DNA of 64,000 nucleotides, from contig BGKB01000045.1 in NCBI GenBank assembly GCA_003116975.1, positions 124,001 through 188,000 on the forward strand, read 5' to 3'. Under the pieces are notes generated by a model, which made no database searches, was not told the DNA's origin, and saw only the letters and a program-made list of their open reading frames with translations. The position numbers and the translations under genes were made by a program. Below, piece after piece: positions 1 through 64,000 of the stretch. Source of the DNA: Aurantiochytrium sp. KH105 (taxonomy: Eukaryota; Sar; Bigyra; Thraustochytrida; Thraustochytriidae). Each line of letters opens with the position of its first letter. Positions within the stretch are counted from its first letter, which is position 1.

Positions 1-1595
1 TCGACGACGCCATTTGCAACATCATCAAAGAGACCGCCCTCGATGCCGACAGCATAGGCGCCTGGGTTCTTGGTGCGACAATACTCGGCCCGATTCATGG
101 CTCCCTTGCGAGTTTCTGCGTCGCCCATGGGCTGGTCATTGACACCCGAAGGAGCATCAATTCCGCGAAACTCGAAACGCTTCTCCAGCCCATCAAAGGC
201 GGACAAGAACCCCGCCTTAGCAGCATTGACCTTGACCGGATTGCGACTGCCTACGATGACGCGCGTGGTCCGCGGCTTGCCCGGCTCTCCGAGCGAGCGG
301 CGGAGCTGGAAAAGGTGCGAAAAGTAATTGTAGTAAAAGGTAGACTCGGAGATTTTGGGCACGAGGAGAGGCTTGAACTTGGTGAGCGTTTTGTCAAGGG
401 ACTCGGCGCGAACTGCAGCATCCCGGTCGCATACGTCCGCCAAGCTGAATGTAAAAGACGAGGATGTTTCTGGGTGTGGGTCGCGAAAGACGGCAAGATC
501 AACCTTGCCACCAGGACGTGTCAGCTTTTCAATCATGCCAAGGACAGACTGCTTTTTGGAAAGAACAGCGCGGCGCCACGCCTTGGTGCTGGGCAATGCC
601 TTGGCTGCAGAGAATCCGAAAACGCGCAGCTCCTCAGGCAGGGAGAACTTGAGCGGAGCCGTGTCGTCGTCATCCGGGTCGATGAGTGAGCGCGGTTCCA
701 TCTTGAACTTGTATTCAAGGAGCTTGGAAAACGCAAAGGCAAAGTCTTGGCGGAAACGCGTCGCGTCGGAGGCATAGAGCTCGATCCAAGCGCGCTCTCG
801 CGGCATTCCTTGCTGTTCTCGAGAGACCTGCTTGACGAAAAAGGAGTTGTCGAACGGCGCGTCGCAGTCGACAAGGCATTTGAGCACGACCTTTTCCTGC
901 GTCGAGAAAGACCGCAGATCCACATACGGCAACTCCTCAGCACGCCCGGGCCGCCAGGCAGCGCGAGGGCCACCAAGTTCTTCTACAGCGAGAACCCCGG
1001 CGAGGGTGTCGACGTCGTCACTGGAAAGTCCGTGCGCAGCGAAGCGGGCATGGACGGGGTCCAGGAGCGCGCGCGCTTGTTGCGCGAGCTTCTTGGCTCG
1101 CGTGCGGCGCTCGGCAGCTTCCGTGCTGTTTTCTTCGCCATCGAGATGACCGTGCCAGAACCACATGGCCTGCGCGACGCGCTGGGCGCATTGCTCAACG
1201 CGGAGGAGCGCGCGCAGCGAGATGGCTAGCTCTGAAAGGACTTTTTCATTTTCGACAAATACCTCGGATAGGAGCGCTATGACATGCGAAAAGTAGTTGA
1301 AGAAGAACACTTGTTCACTCGACGCGCGCTTTTTCGCCTCTGCAACCCTCGGGTCGAAGACGCTGGCTGCGGCCGCCGCGGACGCGTCGCGCCCGTTGCT
1401 CATATCAAACGAGAACATGAGCGCCTGGCTCGCCGGGTGCGCGCGACCAAAGACCGCTTCGCCGTGCTGCGAGAGCTCGCGCACGAGCTCCTCCAGCTTG
1501 CTTGTGTCGGCCAGCTCCTCCGCCCTCCCACGCACCTTTTCCGCAGCGCGAAAGCCCAGTACCGCGCGCACGGCATCGCGCCCGGCTGCCGCCAT
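1..1595 (-). CDS. BSD-domain protein fused to YjjX/DUF84-type NTPase, 3' end off the window
   Basis: An open frame reads leftward from the ATG at 1595 (the first Met after an in-frame stop at 1617-1619) to the window edge, 531 codons so far. Two similar segments fit BSD domains: one containing FFFNYFSHVIALL (near 1300) and one containing VPKISESTFYYNYFSHLFQL (about 300-360), both with the F/Y-Y-F core. Directly after the second, at about 260-20, comes VIVGSRNPVKVNAAKAGF followed by SGVNDQPMGDAETRKGAMNR and a GIEGG segment. This is the pattern of the inosine/xanthosine triphosphatase family (E. coli YjjX, DUF84), which hydrolyses non-canonical ITP/XTP. The stretch between the BSD-like segments is not recognised. 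BSD domains occur in TFIIH p62 and synapse-associated proteins, with poorly defined function. No intron boundary is obvious between the domains, so a true fusion is likely but not proven. Confidence 0.75.
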   Translation of the reverse strand, partial: MAAAGRDAVRAVLGFRAAEKVRGRAEELADTSKLEELVRELSQHGEAVFGRAHPASQALMFSFDMSNGRDASAAAAASVFDPRVAEAKKRASSEQVFFFNYFSHVIALLSEVFVENEKVLSELAISLRALLRVEQCAQRVAQAMWFWHGHLDGEENSTEAAERRTRAKKLAQQARALLDPVHARFAAHGLSSDDVDTLAGVLAVEELGGPRAAWRPGRAEELPYVDLRSFSTQEKVVLKCLVDCDAPFDNSFFVKQVSREQQGMPRERAWIELYASDATRFRQDFAFAFSKLLEYKFKMEPRSLIDPDDDDTAPLKFSLPEELRVFGFSAAKALPSTKAWRRAVLSKKQSVLGMIEKLTRPGGKVDLAVFRDPHPETSSSFTFSLADVCDRDAAVRAESLDKTLTKFKPLLVPKISESTFYYNYFSHLFQLRRSLGEPGKPRTTRVIVGSRNPVKVNAAKAGFLSAFDGLEKRFEFRGIDAPSGVNDQPMGDAETRKGAMNRAEYCRTKNPGAYAVGIEGGLFDDVANGVV

Positions 1596-2552
1596 CCGGT
1601 GCTCGCACGTCCACCACTACAACCACCACTACGACTACAACTGCTGCTTGCCACCGCGCGCGAGGCGACGCTCGCCGTGCGTCTGCAGCAAGGCGTTCGA
1701 GCCCCAGAGCCGGGGCCTCGGTCCCTCGCGCCGCAGCCGCACGTGGTTGATTTGCCTGCTTCTTTTGGCTCCACGCTTTTCGTCGACGAGTTGGGCCTCG
1801 GGGGCTTTCTTGGGTCTTGCTCTCACAAGATAGATACTACAGTTGTTGAAGCCTGCAATCCTGCGAGCCCAAGAGCGACGCCAGCAGCCAGCAGCTTGTA
1901 CCGCCGTCGTCGAAGCACTGCATCTGCAGCGAGCAGATGATGGATGCGAAGCCACGCAAAGGACGCGAAAGAGCGGTTCGTTTTGCTTGCTCCAAGACGT
2001 CGCTCAAGACCAGCTCAAGGCTCACAGTCTTCGCACCTCGTGAAAACGATACGCACAGGAGTAGGCCGGCCTTGCAGCGTGGCTTGTGGACCTTGGCTCG
2101 GGTCGTTCGGTAACACGCAGCTGTGCAAGGCATCTTGCTCCCCGCCGAGTCTTCTCTTTGCCACGTGCTCACCTTTGGTGCTTCTCGTATGCATCTGTCA
2201 TGTGAGAACGAGGTTCCTTCGGCCGCCATTTTGCTCCTGCTTCTTTATGAAAATGGAGACAAATGAATCAGGGCAGGACTCGGGGCAGGACATCTCCAGC
2301 ATCAGGTCCTCCACGCGAGGCTCGCCAGCCCAGAGGGCACCGTGGAATCCGCCTCCGCGTTCCCATTCCCTCCCATCGTGCCGCAGCATGGGGACTTGGT
2401 GATCAGCCAGGTGCAATCGATGCGATGCGATCGATGCGATCGATCGGTCGGTCGGCCGGTCGATCGACCACCAAAGACCAAAGACCAATCGCCCGAGCTC
2501 GCGGGCGCAGGGAGCGCGGCGCGAGGGCGAGCCCGGGCCTCGCAGCGCGGAG
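1596..2552. other. Intergenic region between divergent genes
   Basis: This region separates the divergently transcribed BSD-NTPase and release-factor genes and probably holds both promoters. At 2420-2470 there is a GATC/GGTC-rich low-complexity run, and from 2500 the sequence becomes very GC-rich. I see no convincing coding region, TATA box or RNA gene. Confidence 0.5.
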
Positions 2553-3947
2553 ATGCGGCTCGGCGGCAGCGGCGTCGCGCGCGCCGTCCTCGCGGGGGCG
2601 GCGCGGGCCCGCGTGCGCGCGCGCGCAGGCATGGGCGCGGCGCAGCCACCCGCGCTCGCGCGCGCGGGGCTCGGCGCGGCGGCGCGCGGGCCGGAGCCCG
2701 CGGCGCTGCGGCGCGCGGCTGGCGCGTGGGGGCCAGCGCGGCTGATGAGCGGCACCGCGGACGGCGGCGGCGGCGAGCAGAGCAAGAGCACGAGTCTGCA
2801 TACCGTGCAGGAGGTCTTCCGATCGGTGTCCAGCAAGGTCGAGGCCGTCCGCGTCAAGCTCGAGACACGCGGCGTGCGCGAAAAGGTGGCCGAGCTCGCC
2901 AAGGAGCTTGCGCGCGAGGATCTGTGGGACAATCCGGATCGCGCGGGTAAAATCAGCCGGGAACACGCCGCCCTCGCAGACATGATTGAATCGCTCGACG
3001 CCTTCACGACGGCCATGGACAATGCCGTCGAGATGGCCACCATGGCCGATGAGGAAGGTGAAACTCAGGTCATTGCGGACTGCCTCAGCGAGCTGGACCA
3101 GATCGAGACGCAGGTGAAACGCTTTCATCTCAATATGCTTCTTGACCATCCGGCCGATCGCCTCGGATGTATTATTGAGCTCGCCGCCGGAGCTGGCGGA
3201 ACCGAGTCCTGCGACTGGACGGAAATGCTTCTTGACATGTACAAGCGCTGGGGCGAGCAGTCCGGATATCAGTCAACGATTACAGACACTTCTCCTGGCA
3301 CTGAGGCTGGGCTGCGCTCGGCGGTCCTGCAAATTAGCGGACTCAACGCGTACGGCTGGGCCAAGGCCGAGACCGGCGTGCACCGCATGGTCCGCATCTC
3401 AGAGTATGACTCGAATGGCCGGCGTCAGACTTGCTTTGCGCAAGTCAATGTCATGCCTCTCATGGATGACGATGATGACAACTTTATTGAAATTGACCCC
3501 GCAGATTTGAAGATCGACACGTACCGGGCCTCGGGTGCTGGCGGGCAGCACGTCAACACCACCGAATCGGCTGTGCGCGTGACCCACTTGCCCACGGGCG
3601 TTATTGCTCAGTGCCAGGCTGAACGTTCGCAGCACCGCAACAAGGCCATGGCAATGTCAGTTCTGCGTTCGCGTCTTTTGGAACGCAAGCTTCAGGCGGA
3701 GCGAGATGCTCGACGGGAGCAGCGTAACTCACTTGGCGACAATTCCTGGGGCAATCAGATTCGTTCCTACGTGCTTCACCCCTACAAACTTGTCAAGGAC
3801 CACCGCACCAATCATGAGACGCCGCAGGCTCTTGCTGTGCTCAAAGGCGAGCCCGAATACCTCACGCCCTTCATGGAGTCTTATCTCGCGCAGACTGCTG
3901 CGGACGAAGATGCCGTTCAAGGCGGTGAGTCCACTTCTCCCGCATGA
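2553..3947 (+). CDS. prfB: Organellar peptide chain release factor 2 (RF2)
   Basis: 464 residues. The first ~65 are rich in Ala and Arg without acidic residues, as in a mitochondrial presequence. The rest is a full class I release factor: a helical N-terminal domain, then GAGGTESCDWTEMLLDMYKRW, then the catalytic GGQ at residues 330-332 in SGAGGQHVNTTESAVR, which triggers peptidyl-tRNA hydrolysis. HVNTTESAVR and CQAERSQHRNKAMAM match the RF2 branch rather than RF1. Oddity: the tripeptide that reads the stop codon, S-P-F in bacterial RF2, is S283-E284-Y285 here (RISEYDSNGRRQT). The first ATG of the frame is used because it gives a plausible presequence. The protein should act in the mitochondrion; a plastid cannot be excluded from the sequence alone. 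Confidence 0.93.
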   Translation: MRLGGSGVARAVLAGAARARVRARAGMGAAQPPALARAGLGAAARGPEPAALRRAAGAWGPARLMSGTADGGGGEQSKSTSLHTVQEVFRSVSSKVEAVRVKLETRGVREKVAELAKELAREDLWDNPDRAGKISREHAALADMIESLDAFTTAMDNAVEMATMADEEGETQVIADCLSELDQIETQVKRFHLNMLLDHPADRLGCIIELAAGAGGTESCDWTEMLLDMYKRWGEQSGYQSTITDTSPGTEAGLRSAVLQISGLNAYGWAKAETGVHRMVRISEYDSNGRRQTCFAQVNVMPLMDDDDDNFIEIDPADLKIDTYRASGAGGQHVNTTESAVRVTHLPTGVIAQCQAERSQHRNKAMAMSVLRSRLLERKLQAERDARREQRNSLGDNSWGNQIRSYVLHPYKLVKDHRTNHETPQALAVLKGEPEYLTPFMESYLAQTAADEDAVQGGESTSPA

Positions 3948-4387
3948 ATCAACCCATGCCTCACCTCTAAACATCACCACACCACGTCGCCTCGGAATGA
4001 GCTAGTCCCCGTAGGTCGTCGTCATGGTACCCAAGAAAAAGTGCATTTTATGTTAGCCCCCTGGCCTTGCTTTCGACGAACCTGTCTCGTTGTCTATCTC
4101 ATTTCATGTCCTGTTTTGCAGCATCGAGAGCTCGCCCGAGAGGTCCTGGGAGCTCACCCGAGAGGTTTTGAGTCGTCCGGTAAATGAGATGCCACGGGCC
4201 ATCATCATGACGACCTCAGCGGAAAGTCGCAGTCGATGACGCCGCTCGCCCATGGTAAAGAAGGTGAGGTGGCGGCGGCGATCGCGAGGGAGACAAGGGA
4301 GGTCATCAATCCATCCAGCAGATCAGATCGTATCGCGCGTGGCGGAGGCAGAGGCCCCGGCGCGGCGGCCCGGCGCAGACGGGCACC
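3948..4387. other. Short intergenic region
   Basis: This carries the 3' end of the release-factor transcript and the leader of the kinesin gene. I see no ORF or motif of note, except that the kinesin ATG sits in a strong start context (gcaccATGg). Confidence 0.5.
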
Positions 4388-7300
4388 ATGGCGACGGAGG
4401 GGGAAGACACCGTGGCGTACTGGAAACAAGCCGCGCAGCAGCGGCAGGAGGAGCTCGATGAGTTCATGGAGTCGAGCCGAGAGCTTGAGGAGGCGCTTGA
4501 AAGCGAGCTGAGCGCAAGCGAAGAACGCCTGGCGGGCTTGCAGCGCGAGCTCGCGCAGCGCACCGACGAGCTCGAAAAGGCGCGCGCCAAAAGCGCCGAC
4601 GCGGGTCCTCGCATGCTCGCAGTCGAGGAAAAAAATCGCACGCTCCAGAGTGAACTTGCGGCCGCGGCGACCAAGTGTCGCACGCTCGAGACCAGCAATG
4701 ACGAGCTCGAGGGCAAACTGCGCATCCTTGAAGCATCTGTGGAGGACCTCAAGCACCAGGCTGAACAGCAGCTCGAGCAAAACGTTTTCGTTCAAGAAGA
4801 AAGGGACCAAGAAAAAGAATCGCAACAGCGCTTGCGCGATGAGCTCAACGAGGCTCGCTCCGAGCTCCTGGCCTTGCAAGGAGCCAAAGCTGATCAGAAC
4901 TCCAAAGATGCGCAAAAACTGCAAAAACAGGTAGAACAATTTGAGGCGCAGCTGTCTGAGGCGCAGGATCTTGTCTCTCGCTCCCAAGATGAAGTGGACT
5001 CGCTCAAGCAGCAGCTTGCCGACGCGCAAAAGGCTGCCGAGGATGCCCAACAAACCGCGGGACGAGGGTCTGAGAATAGCCAAAAAGAAATCGATTCTCT
5101 CACACAGCAGCTTACCGATGCGCAAAAGGCCGCTCAGGACGCTCAAAAGGCTGCCGGCCAAGAAGCTGAAACATTTCGAGAAGAGATTGCTTCTCTGAAA
5201 CAGCAGCTTGCCGATACGCAAAAGGCTGTCGCGGACGCCCAGGACTCTGCTGGCCAAGGCTCCGAAATGCACAAGAAAGAGATCGAATCTCTTACGCAGC
5301 AGCTTGTCGAGGCGCAAAAGGCCGTCCAGAATGCTCAAGAAGTTGCCGGCCAAGACGCTGAAACGACGAGCGAAGAGATTGCTTCTCTCAAGCAGCAGCT
5401 TGCCGACGCGCAAAAGGCTGTCGCAGACGTCCAGGACTCTGCTGGCCAAGGTTCTGCGGCAAGTCAGAGAGAGATTGATGAACTCAAGCAGCAGCTCGCG
5501 GATGCGCTAAAGTCCGCGCAAGAGGCTCAGGAGACTGCTGGCAAAGACGCCGAGGCATTCAAGGCAGAAATCGATACCCTCAAGCAGCAGCTTGGTGATG
5601 CACAGAATGCTGCTCAGGCCGCTCAAGACTCTGCCGGCCAAGGCTCTGCGGCAAGTCAAAGGGAAGTTGATGAACTCAAGCAGCAGCTTGCGGACGCGCA
5701 AAAGACCGTACAAGAGGCCCAAGAGGCTGCTGGCCACAACGCCGAGACATACAAAGCAGAGATTGACAGTCTCAAGCAGCAGCTTGGTGATGCGCAAAGT
5801 GCTGCGCTCGATGCCCAGAAAAAGAGCGAGAATGGATCCGTGGCTTACGACAAAGAATTGGAGCTGCTCAGGACGCAGCTTGCAGAAGCGCAGCAGACAG
5901 CGGAGTCTACGCGCGACGAAGCCGTCGAAGTCGTCAGGAAACAGCTCGTAGAGGCGCAAGAGGCCGCAGCAAGGGCCTCGCAGACGCAGGCAGACCAAGT
6001 GCAGACACTTGAAAAGCAGATCGCGACGCTACAGGACCAACTTGCCCAAGTCGAAGAGAAAGCGGAGGACTTGGCAAAATCTGCTGCTCTCGAGACCAAG
6101 GCGCGCGATCAGGAAGCGGAGACTCTCCGGCATCAGCTTGCTGATGCGGAACGAGCCGCTGAAGCTGCCATCGCTTCCGCTGGCGAGGGTAACAAAACTC
6201 GAGACGAAGAGGTCGCCTCACTCAAGAAGCAACTCGCCGAAATGGAAGTGGCTGCCGAAGAGCTGGCAACGTCTGCAGAGCAAGAGTCGAAGGCCCGTCA
6301 GGAAGAGGTGGACACGCTCACGCAAAAGCTCCAAGATGCCCATAAAAGGGCTGAAGAGGCTTCGAGACAGGAAACCGACGCGCGCGCTCAAGCCATTGCT
6401 TCCCTCGAGCATCAGCTTTCGGAGGCGCAGGACGCAGCGGAAACGGCTAGACTTGCAGCTGAGGAGAAGCTTCACGCCGCGCAAGCGGCTCATGAAAATG
6501 CACTTGCCAAGCTCGAAGAGGAAGTTGAACAGTTGCGTTCGGAGCGGAGCATTGCCGGGGACGCGGACAAAGAGCTGCAAGCAGAGCTGGAGGATGCTCT
6601 TGCGCAAACCGCAAAGCTCCGGGCGAGCAATGCTGACCTCGAGGTGGCGCTCGTGGAGGCGCAAGGAGCTGCCGAATCGAGCAAGGCGGAGGAAAAGGTG
6701 TTTGCAGCCGCGCTCGAAGAGGAACGTGGCATCGCCGAGCGCCAGGTACAACTGGTGCGCGACGAGCTTGCCGAGGTGCAGTCGAGTTTTGCAGAGGAAC
6801 GACAGGTGGTCCTAAACTTGCGCAAGCAGCTCGCTCAGGTTGGCGAGCAGCTCGAAGCGGAGCGGGAGGCACGCCGCTCGATGGCGACGGCGTCGTCATT
6901 GCCAACTAGCGTCGAGAGCTTGCGCACAGCCTACACTGCGCAGTTACGAACGAATGCGTCTTTGCTGTCGCGCATGCAAAAGATGCGCGGCAATATTCTT
7001 GTGTGCTGCCGTATTCGACCGGCTCTCCCGCATGAGGGTGCCATTGCTGAAGCCTCCCCCTGCGTGGCAGCGCTGAGCTCGGAAGAGGTTTCGTTTCAAA
7101 ATGACAAGACCAAAACGGTGCGGCCCTTTGCTTTCGATCGGGTCTTTGCACCGACCGCGACGCAAGCGCAGCTCAACAACGAAGTATCTGCGCTAGGGCT
7201 CGCCGAATCCGTCGTGGGTGGCACGAACGCCTGCATCATGGCCTACGGACAGACGGGCAGTGGCAAGACGTACACCATGGATGGTCCAGAGGACAACCCC

Positions 7301-8953
7301 GGCGTGAACGCGAGGGCTATCAAGCGCGTGTTCGAGTTGACGCAGATGCTCGAGAGCTCTGGGCAGTCCTCCTACAGGGTCCGTCTAGGCATGGTCGAAA
7401 TATACAACGACGAGGTCCGCGATCTCTTATCCTCTGGCGTCGCCGACGCGCAACTGCGCGCGGACGCCGCAAATGGCAGCTCGCGCACAATGGGCTCGAT
7501 GCACTCGCCAGTGCTGAGCAACGGTAATAGCGACGCTTTGGAGACGTCTTCTGTCGGGTCGGCAGCGACTTCTTTCACGCAGTCATCACGAGTTGGCGAC
7601 GCGGCGCGTAACCCGCGCCGCGCGCGTACCCTCGGCCTGCCCGACATGCACTGGGTCGCGTGCGAGAATGCTGATCGCGTCGATGAGGTTTTGTGTGTGG
7701 GTCGCGCCAACCGCGCGACGGCGGCAACAGATCTGAATGAGCACAGTTCGCGCTCGCATCTGATCATCATTCTCGAGGTCCAGGGATCATCCTCCGAGGA
7801 CATTTCGGTGAACATGACGGGCCGCTTGTACCTCGTGGACCTGGCCGGTTCGGAGCGAGTTTCAAAGTCCAAGGTCGAGGGATCACGTCTGGATGAAACC
7901 AAACATATTAACCGCTCACTTGCGGCACTGGGCGACGTTCTCGAGGCGCTCGATAGCAAGGATCGCAACCGACATGTGCCGTACCGCAACTCTAAGCTGA
8001 CGCACATGTTGCAGCCTGTTCTGGGTGGTAATTCGCGAACGATGATGATCTTGGCGGTGCCTCCTTCGCCAAGCAGCGCGCAGGAGACTCTCTTTTCGCT
8101 GCAATTTGCAGCTCGCGCACGCAACATTGAGCTGGGAGCGGCCAAACGACGCGTCCAGGTGAAGAGCACGATGGCCGAGATGCAAACGCTGCGTGCCCAG
8201 CTAGCGGAGACCAAGGCCGGTAAACAAAAGGCGGACGCCAAGATTGCTGATCTGAAACGCAAGCTGCACATTACGGAGCAGGCCATGTCGGCCATCAAGT
8301 CGGAAGGAACAAAAAAGGAGGATGCTTTGCGGAAGCGCACGGACCGCGAAACGCAGCATGTTGCCAAGGAGGTTGCTGACTTGCGGGCCAAGCTTAGTGC
8401 AACGCGAGAGTCGCTCAAGGAGGCCAAGGGCGAGGCTGAAGCGGAGCGCCGCAAGCTCAAGGTTGAGCACAAGTCTCTTGCACAAGCCAAGGCCACGGCA
8501 GAGCGCCGCGTGCTCGAGATGGAGGTGATGTTGGAGAAACAGCGCGCCGAACTCTTGCGTTTACGTGCTGCAGTCTCGGAGCGGGAAAACATTTCTCCAA
8601 AGGTGAACCGCTCACGTCGGCCGGCTCCTGGCGCTGGTGCGGTCGCCGGAGGACGTTCGCGCGCAACGTCAAATGCATCGACGGCCAGCGCCACAACGCC
8701 GGTTCGTGCGGCCAGCAGTAAGTCTCTTTCTCGGGTCCCGGCACCGCGCCACGAGCCGCCGAGCCCTCCATCAGCTTCTTCGGATGGGCCTGCAACAGGT
8801 ATTGAGGAAAGCGCAAGTGCAAGCAATGCCCATGGGTCGGGTGTCACGCGCGCAGCTGAGTTCACGAGCCGTATTGCAGCGCCGACGGCATCGTCATCGG
8901 CCCGATTTCGGTCAATGATTCCGAAACCTGGGCGTTCGACGTCGAGCAGATAG
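4388..8953 (+). CDS. Kinesin-14 family motor with long coiled-coil stalk
   Basis: 1,521 residues in one exon. Residues 1-860 are almost all predicted coiled coil, including nine 32-residue repeats at 204-491. The motor spans about 868-1250. The neck/motor junction reads MRGNILVCCRIRP, as in kinesin-14 motors. The P-loop GQTGSGKT is at 954-961. Switch I is NEHSSRSH and switch II is DLAGSER, followed by HINRSLAALGDVLEAL and PYRNSKLTHML. An insertion of about 65 low-complexity residues (about 1017-1081) follows DLLSSG in the motor. After the motor come ~150 residues of coiled coil and a Ser/Pro/Ala-rich basic tail ending in RFRSMIPKPGRS, an SxIP-like EB1-binding motif. Kinesin-14s move toward microtubule minus ends and act in spindles or transport. 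The 270-residue extension after the motor is longer than usual. Class assignment rests on the neck sequence and motor position. Confidence 0.92.
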   Translation: MATEGEDTVAYWKQAAQQRQEELDEFMESSRELEEALESELSASEERLAGLQRELAQRTDELEKARAKSADAGPRMLAVEEKNRTLQSELAAAATKCRTLETSNDELEGKLRILEASVEDLKHQAEQQLEQNVFVQEERDQEKESQQRLRDELNEARSELLALQGAKADQNSKDAQKLQKQVEQFEAQLSEAQDLVSRSQDEVDSLKQQLADAQKAAEDAQQTAGRGSENSQKEIDSLTQQLTDAQKAAQDAQKAAGQEAETFREEIASLKQQLADTQKAVADAQDSAGQGSEMHKKEIESLTQQLVEAQKAVQNAQEVAGQDAETTSEEIASLKQQLADAQKAVADVQDSAGQGSAASQREIDELKQQLADALKSAQEAQETAGKDAEAFKAEIDTLKQQLGDAQNAAQAAQDSAGQGSAASQREVDELKQQLADAQKTVQEAQEAAGHNAETYKAEIDSLKQQLGDAQSAALDAQKKSENGSVAYDKELELLRTQLAEAQQTAESTRDEAVEVVRKQLVEAQEAAARASQTQADQVQTLEKQIATLQDQLAQVEEKAEDLAKSAALETKARDQEAETLRHQLADAERAAEAAIASAGEGNKTRDEEVASLKKQLAEMEVAAEELATSAEQESKARQEEVDTLTQKLQDAHKRAEEASRQETDARAQAIASLEHQLSEAQDAAETARLAAEEKLHAAQAAHENALAKLEEEVEQLRSERSIAGDADKELQAELEDALAQTAKLRASNADLEVALVEAQGAAESSKAEEKVFAAALEEERGIAERQVQLVRDELAEVQSSFAEERQVVLNLRKQLAQVGEQLEAEREARRSMATASSLPTSVESLRTAYTAQLRTNASLLSRMQKMRGNILVCCRIRPALPHEGAIAEASPCVAALSSEEVSFQNDKTKTVRPFAFDRVFAPTATQAQLNNEVSALGLAESVVGGTNACIMAYGQTGSGKTYTMDGPEDNPGVNARAIKRVFELTQMLESSGQSSYRVRLGMVEIYNDEVRDLLSSGVADAQLRADAANGSSRTMGSMHSPVLSNGNSDALETSSVGSAATSFTQSSRVGDAARNPRRARTLGLPDMHWVACENADRVDEVLCVGRANRATAATDLNEHSSRSHLIIILEVQGSSSEDISVNMTGRLYLVDLAGSERVSKSKVEGSRLDETKHINRSLAALGDVLEALDSKDRNRHVPYRNSKLTHMLQPVLGGNSRTMMILAVPPSPSSAQETLFSLQFAARARNIELGAAKRRVQVKSTMAEMQTLRAQLAETKAGKQKADAKIADLKRKLHITEQAMSAIKSEGTKKEDALRKRTDRETQHVAKEVADLRAKLSATRESLKEAKGEAEAERRKLKVEHKSLAQAKATAERRVLEMEVMLEKQRAELLRLRAAVSERENISPKVNRSRRPAPGAGAVAGGRSRATSNASTASATTPVRAASSKSLSRVPAPRHEPPSPPSASSDGPATGIEESASASNAHGSGVTRAAEFTSRIAAPTASSSARFRSMIPKPGRSTSSR
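4997..5860 (+). repeat. Nine tandem 96-bp units encoding 32-residue coiled-coil repeats
   Basis: Within the kinesin stalk nine consecutive units of exactly 32 codons follow the pattern [D/E/A]-x-L-K-Q-Q-L-x-[D/E]-A-Q-[K/N]-x-[A/V], then A-Q-x-x-A-G, ending in E-[I/V/L]. Unit starts are at residues 204, 236, 268, 300, 332, 364, 396, 428 and 460. A partial tenth unit follows. Units differ mainly at the Gly-flanked linker, which alternates between forms such as GQGS and GQDA. Confidence 0.95.
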
Positions 8954-9791
8954 ATGAAGAAGACAAGAATAAAGCTAGATTGTTTACCTTTTCTTTGGGA
9001 TGGGAAATAGAGGCCATCAGCAAAAGCAAGTAACCGAGCACCAAACAAGCCACGATGCTCTTTGTTGGATTCGTTAGTTCGCCTTGCTCGCCTTTTTCGG
9101 CGACAGGGCTCGTGCTAGTTGATTTTACGCCCTCGTGCAAGAGACCTCCGCGCTGTCGCACGTCGTCGCTCCAGCGAATTTGCCGACGTGCCGGCAAGCG
9201 AAACACAACGCAACACCCAGCCTGACTGAAGCAGATGCGCACGAAGGCCCAACGTTGGGCCATTGCACAAGTGCGCTCGCCATCCACTCGCCTGTCGCGG
9301 CGGAGCACTACGCTATGCCCTGCCAACTTTCACTACCTCTTTCAGGTCTCATCAACGACGTAGAACCCGGGCAAAAGCACGTGAAAAGATATTTTGCACT
9401 GTGTTAGAAAAGGGATAAGATCTGTTTTACAGCAGAGAACCGTAAAAATCTGTACTTGCAAAGAGTCCAGTTTCATTTGAATACTCTTTTCAAAAATGAA
9501 AATGGTCGAGAGAATCGAATTCCCTTCGCGAACATTCTTTTCTAAGCTGCTGGCAATGATGTCACTTGATTGTAGTCCTTGTGCCTCGCGAGCGACCAGA
9601 AGTCTTCAAATTTGCTACTGCCCGGGGAAGGCTCTGGCGCGATGTGCTATCACTCCACGACCGCAACAACAATTTTTAAAAACAAATATTTCCTTATGAA
9701 GTTTGCACTTGCCATTATCCAGACGATTGAATTCTGCTGAGTTGACCTTCCCGAGCCGCTTCCTTGTGTCTTGGTGCGCCGCTCGCAATTC
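8954..9791. other. Intergenic region between convergent genes
   Basis: This is the shared 3' flank of the kinesin and glycosyltransferase genes. GC content falls noticeably here. Short open frames occur, but none has recognisable protein features. Confidence 0.5.
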
Positions 9792-11051
9792 CTAGATTGG
9801 CCACTTTTCGCCCTCTTCAGCGACTCTCATTGGAGGCTTTGCAAATCGCGGATACGGACATTTTACGTTGGAAGACTTACGTGCACGGTGCTCAATTTTG
9901 TACTGCGCACTTAAGTTTTGATACCGTGAAGGAATGAATGAGTCGCTGGACATTTCCAAGCCCTGAAGATGGTACATATCCACGAAACGGAAAGCAAAAT
10001 TCCACTTTAGAAATGTTGCACGGCGATGCAGATCGTGTTCGTCTTCAGCGATCAGAAAATGAACCTCATCGAAAAAGCCCATCTCTTGAATTTCCTTTGC
10101 CCTTACAGCGTACGGTCCGCGATTGACAGTCTGCACAATGTCGATTTCGTGATCCCATTGTGCCACAAACTCCGCAGAATGCGGCTTGAGAATTGCACGG
10201 CATGGCCCTTTGACAGAGTCTGACACGGGCCCACGTAGTGCGTGGCCGCAGCGTCCGCCAACGGCGAAAAGAACGCCATATTTTCGCAGCGGCTCGAGGA
10301 TCCGTTCTAGCCAGCCATCGGAGCAGAAGACGATATCGGACTGTACCTCTACGTAAAACTGTCGAGGATTCGACATCGCCATGCCAAGATTATCCGCAGC
10401 AGTTTCCCACACTGATACTGGCTGTATGACAATTCGACCCCGCACGAGTCCATTCTTCTTGCAGTCTTCGCTGAGAATCGCGTTCCTCAGTAATTCGAAG
10501 GAGTCGTCCCAAGAGCCATCGAGGACAAATATAATTTCCCAATCGCCCTGCGTATGAGCGCACAAACTGGGCAAAGTCACATTAAGGGTTGCGCTATCTT
10601 GGTGCGAGGGAGAGACGATGGTGACTTCGGGCTCAAAAGCTTCGGGTCGAAGAATTGCATCGAACGCCAGAAAGGCTTTGCCTCGGCTTGGAAGATCGTT
10701 TGGGCTGCAGTAGCGCTCATGCAAAAGTTGTGGAGGCGCACCCACTCCAGTGTTCTCGCAACGAGCAAAGTTTCCCACGCCCACCACCTCGTGGTCGTTC
10801 TCTAGTATAAAATTGCGCCACGACTTGACCTCATCTGCACAAGGACGTCGCAACTGCGGCTGTTGCGTTGTATTGCCCTCAGCAATGTCATCCCATGCCA
10901 GCTCGTTGGAAAAGCTCAGATAAGTCTTGGCCGAGAGAAACGTAACGAGAGCAAAGGCTACAAGCATGCGCTGACGCACGTGCAGACTCGCTACCATCTG
11001 TCTCGTCTCTTCCCGCTCTCTCTGCTGCACCACGCGCCCGCTGCTGCGCAC
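9792..11051 (-). CDS. Type II membrane glycosyltransferase, GT2-like
   Basis: 419 residues. A basic N-terminus is followed by a single hydrophobic anchor (MLVAFALVTFLSA, about residues 29-45), the topology of Golgi glycosyltransferases. The catalytic region begins with EVTIVSPSHQDSATLNVTLP and contains IIFVLDGSWDDSFELL, the nucleotide-binding start of a GT-A fold. It continues with EVQSDIVFCSDGWL at the position of the metal-binding acidic motif, and IAEDEHDLHRRATFLKW, which fits the ED...R..W acceptor-side motif of GT2 enzymes. Donor and acceptor cannot be deduced. Two in-frame Met codons (M1 and M19) lie before the anchor, and either gives the same topology. Confidence 0.7.
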   Translation of the reverse strand: MRSSGRVVQQREREETRQMVASLHVRQRMLVAFALVTFLSAKTYLSFSNELAWDDIAEGNTTQQPQLRRPCADEVKSWRNFILENDHEVVGVGNFARCENTGVGAPPQLLHERYCSPNDLPSRGKAFLAFDAILRPEAFEPEVTIVSPSHQDSATLNVTLPSLCAHTQGDWEIIFVLDGSWDDSFELLRNAILSEDCKKNGLVRGRIVIQPVSVWETAADNLGMAMSNPRQFYVEVQSDIVFCSDGWLERILEPLRKYGVLFAVGGRCGHALRGPVSDSVKGPCRAILKPHSAEFVAQWDHEIDIVQTVNRGPYAVRAKEIQEMGFFDEVHFLIAEDEHDLHRRATFLKWNFAFRFVDMYHLQGLEMSSDSFIPSRYQNLSAQYKIEHRARKSSNVKCPYPRFAKPPMRVAEEGEKWPI

Positions 11052-14000
11052 TTTCTAGTTCTGTAACGCGCGGTCGGGTTCCGCGCTCGCGGCGTGCGCT
11101 TGCAACAGCGCCCAAGAGTAATCGTGAGCGTAAGCGCGCACGCACATTTATTTGCACAAAGCCGTCCTCGCATTCGCCCAGCGCAGGTGAGCGCGTAGTA
11201 GGCTCAAGCAGGCTGCGGACATGGACTACATCGTCCCGGAAATCCGGGGCGCGGAGTCACAACGTGGCAAGTCTTTTCCTGTAGCACACTTCTCCGAGTC
11301 ACCCACTGTGCACGCGCTGGGCCTTGACGCGCAAAGCACCTCCGCGAGGCGCCGTGCACGCTTTCCCTCGTGACGCAGCGGAGCGGCAGGGAGAGGAAAG
11401 AGGCGCCCCTGCGAAGCGTCGGGTGCCGAGGGCTCTGTCCCTCGCATGTAGACTGCGCCAAGCGGCGGCAACAGCTTAAAAGTTGATTGGGAGATTGGCT
11501 GGAGCTTGACGGTGCACGGACTGGTTGATCGGGTCGTACGAGCCAAATTTGGGGTAATTTTTAGGGTACTGATTCGTTTGACTCGCCAGGGCTGCGCACC
11601 AAATCATCGAAGCTGCACCTCGGGCAACCAACCTGCAGTCATTTGAGATAGACCTGCGAGGAGGCTCAATGCTGCCGGCCTCTTGTGCGCGCTCGTGGGC
11701 AGCGCTGGGAGTGGCGCGCATGCCCAGGCGCCGCGGCGTGACCATCTCCATCGAGAGGCGGCAGCTTTTCACTACGGGCTGCCAAATGGGTGAGGCAGCC
11801 ATGGATGGACTGATGCGGTCTACAAAGTCGTGTCACTACGGCGAACCGTGGCGCTGAGACACTTCTTCGTCCGTTCAATGGAGCACAGCAGAGATACGCT
11901 CGCGCGGTTCGTACGGGTACCACCACAAGAATGGCTTCTTCACGAGAGCGGAATGTATTTCGTTTTATAGATTTGATACCTGAAGCGGCCTCGGTTGGGC
12001 TTCATTCGACACGCGAGTCATTCTTTAAACCGTGAGTTCTCTGACATTGACCGCTACGCACGTGACGGGCATGCACAACTTTGTCATGCACGCGACGCCC
12101 CCTAGGTAACGCGGCGGAATTCTCGCAGCGATTCTGTAAACGAACCTCTTTGCATGGTGGGTATCTCCATCCCCGGCGCTCTTGCTCGACGTTTTCCACA
12201 TCTTCTCCTAAGTGCGCGCGCGTTGTGCAATGGCTCTGCACGTGGAGATGATTAAGCGCACATCGCCTTTTCTCTGCGAAGACTGATTTGAGCAACAAGT
12301 AAATTTACTCTCTAGAATGTCGGTGGCGTGATTGCCATCAAAGCGCTTTGTCCTGGAGGCAGATTAACTGGTTTTCACGTCTTTTTCAGTGTTTCTCTTC
12401 TTCCACTCTTAACCTGCTTCCATGCTTCCACAAGTACATTAAGTGTGGGATCTGAAAGAGGAAAAGGAACATGAACAAGAACAGAGCGAAGACGACCATG
12501 AATGGAACGCTACGAAGACCCTTTCACTCTTGCTCATTTTTCTCGCTGTGGCGCCCCTCACTGATCCATGCATTTCACTACTCATAACTCTCTCATGTTC
12601 AAGAGTCAATACTGAGGCAACTTCGCTCGCATCACCGATCAGTCATCCTGCCAACGGAACAAACAATTGTTCGGCCACGCATCAGGCAACTACACTCGTA
12701 GCGTGGGCCAGCCGGCGGGCGGGAGAGACGAGGCAAGACAAGGTGAAATGGAATGAAACGACTGGAAAGGAATGAAAATTACTGGAATTGTCTGGAGACG
12801 GAAAGCATGTGGACTTCTGAGCCATGTTTAAAGCGCGTCAAATGATAGCTACTTCAGAGCTTCCAAGTGTTGTACAACGTGACGCGTCGCATGCTTCTCT
12901 AATGGATACCGGGAAGATGCATCCTCGCACGATAGCACATCATATCTCTTCGCTTCGCGAAGGTGAGCCAAGTTAAGCCAATTTAAAGTTGAATCGACCT
13001 GAGCCGAGCCGAGCCGAGCCGAGCCAAGCTGAGACGAGTGGAGCCGAGTCGAGACGACAGGAGCCGAGCCGAGATGAGAGGAGCCGAGTTGAGACGAAAC
13101 GACAGGAGCCGAGCCGAGATGAGAGGAGCCGAGCTGAGACGAGAGGAGCCGAGATGAGACGAGAGGAGCCGAGATGAGACGAAACGAGCAGAGCTGAGAG
13201 GAGAGGAGCAGAGCCGAGACGAGAGGAGCCGAGCAGAGACGAGAGGAGCCGAGCAGAGACGAGAGGAGCCGAGCTGACACGAGACACGCAGAGACGAGAC
13301 AAGCAGAGACGAACCGAGCAGAGCAAGACCAAGCGCCCACCTTTGCTGCTCACCAGCCCGGCTGCCCGCCCACCCGTACGTTACGACAAAGGACCAAGCG
13401 CGCCTTGCCCTCATCTCGGCGAGCATAGTCTTTCCCTTCCCGCTCTCAGGTTCAGCGCTATTTCCTCTCTCGCGCGGTCCTCCTTCGCCAGCGACAACGA
13501 GCCAGGGCCCGCGGCTTACCCCGGGCCCCTTCATTGCCTCTGCACCACCGTGCGCGCCTCCCTCTCGGATGCACTGAGCGCTCCTCTTTCCGTTTGAAGT
13601 TTTATCGGCTGCATTCGAAGTTCACGCCGCGGCGAGGGTCTTCCGTGATATCACCGGTCAGAGAATGCAAGCTGACCCCACCGGGTGTCCGGGAGTCCGA
13701 CTCGAGTGGCCTGACTCGAACTGAAAAGCTCACGCATAAAGTGGATTGGCTGGCGAGAGCAATGGGATTGAACTCGCGCTCGGGCGCGAGCGGGGTATTA
13801 CAAAGGCGTCTCGAGCGCGGGCAGCACGCGTTACGGTGGGTTAAAGTGCTGACGAAACGTGGCAGGTGCAGCACGCAAGCCGAGGAGAGAGTGAGCGAAA
13901 TGAACGCCTCGGGAAGACCCTTCCGAAAAGAGAGTGAAGACTGAGAGGTAAGAAAAATCTGCGGCAGAAAGAGGAATAAATCCGTCTGCCGCGTCCACTC

Positions 14001-14244
14001 TGTGCTCTTCACCTCTTCGGTCTGTGCAACCTCACCTTGCCTCTTGCAAGGTTCTACCCTAATCTGCATACTTTCCTCAAGTGCACTGGGAGTAGTGCAT
14101 ATGGTTCGGCTTCTTCACTCTATCGAAGCAAAAGCAAACCCGCAATCGAGCCCAGAACAATCTTTGCAAGTAGAGAATAGACAAATTACACAGAAGTATC
14201 GCCAGCAACACATCCACTACACTGACAAGAGAAACTATTGCGCC
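11052..14244. other. 3.2-kb gene-free region with a pentamer satellite
   Basis: No open frame here shows recognisable domains or a coding-like composition. Most long frames on the minus strand between 12849 and 13534 are translations of the satellite at 13001-13325. The flanks of the satellite are ordinary mixed sequence. The right end probably contains the promoter of the 14245 gene. I found no tRNA-like cloverleaf. Confidence 0.5.
13001..13325. repeat. GAGNN pentanucleotide satellite with 20-bp higher-order unit
   Basis: About 325 bp can be read almost entirely as consecutive 5-mers starting GAG or a one-base variant: gagcc, gagac, gagag, gagca, gagct, gagat. In the right half the order gagcc-gagca-gagac-gagag recurs as a 20-bp unit. 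The strand shown is purine-rich. A 5-bp period is incompatible with a coding constraint. Confidence 0.95.
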
Positions 14245-15258
14245 ATGGGGAATGTTCTGATAGCACTCTGGAAAGCGCAGGATGAAGTGGAATTCTGCAA
14301 ACAAGGTGAGGCTGCAGGCCCGCTTGATCGTGTCGTTTCGGAAGAGGCTGCCCTTTCGACGGACGATGGCGATGACAACGTCGAGAGCGTTTGCAACGAC
14401 AATGCTGAAGGCGACGCCGATGATACCTCGACGACGAACAAGAAGAAGTTCTCGTCCTCTGAGATCCTTGAGGAGGTGATACAGGAAAAAGAGGAGCCTC
14501 GGCTTCCTGGCTATCTTCGGCCCACCAAATCTGCGGCCTCTCGTGTGCGAGCAACCTACAAGCTGTATGACGTTGAGCGCAAAGTCGCACAGCGTCGCGA
14601 AGCCGCTCTTTTCCGTCAAGAGCGTCGCAAGGGGAAGAGCGTCAAAGCTGCCCGTGCGAACGTGCATCCTCATGCTGCTGCTGAACGTATTTGCAAAGCT
14701 GCTGCGCAACTGCAAGCCGCTGACATGCAGAAGGAAATGGACGAGGCGCCAGCAAGTGCCCCTTCGCAAGCCAAAGAACAAGAACAACACGAAGAACAAG
14801 AAAAGGTACCTTCGCGGACTCGTGCTGTGGAGCCCGTCACGGACATCGCCACCTCGAAGGGCGAAAAGGCTGCGAGTCAAGATGAACAGGACGCTGCTAC
14901 GGAGCGCACAACCGTTAAGAGGCCGATCGAGCACACGGGATCCTCGCCGGAGGAACTTGAAAGCGCGCTCTTCGACAAGAGCGTGCGTGCTCTTGACCAA
15001 TCCGTCGTTTTTAAGAAGTTGGAAGACGAAGTCAAGCAGGCGAACCATCGCGTGACGCAAGTGTCGAAGAAGAAGAAGAAGGCACGCCGCAAGCCCTGGT
15101 TGGCGAAAGAGCGCGGACAGCGCACGCAGCGCAGGCCCAATGCCATCACGGATGAGAACACGATGGCCAGCATGACAAACGCGGACCCAAAGACCTTGGG
15201 CAAGACGAGGGAGGGGGAAAGCGACAAGCACACGGACGCCATCACTCTGCAAATCTAG
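14245..15258 (+). CDS. Hypothetical basic/acidic protein with N-myristoylation signal
   Basis: 337 residues; no family recognised. I choose the ATG at 14245 because it begins MGNVLIALWKAQ, with Gly at position 2 and a good start context (gcgccATGg), while the frame upstream looks non-coding. An acidic stretch (about 45-75) is followed by EPRLPGYLRPTKSAASRVRATYKLYDVERK, then a long helix-prone segment rich in Glu, Lys, Gln and Ala. A strongly basic patch (KKKKKARRKPWLAKERGQR) and a charged tail follow. Gly2 with Ala at position 6 only partly fits the myristoyl-transferase consensus. It may be a membrane-attached scaffold, but this is inference. Confidence 0.6.
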   Translation: MGNVLIALWKAQDEVEFCKQGEAAGPLDRVVSEEAALSTDDGDDNVESVCNDNAEGDADDTSTTNKKKFSSSEILEEVIQEKEEPRLPGYLRPTKSAASRVRATYKLYDVERKVAQRREAALFRQERRKGKSVKAARANVHPHAAAERICKAAAQLQAADMQKEMDEAPASAPSQAKEQEQHEEQEKVPSRTRAVEPVTDIATSKGEKAASQDEQDAATERTTVKRPIEHTGSSPEELESALFDKSVRALDQSVVFKKLEDEVKQANHRVTQVSKKKKKARRKPWLAKERGQRTQRRPNAITDENTMASMTNADPKTLGKTREGESDKHTDAITLQI

Positions 15259-15443
15259 TTGTGCTTGATAGAACCTTTTCACAAGAATGAAAAGCCAATG
15301 AATAGCTAGCTACCTAGCTCTATAATCAAAGAACTGAATTTTCCTCGTTTTCAGAACTGGAAGCTGATGCCCTCTGCGACTCGATGCCACCACATCTCAG
15401 ATCATCTTGCCTTGTTGCCTCTTGCATTGTTGCCTCTTGCCAT

Positions 15444-15720
15444 GAATCAGCTTCGGAACTTTGTATAACGGCCAGCGCGAATGCTTGATGCCAATATCAT
15501 CGACGTTTACAACGCGCAGAGCGAAGCGTCAAGATAGTCTGCTAAATTTCAGCAAAATGTGGCCTCCGCCTTGCCTACGGCCGTAACAGCAGCTCCCACT
15601 TTGTCTAGTGCTTTAGATGCCTCTGCTCGCGTCGATGCGCGCTCGTGAGAAGTGGACCGACCAAAAAAGAAATTCAATGAACTCAATCTCGAGGCAAATG
15701 TGTCAGGGAATATATGGGCC
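15444..15720 (+). pseudogene. Decayed partial copy of the Zn2Cys6 factor gene at 41477-44413
   Basis: Translated on the plus strand, the block from NQLRNFV through LDANIIDVYNAQSEA and on to ALDASARVDARS lines up with the internal part of the Zn2Cys6 protein (EQLRNFV, LDANLIDIYNEQSEA, VLDASARAEALS). The copy has in-frame stops after QLRNFV, after SEASR and after DARS. It also lacks about 20 bp present in the parent just after the third match. Beyond about 15660 similarity becomes weak and the right boundary is approximate. No introns or flanking repeats are visible. Confidence 0.8.
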
Positions 15721-15874
15721 ACAGAGGTTGACAAGTTGATATGAGCCGCTTTGGGGTAGTCTGACAAAATGCAAATACAGAACTCATGACTTATTCCTGG
15801 TTTCGCTCAATGTTGAATCGCAGGTCCGTCCATGCATACTTGAGTGGCTTTTGCCGAGGCCATCCTATGGTTCG

Positions 15875-16786
15875 TTACAATTTCGACTTTCGGGATTTAA
15901 TGGAGCCAAAGTCGGCGGCGTACACGGTATTGCTACCCGGAGCGAGACCAAACTGAAGATGCTCGCTCTCAAGGCCGCTAGCGTTGCCGCTGGCAACCTT
16001 GGCAGCAGCGCGAAACATGGTGGCAAAGACGGTGCCCTCACGCGAGTAGTAGCGCGAGTTGAGCAGCGTGTCGACGGGAACCCACTGGCAGGCAGCAATT
16101 TCTTCTTCCTGCGGCACGAGCGTCTGCGTCTCGTCTTCGGCCTCGAGAACGCAGATGCAGTAGAGGTCCGTGGTCCCCTCTCTTGCGGGCCCGGCACGTT
16201 GGCCGACGTGATGAATTTCTTGAATGGATGCCATTTGCTTGAACCGCGTGCGAAGGCCCGTCTCTTCGAGAACTTCGCGCACCACCGCGTCGCGCAGGTC
16301 CTCCTGCTGGTCCACGAGTCCGCCGGGCAGTTTCCAAAAGTCTTTGAGGCGCGCGCTGGGGCCCGACTTTTCGCGAATGCAAAGAACTTCATTTTTGGAG
16401 TTGACAACGAAGCCAGCAACGCCAATAAAGTGGCTCGGACCTGGCGGCAGCTTGTTCTCATGCTCAGCTGCTAGCCATGCGGAGAGCATAACGTACGAGT
16501 CCTCGGCATGGTGGAAGACGAATCCGGCCTGGACCGCAACCGGAATGAGGTCGCTGGCGCCGATTCCAATGCGCAGCCAGACGCCTTTGCGACCCTCCTT
16601 GCGCCAGCACTGCAGCGACTGCCACAGATCCCTTTCAAACTCGCGGGGGTCCGTGGGCGTCAGCTGCGCTGCCTCGCCCTCCTCGAGTCCCTTGTATCCA
16701 GCGTGCGACCTCGGGTCCACAACCTCGACGGCGTTGTACGAGTTCACCTTATGCTCCAGCGCTGCCTTGGGTCCTCCGCGCGCCAT
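15875..16786 (-). CDS. Nudix hydrolase, NUDT6-like
   Basis: 303 residues. The N-terminal ~110 residues (EFERDLWQSLQCWRKEGRKGVWLRIGI, then AVQAGFVFHHAEDSYVML) match the pre-Nudix domain of the NUDT6 group. The Nudix fold follows from HFIGVAGFVVNSKNEVLCI. A complete Nudix box runs from G156 to L178, with E162, R170, E171, E174, E175 and G177 all present, so Mg-dependent hydrolysis of a nucleoside-diphosphate-linked substrate is expected. The frame ends with SIKSRKSKL. Length is close to vertebrate NUDT6. The substrate is unknown. Confidence 0.9.
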   Translation of the reverse strand: MARGGPKAALEHKVNSYNAVEVVDPRSHAGYKGLEEGEAAQLTPTDPREFERDLWQSLQCWRKEGRKGVWLRIGIGASDLIPVAVQAGFVFHHAEDSYVMLSAWLAAEHENKLPPGPSHFIGVAGFVVNSKNEVLCIREKSGPSARLKDFWKLPGGLVDQQEDLRDAVVREVLEETGLRTRFKQMASIQEIHHVGQRAGPAREGTTDLYCICVLEAEDETQTLVPQEEEIAACQWVPVDTLLNSRYYSREGTVFATMFRAAAKVASGNASGLESEHLQFGLAPGSNTVYAADFGSIKSRKSKL

Positions 16787-17962
16787 CGTCCCGGTCTCTC
16801 GCTCGCTCCACCCTCTTCTCCCCGCGCGCCAGCTAGCCTCTACCGCTACCTCCCTGCTGGCGATGGCGGACTGCTCGTCTCGCCGTCGCCGACGTTTGCG
16901 TCAGGCTCGAAGGCTGACTTACTCTACTACTGCTACTCTGTCACGATGTGATGTGATGTGATGATCGTGTTGACCCCGTGAGTCCGCTCCGGCCAGGCCC
17001 GTCCCGGGGACCCCTTGCGCACCAAGGTGTGCGCTCTCCGCGCCCCCCCCCCCCCCCGCCCAGACGGACTGCCGCGCACCTCTCCCTCCGGGTCCGTGCC
17101 TCCGTGTCCCGACCCCGCGGTTGCTGGAGGTGTCGCTCGTGACGCGGAGCGGGCACATGTTGCCAGCGTTGCTGCCTGCTGCCAGCGTTGCTGCCTGGAC
17201 GGCGGGCTGGCTCGTGCTCACCCTCCACAAACACAGCCCGACGAGGAAGTGGAGAAGGGAAGGGAGCGGGCGGTGGTCGACCTCGGCCTCCGACTTGTGT
17301 GGGCGCCGGTGCCTCATACCTCATACCTCCTCTCCATAAACTAACAGTAACATATAAAACTAGGTCCTGACCAGGCCTCTGATTTCTTTTCTTTTTTTCC
17401 AGCTTGCGGCTCGCCGATCCGCTGGTACTGGTGCCTGGCTGGTCGCTAAAGTGGAATACTCCACTTGCAGGCCGGCCATTCTCCACTTGGCCGACCGTGG
17501 CCCATTCCACTCACGTACTGTCTGCGCTCTTCCCCCTTCCCAGCAGCAGCGCGCGAATGAATGAATGAATGAATGACTATAAATTCCGATAAATTCCAAT
17601 TCAAACCCGCGCGCAAGAGAGCGCCCCGAACCGCGCGCGCCGCAGAGACGCGACCGCGCCCGGGACCTGCGCGCGCGCCCGCCCGCCCGCTGCCCGCCGC
17701 GNAGCCGCATCGGACGAGCCGCCTCGCGCGAGCTTCGCTGGCGAGTCCACGTGCCTCATCCATCACACGTCCATCAATCAATCCATCCGGCGCTGCCGAC
17801 CGAGCCCAGGAGACAGACTCTTGGCGACGGGAGCCGAGGCGAGCGGAGCCGTGCCGAAGCGGGAGCTCGCCCGCGCCCGCGCACGAGCCCTCTCGCCGCG
17901 TTGGCGCGAAGCGCTAACGTCGCGCGATACAGTCTCTCTTTCTCTCTCTCTCTGTCACGTCG
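16787..17962. other. Intergenic region between divergent genes
   Basis: It contains a run of 17 C residues at about 17042-17058, a (GAAT)n microsatellite at about 17554-17576, one ambiguous base at 17702 and a CT-rich tract at 17936-17952 just before the next gene. Open frames here are Arg/Ala-rich and look like translations of GC-rich non-coding DNA. Confidence 0.5.
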
Positions 17963-20068
17963 TTGTCTCTCCCCCGCTGGAGACGCCTTGGCCTGACAGG
18001 GAGCGCGAAGAGCCCCTCCGTGAACCGCACCGCCTGCGGCCTGCCAATGGTGGACGAGGCGTACAAAGTGCGAGGAACGATGGACACCCGAGACTCAAAC
18101 CAAGCGCAAACACAAATTCCTAGGGTCTCGCGCAGACCGATGGTGCGTTTGCGCCCGGAGCGCAAAATATCGAGATTCTACTTTGGCAAGGTTGTTTTGC
18201 TCGTGATGGCTGTCCTCGCGCACAAAGTCTTTGCTTTTCCTGACAAAGAACGCGGATGGGAGCTCATGGAGAATGACACACTGGAACATCTCGAAGCCAA
18301 AGTGGGAGCCCGAATGGTCTTTTGCGAACCTCTGCGGGCCGTCGCCGTCTTCGGTGGGTACGAGGCAAGACCCGACAGAAGCCGCGCTTACACCTCCAAC
18401 GTGGATCTTTTAGATATCGACAGCATGATTGCATACAATTCTGTCGATGCAAGTGCGAACAATGCCGTGCCAAGCCCCAGAAGCGGGCACTTTTTACAGG
18501 TCGTTCAAGACCTTCAAGAGGCCGACCCCGATGCATGTTGGATCCTCACGGGTTCTGGCATCGCAGTGGATGACACAAGCTTGCGACGACGTTTGCGTAC
18601 CCGGGGCTGGAACAGCAACAAGGCTGGCGATGATGATGATGATGATGATGATGACGATAAAGACCCTGATTTGTTCACGCAAGGAGCGTACGTCACAGCC
18701 ATGGCCGAAGACCTTTGGCTTGGTCGAATTACCAAGACAGAGAACCTCAAGGCAAAAATTGAATGGTTCTCTGTCGATACAAGCGAGGTTTCGAGCAAGT
18801 TTCTGAAAAGGGCTGGTACAGTGTGCATGATTGATACAATTGTTGCCAGCGAAAACCCTGGCAAGGATGTGGCTCTTAGTTTCGGAATTCAGGAAGCGAC
18901 ACCAAGTGCAATGAAGACCGCAGGTTCCAAAATAATTCGGCTCTTCTTTTATGGGGGTGCAGAGTACGACGATCGCGTAGAGATTCCCGTAAAGGCCTTT
19001 GACGAGGTCATCGATGTGCAAGTGAAGCTCGTGTATACATCAATGGGACTTTCCGACTCGCAGTACGATGTCTCGGCGACCTCGGTAAAGTCAGTACCTG
19101 TTCGCGGGTTTCGTCCTGACGCTCGTTTCGGAGCCGCCGTTTATCCACTTCGAAGTGAGGCAGGCTCACTTTCGGGTTTCTCCGTTGCGGGAGGGCGATC
19201 GGCAGCCTTGCCAGGCGACCCAGAATTTTACAAAATGTTTGAGGACATGTGGTTCTTTGATGTTTCTGCAGCGCAATGGGATCTTGTGCGCGACTTTGAT
19301 CAAAAATTGCGGCGCGCCCAAGCGTGTGTCGCACCGCAACACACGGGCCCTGGCGCAATGATCTTTGGAGGCGTCTCTGAGATCGATTACAGTGGCTATG
19401 CCTCCGGTCAGCTCCGGTACGCGCCCATAACGTCGATCTTTGTGGAGGCTGGACGCGGACCTTCATCGCGATGCGGGGACGACAGCGACGTGTCATGTGT
19501 CCACGATCGCGAATTCGGAGAACCCGACCCAGGTTTCGGATATGCATGTTGCGCAGTGGACCGAGACAGATTCATTCTTCTCGGTGGAATCAAACCTGAT
19601 GGGAGACCCCATTCGGACGTCTGGGTCCTTCATCTTTTCAATAACAATCTCGATCCCGATGCAGTGGCGGATCCCTTGTTTACACAACTGGAACAAGACC
19701 TGCATGAGCTGTTGGAGCCAAAATCAAGTACTGCAACGGTGAGAGCGCCCGCAGCTGCTGGCATTGTTTTATTTGTGTGTACGATTGTTGCGCTATACAC
19801 CCTTGCGATGCAACGTCGACGCGCGTCGTCCCGAAGTGTGCGTCGAGCGCGTTCATATCGCCAAGGCGATGGAACAGCTGCACCCGCACAAGCAACTTCA
19901 CTGCACCAAAACATCGAGTCGTTTTCAAGTTCTTCTTCGCCGTCCTCGTCACCGCCCTCGCAGGATATGACGGTCCGGGCTATGCCTATTCCGTCGGCGC
20001 CAAGCTTGATTGCGGAAACGCACGTTGCTCATACTGGTTCTACTAGTGCGTCGGTGACTTCAATTTGA
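17963..20068 (+). CDS. Single-pass membrane protein with kelch-type repeats
   Basis: Up to 701 residues. A hydrophobic stretch (KVVLLVMAVLAHKVFAF) followed by a mature acidic sequence looks like a signal peptide. An internal Met at 18140 gives a more typical signal start than the first Met at 17963. The ectodomain contains kelch-like blades with paired glycines and aromatic positions: AVAVFGGYE, LFFYGGAEYDD, FSVAGGRSA with EDMWFFDVSAAQWDLV, AMIFGGVSEIDYSG, and FILLGGIKPDGRPHSDVWVL. A second membrane segment (GIVLFVCTIVALYTLAM, about 600-618) is followed by basic residues and a Ser-rich cytoplasmic tail, giving type I topology. A run of about ten Asp residues (GAT/GAC repeats near 18630-18660) interrupts one loop. 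The ligand is unknown. Confidence 0.75.
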   Translation: MSLPRWRRLGLTGSAKSPSVNRTACGLPMVDEAYKVRGTMDTRDSNQAQTQIPRVSRRPMVRLRPERKISRFYFGKVVLLVMAVLAHKVFAFPDKERGWELMENDTLEHLEAKVGARMVFCEPLRAVAVFGGYEARPDRSRAYTSNVDLLDIDSMIAYNSVDASANNAVPSPRSGHFLQVVQDLQEADPDACWILTGSGIAVDDTSLRRRLRTRGWNSNKAGDDDDDDDDDDKDPDLFTQGAYVTAMAEDLWLGRITKTENLKAKIEWFSVDTSEVSSKFLKRAGTVCMIDTIVASENPGKDVALSFGIQEATPSAMKTAGSKIIRLFFYGGAEYDDRVEIPVKAFDEVIDVQVKLVYTSMGLSDSQYDVSATSVKSVPVRGFRPDARFGAAVYPLRSEAGSLSGFSVAGGRSAALPGDPEFYKMFEDMWFFDVSAAQWDLVRDFDQKLRRAQACVAPQHTGPGAMIFGGVSEIDYSGYASGQLRYAPITSIFVEAGRGPSSRCGDDSDVSCVHDREFGEPDPGFGYACCAVDRDRFILLGGIKPDGRPHSDVWVLHLFNNNLDPDAVADPLFTQLEQDLHELLEPKSSTATVRAPAAAGIVLFVCTIVALYTLAMQRRRASSRSVRRARSYRQGDGTAAPAQATSLHQNIESFSSSSSPSSSPPSQDMTVRAMPIPSAPSLIAETHVAHTGSTSASVTSI

Positions 20069-20575
20069 AGAGGTCCACATCGCTTCTTCTAGCGTGCCTG
20101 CTCTTTTTCTTTGTGAAAAGCTCAGAGAATGGAGAGAGAGAGCCTTTCTCTTGTATGTGTGAAATTATGCCTTTGTGACTTTTCCTATAATATCCTTGTC
20201 CTTTGCTTTTGCATTTTCCCTTCTTCTCCTCGTGTGTTTCTTCAGAGATAAAGATTTGCTTACAATGCTTTCTTACTCAAGTCGCTAATGTCATGAAAAG
20301 AAAAAAAAAAAACGAAGAGGAAGAGAACGAGGCGCTGGTCTTTGTCGTTGGCTGCCTGCGTGCTTGCTCGCTTTGCCTTGCCTTGCTTTGCTTTGCTTTG
20401 AAGCACGCCCGCAAAGGCTGTGCACATGACGCATTGAGCTTGTTCTTCTACTTCTTCCTCTTCGTCGTTAACGAACGAGTGATGCATTCAGGCCAAACAG
20501 AAAGATGAAAAAGGAGATGCAATGCAATGCAATGCAATGCAAGCACGAAGACAAGCTTGCCCAGACCTTGCCAAA
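20069..20575. other. Intergenic region with pentamer repeats
   Basis: This is the shared 3' flank of the kelch and RPC8 genes. Two pentamer runs are present: CTTTG/CCTTG at 20371-20400 and GCAAT at about 20515-20543. A (GAA)-type purine run and A11 tract lie near 20295-20330. No gene seen. Confidence 0.6.
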
Positions 20576-21549
20576 TCAGGCGGCCTCCTCCTCCTCCTCC
20601 TCAGCAAACTCTTCTTCCCCAGCCTCCTCCTCAGCGTCCTCCTCCCACCATTCGCAAGCGCCGAGACCGAGCTCGCTGCAGCTAGCCATGACGAGCATGG
20701 GGCCCTTTTGCTTTGATCCAGGAAGCAAAATGTTATCCTCAAGAGGTGTCATGATGGCCGAAGATGTGGACATCGATCGCTGACGACCCTGCACATGCTG
20801 GGGCAATTGTGATAGACTGTCGCTACCCGATGAAATGCCCGCTGGAAGGCTGATGCTCTGCACTCGCTCTCGCGAAGACAAGAGACGCTCCGAGGACTCG
20901 TCCATGAAGACAGGCCTGAAACGCACGCTCTCAATTTTGAAACGTATTCGCGACTCGCTCTTCAGATAGAAGCCAGCATCATTATCTTCGTCGGCGGCTT
21001 TCTCGCCGCCTTCCTCCTCATCTTCGTACTCCCAAACCCACATGCGCTCGTCGTCGTCCCATCGCGAGGGGACAGGAAGATGCTGCGGCTCAATATAAAT
21101 ATCCTGCGAGACGTACAAAAGCAAGAACAATCGAACAAAGATGCGTGAGTGGCACAGAACGAAAAATATTCGCCAACGTGAAGCACAAGTCTTGCCCCTT
21201 GTCCGTGGTTCGTGAGATTTGCAGAGAAACTTACGTGAAAGAAATCGACCGAGATGCGCAGAAATTCCTTGCAGCACAGGTTCACTACGCCCTCAAGAAC
21301 TTCTCCCTTATGCGGGCGGAAAACAACCATGAGGAAAACCACGTCCGTGTGGCATGCTCCGTCTCCAGGAAAGATGTAGGCGTCGCCGATTGTCACAAAC
21401 TCCTTGAGACACACACACAGACCAACATTGGGAACGACCTTGTTGGCATACTTGGAGTCCACCAGTCTTGTCAGCACCGAGAGCTTTTCCCGGCCGAACT
21501 GCGACGGGTCCACACGCAGCGTGTCGCGCAGCTCGTGGGCCACGAACAT
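20576..21549 (-). CDS. RNA polymerase III subunit RPC8 (RPB7-like), two exons
   Basis: Exon 1 (21235-21549) encodes MFVAHELRDTLRVDPSQFG, then YANKVVPNVGLCVCL, GDAYIFPGDGACHTDVVF and VVFRPHKGEVLEG, which closely follow human POLR3H/RPC25. Exon 2 (20576-21103) resumes with DIYIEPQHLPVP and the ERMWVWEYEDEE motif of the same family. Splicing CAC|GTAAGT to TCGCAG|GAT is phase 0 and restores DFFHDIYIEP. The product is 280 residues. It should form the Pol III stalk with RPC9 and aid initiation at tRNA and 5S genes. The C-terminus carries about 80 extra residues after the RPC8 core, Ser-rich then ending in a Glu tract; metazoan proteins stop near 204. Confidence 0.93.
21104..21234 (-). other. Intron of the RPC8 gene
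   Basis: 131 bp, donor GTAAGT, acceptor TCGCAG, phase 0. Removing it joins two segments that are contiguous in RPC8 homologues. Confidence 0.9.
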
Positions 21550-21973
21550 GACCGCGCCTCAGTTGTTGGCTGGTTCTGCTAGCGAGCTGCTTGCGAGTCC
21601 GGCCCTCGCACCTGCAAACGGGGTATGCGGAGGCCCAGGCGCCCAGCCGTGGACTTCGTTCCTGTCTGCCCGCCAGCCTGCCTGCCAGTCTGCCTGCCGC
21701 CGCCGTGGCCACGCGGCCTCTCCTTTTATGCCCGTCGCGTCCACGTGCTGCCAGTGCGCTGCGCCAGTCTTTGATTTGCTGAGTTGCCCAGCAAAAACAA
21801 AACAAAAAAAAAACAGTAATGAAAAGAAGAGGGTTTTTCCAATTTGTAGTAGGCCGAGCGAGTTCAAGCAAGACCTTGGCTACGCCATAGGCCTCCCTTG
21901 CCCATATGATTGCTTGGCGGGAGGGAAAATAATGTCTCTTTTGCCACTTTTATAGAGAAAGAAGGATGTTATT
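21550..21973. other. Intergenic region in a minus-strand gene run
   Basis: It lies between the 5' end of RPC8 and the 3' end of the ABC1 kinase gene. A run of A residues occurs near 21795-21815. No gene or RNA seen. Confidence 0.5.
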
Positions 21974-23754
21974 CTATGCTTGCGCCGAGGAGCTGAGTGC
22001 TTCTTCTGCAATGGGTCGCCAAAGCCGCGCAATGGAAAGATCAATGCCAAAGGCGTTGCTAATGCCACGAAGCAAGACAGAGACGCGGCTTGGCATGACA
22101 AGATGATCGCCCATGCCCACAACAGGGTCCTCGCTCTCGCAAAACTCGAGAAACTCCTGCAGATTCTTGCCCTGGAAGACCTCTTTGTCGCTTCGGTCGT
22201 GCCAGAATTGGGCCAAGCGGTACTGAACATCTACATTGCCGTACTTGGATGTATTGCCCATTTGCTGCATGAGCGAAACCACTTTCTCCTTTTCCCCATT
22301 GTCCAACGCAATGATGAGTTGCGCGTACGTGCGCTGAAAGTCCTTGGGGAGACGCTTGCATTGCCCGAGATCAATGAGACCGAGACGGCCGTCCTTGAGC
22401 AACAAAATGTTGCCCGGGTGCGGGTCGCAGTTAAACTACGGAGTTCAAGAGGAGGCCAAGCATTTCAAGTATCGGAACCGCCAAGGATTTCAAGTATCAG
22501 TCAGTGAGTCAGTGTGCCTTGCATACTTGCCACGACGCAGAGGCAAGACCTTGCCGCCTATAACTTACAACACCATCAATGAGAATCTCGTGACCATGCA
22601 CCTTGGCCATGAGACGAATGATATGAGCAAGGTTCAAAAGATGAATGCGTGGCTCGTACTCGACGCGACCAAACACCATACCAAGAGTCCCGTTGTACAC
22701 AGCGCGCACTCCGTTATGGACAGTTCGCTGCGCGTCGAGGAGGCGTTGGTAATGACGGAATTTTTTTTCCTCCTGGTCAATGTCCTCGAACTTGCCGAGA
22801 CGGATCAGTTCCCAGTGTTCGCGCTCCAAATCTTCGTACGAGCGTCCTTGGTGCTCTGCAACAATCTTCATCGACTCGCGAATGCCGTCAATTAGAGGCT
22901 GACCATCGAGAAACTCCATGACCAGTACCCGCGACGTCGAGTATTCCGGGTAAGGCTTGGGGATGACGACACGACTTCCAAAGACTGGCATGATTTTGTC
23001 ATGAACCTCGGTGAGATTCGAGGCCTCCCCCAAATAGTCGAACTCGGTTTCGAACTGACGCTCAATTTCTTCCATGGGTGGCGCCATGTGCGGGAGGGCA
23101 AACTGGCAGAATGCCTTTACCGTGCCAATGTCTGCGCGAAACTTGTGCTCGATTCCTGGCGCCTGCACCTTGACGGCAACTTCTTCCCCGTTTGACCGAA
23201 GTCGTGCACGATGAACTTGGCCGATCGAGGCACATCCACATGGAGTTGTTTCGAACGACGAGAAAACCTCGTCCAAGGGCTTGCCGAGGCTCTCAGCGAC
23301 GATGCGCTCGGCCTCACCCGGCTGTAAGGTCGTGGGCGCTTGATCCTGCATTTCCTTGGCCCACTTGAGGTACTGCGGCGGACAAAAGTAGTCAACAGTG
23401 CTGACCACTTGGCAAGCTTTGAGGTAAAAACCGCGCAGCTGGAGGACAGCGTCGCGCACAACGGGCGCATACCGATCGTGGAGCTCGTTAAACGCGCGGT
23501 CCTGCTCTTCGTCGGACATGCCGCTCACCTTCCATTGCACATATCTGTAGTGCGCATAAATGGGCATGACGATTCTCCAGAACTCGAGCGAGCGAGCTGT
23601 GCCTTCATCGCGCTTTGCCTGCACCGCGAGGCCGACGCCTCCAGCAACGCCAAGAACAGCAAGGCCCCTTGCGAGCCGCCCGAGCACGCTTCTCCGGGGC
23701 TTGGCGATCTGCGCGGTGGTCGTGGCGGGCGGCACTTTGGCTGCCGCCGCCGCA

Positions 23755-23789
<35 letters not shown>

Positions 23790-24023
23790 TGCCGCAGGGG
23801 TCCTCGCCGCAGCGCTGCCATGCTGCTGCGTGGTCGTCAGCATCCTGCGCGTCAGCGGCGCTCCTGTGCCGACGCGGCCATGGCGCCGTGCCGGCCCGGC
23901 GAAGAGTCCTCGCGACGCGGCAGTCGCTGCTGCGACCGTGACCGCGCGCGCCCTCATCGCGCGAAGCCCGGACCCTGTCGGCAGTGGCACCAACTCCAGC
24001 ACCCAAAGCGGCCGCAGTGGCAA
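21974..24023 (-). CDS. ABC1/UbiB atypical kinase (COQ8/ADCK-like), two exons
   Basis: Exon 1 (22569-24023) and exon 2 (21974-22435) join in phase 0 (GTT|GTAAGT to CCGTAG|TTT) to give 638 residues. The N-terminus is Arg/Ala/Thr-rich, as in mitochondrial targeting. The kinase-like core has CASIGQVHRARL, VAVKVQAPGI, EFDYLGEASNL, LVMEFLDGQPL and, across the splice, FNCDPHPGNILLL and LGLIDLGQCK, the ATP- and metal-binding motifs of ABC1 proteins. COQ8 members support ubiquinone synthesis; others act on membrane lipids. Two hallmark motifs differ from typical COQ8: the KxGQ motif is KACQ and the Ala-rich loop reads CGCAS. A stretch of about eleven Thr residues from (GTC)n at 23754-23789 lies in the linker. 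Confidence 0.9.
22436..22568 (-). other. Intron of the ABC1 kinase gene
   Basis: 133 bp, donor GTAAGT, acceptor CCGTAG, phase 0. Its removal restores the DGVFNCDPHPGN kinase motif. Confidence 0.9.
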
Positions 24024-24341
24024 GCGATTGCGTTTCTGTTCCGAGAACGCAGCGCGTGCAAATTGTACTTTGCGTCCTGGGAAGAGAGAACCTGCTGCAG
24101 TGTTTGAGGGGAAAAGGCCGGGCGGGCGGAGAGGTATTGCGAGAGAGAGGGGAAGTTAGCAAGATTAAAGCATGAGCGATGTATCGATGCGGGGCGTATT
24201 GCCGATGTACAGGCATTTTACCAACGACCGTCGAAACAGGAAAATCAGCGATGTGTGATGCGTTGTATCAAATCAGATCACTCGTGATGCGGCAACGTCG
24301 CAAAACGTCGGCTTTTACGTATGCTACTTTAATTACTGTTA
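24024..24341. other. Intergenic region upstream of the ABC1 kinase
   Basis: About 320 bp probably holding the ABC1 promoter and the thioesterase 3' flank. Nothing distinctive is visible. Confidence 0.5.
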
Positions 24342-25544
24342 TTACAGACGGGGACCGTTGTTCCAGCCGATCTGCATGAATCTGCCGTGGCCCGAAGCGA
24401 CTTCGACCTTGTCCGGCCACCGCAACAGCGAAAAGGTGGTGTGAATAATGACTTTGCCGCTCGGACTGCGCGATTTCTGTGCCTGTGCTTCGGCAATCAA
24501 AAGTGCCGGCAGCTTGGGCGCGTCGGCTTCAGTGAAGTCAACAGTGAGTTCTGCGGTAACGGGCCGTCCATCGTTGATGCAGAGACGCGTGGCACGGCCG
24601 GAAAGCTGATCCAGGGCAACATATACACTGCTCTTGTTGAGAACTTCAGTGCTTTCAAGCGAATCAGGACCGCAGTTCTCACCAAATAGAAGAACGCTTC
24701 GACTGATGGCCGAAAACCCTGATTCGACCTTTTTGAAGCACCGCGAAAGGATCTTTGGGCCCCCAAGAGCATCCGGCGGAAACTCAAACTTGGGATATTC
24801 GCCAATGCGAGGCAAAATTTCGTCTGGCTCAAAATTTCCGTCTTCTGAGGCAAACTTAGTCGCAGCTTCAAGTTCTGGTCCACCTGGCCATTGCAAGTCC
24901 TTTGCAGATGGTGGTGGGGCAGGAGGATTTTTCTTCTTCTCAGTCTCATCTTTGGTCAAATGCCGCAGCGTATAAGTGGTGGCTGCGCAGGTCTGACGCC
25001 GGGCCTTGGCCACATCCCCATCATTTTCAAGTTCAGACAATTCCATGACAGGATGCACAACGCGAGCGTTGGACTCGAAGGCCTCGATGAGGAGAGGCGT
25101 GTCGATTGGCGTCAGGTTCATGTATCGAACGGTCATGCTTGCGTGGTGCGCCTGAATGCCAAGTCGCTGTCGTACGAGCTGAGATGCGACATCCATGACA
25201 AGCTCCACGGCGCCGCCATGCGTTGTTTTTGGCCCGCCTTGCGTAGCCTCGGTGAATTGCACGACGCCCCAAAGGCGGCCCTCGCGCGCATCCCAGGCCC
25301 ACCGCCTGCCCAGCCGGAGTCGCGCGTCGTGCCAGCAGTACGAGTTCGCAGGCGTCTCGCCCAGGGCGACCATGCGCAGCGCGCCATTCGATCCCTGCGC
25401 CCACTTCTCCAGACGCGCGGACAGCGCCTCAAAGGACGCGGCCATCGCGCTCCCGCCCACCGTGACACGAACGCGGCCTACAGCCCGAGTCTGCGCGTCT
25501 GGCAAAGATCCTCTTCGCATAGAAGTCTGCGAGTCCGCCTCCAC
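24342..25544 (-). CDS. Hotdog-fold acyl-CoA thioesterase, probably double hotdog
   Basis: 400 residues. The first hotdog segment reads LWGVVQFTEATQGGPKTTHG with the HGG...D signature (H109, G110, G111, D118) and the strand ASMTVRYMNLTPIDTPLLIEA. This is the THEM4/PaaI pattern, in which the Gly-rich helix and the Asp take part in CoA-thioester hydrolysis. The C-terminal part (GRPVTAELTVDFTEADAPKL, LPALLIAEA, GKVIIHTTFSLL) looks like strands of a second, degenerate hotdog lacking HGG. A Lys/Pro/Glu-rich linker separates them. An internal start at M34 is possible. The preferred acyl chain cannot be told from the sequence. Confidence 0.75.
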   Translation of the reverse strand: MEADSQTSMRRGSLPDAQTRAVGRVRVTVGGSAMAASFEALSARLEKWAQGSNGALRMVALGETPANSYCWHDARLRLGRRWAWDAREGRLWGVVQFTEATQGGPKTTHGGAVELVMDVASQLVRQRLGIQAHHASMTVRYMNLTPIDTPLLIEAFESNARVVHPVMELSELENDGDVAKARRQTCAATTYTLRHLTKDETEKKKNPPAPPPSAKDLQWPGGPELEAATKFASEDGNFEPDEILPRIGEYPKFEFPPDALGGPKILSRCFKKVESGFSAISRSVLLFGENCGPDSLESTEVLNKSSVYVALDQLSGRATRLCINDGRPVTAELTVDFTEADAPKLPALLIAEAQAQKSRSPSGKVIIHTTFSLLRWPDKVEVASGHGRFMQIGWNNGPRL

Positions 25545-25842
25545 GCGCCGCAGCGTCTCTTGCGCAGTCTCTGTCGGTCGCAGGTGAGTCCGAGTCCGGG
25601 CGGGGACATAACAATCACAAAGGCCGGATTGTGGTCACTGGTGTGGCGACCTCCCGAACTGGGCTGGGGTTTGGCGTGTGCGAGTCCGACATCATGGCAT
25701 GAATGGGGAAAGGCTCGCGCCGGAAGCAGCCAGGGATTTTACGCGATGGTGTCGTTTATGTGTCGAGGGACGCGAGTCCTTTTGCCCATGTCCTCCCTTT
25801 CAGATTGAGGAGTGACGAGAAAGCGTTGCGGCGATGATCGAA
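25545..25842. other. Intergenic region, nothing distinctive
   Basis: About 300 bp between two minus-strand genes. No ORF, repeat or RNA is apparent. Confidence 0.5.
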
Positions 25843-27063
25843 CTACAGCCCGAGGCCAGCGATGCTGAGGCCCTCCACGCCCGGGGCAGGCTCGCGACGC
25901 GACGATGCTTTTGCGACGTTTCTGGGTCGAGGGCCCCACGAGGGTTTCTTCGTGATCTTGGCGCTCGCCGAAAGAGCTGCAGCGCCGCTGCGAGGGGCCG
26001 GCACTGCCTTCGAGGGCTTGAGCCAGATTTGCGCCCCGCCGCCGCCGCCGCCGCCTTCGTCGCGGTCTGCAGATTCGCCAAATGACTGCTGCAAACCTGC
26101 TGTTCTTTTTTTGACACTCTTTGCACTCGAATGACGCCTCGATGCTCTGCGAGGAGACGATGTAATGTTTGCCGCGTCTAAGAGCGGGACAATGTCCTCC
26201 CGCATTGCAGCAGTGAGATCTGCGTCTTCAATGTCCTCCGCAAGCGCAGCGACCATTGCCGACGCAGTGTCGCCGTGCAGATCCCAGGCACTGCCTCCAT
26301 GTTGCTCGTTACGTTCGATCCAGTCTTGCAGCAAGGTCCGAATAAGCGCTTGCTCATTCTTCAAGGTCGCACGCTCATTCTCGTAGCGCGCAATGTATCG
26401 ATCATCCTTGACTTTGGAGAGATGGTGAGTGCATTGTTCGAGCTTGCCAAGCAATCTATAAAGTCGTCCCATGTGCTGGTTAAGAATGCCGAGCTGCATG
26501 TCAAACCCAAGGCCCCCATTCGAATCGTCGTGACTACCGTCATCTTGTTTTTCCTCTCGCGCAGCAGAGTCGCTCATGATCTTTTGCGTGTGACGTAGCT
26601 TTTTCAGACGCAAAAGGAGAGCCTTTCGTCGTGCCGGAATCGACTTACAGAATTCGGGCACTGCGACTGCCAAAGGTTTCTCCAAAGCGACGTTGTCGAG
26701 TGAGACGCAGGCGCCTACGACGCGTCGCACCTCTGCGACAGCCTCTCCCGATGCCTCGACACGTTCGAGAATGTGCGTTCGCAACGCATCGCGCTCCAAC
26801 TCTGCCTTATCGAGTAGATTCTTGACCCGCAAAGTCTCATGCTCATCTCCAGAGCCTGCGAGCAGCTTGCTGCGGCATTTCGCAACGCGCTGGCACCGCG
26901 CAAGCAGCACCGGTAGCAGCTCGCGCAGATCACTCAGGAGCGCGCGGGCGCACTCCACCTCTTGCACCTCCGCGTCCATCTCCGCACGGCGCCCTCCTCC
27001 TGCTTGTCCAAAGTTCCTTTGTCCAAGCACGTTGAGGATGCGTACGTACAGGTTTTGGCTCAC
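25843..27063 (-). CDS. Hypothetical helical protein with basic tail
   Basis: Up to 406 residues; not recognised. Residues ~30-270 are rich in Leu, Glu, Arg and Ala in heptad-like spacing (VECARALLSDLRELLPVLLARCQRV; LERDALRTHILERVEASGEAVAEVRRVV), which suggests long helices or coiled coil. The C-terminal ~120 residues are disordered and basic, with a run of Gly (about 7) from GCC/GGC repeats. Met29 (MDAEVQEVE) is a reasonable alternative start because the first 28 residues are Gly/Arg-rich. It is the first gene of a four-gene co-oriented minus-strand run, without tight spacing. Confidence 0.6.
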   Translation of the reverse strand: MSQNLYVRILNVLGQRNFGQAGGGRRAEMDAEVQEVECARALLSDLRELLPVLLARCQRVAKCRSKLLAGSGDEHETLRVKNLLDKAELERDALRTHILERVEASGEAVAEVRRVVGACVSLDNVALEKPLAVAVPEFCKSIPARRKALLLRLKKLRHTQKIMSDSAAREEKQDDGSHDDSNGGLGFDMQLGILNQHMGRLYRLLGKLEQCTHHLSKVKDDRYIARYENERATLKNEQALIRTLLQDWIERNEQHGGSAWDLHGDTASAMVAALAEDIEDADLTAAMREDIVPLLDAANITSSPRRASRRHSSAKSVKKRTAGLQQSFGESADRDEGGGGGGGAQIWLKPSKAVPAPRSGAAALSASAKITKKPSWGPRPRNVAKASSRREPAPGVEGLSIAGLGL

Positions 27064-27097
27064 TTGCTTGCTTGCTTGCTTGCTTGCTCGCCTGCTT
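27061..27097. repeat. (GCTT)n microsatellite
   Basis: Eight near-perfect GCTT/GCTC units overlap the predicted start of the helical protein gene. The same tetramer recurs in both orientations at 46636-46660 and 47266-47297. Confidence 0.85.
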
Positions 27098-27644
27098 GCT
27101 CAGTTGCGCGCACTTTTATTTGTCTGGCACGATTAACTTTGGCGAATACCACCACCGGCAGCAAAATAAGGCAGCCAATAGAAGCTTGGCGGAATGAATG
27201 CTGCGACCGTTTCAACAACCTGAAGCCGCAGATGTGGGGCCCGACCTTGGCTGTTTGGGTCGCGCGGTACACACCGTTTGGGCAACGGGTGAATGTTGGA
27301 TTGCCTCCCAGAATGGGGGCACTTTTTTCACACCGCGCGGAAAGGGAGAAAGGGGAAAAAGGAGGGAAAGGATCGGGTAGATCACCGGGACTTATGAAGT
27401 CTCCACTGGCGCAAGTTCTTGAAATTTTAATTTGAATAAAAAATGTTCACTTCCTCATGTATTTCAATATCGAAGGGAACGTATTCAAAAAAATTCACGT
27501 GATTTTATGGGAGGGGACACATGGCTTATGTACCTCAATTCTACTTAGTGGACGTCACATGATAGCTGGTAAGTTCTCCCGCAGACCTCTCAGAGCGTCC
27601 CCAGTGGATTGTGACGTGGCAAATTGTAATGAATGACTCAAAAC
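27098..27644. other. Left flank of the transposon
   Basis: Mixed sequence whose GC drops sharply toward 27420-27640. The left end of the transposon probably lies here or in the gap. I compared this flank with 32757-33070 and found no convincing terminal inverted repeat or target-site duplication. Confidence 0.4.
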
Positions 27645-27917
27645 NNNNNNNNNNNNNNNNNNNNNNNNNNNNNNNNNNNNNNNNNNNNNNNNNNNNNNNN
27701 NNNNNNNNNNNNNNNNNNNNNNNNNNNNNNNNNNNNNNNNNNNNNNNNNNNNNNNNNNNNNNNNNNNNNNNNNNNNNNNNNNNNNNNNNNNNNNNNNNNN
27801 NNNNNNNNNNNNNNNNNNNNNNNNNNNNNNNNNNNNNNNNNNNNNNNNNNNNNNNNNNNNNNNNNNNNNNNNNNNNNNNNNNNNNNNNNNNNNNNNNNNN
27901 NNNNNNNNNNNNNNNNN
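27645..27917. other. Assembly gap (273 N)
   Basis: A run of N. Its true length is unknown, so any open frame drawn across it is not supported. Confidence 0.99.
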
Positions 27918-30900
27918 ACAACGATAGACTTTTTGCAGTGCTGCCCTGAGCTTGTCAGGAAGCTCTTTGGCATAGTCATCCGAGTAAAAACTGCAATTGA
28001 TCGCAACCTTGTTCTCGAGATGCATCGGATGTGGCTCGCCTCGTCAGTGCAAAAGGTAGTTGACTCAGTTAACGCCTCGCACATTCGTTTCTTTGAAGAT
28101 CTCGAGCATACTTACCTGCTGTCATACATGGATGGCGGCAATCCTCTGCAAGGTGACTGGAAGCGTGATTACTGTACCGTCCCGGAGCATTTCGATTCTC
28201 AGCACAAGATCAATATGCAATTAGGGATCGAACAACCCAGCCCAAAGGTATTGAGTCTTGAGAGGACTGCAGAATCATTGCACGAATGGAAAATCGAAAA
28301 CATTAATTGGAAGAACTTTGGTGATTGTGCAAAGAAGAAGCTCGCCAATGAGAATCTGATTTACCTTCGTGACCTTCGAGTATACGAACGTGATCTTAAA
28401 GATGAGGACATTATCAAAAACATACTGAAGAATCGTTGGAGCAAGAAGACCAGACATGATCGCATAAGGCTTCTCAGAGATAATCTGCAGAGAAAGATAG
28501 CAATGGTACACGACCTCTGGGACGCCTTCAGCATGAAGGGATGCGGGGAAGTTCTTAGTCCGGAACGCGTCGAGGAGATCCTCCGACAGAAATCATTGCG
28601 CGAAGCTTCTAATAAGCGAAAGTGGAAGGAACGTGGAAGAGAAAGCTCCGGAGAGGGATGCTTCGACGATCGAAGGAGCAAGGTCCTCAAGCGTGAGCCC
28701 CCAAGGCCATTTGGGGCCTTTGATGACCCGAAGGGATTCAACGGTTATCTTCTGGGGCGCGGTCTGGTTGAATCGATCATGTTTGAACAGCAGCGCGAAA
28801 CTGCGCGACCGGTGGTTCGCGAGATTGTGTCTGTGCAGGCAAACGTGCTCCGTCTTGACTGCACCTTCAAGTACACGAAGCGAGCTCGCGTGACGCTAAA
28901 AGATGGAGAGCAAACAACAACCTTTCAGCCTTTTGGTGCGCTGCTCACGGTGTTGAACGAGCACAACCAAGTTGCTTATGTGCGCGCTTTGCGTGACGGC
29001 GAAAGGATGGTCGAGGTGATGGAAGCTCTTGACGATTTTCGCCAACATCGTGTTTTCATGGATGGCAAGGACTATCAGCCAAAATGTATATGGACCGACA
29101 ACTGCTGCAAGCAAAGAAATGACCTTCAGAGTCTCTGGCCTGGTGTGAGAGTCTATGTTGACGCCTTCCATTGGCTCAAGCGCTGGGATACCGTTCTGCT
29201 TCCAAGGCCTGGGCATCCTTTACGTAGACTATTTTCGCAAGCAATGGCCGATGCTGTCTTTGCACCAGACTTGAGTCGTGTCGCGAACTTTACATCCAAA
29301 CAAGGCGATATAATGCATCGCTCAAATCGGGCAAAGCGAAGGGTGCCTCGGGCCATACCGAGAAGGGAAATACTGCAGAAGCGTGTTGCTTTGGTGCTCG
29401 AGTGCTTTCTCCGCCTCGACGCTAAGTCAAATCTTACTAATGAGCTCTGTGATCTTTCGCGAAGCACGGGAGTTCCCCTCGTAAATGCCGATGACGCGAG
29501 GGATCTTCCCAAGGATGCATTTCCTGGGATCGACTTCCCTGGCCCTGCTCAGCTTGAGCAGGCAGCCATATCAAAGGGCAAGTCTCAGCGCTTATTCAAG
29601 AAAAAGACCTTCCAGGGAAAGAGCTTCGCTCATTTCGTGAAGACAATGTTTACACACATCCACAATGGCTGCTTGGCTGATCCCGAGGATATGCCGTTGC
29701 ACACTGAGTTGGAGAACGGGGACATCTCAACTTCGCGAGGAACAGGCGCAAATGAAAGGTTCCATCGGGCCCTGAATGAGCGAATTGGTGCAGCGCCTGT
29801 TGGGCTGCTTCGGGCTGACGCACTTTTGCTTGCTGCAACACTTGACCATAATCGTCGCCGTGCTGCTCGGGCGTTTCCGAATCATAAACGAAATCCTTTG
29901 ATTGACCGTTTTTTCTCGCGCACGCACAGACTCCGCATGAACAGCCTGTTCACCTCCAACGCATTCAGAAGCGATGAGCTTCCGTATCCCGATGCAGCCT
30001 TGCCGGGGGTTTTACATCCGAGTCTCGCAATTGGCTTTGCAATTCTTCCACCGTGGATCGACCCAGATGGACGACGGAACTTCGCACGCGGGGAAGCAGC
30101 CTTGACAGCTCCAACAATCAGCTCTGTTGAAGATGGTCAGGATCTTGATTTAAGCCTGTGCACCAAGGTTCATGCTGTGATTCTCGCGTATGGTTTGCAT
30201 GATCACCAGCATCCCGACTTCCAGTTGAAGGAACTCTTCGAAAAACTCACAGGGCGCGACCGGTGTCCGCTCGCGCGACCCTCACAGATCAAGGGTAATA
30301 TTGGCGCAAGAATGGCCGCAGACCTTGTTCGTCGAAAAGGACATGAAGCATTGCTCGAGATGCTTCGTAAAATCGGCGTCGTAGAAAAACGAGACGTGGA
30401 ACTTCACGTCTTGACCATCGATCGCCTTGGCGCAGAAATTCAGCATCACTTAGAAAGTGCTCCCTACTCGGGTCCTCGAAAGCAAAGCGGTAAATTTCAG
30501 CTTCACATCGCTTCCGTGCCTTTGTCATCTGCCCCGCGGCCAGCAACGTTGAAAAGCTCCCTGCCCTCGGGACCTCCTATTGTACTTTCATCCACAAGGT
30601 CATTACTTCTATCATCGCCTGCGGAAGAAGTTGACAAGTACTTCAAAGCGATCCCTAACGTTTCTTTGGCAGCGCCGAATGTCAAAGGATCCACGACTTT
30701 GGAGGGAGAAGCATTGGAGCCATGCAAGACACCAGTTCCTAATGTCTGGGTTGCCATCGCAGATACTCTCGGTGGCCAACTACTGATGGATCGCACCGAG
30801 GCTGATGATCGGGACGCGTGGGCCAACATCGATCTTCATTCGAGTCCTGCAATCCAGAGCATACCTCGGGGACAGGACACTATTGACGAAATTCCATTTT

Positions 30901-32756
30901 CTTGGACTGGGGGGAAAGAGCTCGACGAAATGGAGAAGAAGCTTTTCGGGAAACTCCTCATGGAGCACTATCAAGACTGGCCTTCTCTCGCCGATGTTTT
31001 CAACAAGACTGAAAGATTGGCACAGATTTGGAATGCGTTGGTCGGCGGGCGCGCCATGCAGATCGCTGAGATTGCTAAGCTGATTGGGCCCGATTCAAAA
31101 ATGCTCGAGCTCGCAGCTCAACTTCGGCCCAAGACTTCAACGCACTTCAAAGAGTTTCTAAAGTGGTTCACGAAGATTCGGGAAACGCCACAAAGCGACC
31201 GTCGTGCTGTAAATGAGCTTCGGCAACAGCAACATCATAAGGCGAACAAGAGAAACCTCGACGCGACTCGTATCAGCGAGAGCCTCGACGTAGCGGCGTG
31301 TGAAGTGGCCTTAGAAATTCTTCGCGCGACAGGGATGACAGAGGAAGTAATCGAGGATATAACAGGCAAAAGCTTGAGTCTAGGGAAGCTTGACAAGGCT
31401 AAAGCAGCCAGTTCGAGCACAACAACGATGCGATTGCTGCGTGCGCCGCTTGAGACTCACCATGAAGGCGTAGCTTCATTGCCAATAACGCCTGCACAAA
31501 CGGAACCAGGACATTCTTTTCCCAATCAACCTTGGCGTTGCGTGGAACAACTTGACCCAAAACGGTATTGCAGCGTTTGTCGTCAAAGGCGGAAAGACGG
31601 GGGGCATCGTGCAGGTGAGGAATGTAACAGAGACCTAAAGGTCTGGAAACAATCAGAACTCCTCAAATTGACTCGAGTGGACTTCAAGAAAGCGCCCCCA
31701 GCACGAGTTTTTACCCCGCTTTGCAGCCTCAAAAGCAGCGACGAAGAAGTCCTTCATTGCTATTTTAGTGCCTTGGATGACTTTGTAACGAGCGGGCGAG
31801 CGCAGTTCGAATTTGTCCACAGGAACTACCCAAGTGGGCGGCGCCTCAACGATGGACTGATACGCCAAGAAGCCACTATCAGAGGGCTTCAGCAGCTTCG
31901 AGATAAGACCGGTTGGCTGACCTCATTCGTTATGAAGGTTTTTGTTGAAATCCTTCGCGATCACAACTTTAGTAAAGCTCCTTCGTGTGGTCGATGCGCA
32001 TTTGTGTGTACAGATACCTGTACCATGGATGCTAACTTTCGCGATGAGGTTGCCAATGCTTTGAAAGCATCTCAAAGTAACGCACGCTGGCAGAGAATCA
32101 AAAAGCATGAGCCTGGCGTACCCGGAAACCTAAACTTTTTGTTTATGCCAATCTGTCACGGCTCTCATTGGACGTTGGTGTATCTCGATGTGAAGCAGCG
32201 CAGCCTCAATTATTTTGATCCGATGAAAGGCGCCCAGCAACGAAGTGAAGTGATCGAATTGCACTTGAGAGGTTTAGTTGATGCCTTAGGTATTGGGCAG
32301 CATTTTAGGACCCTCCCACAACCTCCGAACGAAGAGCAAGGATCAAAAGTAGTGGCTGTAATTGACTTGAATGAGACGGCAGGTGAGACCGAGCTTGCAA
32401 AGGTTAATGACGCGTTTTCTAAGGCTGGCCAGGGTAGTCGCCGTAGTCGTCGCGGCAGGCGCAGAACAAAGTGCCCAAAGAAGAAGGCCCCGGCTACGTC
32501 CGATTTATTTGCGACAGATGGGTGGACAGGACCAGCCAATTATTATGGCGCTCAACCTCTCGACAACACATTTGATTGCGGAATTCATGTCATGATGACG
32601 ATGGCCGGGCTAGTTGCTGGCCTCAGTATGGATGAAATCAACAGGGCGTTGCAACCGGAACCAGGGCACAATGCGATCCCACAGAAGCGTTTGGCTGTGC
32701 AGATTGGTCTCGCTGAGCTCTTTTTTGATAGCTTTCATCACCAATCTTCCCTCTGA
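27918..32756 (+). CDS. Transposase fused to Ulp1-type (C48) cysteine protease, 5' end in gap
   Basis: About 1,612 codons are open from the gap to a stop at 32754-32756. The transposase core shows an RNase H-fold order: first Asp in VLRLDCTFKYTKRAR (28857), second Asp in IWTDNCCKQRND (29097), a D-x2-H motif (YVDAFHWLKRW), and a Glu in GTGANERFHRALNE (29754). This is the pattern of MULE-like cut-and-paste transposases. Farther on, YCSVCRQRRKDGGHRAGEEC gives a CCHC zinc-binding motif. The C-terminus is a Ulp1-like protease with His (SHWTLVYLD, 32166), Asp (NYFDP, 32217), Gln (AQPLDN, 32553) and Cys (FDCGIH, 32577) in the right order. A basic insertion (RRSRRGRRRTKCPKKK) lies between Asp and Gln. 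Base use is lower in GC than in neighbouring genes. The coding part seen is uninterrupted. Confidence 0.8.
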   Translation, partial: TTIDFLQCCPELVRKLFGIVIRVKTAIDRNLVLEMHRMWLASSVQKVVDSVNASHIRFFEDLEHTYLLSYMDGGNPLQGDWKRDYCTVPEHFDSQHKINMQLGIEQPSPKVLSLERTAESLHEWKIENINWKNFGDCAKKKLANENLIYLRDLRVYERDLKDEDIIKNILKNRWSKKTRHDRIRLLRDNLQRKIAMVHDLWDAFSMKGCGEVLSPERVEEILRQKSLREASNKRKWKERGRESSGEGCFDDRRSKVLKREPPRPFGAFDDPKGFNGYLLGRGLVESIMFEQQRETARPVVREIVSVQANVLRLDCTFKYTKRARVTLKDGEQTTTFQPFGALLTVLNEHNQVAYVRALRDGERMVEVMEALDDFRQHRVFMDGKDYQPKCIWTDNCCKQRNDLQSLWPGVRVYVDAFHWLKRWDTVLLPRPGHPLRRLFSQAMADAVFAPDLSRVANFTSKQGDIMHRSNRAKRRVPRAIPRREILQKRVALVLECFLRLDAKSNLTNELCDLSRSTGVPLVNADDARDLPKDAFPGIDFPGPAQLEQAAISKGKSQRLFKKKTFQGKSFAHFVKTMFTHIHNGCLADPEDMPLHTELENGDISTSRGTGANERFHRALNERIGAAPVGLLRADALLLAATLDHNRRRAARAFPNHKRNPLIDRFFSRTHRLRMNSLFTSNAFRSDELPYPDAALPGVLHPSLAIGFAILPPWIDPDGRRNFARGEAALTAPTISSVEDGQDLDLSLCTKVHAVILAYGLHDHQHPDFQLKELFEKLTGRDRCPLARPSQIKGNIGARMAADLVRRKGHEALLEMLRKIGVVEKRDVELHVLTIDRLGAEIQHHLESAPYSGPRKQSGKFQLHIASVPLSSAPRPATLKSSLPSGPPIVLSSTRSLLLSSPAEEVDKYFKAIPNVSLAAPNVKGSTTLEGEALEPCKTPVPNVWVAIADTLGGQLLMDRTEADDRDAWANIDLHSSPAIQSIPRGQDTIDEIPFSWTGGKELDEMEKKLFGKLLMEHYQDWPSLADVFNKTERLAQIWNALVGGRAMQIAEIAKLIGPDSKMLELAAQLRPKTSTHFKEFLKWFTKIRETPQSDRRAVNELRQQQHHKANKRNLDATRISESLDVAACEVALEILRATGMTEEVIEDITGKSLSLGKLDKAKAASSSTTTMRLLRAPLETHHEGVASLPITPAQTEPGHSFPNQPWRCVEQLDPKRYCSVCRQRRKDGGHRAGEECNRDLKVWKQSELLKLTRVDFKKAPPARVFTPLCSLKSSDEEVLHCYFSALDDFVTSGRAQFEFVHRNYPSGRRLNDGLIRQEATIRGLQQLRDKTGWLTSFVMKVFVEILRDHNFSKAPSCGRCAFVCTDTCTMDANFRDEVANALKASQSNARWQRIKKHEPGVPGNLNFLFMPICHGSHWTLVYLDVKQRSLNYFDPMKGAQQRSEVIELHLRGLVDALGIGQHFRTLPQPPNEEQGSKVVAVIDLNETAGETELAKVNDAFSKAGQGSRRSRRGRRRTKCPKKKAPATSDLFATDGWTGPANYYGAQPLDNTFDCGIHVMMTMAGLVAGLSMDEINRALQPEPGHNAIPQKRLAVQIGLAELFFDSFHHQSSL

Positions 32757-33121
32757 ACCAGCACAGTCCTTTGACAAAAGCTGTGCCCAGCGAAAGACAA
32801 ACGGATTTCCAACGGATAAGATTTTCTAACAAGATCGTGTTTTTTTTCCTCATTGAAATGGTCTAAAGTCTGTACGTGGCGCCGCGACCGCAGATCATTA
32901 AGTACTCTTAGCGTCTCACTACTGAGTGCCCCCAAAGTAATGGTCTATACGAATGGAGCACTCACCGGCAACGCAACACATCGCAACGCAACGTTATCGA
33001 GCACACCCGCACAGTCAGCAGCAGGCTGCCAGCCCGTACTGATCAATCACCGATTACCTCGCTGGGCCCCGTGCTCTGCGCGCGGGCCTGCGCCGGGCAG
33101 GGAGCCAGGTCCAGACTCAGG
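32757..33121. other. Right flank of the transposon
   Basis: This holds the 3' end of the element and the leader of the EF-hand gene. There is a T-rich tract at 32849-32858 and a CAACG-type pentamer run (gcaacgcaacacatcgcaacgcaacg) near 32970-32996. Confidence 0.45.
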
Positions 33122-36100
33122 ATGGAAAAGGACTCGAAGGATCGCGCTGCGGCGAGCCGCGCGTGGCTTGAGAAACTCGCACAGGACGTGCGCGAGGCTG
33201 GTGCAGGGTTCTGCGAAGCGGAGCTGCGCGACGCCTTCCGAGCCACCCTGGGCAAGCAGCCGTACTGGGACGAGGGAAGGCAGATCGCCAGCGCAGATGG
33301 CGGCGCTGACCACCGCGATCTCCCGCATCATCGTGGAGAGCTGCACAAAATAACCGAAAGGTTTCTTCGTATTGTGACAGCTTGGCGCGGTCGCATCACC
33401 GTCGAAGACGAGAGACACCTGCAAAACGCTGCAGCCCTTCTCATAAAAGTATACAACACTGAGCTATATACATTTGCCGGCGCGAGTGCTTGTTTCGCGC
33501 GCGGATCTCTGGAGCTGGAGGCAGCCGCAGATGTCCTGCAGCGTAAACTCAAGGTTCTCGCAGACCTTGATGGAGGCACGGACAAGACCTTTGCACGTTG
33601 GACAAACAAAGCAAAGAAACAATCACACACCATCGATGTCAATGGCTTTCGTCGACTCTTTCATCAACTCCTTCGAGGGCGCGACAGTGGTTTCTGTGCG
33701 CGCGAAATTGAACAGGTCATCATGCGTTTCCTGGACCCTGCAGGAATCGGCGAGATCGACAAGGAAGCCTTGGAGAAGTTCATTTACTCAAGCGTACCAC
33801 GATTTTGCGAGCATGCTGCCTGGATTACCAACGCAAGCATGAACGAGGATCCCCGCGTCCTCGTAGACGTGCGGGTGCTTTCCACTCGCGCGACCAAAAT
33901 GCAGCAGCTCGAGCTCGTAGATCAAGGCTTTGAGCATGCAATGGGCAGGAACGTTGGCATATGGATAAAACGCGCCGCAAGGTCAGAGTATGCAGACAAC
34001 GACGCCTTTCAGCGCGCTCGCGTCACAGGCATTGTCTGCCAATGGACAAGGACCAAGGATCCTGCTGCAGAAGAGGCACTCACGCGACACGGCTTTGTCG
34101 TCGCGACAGAGATACTCACCCGATCTACGATCTTGAACCACTTTCTCACACGTACCTCCGGGCAGCCTCGTGTTTGGATCCGTAGAAACGCCAAAGCGCC
34201 GCGTGCGCTGTGCAATTTGTACGTGGGCCGCCTCGACGAAATGCCTCCTTGCAGGGACTTACAGCGTCTCGATGCCTCGCCAGATCTTCGGGCGTTGCAA
34301 AATTGTGCTGCAGCGCTTTCCGCAACGTCAGCGCACGAGCTGGTCCTATTTGGAAGGTTAATTCGAAGTGACGGTGACAGCGTGAAGCGCGATCTCGAAG
34401 TCGAGTTTGCCAAGATTGCAAGCGGACTGGGTGCAAGCGAACGCGAACATGCAGAACGTCGTGATGCTCGAGCGCGCACGTTGCGCATCGAAAAAGTCCG
34501 CAAGGATCTCGTGCACCAGCTCGTCTCAAACATGCTCGATGTACTCACCTCGCCAGAAGAATGTCTTTCTCGCCAAGTTCCCGACACGGAGCTTCTTATC
34601 GAGTGCGCACGCGACGCATTGGACCTTGCACAAACACAGCTCGAACATCCGGGCCAAAGGCCATCTAAAAAGAACCAACCGGTCGTACAGCCTGGACACT
34701 TGACGCGGCGTAAAGCCTGCGAGGTACTTGACGGCGCTGGACTCACGGTCGACTCGGCGAAAAGCCTAAAAGAGCTCTTATCAGCGCTTACAAGCACGAC
34801 ACCAGGAACGAAAAAGCTAGTATCAATGCGCGCGTTACGGGAGCTTTTCCGATTTAATCCTGCGCGCGTGCAGCAGCTCCTCGTCGAAGCGTGTCGAATT
34901 CATGGTCAACGGGTTCTTGTCTACCTTGGTTCACACGAGACAATTTCAGAGGTGTCACTTCGGGAGGCGCTTGCGCCAGCACTCTTGCTCACATCGTACG
35001 AATTTCGAGAATGGGAACTGAACCATGTTGTCCATGCATTTGGTCACGAGCACCGAACGGGGCATGTCGAGCTTGGCAAGCTTCGCGAGTCAGTTGCCTC
35101 AATCTTGACAGCCCTCGAGCGGGAAACACCAGAAACGAAGCAAGCATTTGACAACAAGAGCACCAAGACATTGCAGGACTTTATCGTGGACTCTTTTGGC
35201 AACAAGTCAACTTATGAGGCACGCTTTGCAGAGCTCTCAGGTCGCGATCCTGATGCCAATGCTCGCATTTCTCTCGCACGCCTTAAATCTATTGTGCGCA
35301 GACGGACCTTTGCAAGCGATGAACAAATCAGCGCGTTTTGGGGAGAACATGGAATTCAAGCCGAAGGTTTCGTCGATGCCAAAGAACTTCACCGGATCGC
35401 CTGCACACTTGTGGCTCGGGAGTCGCCACGCCTTGATCGTGCCAAAACATTGGAAGAAGAAGTTAGCGCGGCAGATTTTGATATTGAATTGAACAGTGAC
35501 AGCGATGACAGTGAGGCGCATGGCGAAGAGACCAAAAGAGCATCACTCTTTGGCCCCGAGGGACAGACAATGCTCGACTGGGCTGCATTGCGAGACTCGC
35601 TCTGCCGAACGGATGCATATTCGCTCAAAGCAATGCTGAAAGTGAAACAAGCCCTTTCAGAAGTCGAACTCCGTGCCATGTTGTCGAAAACAGAAGCCAT
35701 TCTCAGCCAAGGTCAGTTTCAATCACTTGTTGATCTCGCGAAAGTTGACAATGGCGTTGCGGGAAAGTCAATATTGTGCTCTGCGAAGCTGCTGCGCGCG
35801 CTGTGGCCTGCGCAGGATCTTGCTCCTGATGCAGAGTGCCGACCACGAGAATTGCTCGAGGCTGCTCGTCAGACGATTCAGAAAAGTCTGCGGGGAGGTC
35901 TTGGAGCCAAGCGACTCATGCAGGACGTACTGCTCTACGACGCAGTTGAGCCTGAGCACTTTACCTGCGATCATCTCGCAAAGCTTGTCAAGCGACTTGT
36001 CCCAAAGTCAGGGCTCAAGGCTGCAGACCGTGCGCACGATGGAAGAATGCTTGCGAGGACCTTGCAGAGGAAAGTGCGAGGTGAACATGTAGCCAGCGCA

Positions 36101-37528
36101 CATGGGGAGATTCTCTTTGCTGAGTTGTGGAGTTTTCTTGTTGACGAGACAGTGGACAATTCTGGTCGCCAACGCATGGAAAACAGCGCTTTCTCGGCGC
36201 ATTTGAGGGACTTTGTCGAGGTGGAGAACCCTGCAGAGACTTTTCAGAGGCTCGATGAAGATGGAAATGGAACGATCTCCCAGGCTGCGTTCGGGGAAGC
36301 TATGCGCGCTGTGGCCCCGCAGCTTCCACAGCCATGGCTCGCAAGCTTGCGCAAAGAATTCCGCACCACGTCCAATCGAGTCCGTTATGATGGGGCTCTG
36401 ATGCAACGCCTGCAGTTGCGGCCTCGCAAAGAGCTCGATGCCATGCTTCAGATTATCAGTGACTTGCGCTGTAAGGCTCAGCAACGCGTGAATGCACCAA
36501 ATGGAATCCACTTGGTTGAATTACTCCATTCACGGGACGATTCAAGCTCTGGATATCTGACGCGGGAATCCTTTCGCGACGTTTTAGAAGACGATCTTGG
36601 CGCAAACACTGTGCTGAATGAGACGCAAATGCAAATGCTTTTGCGATGGGTTCAAAGCGCACACTCACCTTCGTTCGTAGACTATGGGCGTTTCGTGCGT
36701 ATGATGGCGCCAAGCTATCGACAAGTGAACGCGGTACTGACCCGCCTCAAGGATCATTTAAAACTCTCGTCAGAGGTCGCCGGCGGCGAACTGGATATGC
36801 GCGCGGCTTTTGGCCGGGTGGACGCCATGGGCACGGGCCACATTTCGCGACGGGACTTTGTCGCAACGCTAGAGAAATTGCTCGGGCTTTACCCGCAACC
36901 ACTCTCACTTCGAGATGTTCAGATCCTCTTGGATGACTTGGACCCTTCTGGTCACGATATGGTCGACTACGTGCGATTTTGCGCCCAGTGTCTGGGCATG
37001 GACGGCGAAAGGGGTGCTCTTGTACAAAGCATTGGGGAGAAGGTTCGCGCCGCGTTACTACAAAGTCGTATTGATCCCAACCGCGTTTTTGCGAGAAATG
37101 ACCCGACAGAGTCCGGGTGTCTCGAATTCGAAGACTTTTTCGACGCGTGCGAAGACTTGTACATTCCCTGCAGTCGTACGGATCTTCTTTTGTTGGTGCA
37201 GCACTTTGATTGGCTCGAGGCCACTGAAAGCTCGCGCTTGGTGCACTACACACGCTTTGTGAGCGACCTTATTCGAGCTGGTGGTCCCGGGGGCATCTTT
37301 AGCCGCGCGGCACGCGCTCCTCCGGGTACTGCTCCAGTTCGTGGCGGGGACGCGGTATGGAATTCGTCTTCCGTGCAGCAATGGCTCGCGAGCGGCAGCA
37401 CGAGTTCCGAAGCCAAAGCCAAGTTTGTTCAAGTGTTTCGAAGCGTACAGCGAGCGCGAGAGCACGCGGAGGGCGGCCGATCACCGTTGCGGGCAAGACA
37501 AGATTCCAGGGCAGACATTGCAATCTGA
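33122..37528 (+). CDS. Large multi-EF-hand protein, EFCAB6-like architecture
   Basis: 1,468 residues from the ATG at 33122 (MEKDSKDRAAASRAWLEKL); an upstream in-frame Met adds only 17 residues. Repeated EF-hand-like modules occur throughout. The clearest lie in the C-terminal third: DEDGNGTISQAAF (from residue 1045), DDSSSGYLTRESF, DAMGTGHISRRDF, DLDPSGHDMVDYVRF and DPTESGCLEFEDF. Paired modules end in V-D-Y-x-R-F. Residues ~240-420 contain two segments, GFEHAMGRNVGIWIKR and GFVVATEILTRS...PRVWIRR, that recall MABP-type repeats (weak). Length and repeated degenerate EF-hands resemble EFCAB6, a flagellar microtubule-associated protein, which would suit a zoospore-forming organism. Most loops lack the final Glu needed for tight calcium binding. 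Confidence 0.7.
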   Translation: MEKDSKDRAAASRAWLEKLAQDVREAGAGFCEAELRDAFRATLGKQPYWDEGRQIASADGGADHRDLPHHRGELHKITERFLRIVTAWRGRITVEDERHLQNAAALLIKVYNTELYTFAGASACFARGSLELEAAADVLQRKLKVLADLDGGTDKTFARWTNKAKKQSHTIDVNGFRRLFHQLLRGRDSGFCAREIEQVIMRFLDPAGIGEIDKEALEKFIYSSVPRFCEHAAWITNASMNEDPRVLVDVRVLSTRATKMQQLELVDQGFEHAMGRNVGIWIKRAARSEYADNDAFQRARVTGIVCQWTRTKDPAAEEALTRHGFVVATEILTRSTILNHFLTRTSGQPRVWIRRNAKAPRALCNLYVGRLDEMPPCRDLQRLDASPDLRALQNCAAALSATSAHELVLFGRLIRSDGDSVKRDLEVEFAKIASGLGASEREHAERRDARARTLRIEKVRKDLVHQLVSNMLDVLTSPEECLSRQVPDTELLIECARDALDLAQTQLEHPGQRPSKKNQPVVQPGHLTRRKACEVLDGAGLTVDSAKSLKELLSALTSTTPGTKKLVSMRALRELFRFNPARVQQLLVEACRIHGQRVLVYLGSHETISEVSLREALAPALLLTSYEFREWELNHVVHAFGHEHRTGHVELGKLRESVASILTALERETPETKQAFDNKSTKTLQDFIVDSFGNKSTYEARFAELSGRDPDANARISLARLKSIVRRRTFASDEQISAFWGEHGIQAEGFVDAKELHRIACTLVARESPRLDRAKTLEEEVSAADFDIELNSDSDDSEAHGEETKRASLFGPEGQTMLDWAALRDSLCRTDAYSLKAMLKVKQALSEVELRAMLSKTEAILSQGQFQSLVDLAKVDNGVAGKSILCSAKLLRALWPAQDLAPDAECRPRELLEAARQTIQKSLRGGLGAKRLMQDVLLYDAVEPEHFTCDHLAKLVKRLVPKSGLKAADRAHDGRMLARTLQRKVRGEHVASAHGEILFAELWSFLVDETVDNSGRQRMENSAFSAHLRDFVEVENPAETFQRLDEDGNGTISQAAFGEAMRAVAPQLPQPWLASLRKEFRTTSNRVRYDGALMQRLQLRPRKELDAMLQIISDLRCKAQQRVNAPNGIHLVELLHSRDDSSSGYLTRESFRDVLEDDLGANTVLNETQMQMLLRWVQSAHSPSFVDYGRFVRMMAPSYRQVNAVLTRLKDHLKLSSEVAGGELDMRAAFGRVDAMGTGHISRRDFVATLEKLLGLYPQPLSLRDVQILLDDLDPSGHDMVDYVRFCAQCLGMDGERGALVQSIGEKVRAALLQSRIDPNRVFARNDPTESGCLEFEDFFDACEDLYIPCSRTDLLLLVQHFDWLEATESSRLVHYTRFVSDLIRAGGPGGIFSRAARAPPGTAPVRGGDAVWNSSSVQQWLASGSTSSEAKAKFVQVFRSVQRAREHAEGGRSPLRARQDSRADIAI

Positions 37529-37719
37529 TTGATCCTCATCTCAAGCGAGTGAAAGAATACTTTTTCCTTAAAAATGGATCGATCATTTGATTGGTATTCT
37601 TCTCTGTTTCGTACTTCAACAGCGCACTGACAAGGGGGCCGAGATGAGATATAAGTAAAAAAGGCTAACTATTCGTTCTCTTTTTTTCCAAAAAAAAATC
37701 TTGTTTGTATTTCTGCATT

Positions 37720-38335
37720 TTAGTCGTGACGACCCTTGAGGTGCTTTACAATGTGCTCGTCGGGGGTAAGGATGTGCACAACGCCACCCCAGCCAGCAAG
37801 ACAGTCACGGTCAACAGCAGCGAGCATGCACTGTGCAATGGTCTCGAAGAGCTCCTCCGGTTCGAGGTCTGGTTTGTAAAAGCTTTCGCAGGTACCAAAG
37901 AGCTCCGACTCGGAGGTTCCGGCCACGACAAAGTCGTCGGTAAAGACAGAGGCGCCGAGAAGATCCTGGCCAGAGATGAAGGGCTTGTTGTCCGGACCCT
38001 CGAGACCAGCGACGATGGGCTCAATGAAATATGGGCCGAAGCGCCGCGCATACAAGAAAGAGCTAAGCATGTTGTTGAAGACACTGGGCTTCATGTCACG
38101 GTTCTCGCGAAGCTTGTACATGTTCACCTGCATGTCGAGCTTTTGCTTGACCGTGTACACGTCTGAGATGAGGCCCGACAGGCCGAGAAGGGTCTTGTTG
38201 TTCATCTTAAAGACGCGTTCCTGGTTGGTCGCGACGGTGAGTGCCTGAGCGCCCATACGGGTATCGCTCGCGATGGCGACACAGTTTTTGCCGGTCATGG
38301 CCACCACGGCGCTGCCATTGTACTCGAGGATCGAC
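37720..38335 (-). CDS. PSMB3: 20S proteasome subunit beta-3, main exon
   Basis: After a likely splice acceptor (CAACACAG|G at 38336) the frame reads SILEYNGSAVVAMTGKNCVA, then SDTRMGAQ, RRFGPYFIEPIVAGL, FISGQDLLG, DDFVVAGTSESELFGTCES and FETIAQCMLAAVDRD. This follows eukaryotic beta-3 to the C-terminal KGRHD. Beta-3 is a non-catalytic subunit of the 20S core and lacks the propeptide-Thr1 structure. The start codon is not in this exon: the frame upstream of the acceptor is intron-like. An exon ending ...AT|GTAGGT at 38691-38692 would supply the first two bases of an ATG completed by G at 38335, giving MSILEYNG. That leader exon is a proposal only. Confidence 0.92.
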
Positions 38336-39309
38336 CTGTGTTGTTGCGCGAGAAGCAGAATGAATGACACGATCACGATCGAACGAAAGGCGCCAAGCAA
38401 GCCGTGTCTTATTCGTCAGTTTTTCATGGGTCCAAGTATGCGGGTGCTTTTCTGATTTGGGCAAGGCTCTATCTGGGCAAAGGTCAAACGTAATGTGCCA
38501 CCCACGTGCGCATTTTAGCGAGAAGCTTCGGGCGCATTTCAAGACCTTTCGCGGCTTGCAGATGCTGTCAACATCCTCTCAATGGCTGTCAACGTTGCTT
38601 CTGTCTTCGCCTTCGACGTCTTCGTCGCCTTCGTCTTCGCGAGCGGTATCGGAGCCCTCCTCTGGCCTCGTTGTTCGTTTCTCAACCTACATGCTGTTGT
38701 TGTTGCTGTTGCTGATGTGTCAGGTGTCCTTCCGGGCTGCCTTTTCTAGCCGCTGCTGCGGACGCCAGGCGCGGACAGGGGCACGGGTCGGGCGCGCAGG
38801 AAGAGCGGCCGGCGGGCGGGCGGCCGCGTGGGCGAGGCGAGCTGCGTGCGGGCGCGGCGGCGGAAGCGAACGGGGTCTAGACGCCGCGCGAAGCCGCCCC
38901 GGGCGCGAGATCGCGCACACGACCGCTACTACAAGTTTAAGCGGGCAACCGCCCCCCTCGCTTCCTTCCCCTTCCCTGCCCGCTTCGCTCGGATTCGCCT
39001 GCCAGACTGCGCAACCCAAGCGAGGACCCCAGGTGTGCACCGAGGAGGGGCGCGCGCGCAGGATAGGAATCGCGCGACGCCTCGAAGGAGGACGAGGCGC
39101 GAGCCGCGGAGCAGCAGCTGCAGCAGATCGACTTGGGGCACAAGCGAGACCAGCAGTCGCGCGCGCGGGCAGAAGGGCGGGCAAAAGGGCGGGCAAAAGG
39201 GCTAGCGAAGAGGTGAAAAGGCTCGTCGCTCTCGCGAAATCGAACGAGCAGAAAGTCTGTGAGAACGCAGCGAACGATCGCGTGCAGCAGACTGTAAAGA
39301 GGAAAAACC
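38336..39309. other. Divergent intergenic region and probable 5' intron of PSMB3
   Basis: The left ~355 bp is probably the first intron of the proteasome gene, ending at the acceptor at 38336. It contains (TCG/TCT)n triplets at 38606-38650. The region 38750-39200 is very GC-rich, and the last part is the leader of the CoaE-Nudix gene. Open frames here are low-complexity and overlap the start of that gene in another frame. Confidence 0.5.
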
Positions 39310-40530
39310 ATGGGTGGCGGACCTTCAAGCTTGCCCAAGATTGAGGCGCCAGAGGTTGCCGCGGAGCAGAAGGCGACGCTTCGCACGCCGCCAAATGCGG
39401 TCGTGATTGGCCTCACGGGCGGTATCGCTTCGGGAAAATCGACAGTGTGCCAAGTCCTTGAGCAGCAAGGTGGGGCCATTGTCCTGAACGCAGACCACTT
39501 TGGGCACGAGGCGTACAAGCCCGGAACGGCGTGCCAAGCCGAGCTCGTGGCGCACTTTGGGGAGCAGATCATCAATAAAGAAGATGGCACGGTGGACCGC
39601 AAGACGCTCGGAGGTTTGGTCTTTGCAGATCCCAAGGAGCGCGAGGCCCTGAACGCAATTGTTTGGCCTGCGATTCGCGATCTTTTGCGCCAGCGCGTGT
39701 TCGAAATTACCAACGAGAACCCAGCTGACCGCACGGCCAAGTTGATTGTAATTGAAGCAGCCATCCTCATCGAAGCGAACTGGATGGATCTGATTGACGA
39801 GCTGTGGGTGGTCACGACTAACGTGGACACAGCCAAGTCGCGACTCATGGCGCGCAATAGCATGAGCGAAGAGGATGCAATGAAGCGGATCAACTCGCAA
39901 ATTTCCAACGAAGAGCGACGGGCAGTGGCGCACGTAGATGTCCCCAATGAGGGTGATGAGTCAGCACTCAAAGACGCTGTCGTCGCGGAGCTGGAAAAGC
40001 TCCACGCTCGCTACTCGCGGCTCTCCGCTTTTGAAATGGTCGATGTGGTCGATAAGGAGGACCAAGTCCAGACAACGGCCAAACGGGCCGTAGTTCGGGC
40101 CTTCAACCTGATTTCCAGATGCTCTTACATTGTTCTGGTCCAGCAAACTTCGGGCAAGATCTTTGTCCAACGACGATCAGATCTGAAAGATTCTGGCCCT
40201 GGTCTCTTAGATCCTGCACCAGGCGGAGTTCTTGGCGCAGGCGAGTCGTACTTGCTCAATGCGCAGCGGGAGATGGCCGAGGAGATGGGTCTTCCCGGGT
40301 TGTCGCTCGAGCATGTCTCTGCCCTATGGTATGAGGATGGAAAGGAGAGATCTTGGGGCACCATCTTTTGCGCAAAGGTTGACGTCGATGTTTCTTCGCT
40401 CACGTTGCAGCCTTCGGAGGTGTCTAGCGTCAAACTCATGTCTCCAGAAGAGATTCTCACTGCAGATCCATCGCAGTTCCTTCCCGGTGGACTCGCTGCA
40501 TTCAAGCTGTGGTCCTCCAAACAACAGTAA
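39310..40530 (+). CDS. Dephospho-CoA kinase fused to a Nudix hydrolase
   Basis: 406 residues. Residues ~30-235 form a CoaE-type kinase: Walker A GGIASGKS (37-44), then LNADHFGHEAYKPGTACQ with the conserved D and the substrate loop, and IVIEAAILIEANWMDLIDELWVV followed by RNSMSEEDAMKRI in the lid. It would phosphorylate dephospho-CoA at the 3' OH, the last step of CoA synthesis. The C-terminal half (CSYIVLVQQTSGKIFVQRRS onward) is a Nudix domain with a perfect Nudix box from G306 to L328 (E312, R320, E321, E324, E325, G327). The N-terminus MGGGPSSL fits an N-myristoylation signal. The ATG is in a good context (aaaaaccATGg). The Nudix substrate is unknown; CoA-type or IDI/YfcD-like activity is possible. 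Confidence 0.9.
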   Translation: MGGGPSSLPKIEAPEVAAEQKATLRTPPNAVVIGLTGGIASGKSTVCQVLEQQGGAIVLNADHFGHEAYKPGTACQAELVAHFGEQIINKEDGTVDRKTLGGLVFADPKEREALNAIVWPAIRDLLRQRVFEITNENPADRTAKLIVIEAAILIEANWMDLIDELWVVTTNVDTAKSRLMARNSMSEEDAMKRINSQISNEERRAVAHVDVPNEGDESALKDAVVAELEKLHARYSRLSAFEMVDVVDKEDQVQTTAKRAVVRAFNLISRCSYIVLVQQTSGKIFVQRRSDLKDSGPGLLDPAPGGVLGAGESYLLNAQREMAEEMGLPGLSLEHVSALWYEDGKERSWGTIFCAKVDVDVSSLTLQPSEVSSVKLMSPEEILTADPSQFLPGGLAAFKLWSSKQQ

Positions 40531-41476
40531 CAAGAGGCAATGAGCCAGACATTACGATTGATAAAAAAGAGACAAATAAACAAAGAACTAAACAAAGAAC
40601 AGCTGGTGTTGATTTATTTTCGAGCCATGGTTTCGGTATCGATCTCTTTGGTCTTTTTCAAATCGCCTTGTCCTGCTTCCTGTATCCCTGCGTCCTGTCG
40701 AACCATGTCTCAACTCGTCGGGTCTGATTGTGTAAAGTTCGAAGAATGCTGGTGTCATTGCAGTGCAGCGGCGTCAGAAAACCTATGGATCAGAAAAGCT
40801 AAAGATCAGAAAGCTATAGATTCATGCATCATTTGGTTCTCTTGCCGCCTTTTGCGAAGAAACTTGCGCGACAGAACAAGGAGGCGTCGCTCGAAAGACG
40901 TTGAAGGAAGCCCGCCATTCACTGCGTCACATGTCCATCTTACAAGAAGAAGGATCGCGCGCGTTTTTTGAGAGAAGAACAGAGTCGAACTTTGGCGCGT
41001 GGGACAGAGAAGCCGCTGGACAATCGACTGTGCTCAAGCGCAACATTTTGCCAATCCTGCCGCGCAGACTGTTTTTGATTATCGCACCAGCCGCCTCTTT
41101 TGACGCCGCGCCAAGCTTGCCACAGCGCTCATGGGCTGCCAAGTTCGCTCAAGTTTTAGTTTCGTCTTTGCTCCAATTTAATTTTGTAGAACCTTCATTT
41201 CTGCGGCAGGTCAGCGATCTGGACCATCCGCGATGGTGAAAACCAAGCAATTTACTCAGATCATCATCTATTTATTTTTGAAAGCTCCTTCTTCATTCAT
41301 CATTAATTCAGGATCAGAAAGGACTTTCCCTTTGAAGGGAAAGCCAAAAGGGCGAAATGGGACATAATGGCAGTGTTTGAGGGGTTTTGCGAATGAAGAC
41401 AAATCGGTCTCACTTTCCCGTCAGCTCGGCTTTATGGCGCGAAGACGAGTTCGCACACGGAAGACATCACTCGAAG
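40531..41476. other. Intergenic region between convergent genes
   Basis: Lower-GC sequence between the CoaE-Nudix and Zn2Cys6 genes. A frame at 40540-40971 has no recognisable features. No RNA gene or large repeat seen. Confidence 0.5.
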
Positions 41477-44179
41477 TCAGACTGAAGACAGCTTGCCATG
41501 ATGGCGTGCTCTGTCGGGCAAGTCACCGGATGATTCTAGAGCGGCGTGCGGTTGTCGTTTGCCGAGTGCCTGAGCTTGTGTTTGCGGTCGCGCCTCTCCC
41601 TGGTGTTGCTGAGCCGCAAGCGCGCTGTTGTCAATTTCCATGCCAGTGTGCGAATGCTTTGGCACAGAGGAGGAAGAGGAGGAGGAGGAGGAAGAGGAGG
41701 CAGCGGCGGTGGCGGAGGAGGAACCTCGGGCAGCTGCAGCATCGGAGGCAGTTTTCACATCCGCATCTGATTTGATGCTGCCGAGGAAGTCCATGATGTA
41801 GAGGCTCGAAGGGGACGAAGGCCCGGCAGCGGAATGCGCTCGAGGCTGCAAAGATGCAAGGTCAGCGTGCGAGCCAGCGTGTGCTGGCCGACCATGAGCT
41901 TGTTGTTGCAGATGGTGCTGTTGGTGATGCGATTGGGAATGTTGGCCAGTCGTATGGGATCCAGAAGACGAGTTGTCGCCACTGTGTCCCTGAGCGTGTG
42001 GGGGTGGATAGGGTCCGTGGGGAGGCCCGGTCGCCATGGCGGGGACCATTTGAAGGTAGTACTGAGACTTGAAGATGCAGCCCTGCTGCATTCCAAATGC
42101 CGGACTATCGGGAAGAGGGAGAGCTCGCAAGGTGCACTGTGCGACGCTACCGTCATCGCTCATGGCAAAGTGCATGTCGACCAGCGCCGAGAGCTTGTGC
42201 GGCGTCCCGCCAAGGTACATGCTGAGAACCTTGCGCGAGACAGTGATATCATCGGTTTTGGTGAGAACGATATCGGATATTTCGTGGAACAATGCGATCC
42301 CGTCGCGCTCGGGGAAGGGAAGAGCAATGGCGTCGAGGAGACCGAGTCGAGCAAGGACATCGTTGTTGGGAAAGAGACGGTTCCACAAAGGATTGCAGCG
42401 CGCCGTCAGGATACCTTCGGCAACGGAGAGCTCTGCGAACGCAGCGCCTTCGACGGCCCACTTTTCACGAAAGCCAAAGCGGCGTGAGAGTGCTTCGGCG
42501 CGGGCAGAGGCATCTAAAACATCAGGTGAGGTGGAGGCTGCGGTTGCGGCCGTAGGCGAGGCAGAGGCCGCATCTTGGCGAGCTTTAGCGGACCGGTTCA
42601 GCGCTTCGCTCTGCTCGTTATAGATGTCGATGAGGTTGGCATCCAGCACCCCCGCCGCACGCTCTACAAAGTTCCGAAGCTGTTCGGTGGGTTTTGCGCG
42701 AAACAAATAAAGGCAAAGTTTGACAAAGCGGGTCGCGGCAACAGTTTTGATTTCCTGGCGATGGAAAAGGTCCACAAAGGCCTCTGCGAGGGCTTCAACG
42801 GGGGAGCAGTGTAATTGACGGTGCTCCGCAGCAAGCGTAGGTGAGTCGCCTTGGCCCTGGCCTGCGGTGCTGCCAATCCCAGGAGGCCAAGGGCCCGTGA
42901 GGGAAACGTGGTGCGGGGAAGCGCCACCTCCCGCGGTGGGCGTCGCACTGAGCGGAGACTGGGCGGAACCCAGCGACCCGAGCGAGGCAGTGCTTGCAAT
43001 TCGATAAGGTCCGGTTCCACTTGTGATGGCCTTGCTGCCCGAGATGCCTTCCACGTGCGCGGCGGTAGGGTTCGCTGACGCGGCAGCGGAAATATCAGCT
43101 TTGGATGTCGAAGAGGACGAAGAAGAGGATGAGGATGAGGACGGGTGCGATGCGCGGCCGTGCTGTGCTGCGTTTGAGGTTGACGAGGAGGAAGAGGCAG
43201 TGCTGGCTCCAATATCGGCCACCGGCGGCGGTGCCGCCATGGACGGGTATTGCGAACCTACAGGTGTGGAGTTGACGAGTGGAAGCTGTATGCCCGAGCG
43301 TCCCGGCGAGGTGGATATGTTGAGGCCCGCGAGAGGGGAGCTGGCCCCGGACGACAAATTGGCGCTGGTTCCCGGCCCCTGAGGCGATGGATTTGCCAAG
43401 CCAAATCTTTGGTGAAAGTTTTGCAATGACAAGGAGTGGAGGAACTCGGGTCCGTTCATGAGAATGGAGCGTTGCAAGTGCGCCAGGGGCGAGGTAGACG
43501 AGGGAACACCTCCACCACTGGCACCGCCTGCTGTGCTGGGTTGTGTCGCATGGAGTGCAGGCGACACGGATGTAGCCACCGAAGTAACGGGCCCTAGTGC
43601 CGGTGAGGAGGAGGAAAGGGGTGACGAGGGCGAGGCCGAAACCGTTGAAGACGAAGATGTCGCAGGAGGAGAGGACGCCTTGGATGGCAAGGCCGAAGGC
43701 GGCTGCTTTTGTTTTTTGGAGTGAGGTTGCTGATTGGATTTGCGTTTTCTGGACAGCGAAGGCTTGATATTTTGGGGAAGAGATTGTGGACTTGCAGTGG
43801 AAATTTCAGTGTGACCCACCGGAAGATTCGCCGCAGCGCTCGCGGGAGTCTTACTGTCAGCTTGCGCAGGGGCAGGCGCCACGGTGGCTGGGCCCGTTTT
43901 CGCAGCAGAGGCGGCCTTTGTTTTGGATACGTCGCCCTTGTAGGTGGGTGGTCTGCCGCGGCCTCTAAGCTGAGGTTCGCAGGGAATTTCTAGCCTGCGA
44001 CACCTTGCACAGGGCAGCATCCGGTCGCATTTGACTCTGGATTTACGACAGGCCATGCAGGCGCTCTGCACGGCTTTGTATTGTATGGGCCCCTCGCTCG
44101 AGGGTCCTGTTGTTGCTGCTGACGTTGCTGCTGTTGCTGTCGCTGCTGCAGGGGCTTTCGCTTGCGCATTCTCCGGGTT

Positions 44180-44214
<35 letters not shown>

Positions 44215-44413
44215 TCTCTTGTTCTCCAGGTTTATCTTGTTGCTGTTGTTTCTCATCCTCCGCTTGCTCAGGTTTGTCTTTCCGCTTGCGTTCTTCTTGC
44301 TGCGGTCGTCGCTGCGTTTCGGAGTCATCGGCAGCCTCCGCGGAAGGCGTCGCCGCCGAAGTAGCCGCCGAAGGCGCCGCGGCGCCGCCCTTGTCTCCCG
44401 CAGACGGGTTCAT
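41477..44413 (-). CDS. Zn2Cys6 binuclear-cluster transcription factor
   Basis: 978 residues. A Gln/Glu/Lys-rich N-terminus with Q11 (CAG/CTG repeats at 44181-44213) precedes a complete binuclear zinc cluster, C119-x2-C-x6-C-x5-C-x2-C-x6-C145 (ACMACRKSRVKCDRMLPC). Directly after it is RGRGRPPTY, an AT-hook-like core. Residues ~160-520 are Ser/Ala/Pro-rich and disordered. A folded region follows, from ALAEAFVDLFHRQEIKTVAA through LRNFVERAAGVLDANLIDIY to FAELSVAEGILTARCNPLWNRLF, ending in SQYYLQMVP. It may contain a PAS-like fold, but I am unsure. The C-terminus is His/Gln/Ser-rich. Zn2Cys6 factors are best known in fungi, where they bind CGG-type sites. A broken partial copy lies at 15444-15720. 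Confidence 0.85.
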
Positions 44414-45083
44414 GGCGCCCTGGTCGCGCGTCGCTTGTGTTGTGTGGTGAAGCTAGAGAGCTCCAGCGACACCTCAGCAAGCAAAAGCAAGCTAAGCCAG
44501 CGAGCGCCCTTCGCTCGCCGTATGCGCGTCCCGCCTCGCACCCAATCAAGCGCCCAGCGCCGTCTACGGCGCGCCCCGTGTCTCTCGCGCTGCCTGCCTG
44601 TCTTCCCGCGCTCGAGCGCGAGCGTCGCAGGCTGCGCAGCCCGCGCGAGCGAGGGATGGACGCGAGGCGCGGCTCGAGCGCTCCCGGGGCGACGGCCTTT
44701 TCTCCCTTTCTTTTTCGCTGCTTCCTTTTTTTCTTTTCTTTTCTTTTCTTCTTTTTTCCTGTGGACAGGACCTCCCGCAGGCGCGGAAGAAGGCGCCGCC
44801 CTGAGCGTCGCGCGAGGTCTCTCTGCTCCCTCCCGCTCGGCCTCGCGCCTCGCCGCTCGCTGCCTGGGCGCTTCGCTCCGACGGCTCGCGGTGGCCGCTC
44901 GCGCTCGGGCCCGCCGGCTTTGGCGCGGAGGGGGATACGCGCGAGTGCGCTGCGTCGCGTCGCGTCGCGTCGAGACGAGTTGAGTCGAGTCGAGTCGGGC
45001 TAAGTCGCGTGCGTGAGCTGCGCGGGTGAGGCTCGGCTCGCGAGTCACGGGCGCGGCTGGCGTGTGGCAGGAAGCAAGGCGCG

Positions 45084-45390
45084 AGTGAGAGAGAAAAAGA
45101 AAGAAAAGGAAGGGAAAGTGAGAACAGGAGAGGAAAGGAAAGGAAAGGAAAGGAAAGGAAGGGAAGGGAAAGAACGGATGGAAGACTTGAGAAGAAAAGA
45201 AGAAGCGAAAAAAAAAAAAGGGAGATAAGGAGGGAGAAACCGGGGTTTCCCGTGTATACTCCGGTCTCTCTCCCGTTTACTCCTTTCTATCTTGCTTGCT
45301 TTCTTTTTTTCTTTCCTTTTTCTTTCTTTCTTTTTTTTCCTTTCCTTTTTTTCTTTCCTTTCTCCGTGTTGGTGTTCTTGTTTTTCTCTG
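45084..45390. repeat. Abutting polypurine and polypyrimidine tracts
   Basis: About 155 bp of nearly pure purine, including (GGAAA)n at 45131-45165, is followed after about 20 bp by about 125 bp rich in pyrimidine with TTTC-type units. The two tracts are partly complementary to each other. Confidence 0.85.
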
Positions 45391-46635
45391 CTGCTGCTTA
45401 TGCCGCTCTGCTTAGGCTGCGGTGCCGGGCCTCGCCTCGCCCGCGCGTTTGAATCCGAGCGCGCGAGGCGAGGCGAGGCGAGGCGCGCGAGGCGCGCGCG
45501 GGCGGAGACGCGAGCGCGCGGGCGAGGCCGCGCAGGTCGAGGTCTGCGGCGAGCGCGAGCGCGAGCACAACGCGATGCGAATGCGATGCGATGCGGTGCG
45601 ATGCGGTGCGATGCGAGGAGAGCGCAGGGTCCGGCTGGGTCTCGTCTCGAATCTCTCTCGCCGCGTCTCGTCTCGACCCGCTCCGCTCCGCACGCGCAGG
45701 CCTCGCGCGAGCCCTCCGACGCGGCCCCGCGCGAAGGCAGGGCGAGCTGCCGCGCGCGCCGGGCGGGGCAGCGCGGAGCGCGCGGGGATGGGGCGGGGGC
45801 GGCGAGCGTTGAGGCGCGGTCCTTGCAATTTCGGATTCCTCGCCGTGACGAGACCAGCCGAGCAGCCCCGGCGGGCGTGCGGGCGGCGTTTGGGCGCGCG
45901 GAGGGGACGCGCGAGCGGAGGCGAGGGCCGGGTCCGCGCGCGAGCCGCCGCCGGCCCACCCGCGCGGTCGCGGTCTCTGCGCTGCTGCGGCGGCGGCCGC
46001 GGGCCGAGCCGCCCGCTGGTCGCGGCGCGACGGCGAAAGTTGCGAGTCTGTCAGGCTCGCAAGCAGACGATGAGCCGTCGTGGTATAATACAATAAGAAT
46101 GATGAACAAAATGAAAAAGAAGAAGAAGAAAAAGAAAAAGGAATGGAAGAGACGAGTCAAACCGAAAACAAACCACCGAGCAAGGGCAAACAAACAAGGG
46201 CAAACAAAAAGAAAATATGAGACTTGAGTGGAATGAGTTAAATACAGCCATTCAACCAACCAACCACGGCCCGACCAACACATTTTTTCAAGAACCATGC
46301 ACGCAAGCAAGGAGAGAAACACGCAAATTGGCGAGGAGCCCAGGCGCCGCAAAGAATAGAAAGCCGCGCCGAAGCGCGTGACAGTGCGGTGGTGCCCCGG
46401 CTGCGTGTTTGCGCGAAGCGAAGAAGAGTATGATCTTGGATTGAGCGAGTCCTGCGCTTGCGGTGCGTCGCTGCATGCAACTTGAACCTCGCGGGGCGAC
46501 TTATCGACCCAAGTGGCGGTCGCACAAACAAACAATCAGCCCGCCAAAATCAAACTTGAAGAGCATAAAAAGCAAGGCTTTTGGCATACATACATATATA
46601 CATACATGCATACATACATACATACGTAACAGACA

Positions 46636-47297
46636 GCAAGCAAGCAAGCAAGCAAGCGAACGAGCGAGCATCCAGTCCACCCACCCGCCATGCATGCAAG
46701 CGTACGAGCGTGCATGGAACGGGAATTTTGAAGGGCCCTGCAACAGCCAAGCAAGCAAGCTAAGCCTTGAGCAGCTAGGCGCGCGAAAAGAGAATCCACA
46801 ACCCCGACCCGCACGCGGTCCCCCTCCATCCGCCCATTCAACCCGGTCTCCGAAGGCCGGCCCTTCCATCGCGCATCCATCATGGCGGCGCAGCCGATCT
46901 CTGCACCTGCCACAGCCACCCAGCTAGTGCAGCGAGCCGCGCCAAGCCGAGCCGAGCCAAGCCTGAGCTCGCGCAATCCGCGGCCTCCTCAGCAGGCGAC
47001 ACAAGCGAGAGCAGCAAGCAATTAAGCAAGCAACCAAGCAACCAAGCAAGCCCGAGCGCGCAGGTGAGCTCGCCGTTTGTCGCCTGCCGTTTGTCGCCCA
47101 TTTCGCGCGCGAGAGAGAAGTAGTAGTGATAAGTTGGAGTCCGGGTCCACCGCCTTCGACCCCGTCGCTGTGTCGGTGCACGAATCGATCGTCACCCGGC
47201 AAGCGACCTGAGGTTGTTCCAAGCAAGCTTGAAGATGAGCGAGCGAGCCTCCGAGTCTTGCTCGCTCGCTTGCTTGCTTGCTTGCTTGCTTGCTTGC
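46636..47297. repeat. Inverted pair of AAGC/GCTT microsatellites
   Basis: A (CAAG)n run at 46636-46657 followed by GAACGAGCGAGC is nearly the reverse complement of GCTCGCTCGCTTGCTTG... at 47259-47297. The arms are about 35 bp, separated by about 600 bp. Confidence 0.75.
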
Positions 47298-50197
47298 CTC
47301 GCGTGCGTTGCAAGCCTGATTTGGCTTGCAGGTTGATTGCTTCCTGCGTGCCCCCATCTTCTTCCTGGCGCCGCCATCCGGCCCGCCCGGCGCCTGTCTC
47401 GGGCCGCGGGGAGCCGCGCCGCGCGGCTCGAGTGGAGTCGAGGCGGCTCGCGGCGAGCGAGGACATGTCACGCGAGCGAGGACGTGCCGCGCGACGGGAC
47501 GGCAGGCCGCGGAAAACGGGATGCGATCTCATCTCATCTCATCTCATCGCTTCGCATCGATACCTGCTGCGCTTGAACACAATCAACCAATCAATACACA
47601 CGCGCAGTGTGGCCGCCAGGAGCCGCCGCGAAGGGCGCCGCCGCGCTGTCGGGAAGCCCGCCGCTCCGTCCGCGCGCAGCTGACGAGGCGGGGCACGGCG
47701 AGGCAAGGCGAGGCAAGGTGTTGTTTTCCATGTCGTGCTATGCCGCTGCCAGGCCGTGCAGGCGCGGGCGGCGGCGCAGGACACAGCACGGCGAGCGGCC
47801 GCGAGGCGCGTGCAGCGAGCGCAGAAGGCGGCGGCAAAGCAAGGGCGGTCGTTAGTGGCCGGTGCGGCGCCGAGAGTGGAGTGACCGCCAAGCAAGCGCG
47901 AAGAGGAGCAGAGCGTGGTAGAGAGCAGAGCAACGCAAAGCGAAGCCGGAAAGTTGAGCAGAGCTGAGCAAAGCGAGCGGTGGCGGAGCGAACGAAGACG
48001 AAGCCTGCAAGGAGAGGCGGGGCGAGGCGAGGCGAGGCGAAGCGAGGTGAAGCGAGGAATGGGGCGGCGGGCGGTCATGCGGCGGCGGCGGCGCCTCATT
48101 TTATTTTTTCAATGCTTCCATATATACCCTCTATCTTCCTTCTTTCAATTCCTTCCTTCCTTCCTTCCTTCCTTTCTTTTTTCATTCATTCAATTCTTCA
48201 TACGTTTCATTGTGTCCTCAGGACCCTGCTTTTAACGACAGGCGGGCCGAACAAGATGGCGTGCCGCTGCGGGGACTGCGGGTCGCCGCCCCGGCGGATG
48301 CTGCCATCACGCGGGCGAAGATAGGGCGCTGTCCCTGGACGATGCGCGCGAGCTCCAGTGCGCCACTGCCACAAGCCCGGCGCGCCGCCTTGACGCAGCG
48401 TGGCACGTCCAAGCAAGAGGCCTTGAGTGGTGGAGGACTTGTGGAGACCTGTGTGGGCTCGTTGGCACCACAATGCCAGCCAGGCCCGCGCCGTCACGGT
48501 GCCCTTCACTCGCTGCTGCTGCTTGCAGTTGCCGCCGTTCAGGTTGTGCGTCGCGCTTAGCCGGGCTGGCAGTGCAGCAGAGAAGCGAAACGCCGGCGCG
48601 TGCACGGACGGCCAGCCACCCGCGAGCGACCAGGGAGCCGAGCGCGGTCGAGTTTGCGTACCGTCCGAGACGGCGCGCGAGCGAGCGAGCTTGAGGCGCG
48701 AGAGGCAGATACGCAGCCAGGCAGACAGGCAGGCAGCCAGCCAGCCAGAGAACAGCGAGCGAGGCGGTTGGTTGCGGTGGCAGAGACTCAAGGAAGTGAA
48801 AAAAAAAAGGCGGTCCCCGCAGCTTCCATAGCGAGGGGCCGAAAGCGGCGCGCCATCTTGGTTTCCTTTTTTCTTTTTCTATTTCTTTCTGTTTCTTTTC
48901 TTTTCTTCTTCTTTTTCCCCCCTTTTTTCTTTCTTTTCTTTTCTTTTGTTTCTTTTCTTTTCTTTTCACGACAAGTTCGAAAGCGGCGGCCATACGACGG
49001 ACGCGCGACCGCCTTGATTCGATCGTCACGCGCCGGCGGGCTGACTGCCCGGCGGGCTGGTTCGCATTCGCATTCGCAAGCGCAGGCGCAAGGCCGCGGA
49101 CGCGGACGCGGAGTAGCGGAGAAACGGAGAGGAGGAGGAGGAGGAGGAGGAGGTGGGGGAGGAGGACGCGCCGGCGCCTTGCGAAGAAGAAGACCAGCCT
49201 TGGCAGGACAGGAGTCGCACGGAGCGACGATCTTCGGCTGATCTGACGAGTGCCAGGACCGCGACCAGGCCAGCGTGACGAGACCAGAACAGACTCCGCT
49301 CCGTCGCGCTGCGTCGCGCTGCGCTGCGCTGGGCTGGGCTCCAAAGTTAACTCTCTCTCGCTCGCTGGGTGGCTGGCTTGCTTGCTGCAGCTGAAGGCGC
49401 CATGAACGCAAGATGAGCGTGGAGCAAGCAGGCAGCAGGCCTTTCGTCACGCCCCCGTGGCCGGCGTACGCTTTCGCGTAGACCCGTCGCAGGGCCTCCC
49501 TCCGTCGTCCGCGCGACGAACAGCAGCAGCGCCCGCGACAAGCGCCAGCAGCGCCCGCGGCTCTGCGCGGCCCCACCCGCTGCCGCTTGTTTGCCCGCGC
49601 GCCCGCGCAGAACCGGGCTGCGGTGGCCGCCTCTGCCGCGGCGACCTGACCCGCCCAACAATCTCGCGCTCTATGCGGAAAGCAGAGAGGATCCGAGCGG
49701 CCCCAATTCTTCGCTCGAGCGGCGCGGCCCGAGCTCGGGCTGGCGCAGCCGACGGCCTCGGCGGCGTGCACGCGCCCGGCATGCATGCATGCATGCATGC
49801 ATGCACGCACGCGGCCTCGGTCTCGCAGGGAGGGAGCGAGGGAGGGCGCAGCGGCTGCGGACCCGGGACTCGGTCCCAGCTGTAGCAGTGCAGCTGCCGG
49901 CGGCGCGTGACCCCGCCGCGGCGTGCGGCGCGGAGCCTCCTCGCCTCGCCTTTCCTTCTTTCCCGCCTTCTCCGGGGCGGCGCCGCAAGTGCGGAATCGG
50001 CGCATAGTCGACTTGCGCCGTGCGTTTGGCCTACTACTTGCGGGGCGGGTCGTGTTTGCCGGCTGCACGCGCTTGCGAGGGCGGCGGTGGGAAAGTGGAC
50101 TATGGCGCGCGCCAAGTCGCGTTCCGGGCATTGTCGAGTGTGGAGCGCGGTGTACATAGTCAAGTTGAAGCCGGCNAGGGAGGGCCGCGCGGGGAAG

Positions 50198-53100
50198 ATG
50201 GTGCGTCTGCGCGGAGGGTCGCGCGGCGCCGGAAGCTCCTCGGCGTCCTCCGGAAGCGCGTCTGCAGGCGCGGGCGCAAGAGCGTCCACGGCGGTGTCCA
50301 CGCACAATGAAAAGAAGGACTCCGCCCTCGCCGTGCTACGCAGAAACATGTCCCGCAACCTAAAAAACCTCAAACGCGGACCCAAACGTATGGGCAAGTC
50401 CATCAGCAAACGCTTCAAGCGGAAAAAGAAGGACGCAAACGACGAGGGCGCAAGCGAAGAGGAAGACAACAATGATAACAACAACGATTCCCAAACACGG
50501 ACGCCCTCGCTCGCCGCGACAACTGCGCGCACGAGTCGCGCATCACCCACGTCCACAGCCTCGTCGTCCGCAACATCCGCTGCAGCAAGAGACGCAAGAC
50601 GTCAGAGTATGGCTCGCTCCACTCTCCGTCGCAACGAATCTCAAGAGCGAGACGCCAAAGGCGCCAGAACTGGTGTCGGTGTGCAAAACTTGAAAGAAGA
50701 CGACGACGACGAAGACGAAGATGACGAAGAAAAAGACGACATCCCTGACGACACTGCGACCAAGGCCAAACTCGACATTTGGATCTCCAACAAGGACGCC
50801 AGCACCAATGATCGCTACTTTGTGAACAAAACTACCGGCGATCGCGTCTGGACGCGGCCTGAAGGATCAAGTGTCGTCATTATTAACGGAGAATCCGTCG
50901 CAAAAGTCGCGCAAGGACACTCCAAGGGAGATGTTGTCCCAACCACGTCACGAATCGACAAAAACAATTCCGTGGAACTCATGGATTCGACCAAAATCGC
51001 CGTGCACGACACGCTCAAAGGCTTGCGAGATAGCGCCCTTAACGTCGACTCCCTTGCTCGCGCAGACGTTCACAGCATCAACGACCTTCTTAAAGCCATC
51101 AAAATGGAAGACCACATCCCCAAGTTTGAAGCCGAAGATATTACGCTCGCCGAGCTCTTGTATTTGCAAAACGAGCATCTCGAGGAAATGGGGTTCAAAA
51201 TGGGCGAACGCGTCAAACTCATGCGCATCATCCGTCTCATGCGTGGAATTCCCGTCGATGACGACGACATCGACCTCTCTCCACGGTCGAAAAAGCTCCG
51301 GGGCGTGCGCATCAGCGACCAGGTCAGCATGCGTCACTTCAAGACATCGTCTCGTGAGCGCCGCAAATCCGACGGCTCGCGCACCGATACCTCGGACGAG
51401 GAAACAGAGGACGACGACGACATGCCTGGCGGCTTTCGCGACGAGCTTGTCCGGCGCAGTGCCCATCCTTCGGCCAGTGACGAATCAGAGCCCGAGACCG
51501 ACTCTGAGACCGAGCTGGAGGCTGACGCCCCACGTGCCTCGACCGCACGAGGAAAAGGTACTGACGACGACAAGGACGATAACAGACGCCGCGCCTCGAG
51601 CGACGAAAGTCTCGAGTCCATGAGCGGCGAAGAAGAAGATAGGAGCTCGGAGGACGACAGCGATGCGTCCAACCACGAAGACGAAGACGAGGATGAAGAT
51701 GAGGACGAAGCTGACGATGACGACACGCGCAAGACTCGCAAAGACGCTGCTGACGTCGACGACCACGACGAAGAAGCCGCGGCATACATGGCCAAGGCGG
51801 CACGTCAGGGTCCAAGCTTTGTGAACCTTTCAGGCAGCAAGAAGGGCTCGAAAACAAAGTCGAACGAGTCCGACGACGAAGAAGACTCCAACGCAGATTC
51901 TCAGTCCGAAGCAGAAGACGAAGAGGGAAGCTCTAGCCAAAATGTCTCAGCGCCGCGTAAACGCTCCGTCTCGCAATCTTCGTCCGGCTCATCCGGGTCT
52001 TCTTCAGAAGAATCGGACAGCGATGATGATGAGGAGGATGAAGATAGAAAAAGCGCGTCTGAAAAACAAGCGGAACGTGCTGCCCGTCTCAAGGCCAAGT
52101 ACAAGGCGTCTCTGGACGACGGCAGCAGTGATGAAGAGGACCAGGAAGCCGACGATGAGGTCAAGGACCCGACCAAGACTGCAAAGGGCTCCGAAGCGAT
52201 CAAAAAGGACGATGCCGAAGACGACGAAAGTGACAGTGATAGCGGCAGTGAAAGTGATGCTCAAGACGTTACCGACAAGAAAAGGGAGACTGCTGCCGTA
52301 GGTCGCGCGCGAAATGACGACGATGAGAGCGATGCAAGTAAAAGCGACGACAACGACGACGAGGACGACGAAGCAGACGAGGAGGCTTCACAGAAGAAGA
52401 AGAAGAAGAAACAGCAATCACGGCGTGGTCTCAAGGACGGAAGTGATAGCGAAAGTGAAAACGAAAACGAAAACGACAAAGAGGATCGACTTCGTGGTGT
52501 TGCTGTAAAGTCCAAGGAGCTTGACGGAGACGAAAGTGGCGACGAAAGCGACAGAGAATCTCAGGTGGACAAGCAGCCAGAATCAACGAGTTTCCCGAAA
52601 GCAGATGACGAAAGTGACGATGACGCCTCAAGTGACAGTGGCCACAGCCAAAGCGATAGCGATGCTGACAAAGAAGAAGAGGAAGACAAACGCGAGGATG
52701 ATGATGTTGTCGAAGACGGAAATGGTCAACGCCATCTGAAAGAAAATCCTCGTGCCAAAACAGCTGCGGGTGAACGCAGCGAGAGCGAAAGCGAAAGCGA
52801 CAGCGATAGTGAGAACGACAGCGACAAGAATGCCAGCGCTGACGAGGAACATGCTGCCTCTCGCCACGAGTCTGGCCATACCAAAACTAAGACTGATGCC
52901 GCCAGTGATGATGAAGAAGACGCTGATCACGCAGGCCTTGTTCCCATGGCATTTGGTTCCGATTCAGAGGATTCCTCAGAGCAAAGTTCTGTGGCATCAC
53001 AAGCCGAGAAGTTTGAAGCTCGAGGGAATCTCGAATCCGATTCCGACATTGACGACGATGGCGCTCACGAACAACTCGCAACGCGAACTTCCCCGCGTTC

Positions 53101-56100
53101 TCTTTCAAAGGGAGGATCTTTTTCGCGTCGCAAACACCGTCGTCGGCGCTCGACCGAGAGCCTTTCTTCCTCAGAGGATGAAGCTGAAGACGCGAATATG
53201 TCGCGCCAACCGCGCACGCGAAGAACTTCTAGCGGTGCTTCTTCTTCAACATATTCGAAAGCGAAGAGGCGGTCTCCACGCGGTCCACCTGGATCTCTCG
53301 CCAACTTGCTTGCCGCCATTGACAGCGAAGACGAGGGAGAGGAAGATGATGGTGAGCACGGGACTGAGTCACACACCAACGACGCAATGAGCGCCTCATC
53401 AAAGAGCACTCGCGGACCCCCTCGGCGTCGAAAGCTCGTCGGCTATCTTTCGCAGACGGATGCATCCAGCGTGGGTACGAGCGGGCGACGTCGCTCACGC
53501 ATCTTGTCCATGACCAGCACCGAACCCGAAAGTGGTCAGGAGCGCGGCTACGGAAGCAGCGCTGGCCTCATGTATGGCAGTGCTGACGATGACGACGACG
53601 ATGATGACGAAGGGAGCTTCACGGGAGATTGGGACAATCGACTCTTGGCTGCACTTCATGGAGTTGATGCCCCTCCCATGCACAAATCGTCTCGTCTCGT
53701 CTCGTATGGAAGCGACAATGATGATGCTCGGTGGACCACTGGCTCGGATGTGGACGAGAGTGACGGCGATGGTCTTTCCAGCGGTCTCGATACCGACACA
53801 GCCGGTGGAGCTAAAACATCTCCTCAACGTCGATCGAGCTACAAACGCCAAAATTCCTCCTCGCCCAAAGATTCGCCGTTTCGCTCCCCTGGTCGTAGCG
53901 TCGATTACCAACAGAAAGACGCTGCAATTCGAAATTCAAAGGATGGCTCGCATAGGGCTCAGACCGTCGGCGAGGAGGACGTCGAATCCAAGGATGTGAG
54001 CGAAGATTCTGACGAAGCGCGCGAGCGCAAGCTCCATCGCGTGCTTACGGGCGGGTCTTCGCATCCCCACGAAATTTCGCATCTTCGCAAGTTTCGCGCC
54101 GCTGCTTGGGCAGCTGCTTTTGCTGCGCGCTCTCGCAGTCCTTCGACGGGCCAAGATGTGGATCGCGCGCAAGAGGGTATCAAATCTATTGGTGGCAGAA
54201 GCAACGTGGACACCACCGTTGCTGGACCCGAGCACGCTGCTCAAAAGTCAATGACGAGCCCTACCGAAGGCGGCACGAGGGCCAAAGAAGAGAACCCGTC
54301 TCCATTGGGCCCGTCGCCGCGATCTGCGCAGGATCCTCTGTCTCGAGCGGCGCTCGGTCGATCCACCGCAAAACCACCCAACCCATTGGATCTTATTACC
54401 AAGGCCCGCGACGGCCTCCGCTCTGCATCGCATACGCCTCGTTCGGCGTCAAGCGCTATTTCGTCCGGATCGAGTCTGCTCTCGTCATCACGCGAGCCAT
54501 CTCCCTTGCATGCCGCTGTGGCCTCGGCTGGAGCGCAGCGAGCGCTCGACGCCAAGGCCTATCTGGACGACCAGGAACGCAAGGCCAAGGGTTCCCCCGA
54601 ACTCAACGACAACTCATCGTTGCCTGACGTTGACGTTCCCGAAGAAGACGATTCCGAAGTTGACGACATTTCCTTGAACCCGGTTGTCCTCGATTCAGGC
54701 GACGACATGGACAGCAGTAGTACAGACGGCGAAGAGGATTCTCAGGAAGGCGAGTCCGTCGGCGATAATGAGCTCAGCAAGAATCTGGGACCACATCGAT
54801 CTTCTCCCAAACCTCTTCCCTCTTCGCTTCTTGCGTCGTCCGAGACTGGCAACCTGTCTGAAGACGACCAAGGCGAGCAAACACGCGCGGCGCGTGCCTC
54901 GACTGCGACCTCTGTACCGTCATCGCGGCGCATATCTCTTCTTCCTTCGGCTTTTACCCACGACAATGGTCTCGAAGAAGATGCTGATGACGAAGATCTT
55001 GACGAAGAGGTAGACGAAGAACCCTTGGCAGTCGCGGCTTCGATTGCGCGTCAAGATGATGTGGCTCGCCAGTCCCATCGCCGAGGATCGCGATTGGGAA
55101 GGAGAGACGCTTCCGAAAGTGACCTCAATGGTGAAACGGATAATGGCGACGATGACGACGAGAGCCTCGCGGGTCTATCTTTCATGCGTCTTCGGAAAAC
55201 CTCGACTGAGGACCTCTTTGGATACAAGAGCCCCAATAACTCTGACGAGGAGGCAAGTTTGAGCGATGAAGAAGAAGAAGAAGCTGCTCGCGCGGCTGGT
55301 CGCGATGATGCCAAGTCCACTGGCGATGGCGCTAGCGACGCAGGAAGCGAATCGAGCGATGCTGAAGACGATGACGTCTCAAGAATCGACGAAGGTCCTC
55401 TTTTGACGTGGTCGGGTGATGCCGATGAAACGCGAGGTCGCGGTCGCGACCGCCCTGCGTACTCGTCTGGTGACGAAACGCCAGAGCCTGAAGCGCCGCC
55501 CAAGAAATTGTCCCAAGTTCAAAAGATGGCACGAGTTCTTGATGACCGCATCAAGGCTGAGGACTCGTCGTCGGACGATGAAGATGAAGACGAGCCCAAG
55601 GATAGGGAATATGTTGGTCCGCTACTTGGATCAGACAACCCGCAGCGCGTTCGCACCGCATCAGAAATTGAAGAGGATGACTATCTGAGACTTGAGGAGC
55701 TTCGTGACGAGGCACGACGCCGGCGACGACAGGAAAAGGAAGATCTGGCTCGTCAGGAACGTGTCAATAGCAACACCGAAAGTATCAATACGCATTCTCT
55801 GGAAAATACGAGCGACGATGATTCCGCGTTGCGAATGAGCAGCATCGAATCGTCTGTGGCTGGCGATCAAGGTGCCGGCGAGCAAGAGACTGAGGACGCG
55901 TCAATCAAGTATAGCCCTGATATGGCTCGCGACCGGTCTCTTTCACGTTCCCAAGATGGAGGTGATCGAAGCGTGGCTCAGAGTACGGGTGATCAAGAGC
56001 ATGAAGACTACGCTGCACAACAGTCGGCTGCGCACCAGGTCCAAGAGTCGGACGACGAAGAAGAAGAAGAAGAAGAAGAAGAGGTCCAGCCCCGGAAACG

Positions 56101-57709
56101 CATTTTGCCTTCCACTCTCCGCTATCCACTCTCTGCATCTGAAGATGAAGATAGTGCGAGCAGTTCAGATGACGAGGACCATCTTGCTCTGAACAACGAG
56201 AATGTCGAGAATCAGGATGACGAAGATGAGGATGCGGAGAGTGAGAATCAAAAGGATGGCACTGCTGGCGCTATAGGGCAAGAAGATTTGGCGATTTTGA
56301 ACCGTGGTGCTGCGGATGAGCCGACTGACGCACTTCCCAGCACGGTTGAACGAGAGGATGCTGCCTCAGAAGTGAGCGCGGAATCCCCAGACGAGGAGGA
56401 AGCCCGACCTGTTGGAACTGTGGTCGTGGGCGATAGTCGTAGACCACGCGCAGATACCGCCCGTGACGAAGACGCCAAGAGCGAGGTGTCCATCTCCTCC
56501 AGTGATCACAGCATTGCCGATGATTCTGCAAGCTTCGTGAACCCTTCATTTCCGCAGCAAAACGATGACATGCAGCAGCCAAAACAGAGCATTCAAGCGA
56601 AGTCTCTTGACCGCGAGCGTGGTCAAACATCCCAAGCTAACGAAGTCATGGAAAGTGAAAGCGAAGCCAGCGACGTCGACGATGACGATGACGATGATGA
56701 CGCAATTGCGATGGATCCGGGGATGTCGCTGATTGCGGCCAAAGCACGCAGGACAGCTAGACGCCTCAGGCGGGAGCCCTCAATTGCCGAATCAAGCGAT
56801 CCAGGCTCCGAGCACGAAGACTTGAACTTTTCAGATGACCAAGAAAATTTGGAGGACGAAGACGAGGAAGACGTGATGCATGTGCCACGCGCTGCAGGGA
56901 AAAATCATTTGACGCATGGCGAATACCTCTCTGATGAGGACCTGTCGTCTGATGAAGATGAAGGGGTCAAGAGTGTCGCGGAGCACAGTACCGTAAATGG
57001 TCCGCAGAATCGCTTCCGCCATAGCTCCGTGAAAAATGACGATGAAGACAGTGCCTCTGAGGATGAACGCTATGCGCAAGAGGAAACCAATTCGGTGTCA
57101 ACCACAAAGAGTGGGCGCGGAAAAAATGATATAGCCCCTCGCAAGGAGACGGGCGGCCGTAGCGCGTTCGCCACCTCACCGCGAGAGACGACCTCGGAGG
57201 CGAACGATAGCGGCGTTGAGTTTTCGGACGTTGAAGCTGATTCAGACAGGGGTGAAATCCGGATCACGCAAACGACAAAAAGAGTTACGACTTACATGGC
57301 AGCGGGGGAGCGCACATCGTGGTCGTCGATTGCGGACGCGACGCTTGTTCACGACGCCAAGGTGCGTGCAAGCTTTATTGACGGGACTACTTCGGACATG
57401 GATGAAGTCTCGGACACGGATGACGAAATTCGCGCGCAGCGCACGCGAGTCGCTGCCCGTTTGGCCGGACGAATGCTAGATGGTCATGACGATTCGGCCG
57501 ATGATTCGGCCGATTGCATCATTAGCAGAAATGTACGCAAAACGCACGCCTGGCACGTGGAGAGCGATTCGTCAATGGACTCGTACCCCTCAACGGACGA
57601 TCGCATATCTCGCGGTAAGCCCGCTGCTCGGAGGTCCCGGCCGTCTGCTCGTGCCCGCGCTCTCGTTGCGCGGGAGATTGCCAAAGGAATTCAAGGCGAA
57701 TACGAATGA
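50198..57709 (+). CDS. Giant acidic protein with WW and SAM domains
   Basis: 2,503 residues from the ATG at 50198 (MVRLRGGSRGAG); frames further upstream run through GC-rich leader and an ambiguous base. A basic segment (about 45-75, KRFKRKKKD) precedes a WW-like domain at about 192-221: W195, YF-VN aromatic core, W218 and P221 (RYFVNKTTGDRVWTRP). A SAM domain follows at about 290-350 (INDLLKAIKMEDHIPKFEAE, then LLYLQNEHLEEMGFKMGERV). The remaining ~2,100 residues are intrinsically disordered and dominated by Asp, Glu and Ser (many SDSDSE-type casein-kinase-2 sites), with occasional basic patches. The tail ends basic (RARALVAREIAKGIQ). The first two domains suggest a proline-motif-binding, oligomerising scaffold. 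Location and partners are unknown, and no homologue is recognised. Confidence 0.8.
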   Translation: MVRLRGGSRGAGSSSASSGSASAGAGARASTAVSTHNEKKDSALAVLRRNMSRNLKNLKRGPKRMGKSISKRFKRKKKDANDEGASEEEDNNDNNNDSQTRTPSLAATTARTSRASPTSTASSSATSAAARDARRQSMARSTLRRNESQERDAKGARTGVGVQNLKEDDDDEDEDDEEKDDIPDDTATKAKLDIWISNKDASTNDRYFVNKTTGDRVWTRPEGSSVVIINGESVAKVAQGHSKGDVVPTTSRIDKNNSVELMDSTKIAVHDTLKGLRDSALNVDSLARADVHSINDLLKAIKMEDHIPKFEAEDITLAELLYLQNEHLEEMGFKMGERVKLMRIIRLMRGIPVDDDDIDLSPRSKKLRGVRISDQVSMRHFKTSSRERRKSDGSRTDTSDEETEDDDDMPGGFRDELVRRSAHPSASDESEPETDSETELEADAPRASTARGKGTDDDKDDNRRRASSDESLESMSGEEEDRSSEDDSDASNHEDEDEDEDEDEADDDDTRKTRKDAADVDDHDEEAAAYMAKAARQGPSFVNLSGSKKGSKTKSNESDDEEDSNADSQSEAEDEEGSSSQNVSAPRKRSVSQSSSGSSGSSSEESDSDDDEEDEDRKSASEKQAERAARLKAKYKASLDDGSSDEEDQEADDEVKDPTKTAKGSEAIKKDDAEDDESDSDSGSESDAQDVTDKKRETAAVGRARNDDDESDASKSDDNDDEDDEADEEASQKKKKKKQQSRRGLKDGSDSESENENENDKEDRLRGVAVKSKELDGDESGDESDRESQVDKQPESTSFPKADDESDDDASSDSGHSQSDSDADKEEEEDKREDDDVVEDGNGQRHLKENPRAKTAAGERSESESESDSDSENDSDKNASADEEHAASRHESGHTKTKTDAASDDEEDADHAGLVPMAFGSDSEDSSEQSSVASQAEKFEARGNLESDSDIDDDGAHEQLATRTSPRSLSKGGSFSRRKHRRRRSTESLSSSEDEAEDANMSRQPRTRRTSSGASSSTYSKAKRRSPRGPPGSLANLLAAIDSEDEGEEDDGEHGTESHTNDAMSASSKSTRGPPRRRKLVGYLSQTDASSVGTSGRRRSRILSMTSTEPESGQERGYGSSAGLMYGSADDDDDDDDEGSFTGDWDNRLLAALHGVDAPPMHKSSRLVSYGSDNDDARWTTGSDVDESDGDGLSSGLDTDTAGGAKTSPQRRSSYKRQNSSSPKDSPFRSPGRSVDYQQKDAAIRNSKDGSHRAQTVGEEDVESKDVSEDSDEARERKLHRVLTGGSSHPHEISHLRKFRAAAWAAAFAARSRSPSTGQDVDRAQEGIKSIGGRSNVDTTVAGPEHAAQKSMTSPTEGGTRAKEENPSPLGPSPRSAQDPLSRAALGRSTAKPPNPLDLITKARDGLRSASHTPRSASSAISSGSSLLSSSREPSPLHAAVASAGAQRALDAKAYLDDQERKAKGSPELNDNSSLPDVDVPEEDDSEVDDISLNPVVLDSGDDMDSSSTDGEEDSQEGESVGDNELSKNLGPHRSSPKPLPSSLLASSETGNLSEDDQGEQTRAARASTATSVPSSRRISLLPSAFTHDNGLEEDADDEDLDEEVDEEPLAVAASIARQDDVARQSHRRGSRLGRRDASESDLNGETDNGDDDDESLAGLSFMRLRKTSTEDLFGYKSPNNSDEEASLSDEEEEEAARAAGRDDAKSTGDGASDAGSESSDAEDDDVSRIDEGPLLTWSGDADETRGRGRDRPAYSSGDETPEPEAPPKKLSQVQKMARVLDDRIKAEDSSSDDEDEDEPKDREYVGPLLGSDNPQRVRTASEIEEDDYLRLEELRDEARRRRRQEKEDLARQERVNSNTESINTHSLENTSDDDSALRMSSIESSVAGDQGAGEQETEDASIKYSPDMARDRSLSRSQDGGDRSVAQSTGDQEHEDYAAQQSAAHQVQESDDEEEEEEEEEVQPRKRILPSTLRYPLSASEDEDSASSSDDEDHLALNNENVENQDDEDEDAESENQKDGTAGAIGQEDLAILNRGAADEPTDALPSTVEREDAASEVSAESPDEEEARPVGTVVVGDSRRPRADTARDEDAKSEVSISSSDHSIADDSASFVNPSFPQQNDDMQQPKQSIQAKSLDRERGQTSQANEVMESESEASDVDDDDDDDDAIAMDPGMSLIAAKARRTARRLRREPSIAESSDPGSEHEDLNFSDDQENLEDEDEEDVMHVPRAAGKNHLTHGEYLSDEDLSSDEDEGVKSVAEHSTVNGPQNRFRHSSVKNDDEDSASEDERYAQEETNSVSTTKSGRGKNDIAPRKETGGRSAFATSPRETTSEANDSGVEFSDVEADSDRGEIRITQTTKRVTTYMAAGERTSWSSIADATLVHDAKVRASFIDGTTSDMDEVSDTDDEIRAQRTRVAARLAGRMLDGHDDSADDSADCIISRNVRKTHAWHVESDSSMDSYPSTDDRISRGKPAARRSRPSARARALVAREIAKGIQGEYE

Positions 57710-57922
57710 CTTGTTTTGTACAGAGATTTATCGTTTGATCATCAACATCAACATCATCATTATTATTATGTGACTTGGTCTGAGCTCAGCTGCCGCGGGC
57801 TCGCTTTCGTCCAAAAAGCAGTCTGTAGTATTCTGTTTTTCGTTGAAATACTCATGCTTGGGTCGACCGTCGTGCGTGCGAGTTTCCGAGATGCTCAAAG
57901 TACAGCATGAAGCAGACCCAAG

Positions 57923-58987
57923 TTGCCAACCCTGATGAACGAAGCTTGGGCCGACGACTTCGACGAGGAGGCCGAGGCCGAAGCAGAGGCAGAAGCCAAG
58001 GCGGCGGCTGCCGCGCGCGGTGCTGCCAGCAGCTCGGCTTCCAGCGCGGCGCACTCTTTGGTCGCCAGACAGCAGCAAGATGGCAGCGACCAGGCACTCG
58101 CTCATGCTCGTGGTCCACTCCTGGACCCTGCCTCCGGGAACTCGCGCAGCGCAGGTCCTCTCGGCGCGATAGATGACTTTGATGAAGAGGCAGAGGCAGA
58201 GGCAGAAGCGGAGGCCGCCGCCGCCGCAGCTGCAGCTGCAACTGGCCCCGCACCGTCAGAGAGTGCGCCACCGTCTCGTGAGGGCCTTGACGCCGCAGAG
58301 CGTCGCGATGGAAGGCGTTGCCAAGAATGCGGGTCCATGTCGTTGGACCAGCGCATGCTGGCGACCTTTGACGAGGCCATCTGCACAACATGCAAGATTG
58401 AGAACCCTGCGTACAAAACGCTGACCAAAACAAACGCTAAAAACGACTATCTCCTGGCCGACGATGACCTGTACAACCTCAGTTTCCTGGTGACTTCGAA
58501 TCCCCGTCGCATGGGCTGGTCGATGATGAAACTGTACTTGACGAAGCAGGTCGAAGCTCGATCCATGGAGCGATGGGGAACCACAGAGGCTCGCGAAGCA
58601 GAACGCGAGCGCCGCGCTTTGGAGCGGGCGAAAAAGCGCCAATTGCGCGCGAAGAAGGCATTTGAAGGCGCGATTTCTGGCGAAGCAGATGACATATTTC
58701 AGCGTAATATCAGCAAATTGCGCGGCGAGGTACGCGGTGACAAGGTCGATAGCGCGGACAAGAGCAAAAGCAGCTCGAAGCGTCGGCAAAAGTCAGAAGC
58801 TATTGAAAGCGAGAGCAGCGAACAAAAGAAGAAGAAGAAGAAGAAGAAGTCCCAAAACTTTGTCCCGCGCAACGAAAGGTATCATCAACACACATTTGGA
58901 CCGTCCAAACCTATTGCACCCGGTAGCGACATTCATGTAAAGTCGTGCACAGAGTGTGGTCTTGACGTTCAATTCGAAAGCCTTTAA
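57923..58987 (+). CDS. XPA: DNA repair protein XPA
   Basis: 354 residues from MPTLMNEAWADDF; Met5 is an alternative start. The zinc finger is C133-x2-C136-x17-C154-x2-C157, the same spacing as human XPA. It is followed by LTKTNAKNDYLL and MGWSMMKLYLTKQVEARSMERWGTTEA, the DNA- and RPA70-binding domain. After a basic linker (KKKKKKKK), the C-terminus HQHTFGPSKP...SCTECGLDVQFESL matches the XPA C-terminal TFIIH-binding region with its C-x2-C. XPA verifies damage and positions the repair complex in nucleotide excision repair. The N-terminal ~100 residues hold two copies of DDFDEEAEAEAEAEA, at about 11-25 and 86-100, separated by an Ala/Ser-rich linker. Confidence 0.93.
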   Translation: MPTLMNEAWADDFDEEAEAEAEAEAKAAAAARGAASSSASSAAHSLVARQQQDGSDQALAHARGPLLDPASGNSRSAGPLGAIDDFDEEAEAEAEAEAAAAAAAAATGPAPSESAPPSREGLDAAERRDGRRCQECGSMSLDQRMLATFDEAICTTCKIENPAYKTLTKTNAKNDYLLADDDLYNLSFLVTSNPRRMGWSMMKLYLTKQVEARSMERWGTTEAREAERERRALERAKKRQLRAKKAFEGAISGEADDIFQRNISKLRGEVRGDKVDSADKSKSSSKRRQKSEAIESESSEQKKKKKKKKSQNFVPRNERYHQHTFGPSKPIAPGSDIHVKSCTECGLDVQFESL

Positions 58988-59323
58988 TAACTGTACTGTA
59001 TTTTCCGTTGCTGGACATGGTGAAAGAAAAACAGAAGGAAACATGGATAGTAAAGGTAAGAGAAATTTAGGGAGGGGAACAAAGAGCCGCGTGTCTCGCG
59101 CCAGATGGGACTCACCCACCCCTATTCAGCGAGCAAAAAGAAGGCACCCTGGCCTCTTACTTGCGCGGCGTGAGCTTTTCAGAGTGAGGTCTGCAAAGGA
59201 GAGATGAGCCAAGCGTAGGCGAGGTGAAGACGCTTGATGCTCTGCGCGAGAGAGAGATATTATAACGGAAAACACGGGAAGATCGGAGCTAATGGGAGCG
59301 TCGCAAGCGAGTTGCTTTCTCTC
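58988..59323. other. Intergenic region between convergent genes
   Basis: Shared 3' flank of XPA and the next minus-strand ORF. Nothing distinctive apart from purine-rich segments. Confidence 0.5.
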
Positions 59324-59974
59324 TCACCAGGTGATGGACTCGCGCTTAAAGTCGTGCGGGTTCAAGATGCCACTCTTGCGGACCGAGGTCCGAGCGCGGG
59401 CCCTCAATTGCTCTTCCAGGGAGCGGCCCTCCTCTTCAAAATAATCTCTCACGGGCGCCGCTTCGGCCTGCTCGATCTCCATGCGGGCCTGCTCCGCCTT
59501 GAGGGCCTGTGCAAGGTCGCTGCTGCCCGTCCGGAGCGACAGCTTCCTCGAGAGCGACGTGCGCGAGAGCGACTTGCGCGAGAGCGACTTGCGGAGCCGA
59601 TCCATCTTACTCAATCTGTTGTGGTCGCTGGCGCCCCTCGTGCCGCCCGCTTTGTCTCGCGCGGCCACGACGCCGCCGCTGCTGCTGCTGCTGCCGCTGC
59701 CGCTGCCGCTGCCGGTCGCGAGCACGCGCGCCGCCGAGGATGCAAGATGGAAATGGATCGGGACGCTCCGGTCCTGCTCCGCCCGCGCCTCGTCGCTGCC
59801 GCCGCCGCCGCAGGAGGACGCGCCCTGTCTCGCGTCAAGGCTGCGCGCGGAGAGCTCGCCGTCGCCGCGCCGCGTCTCGCCCGCGTACCGTTTCTGCCGC
59901 GCGCCGCAGCGGCTCGGCGGGCTCGGCGCCGGGAGGAGAAGCCCCCGCTCGCTCGCCAGCGGGGCACGCGCCAA
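59324..59974 (-). CDS. Hypothetical small protein with RxxS repeats
   Basis: 216 residues; not recognised. The N-terminal half is Arg/Ala/Ser/Gly-rich and may partly be non-coding in character. Residues 128-146 contain a five-residue repeat (RKSLSRKSLSRTSLSRKLS), each unit with an R-x-x-S site typical of AGC/PKA-type kinases. The rest forms a charged helix (DLAQALKAEQARMEIEQAEA) and a conserved-looking end (SGILNPHDFKRESITW). The opposite strand is also open across this interval, but its translation is Arg/Ala-rich without structure, so I prefer this strand. Confidence 0.5.
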   Translation of the reverse strand: MARAPLASERGLLLPAPSPPSRCGARQKRYAGETRRGDGELSARSLDARQGASSCGGGGSDEARAEQDRSVPIHFHLASSAARVLATGSGSGSGSSSSSGGVVAARDKAGGTRGASDHNRLSKMDRLRKSLSRKSLSRTSLSRKLSLRTGSSDLAQALKAEQARMEIEQAEAAPVRDYFEEEGRSLEEQLRARARTSVRKSGILNPHDFKRESITW

Positions 59975-60263
59975 AGTAGGCCCGCCTTAATTCGTCTGCT
60001 TCGGGGGCTCCTTCGGAGGGTGGAGGTTAAGGTGGCCTTGGAGGTGGGTGTGCAAGTTTACAATAGTGTCCGCAATACCGTCGCTTCGAAGGTAAGTGAG
60101 CGGCATCGGAGGAAGAGAGCAGGATGGTGTTTGTTGCAGGACATGTTTGGGGGTTGATGATGGGGAATTGGGGGTTCGAAAGGAGGAAAAGACGAAAACA
60201 ACAAAAGAAGAATTTATCTATTATGATCTTCGTCGTCTCTGTCAGGGATTGAAAAAAAAAAAG
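59975..60263. other. Short intergenic region
   Basis: About 290 bp between two minus-strand genes, with an A-rich tract next to the GRASP stop codon. No gene seen. Confidence 0.5.
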
Positions 60264-61668
60264 CTAGCTGTCCTGGTCATCGTCGAGGGTGGGCAGACGC
60301 TCGAAATTGCCCCGGCTGCATTTGCAGAGCACGACAGCGTTGTTTGCGAGTTTCCAGTCAAGCTCAAGCACAACACCACCTTTATCATCCTCGCCAAGGA
60401 TTTCGCCGTAACCTGCTTGCGTCGAGACTTCGTGACGCACCCAACGCGCACGAGTGCCGCGCTCAGATCGAAAGTAGTCCTCCACGGTTTCTACAATGTC
60501 CGAGTCGTCCTTTGCAAGCGACATGGACAGTGATGCCATGCTAACGGGTCTGTACGTGCCCAGCGTATCGCGCACGTCGTTCGGGATCATATGGGACTGT
60601 CCGAGTCCAATGTCACACCCAAGTCTGCGTCACAAGAGAAAATGATATACGAACCATTCGTCTCGTCAGTATTCAATCGATCCCGATTCATCACTAGGCC
60701 CCATACTCTCTCTCTCTCTCTCTCTACCTCTCTCTCTCTCTCTCTCACTTTTTCTCACTCTTTGCTTTGTGCGCGCGCTCGCTTGCTCTTTCTCTGTCAT
60801 TCACTTACAAACCTTCTCCGGACCAAAGACTCGTTGGTTTGACCTGAACGATACGCACAGTATCTGCAACACTCGAGTACACAAAGAGATTGAGATGCTT
60901 GTCAAGCGCACGGCGTACCGTTGCCACGAGAGCTGCGCTCGATCGAAACGGTTGACCGTAAATGGTCCCAAGGATGAAATCGCTGTGCGACTGCAGACCC
61001 GAACGCAACGCGGGCGATCCACCCTGAATATCCATTACGCGCACAACATCTCGCATGCAATCCGTATATGTATCGTATGAAAGTCGAACGCCAGCAAGAT
61101 CGTTGCGTCGTCCCCAGCGTTTGCTTGGCGTAAACACAACCTCGCGAAGACTACGATTCTTGCAATTGTACACTGTGAGCCGGAGAGGTTGGCCTTCCGA
61201 GGCAACAACCAGGCGTTGAAAGCTCTCTTCGTTCCACTCGACAACGTCGACGGCCACAAGGTCCACCTCACCAGCCCGTACGATAAAGTCGAACCATGGT
61301 ACAAGGCCCGACTTGCCTAGCGGGCTTCCCGGTGAAATGAGCAGCACTCGGTACGCGTGAGCGCGTCTGTACAAGAGCTCAACGATGCGTTCTGGTGCTC
61401 CGCACCTGTTGCTGATGAGCGTGCGCGCATTGCTCCCCGCGGGAGCTGCTGCTGCAGCGTGCTCTGGCGTCTTCTGTTTGGTCTTGATCGCCTCTTGCAC
61501 ATCGGCTGCCTCATCTTGCTGCTTTGGCTGCTCCCCCGTCTGCTGCTCCTTTGGCTGCTGCCGCTGCTCAGACTGCGGCTGCTGCTCCGGCTCGAGCTTG
61601 CTCTGTTCGCTCTCACTGTTGCCCGTCATTTTCTCCGAGTCGCTTGGCCCTCGCTCGCCCGCCCGCAC
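60264..61668 (-). CDS. Golgi reassembly stacking protein (GRASP), two exons
   Basis: Exon 1 (60809-61668) and exon 2 (60264-60624) join in phase 2 (TT|GTAAGT to CGCAG|A) to give 406 residues. The two atypical PDZ domains are clear: PDZ1 with YRVLLISPGSPLGKSGLVPW-FDFIV and LREVVFTPSKRWG (about 105-190), PDZ2 with RVMDIQGGSPALRSGLQSHS-DFILG and KPTSLWSGEGLLGCDIGLG (about 192-300). GRASPs tether Golgi membranes and support unconventional secretion. Oddities: a ~95-residue Gln/Glu/Pro-rich extension precedes PDZ1, and the protein starts MRAGER or, at M14, MTGNSE, so the usual Gly2 myristoylation site is missing. The C-terminal Ser/Pro domain of animal GRASPs is replaced by ~100 residues containing LELDWKLANNAVVLCKC. 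Confidence 0.92.
60625..60808 (-). other. Intron of the GRASP gene
   Basis: 184 bp, donor GTAAGT, acceptor CGCAG, phase 2. It contains a long (AG)n run on the coding strand (CT repeats at 60709-60747). Confidence 0.9.
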
Positions 61669-61960
61669 GTATCGAATCCTTTTCAGGTTTGCTGTGCGGC
61701 GCGACCTGGGTCACAGTGGTATATAACCGGTAAAACTTACTACCCACGGCGACGCAAGGACGAAGTCTACAAGAAAAAGGTTGCGCTTCGTACGGCGCGG
61801 CAAGATGCTTTTTCCCAGACGAGGAACAGGACCCAAGGCCAAAGCAGAGCGCAACCAGACAGCTTTATTGGTGAACATTTGAAGGAGTTATGATTCTTCT
61901 CAACTTTATTAGTTTGGCAAAGACGGCAACATCGCGAGGGCCTTCTTCTTGCAATCATCA
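61669..61960. other. Intergenic region upstream of GRASP
   Basis: About 290 bp containing the presumed GRASP promoter. No distinct motif recognised. Confidence 0.5.
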
Positions 61961-62815
61961 TCAGCAAATCGTGCAGCTTGCGTCGGAAAACGCGTCCTGT
62001 TGCACATTGTTTCGTTCAGTCGTTGCCTCCAATGATTGTAGCCCGCCATTGACCGCATCAATTCGAATCCTTTTTTTCGAATTCTTTTTTCTTTGTCTCG
62101 GGCCCGGGGCACGATACTCTACAGCGACCAGCCGCGCGTTCATTTTCATGAGTGTAAAGCTGTCTTCGGTACCATCATAGTTGCTCTTTTCATCCATATT
62201 ACATTGTTGGCATGTCGGCAGAATGAAGCAGATGCTGCTAGATGTGGCTCTGTGGATATAAACGTGCGCTCCAACTGTAGCAATGTTGCCACAGCTTAAG
62301 ATTTGGCAAAAAACCGGAAAGATGCTATTTGTAGATCTTTCCCAGACTTTCGTCCAATTATTATGATATATGCTCGAGCCTCGTATATGAGACACCTTTC
62401 CGCCGCCCAAGCTATTCTTGACAACTGTCCCGACCTCCATACGTTCAAAACCATAGTTGCCCGGCGAACATGGTTCGTAGCTGTGTTCTCCGGGACGCTT
62501 CTTCAGCATCACCACGTTAGCATTGTCCAGAAGCAAAGCATCCTCAAAAGATCTCTTCATCTCCTCCCTCGTTCGTAAGCTCTTTTTCGAATGCAAACCT
62601 TGCCCCCAAGTCAGAAGCCACAAAGGCGCGCGAGCAAAAGGGGACTGCACGATTTCCGGTTTGCCTTCTTGCGCTGCGAGCGTGCGTGCGTGCGTGCAAG
62701 CGGCCAGCGATTCCATGTCTGGAGAACGAAAGAAAGAAAAATAAAAGATCCATGGATCATCTTCTTCCTTTCTCGTTTTGCCCGCAAAGTTGGCTTTCTG
62801 GCTATACAATTGCAA
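61961..62815 (-). CDS. Doubtful ORF, unknown product
   Basis: A 284-residue frame in comparatively AT-rich DNA. No domain recognised. The middle (MEVGTVVKNSLGGGKVSHIR) and the Cys-containing part (CFILPTCQQCNMDEK) have no family signature. A basic stretch (RQRKKNSKKRIR) lies near the end. It may be part of a spliced gene or chance; an alternative start is at MKRSFEDALLLDN. I keep it because no competing feature occupies the interval. Confidence 0.3.
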   Translation of the reverse strand: MQLYSQKANFAGKTRKEEDDPWIFYFSFFRSPDMESLAACTHARTLAAQEGKPEIVQSPFARAPLWLLTWGQGLHSKKSLRTREEMKRSFEDALLLDNANVVMLKKRPGEHSYEPCSPGNYGFERMEVGTVVKNSLGGGKVSHIRGSSIYHNNWTKVWERSTNSIFPVFCQILSCGNIATVGAHVYIHRATSSSICFILPTCQQCNMDEKSNYDGTEDSFTLMKMNARLVAVEYRAPGPRQRKKNSKKRIRIDAVNGGLQSLEATTERNNVQQDAFSDASCTIC

Positions 62816-63443
62816 TTACCTATTGGCCTAGTAGTATACTAGTAGTGGTTTCCATTCTCGATTTCGGCATCATGCGTGTCACGAAAATTAAGATCGTGAT
62901 CTTTCTTCTTTCTCGTTCTGCCCGTAGAGTTGGCCTCTGGCCACAATCGACGTAGTAGATGTCGCGAAAATTGATATCGTGATCTCTTGGAGAGTCCCAT
63001 GATGCTAAAAAAGTGAACGATTTTCACCTCCAGTGCCACCGCATAGCATTGACTGCCAGAGCCAGTAGACAAGAGGAGCTTGGCGCTCATCAAATCAGAA
63101 CCATCAAACTCGTTTGTCAAAGCCAAGGCAGCTCAAGCTGAGATTCAAGCTGAGTATACCATCGTATACTAGATCAGATCGATGCGTGTACACGCACGCG
63201 TATCCTGGGGTCAGCAAATCTTGCATGATTAGCATGGTGACAAGACGTCAGGCACCAGAGTACCAGCTTGCTTCTCTCTGCTCCTCTTCACGACTTCTTC
63301 TTCGCCGATTTGGACTCCACCAAGAAATTGAAGGAAGAACGAGAAATACTTGTCGTGGTGCTCAAGAAGGCAGGCAATCGTTTGAGCGAAGATTTAGAAG
63401 TTTCTCTTTGACCATTAACAAGGTAAGATTATTATGTAAAACT
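62816..63443. other. AT-richer intergenic region
   Basis: A roughly 45-bp segment is duplicated in imperfect form (cttctttctcgtt...cgcaaagttggctttctgg at about 62763-62800 and cttctttctcgttctgcccgtagagttggcctctgg at about 62905-62941). No gene seen. Confidence 0.5.
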
Positions 63444-64000
63444 TCACGCATCCTTGCGCTCGAGATGAATGTAGTCTTCGACGGCATTCTCAAAGGTGCA
63501 GTTCCAGGTGAAAACCTGATCGCGTCCCTTGAACTGAACGAGACGGGCGCCATGATCGAAAGGGAGAGGCCCTCCCGCGCCCTCCCAGTCGTGAGGTGGC
63601 GTGTATGAGCCGCAGCGTCCATAGCAGAGATACACATTGTCCCTCCGCGCAACAAAGTCCGAGTGGTGGTCATGACCGCAAAACGTGGCAAGAATGTTGC
63701 CTTGCTTCTTGATAGCGTCAAAGAGACCACTGTTGAGCTTAGAGCAGCCTGCCACAAGGTCTTTGCCAATCCAACGCACCAAAGACTTGAATGGCTCGTG
63801 CATGACTGGCCAAGGTGCCTTGCCGCCCAGAATGGCGGCCTCAAAGAGGCCATTCTTGCCGGCAAGTGGCTTTGCGCCTTGATACTCTGGCAGGGGAATG
63901 TGGAAGAATGCGAGACCCTCCGCGGAAGGCGCGAGCTCTCCGCTGGCCGAGAGACGCGCATACTCTTGAACAGACTCGGCAGCAAAGGTTGTGTACATGA
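63444..64000 (-). CDS. Calcineurin-like metallophosphoesterase, 5' end off the window
   Basis: The C-terminal ~185 residues of a metallophosphoesterase are present. FFHIPLPEY carries the metal-ligand His of the family, and CGHDHHSDFVAR is the GHxH motif. These are two of the conserved metal-binding blocks of the calcineurin/purple-acid-phosphatase superfamily. The first blocks (D-x-H, GD-x-x-D, GNH) must lie beyond 64000, so the Met at 63998 is probably internal. The protein ends ENAVEDYIHLERKDA. CYGRCGSYTPP resembles extracellular or vacuolar Dcr2/PPD-type phosphatases. Substrate unknown. Confidence 0.85.
   Translation of the reverse strand, partial: MYTTFAAESVQEYARLSASGELAPSAEGLAFFHIPLPEYQGAKPLAGKNGLFEAAILGGKAPWPVMHEPFKSLVRWIGKDLVAGCSKLNSGLFDAIKKQGNILATFCGHDHHSDFVARRDNVYLCYGRCGSYTPPHDWEGAGGPLPFDHGARLVQFKGRDQVFTWNCTFENAVEDYIHLERKDA

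Follow-up and report, generated by a model that had tools for sequence, protein, structure and literature searches.

A putative organellar release factor gene and its domains

Near the start of the window, by which we mean the whole 64,000-nucleotide stretch that was analysed, lies a nuclear gene for a putative organellar release factor 2 (RF2), whose features are collected in Table 1. The open reading frame (ORF) scored 432.4 bits against the TIGR00020 prfB profile, above the cut-off of 370; with the RF1 model NF001859 it reached 262 bits, short of the cut-off of 400. Its best matches among solved structures were bacterial RF2 chains. A second indication of RF2 descent came from the presence of both the GGQ motif and the tryptophan of the RF2-type switch loop, which corresponds to the Trp319 described for E. 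coli RF2 (PMC5378476). Thus, the assignment to RF2, which the initial annotation had made from the residues flanking GGQ, agrees with the profile scores. The homology covers positions 3-352 of the 353 in the profile and begins only at residue 91 of the protein. The Arg-rich N-terminus resembles a mitochondrial presequence, suggesting that the protein is probably imported into mitochondria.

Table 1. Release factor gene of the window: positions of the gene and of features in its product (residue numbers are those of the encoded protein)
Feature	Window positions	Strand	Remarks
Organellar RF2 (mtRF2a on the best explanation), nuclear gene	2553..3947	+	464 aa, single uninterrupted ORF; TIGR00020, PCRF and RF-1 domains
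Probable mitochondrial presequence, residues 1-66	2553..2750	+	11 Arg/Lys against 1 Asp/Glu
GGTE, residues 215-218, helix tip meeting the first stop-codon base	3195..3206	+	Unchanged; bacterial conservation
Asp228	3234..3236	+	Arg in 159/159 bacterial RF2s
Ser283-Glu284-Tyr285 (SEY) replacing SP(F/Y)	3399..3407	+	Thermus 193-195, E. coli 205-207
Gln292 replacing the usual His	3426..3428	+	Thermus 202; bacterial alignment
Cys294 replacing Ser	3432..3434	+	Thermus 204; alignment to solved chains and bacterial alignment
GGQ, residues 330-332, catalytic motif, intact	3540..3548	+	GGQ in 80/80 of the first aligned bacterial set
Trp399, switch-loop Trp that RF1 lacks	3747..3749	+	E. coli Trp319; alignment to solved RF2s

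Two other ORFs on the forward strand of the window were recorded. The next large ORF after the release factor (positions 4388-8953) encodes 1521 residues with a kinesin motor at residues 875-1247, and a single ORF at positions 39310-40530 fuses a dephospho-CoA kinase (CoaE) domain and a NUDIX domain.

Identity with RF-H (prfH) was also considered, as the RF-H tripeptide is SXY (PMC1586002), which SEY fits. RF-H differs in being without domain 1, in a three-residue loop deletion and in having GP in place of GG (PMC1586002). None of these traits is present here: the protein is a full-length RF2 that has no gap in the loop and keeps GG, and its score of 122 bits against the RF-H model falls below the cut-off of 166.65. 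We therefore rejected this identity.

Changes in the stop-reading head

Codons 283-285 read TCA GAG TAT, confirming the Ser-Glu-Tyr that the initial annotation had placed there. SEY aligned without gaps with residues 205-207 of 1gqe (E. coli RF2) and with residues 193-195 of the full-length chains 2ihr_1 and 4v4s_AY, both of which we take to be Thermus thermophilus RF2. Thermus numbering, as in these two chains, is obtained in this region by subtracting 90 from the numbers of our protein, and the reading head becomes S193-E194-Y195, Q202, T203 and C204. The corresponding tripeptide of E. coli RF2 is SPF (PMC5378476). Because SEY stands in place of the canonical SP(F/Y), we regard the protein as an RF2 by descent and do not class it as a canonical UAA/UGA factor.

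For comparison, we used 170 bacterial RF2 loci, which reduced to 159 distinct sequences. Eighty of these loci were the best 80 of 123 confirmed relatives on genome contigs, all bacterial by title and chosen as nearest to this RF2; the other 90 came from three phylum samples (40, 31 and 31 genomes), with 30 loci taken per sample. A homologue search of viral contigs returned no relative. In two bacterial genomes of the samples (G061 and G087) no RF2 match exceeded the family cut-off, and these may be incomplete assemblies or real losses.

The protein shares with bacterial RF2s (TIGR00020) its homology, GGQ, helix tip and switch-loop Trp, and differs from them in the tripeptide, which is SP(F/Y) in all 159. 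At the helix tip, the residues of GGTE are conserved in 159, 159, 155 and 156 of the 159 sequences, respectively. The GG motif is reported to contact codon position 1 (PMC1586002), and by our own reading the GG of that report is the GG of GGTE here. Within the tripeptide, position 283 is Ser in every bacterial sequence, as it is here, and position 284 is Pro in every one (159/159 each); position 285 is Phe in 139 and Tyr in 20, which makes the Tyr ordinary. Since the Ser is invariant and Tyr is common among bacterial RF2s, the exchange of SPF for SEY, as the initial annotation described it, comes down to a single unusual replacement, that of Pro by Glu. A codon of the form CCN requires at least two base changes to become GAG, and Glu is carried by both copies of the gene in the genome, so that a sequencing error is unlikely at this position.

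Two further changes in the head had been overlooked by the initial annotation. One is the His to Gln change at position 292, where the bacterial sequences have His (147), Gln (9) or Met (3), and the other is the Ser to Cys change at position 294, where they have Ser (157), Ala (1) or Thr (1). When we considered the 54 columns that are at least 97% invariant in bacteria, the protein departed from the consensus at only four of them, R228D, L279M, P284E and S294C. We set R228D aside as a feature related to the code: the RF1 of the same genome is likewise without that Arg, having FTMY where E. coli RF1 has FRMY, and Asp228 is possibly a trait of mitochondrial factors and not of the code.

The mitochondrial code and the release factors of the genome

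The initial annotation had suggested that UUA would be a mitochondrial stop codon in this organism if it were a thraustochytrid, and the genome's own mitochondrial contig does use UUA in this way. The cox1 gene lies on contig C366 (30,955 bases), on which we listed 33 protein ORFs, each cut at the first TAA, TAG, TGA or TTA. The first stop was TTA in 13 of them and TAA in 20; TAG and TGA ended none. The ORFs that end at TTA are nad5, rps11, atp9, rps7, nad6, cob, nad9, nad1, nad11, cox1, cox2, an unnamed ORF and nad2. The names rps11, rps7, nad9, nad2 and rps19 were assigned by us from sequence, and the start of cox1 is uncertain. A 34th ORF, which is tatC-like and ends at TAA beside an assembly duplication, was left out of the 33. 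The tatC-like region (C366 positions 29600-30955) is partly duplicated near the end of the contig, probably as an assembly overlap of a circular map.

The count of zero internal TTA codons arises by construction, and the real evidence is the completeness of the ORFs that were cut in this way. Thirty of the 33 ORFs were scanned, and 26 of these matched a Pfam family at an E value of 0.001 or better, with rpl6 below Pfam's own cut-off. The large respiratory genes covered their profiles almost completely, as for COX1 (1-436 of 436), NADHdh (2-297 of 298) and COX3 (1-257 of 258). Among the 26 matched ORFs, the first stop was TTA in 8 and TAA in 18. There are 305 TTG codons, and three two-fold boxes give an A/G ratio near 3; on this rough basis, about 900 TTA codons would be expected. 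In 6 of the 13 genes that end at TTA, the next in-frame TAA, TAG or TGA lies at least 5 codons beyond the TTA; in the other 7 it follows 1-4 codons on, which alone would allow a last leucine or two.

ARAGORN found 21 tRNA genes on C366, the same count whether the contig was supplied in pieces or joined. The tRNA-Leu genes have only the anticodons CAA and UAG, and tRNA-Trp has only CCA; no tRNA-Leu(UAA) gene was found in the readable part of the contig. Genes for tRNA-Arg and tRNA-Thr were likewise absent from the 21 found in the readable part, and these tRNAs are probably imported, or else encoded outside that part. Because these are missing as well and tRNAs may be imported, we treat the absence of tRNA-Leu(UAA) as supporting evidence only.

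The mitochondria use UUA as a stop codon and not for leucine, which amounts to NCBI table 23 in practice. UGA appears to be unused in the listed mitochondrial ORFs. The mitochondrial genome of the thraustochytrid Schizochytrium sp. TIO1101 is reported to have 31,494 bp, 33 protein genes and 21 tRNAs, with a nad5 of 1968 bp and TAA, TGA or TTA as stops (PMC7799850). C366 is alike in size and gene set and equal in tRNA count and in the length of nad5 (656 codons, or 1968 bases without the stop), which suggests that the organism is a thraustochytrid or a near relative of that group.

We searched the genome (76 Mb, 367 contigs) exon by exon for RF-1 domains and scored the best candidates, a procedure that might overlook an additional gene broken into many exons. 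The matches comprised two near-identical copies of the RF2, two of an RF1 and two of a GGQ protein whose sequence we read as ICT1-like. A second organellar RF2 with the canonical SPF, which the initial annotation had named as a finding that would speak against its proposal, was absent from the RF-1-domain matches across the genome. The two RF2 copies, on contigs C45 and C23, are 96% identical and look like two haplotypes. Outside the presequence, they differ at 19 silent and 4 amino-acid-changing codons among 382, and none of the 4 lies in the reading head. This excess of silent differences indicates that the RF2 is under constraint. The RF1 carries VQRVPST and HTS, which constitute an ordinary reader.

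Given a code in which UUA is a stop, a single RF2 (in two copies) and an ordinary RF1, the RF2 most likely reads UUA. With UGA unused, it would be dispensable unless it did so, and mtRF2a is indeed absent from chlorophytes (PMC6821328 section 11). In such a division of labor, RF1, with its normal reader, would serve UAA, and RF2 would owe its retention to the reading of UUA; probably it reads UAA as well.

Two other explanations were weighed against this one. In the first, the disuse of UGA relaxed the constraint on RF2, which now reads UAA only, or little at all, while UUA, for want of a tRNA that reads it, is served by the ICT1-like protein or by the release of stalled ribosomes. UGA ends none of the 33 ORFs, so that its reading may be unneeded, and the genome has two copies of the ICT1-like GGQ protein. 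However, the ratio of silent to changing codons between the RF2 copies shows constraint outside the presequence, and both the GGQ motif and the helix tip have been kept. Furthermore, with a normal RF1 acting on UAA, a relaxed RF2 could have been lost, as is reported for chlorophytes (PMC6821328), and UUA is the stop codon of as many as 13 of 33 ORFs, including cox1, cob and nad5. We consider relaxation improbable.

The second explanation assigns the reading of UUA to RF1 instead of RF2. It has a counterpart in green algae with UCA or UUR stops, where an altered mtRF1a has been proposed to read these codons (PMC6821328, PMC12574857). The green-algal case resembles the present one in that a sense-to-stop change is matched by a change in a reading head, and differs in that the factor is of the RF1 lineage and other positions are altered (PMC6821328, PMC12574857). 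In contrast to those factors, the RF1 found here keeps every discriminating residue that could be placed (the Gln and Arg before PST, the Thr of PxT, and HTS). Without any departure in RF1 there is nothing to explain a new specificity, and we give this explanation very little credence.

The Ser204 model and the proposed reading of UUA

The literature already connects RF2 with UUA (PMC12574857), so that the idea itself is not new, and there it is tied to a residue outside SEY. In labyrinthulean mtRF2a, the invariant Ser204 is replaced by Ala, Gly or Cys, and the proposal that this change leads to UUA reading is attributed to Zihala et al. 2020, Mol Phylogenet Evol 152:106908 (PMC12574857). Cys294 of our protein corresponds to residue 204 of 2ihr_1 and 4v4s_AY. 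The equation of Cys294 with the published Ser204 depends on the numbering that was used. In the chain numbering of 9fy1_8, number 204 would fall on the Ser of SPF, a residue that our protein retains. We consider it more likely that Thermus RF2 numbering is meant, since our protein has lost just one of the invariant Ser residues of the head, and that one to Cys; Thermus numbering is stated for RF1 by the same group (PMC6821328). The initial annotation had called a remodelled loop the obvious candidate for reading UUA. The head is indeed remodelled, but SEY is not the obvious candidate, as its Tyr is ordinary, its Ser is kept and the literature points to Ser204 (Cys294).

The protein shares with labyrinthulean mtRF2a its RF2 descent and probable organellar setting, its occurrence in a UUA-stop lineage and the replacement of Ser204, in this case by Cys (PMC12574857), and the mitochondria of the same genome use UUA as a stop. 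Thus, the best explanation of the sequence is that it encodes the mtRF2a of a thraustochytrid-like labyrinthulean. It differs in the changes of Pro194 to Glu and His202 to Gln, which go unmentioned in the passages of PMC12574857 that deal with these factors. The plastid RF2 (pRF2) of peDinoflagellates also has Cys or Ala at the same site in an organelle with UUA stops; it differs in being a plastid factor, in that UCA is a stop as well, and in having additional changes and a two-residue deletion that is absent here (PMC12574857).

In a narrower form of the explanation we favor, the published model would have the Ser204 change (Cys294) suffice for UUA reading, and SEY would be incidental. The model gains from the report that the same site changed independently in labyrinthulean mitochondria and in UUA-stop peDinoflagellate plastids (PMC12574857), and Cys294, at Thermus position 204, has one of the three residues reported there. 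It is challenged by bacteria that have Ala204. A bacterial RF2 (L179) with RRQTAF, that is, Ala204 and Gln202, was found on a contig that looks chimeric. This contig (C34 of genome G085; 48% GC) opens with very GC-rich genes, including this second RF2, and looks chimeric or contaminated; the other RF2 of G085 (L186) has RRHTSF. When L179 was used as the query in the phylum of G103, a metagenome-assembled genome with a deltaproteobacterial title whose phylum is probably Myxococcota, 171 of 195 genomes matched at 1e-100. The best 30 loci, a set biased toward the query, had RRQTAF (24), RRHTAF (1) or RRQTSF (5), and hence Ala204 in 25 and Gln202 in 29. With Gln in 29 of 30 loci of this biased set and in 9 of the 159 bacterial RF2s, we rejected the change of His202 to Gln as the sole cause of UUA reading.

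Three genomes with Ala204 were examined, and all have TTA inside genes. In G198 (RRQTAF), a tRNA-Leu(UAA) is present, and the 400 kb sampled contained 13 in-frame TTA among 111,158 codons, one of them inside a P450 domain. In-frame TTA occurred 14 times in 106,252 codons of G169 (RRQTAF) and 28 times in 30,060 codons of G269 (RRHTAF), where one lies between two domains of a pyruvate dehydrogenase E1. One genome with Ser204, G266, had 13 in 102,291 codons. TTA is rare in G198, G169 and G266 because these genomes are GC-rich. The bacterial gene calls were simple ORFs filtered by base composition, in which a TTA near the start of an ORF may precede the true start. Of ten TTA-bearing ORFs compared with Pfam, three matched no family, and in several the TTA fell outside the matched domain; the argument is therefore carried by the P450 and pyruvate dehydrogenase E1 cases, together with the tRNA. 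Since three Ala204 genomes keep TTA in genes, one of them with a tRNA-Leu(UAA), replacing Ser204 by Ala is not enough to turn UUA into a stop codon, also when Gln202 is present. It could be that Ala204 gives a weak reading of UUA that is outcompeted by leucine tRNA in bacteria, a competitor whose gene was not found in the readable part of the mitochondrial contig here.

We also asked whether Ser204 to Ala is tied to avoidance of UUA. The ratios of TTA to TTG and of CTA to CTG were 0.017 and 0.012 in G198, 0.016 and 0.012 in G169, and 0.039 and 0.044 in G266; beside this one Ser204 genome, neither G198 nor G169 gave any sign of avoidance. In G269 (Ala204, His202), the respective ratios were 0.061 and 0.319, an approximately five-fold scarcity of TTA. 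It is possible that this pattern represents mild avoidance of UUA, which would favor the published model, or something else. No bacterial RF2 among those compared has Cys at Thermus position 204, and the bacterial test thus covers Ala and not Cys. On balance, we regard the Ser204 change acting alone as a doubtful explanation.

In contrast to these two positions, Glu194 was without precedent both in the 159 bacterial RF2s and in the 30 further loci from the phylum of G103. Since Gln202 has bacterial precedents, the replacements reported at 204 have them only as Ala, and Glu194 has none, Glu194 appears to be the head change most specific to this protein in comparison with bacterial RF2s. It is a reasonable candidate for a role in the recognition of U as the second base; alternatively, SEY may be confined to this species and have nothing to do with the code.

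Our preferred explanation, to which we assign a probability of roughly 0.7, is that RF2 reads UUA by means of the altered head, irrespective of how much each residue contributes. We presume that the helix tip reads the first base of the stop codon and the Thr reads the third. As both are unchanged, the RF2 should still expect U first and A last. At the second position, Glu in place of Pro beside the Ser that reads this base, together with Cys204 and Gln202, would permit U to be accepted, and the specificity would shift from U-A/G-A to U-A/U-A. Such a shift fits the observation that the changes crowd around the reader of base 2 and leave the readers of bases 1 and 3 unchanged. The Ser of SPF, there numbered 206, is described as critical for accepting A and G at base 2 (PMC6821328 section 11). 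We think that the combination of head changes, rather than one residue, is responsible. Against the preferred explanation, two of the three head positions vary in bacteria (Ala204, Gln202) without a change of code.

A more detailed version, which we consider unlikely as it stands, is a purine-to-pyrimidine switch in which the RF2 of this lineage abandoned UGA in favor of UUA. Glu194 would occupy the room freed by the smaller second base and accept a hydrogen bond from N3-H of uracil, while Cys204 and Gln202 would loosen the strand behind it. The Glu194 carboxylate could also accept a hydrogen bond from N6-H of adenine in UAA.

The reading of stop codons by proteins, and the gain of new ones, is known mostly from bacterial release factors and mutants. 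The present factor offers a natural case, in which three head changes occur alongside a normal RF1 and the code can be checked on the mitochondrial contig of the same genome. The change of Ser204 to Ala, which has been put forward as probably responsible for UUA reading in two organelle lineages, turns out to be common in part of a bacterial phylum. The Ala204 bacteria examined keep UUA as a sense codon and so provide a natural control, which makes the published model directly testable. The bacterial comparison also suggests a second site, the Glu of SEY. If the proposed contact between Glu194 and uracil is true, SEY would count as a new peptide 'anticodon', with the site to which UUA reading is now ascribed reduced to a helper.
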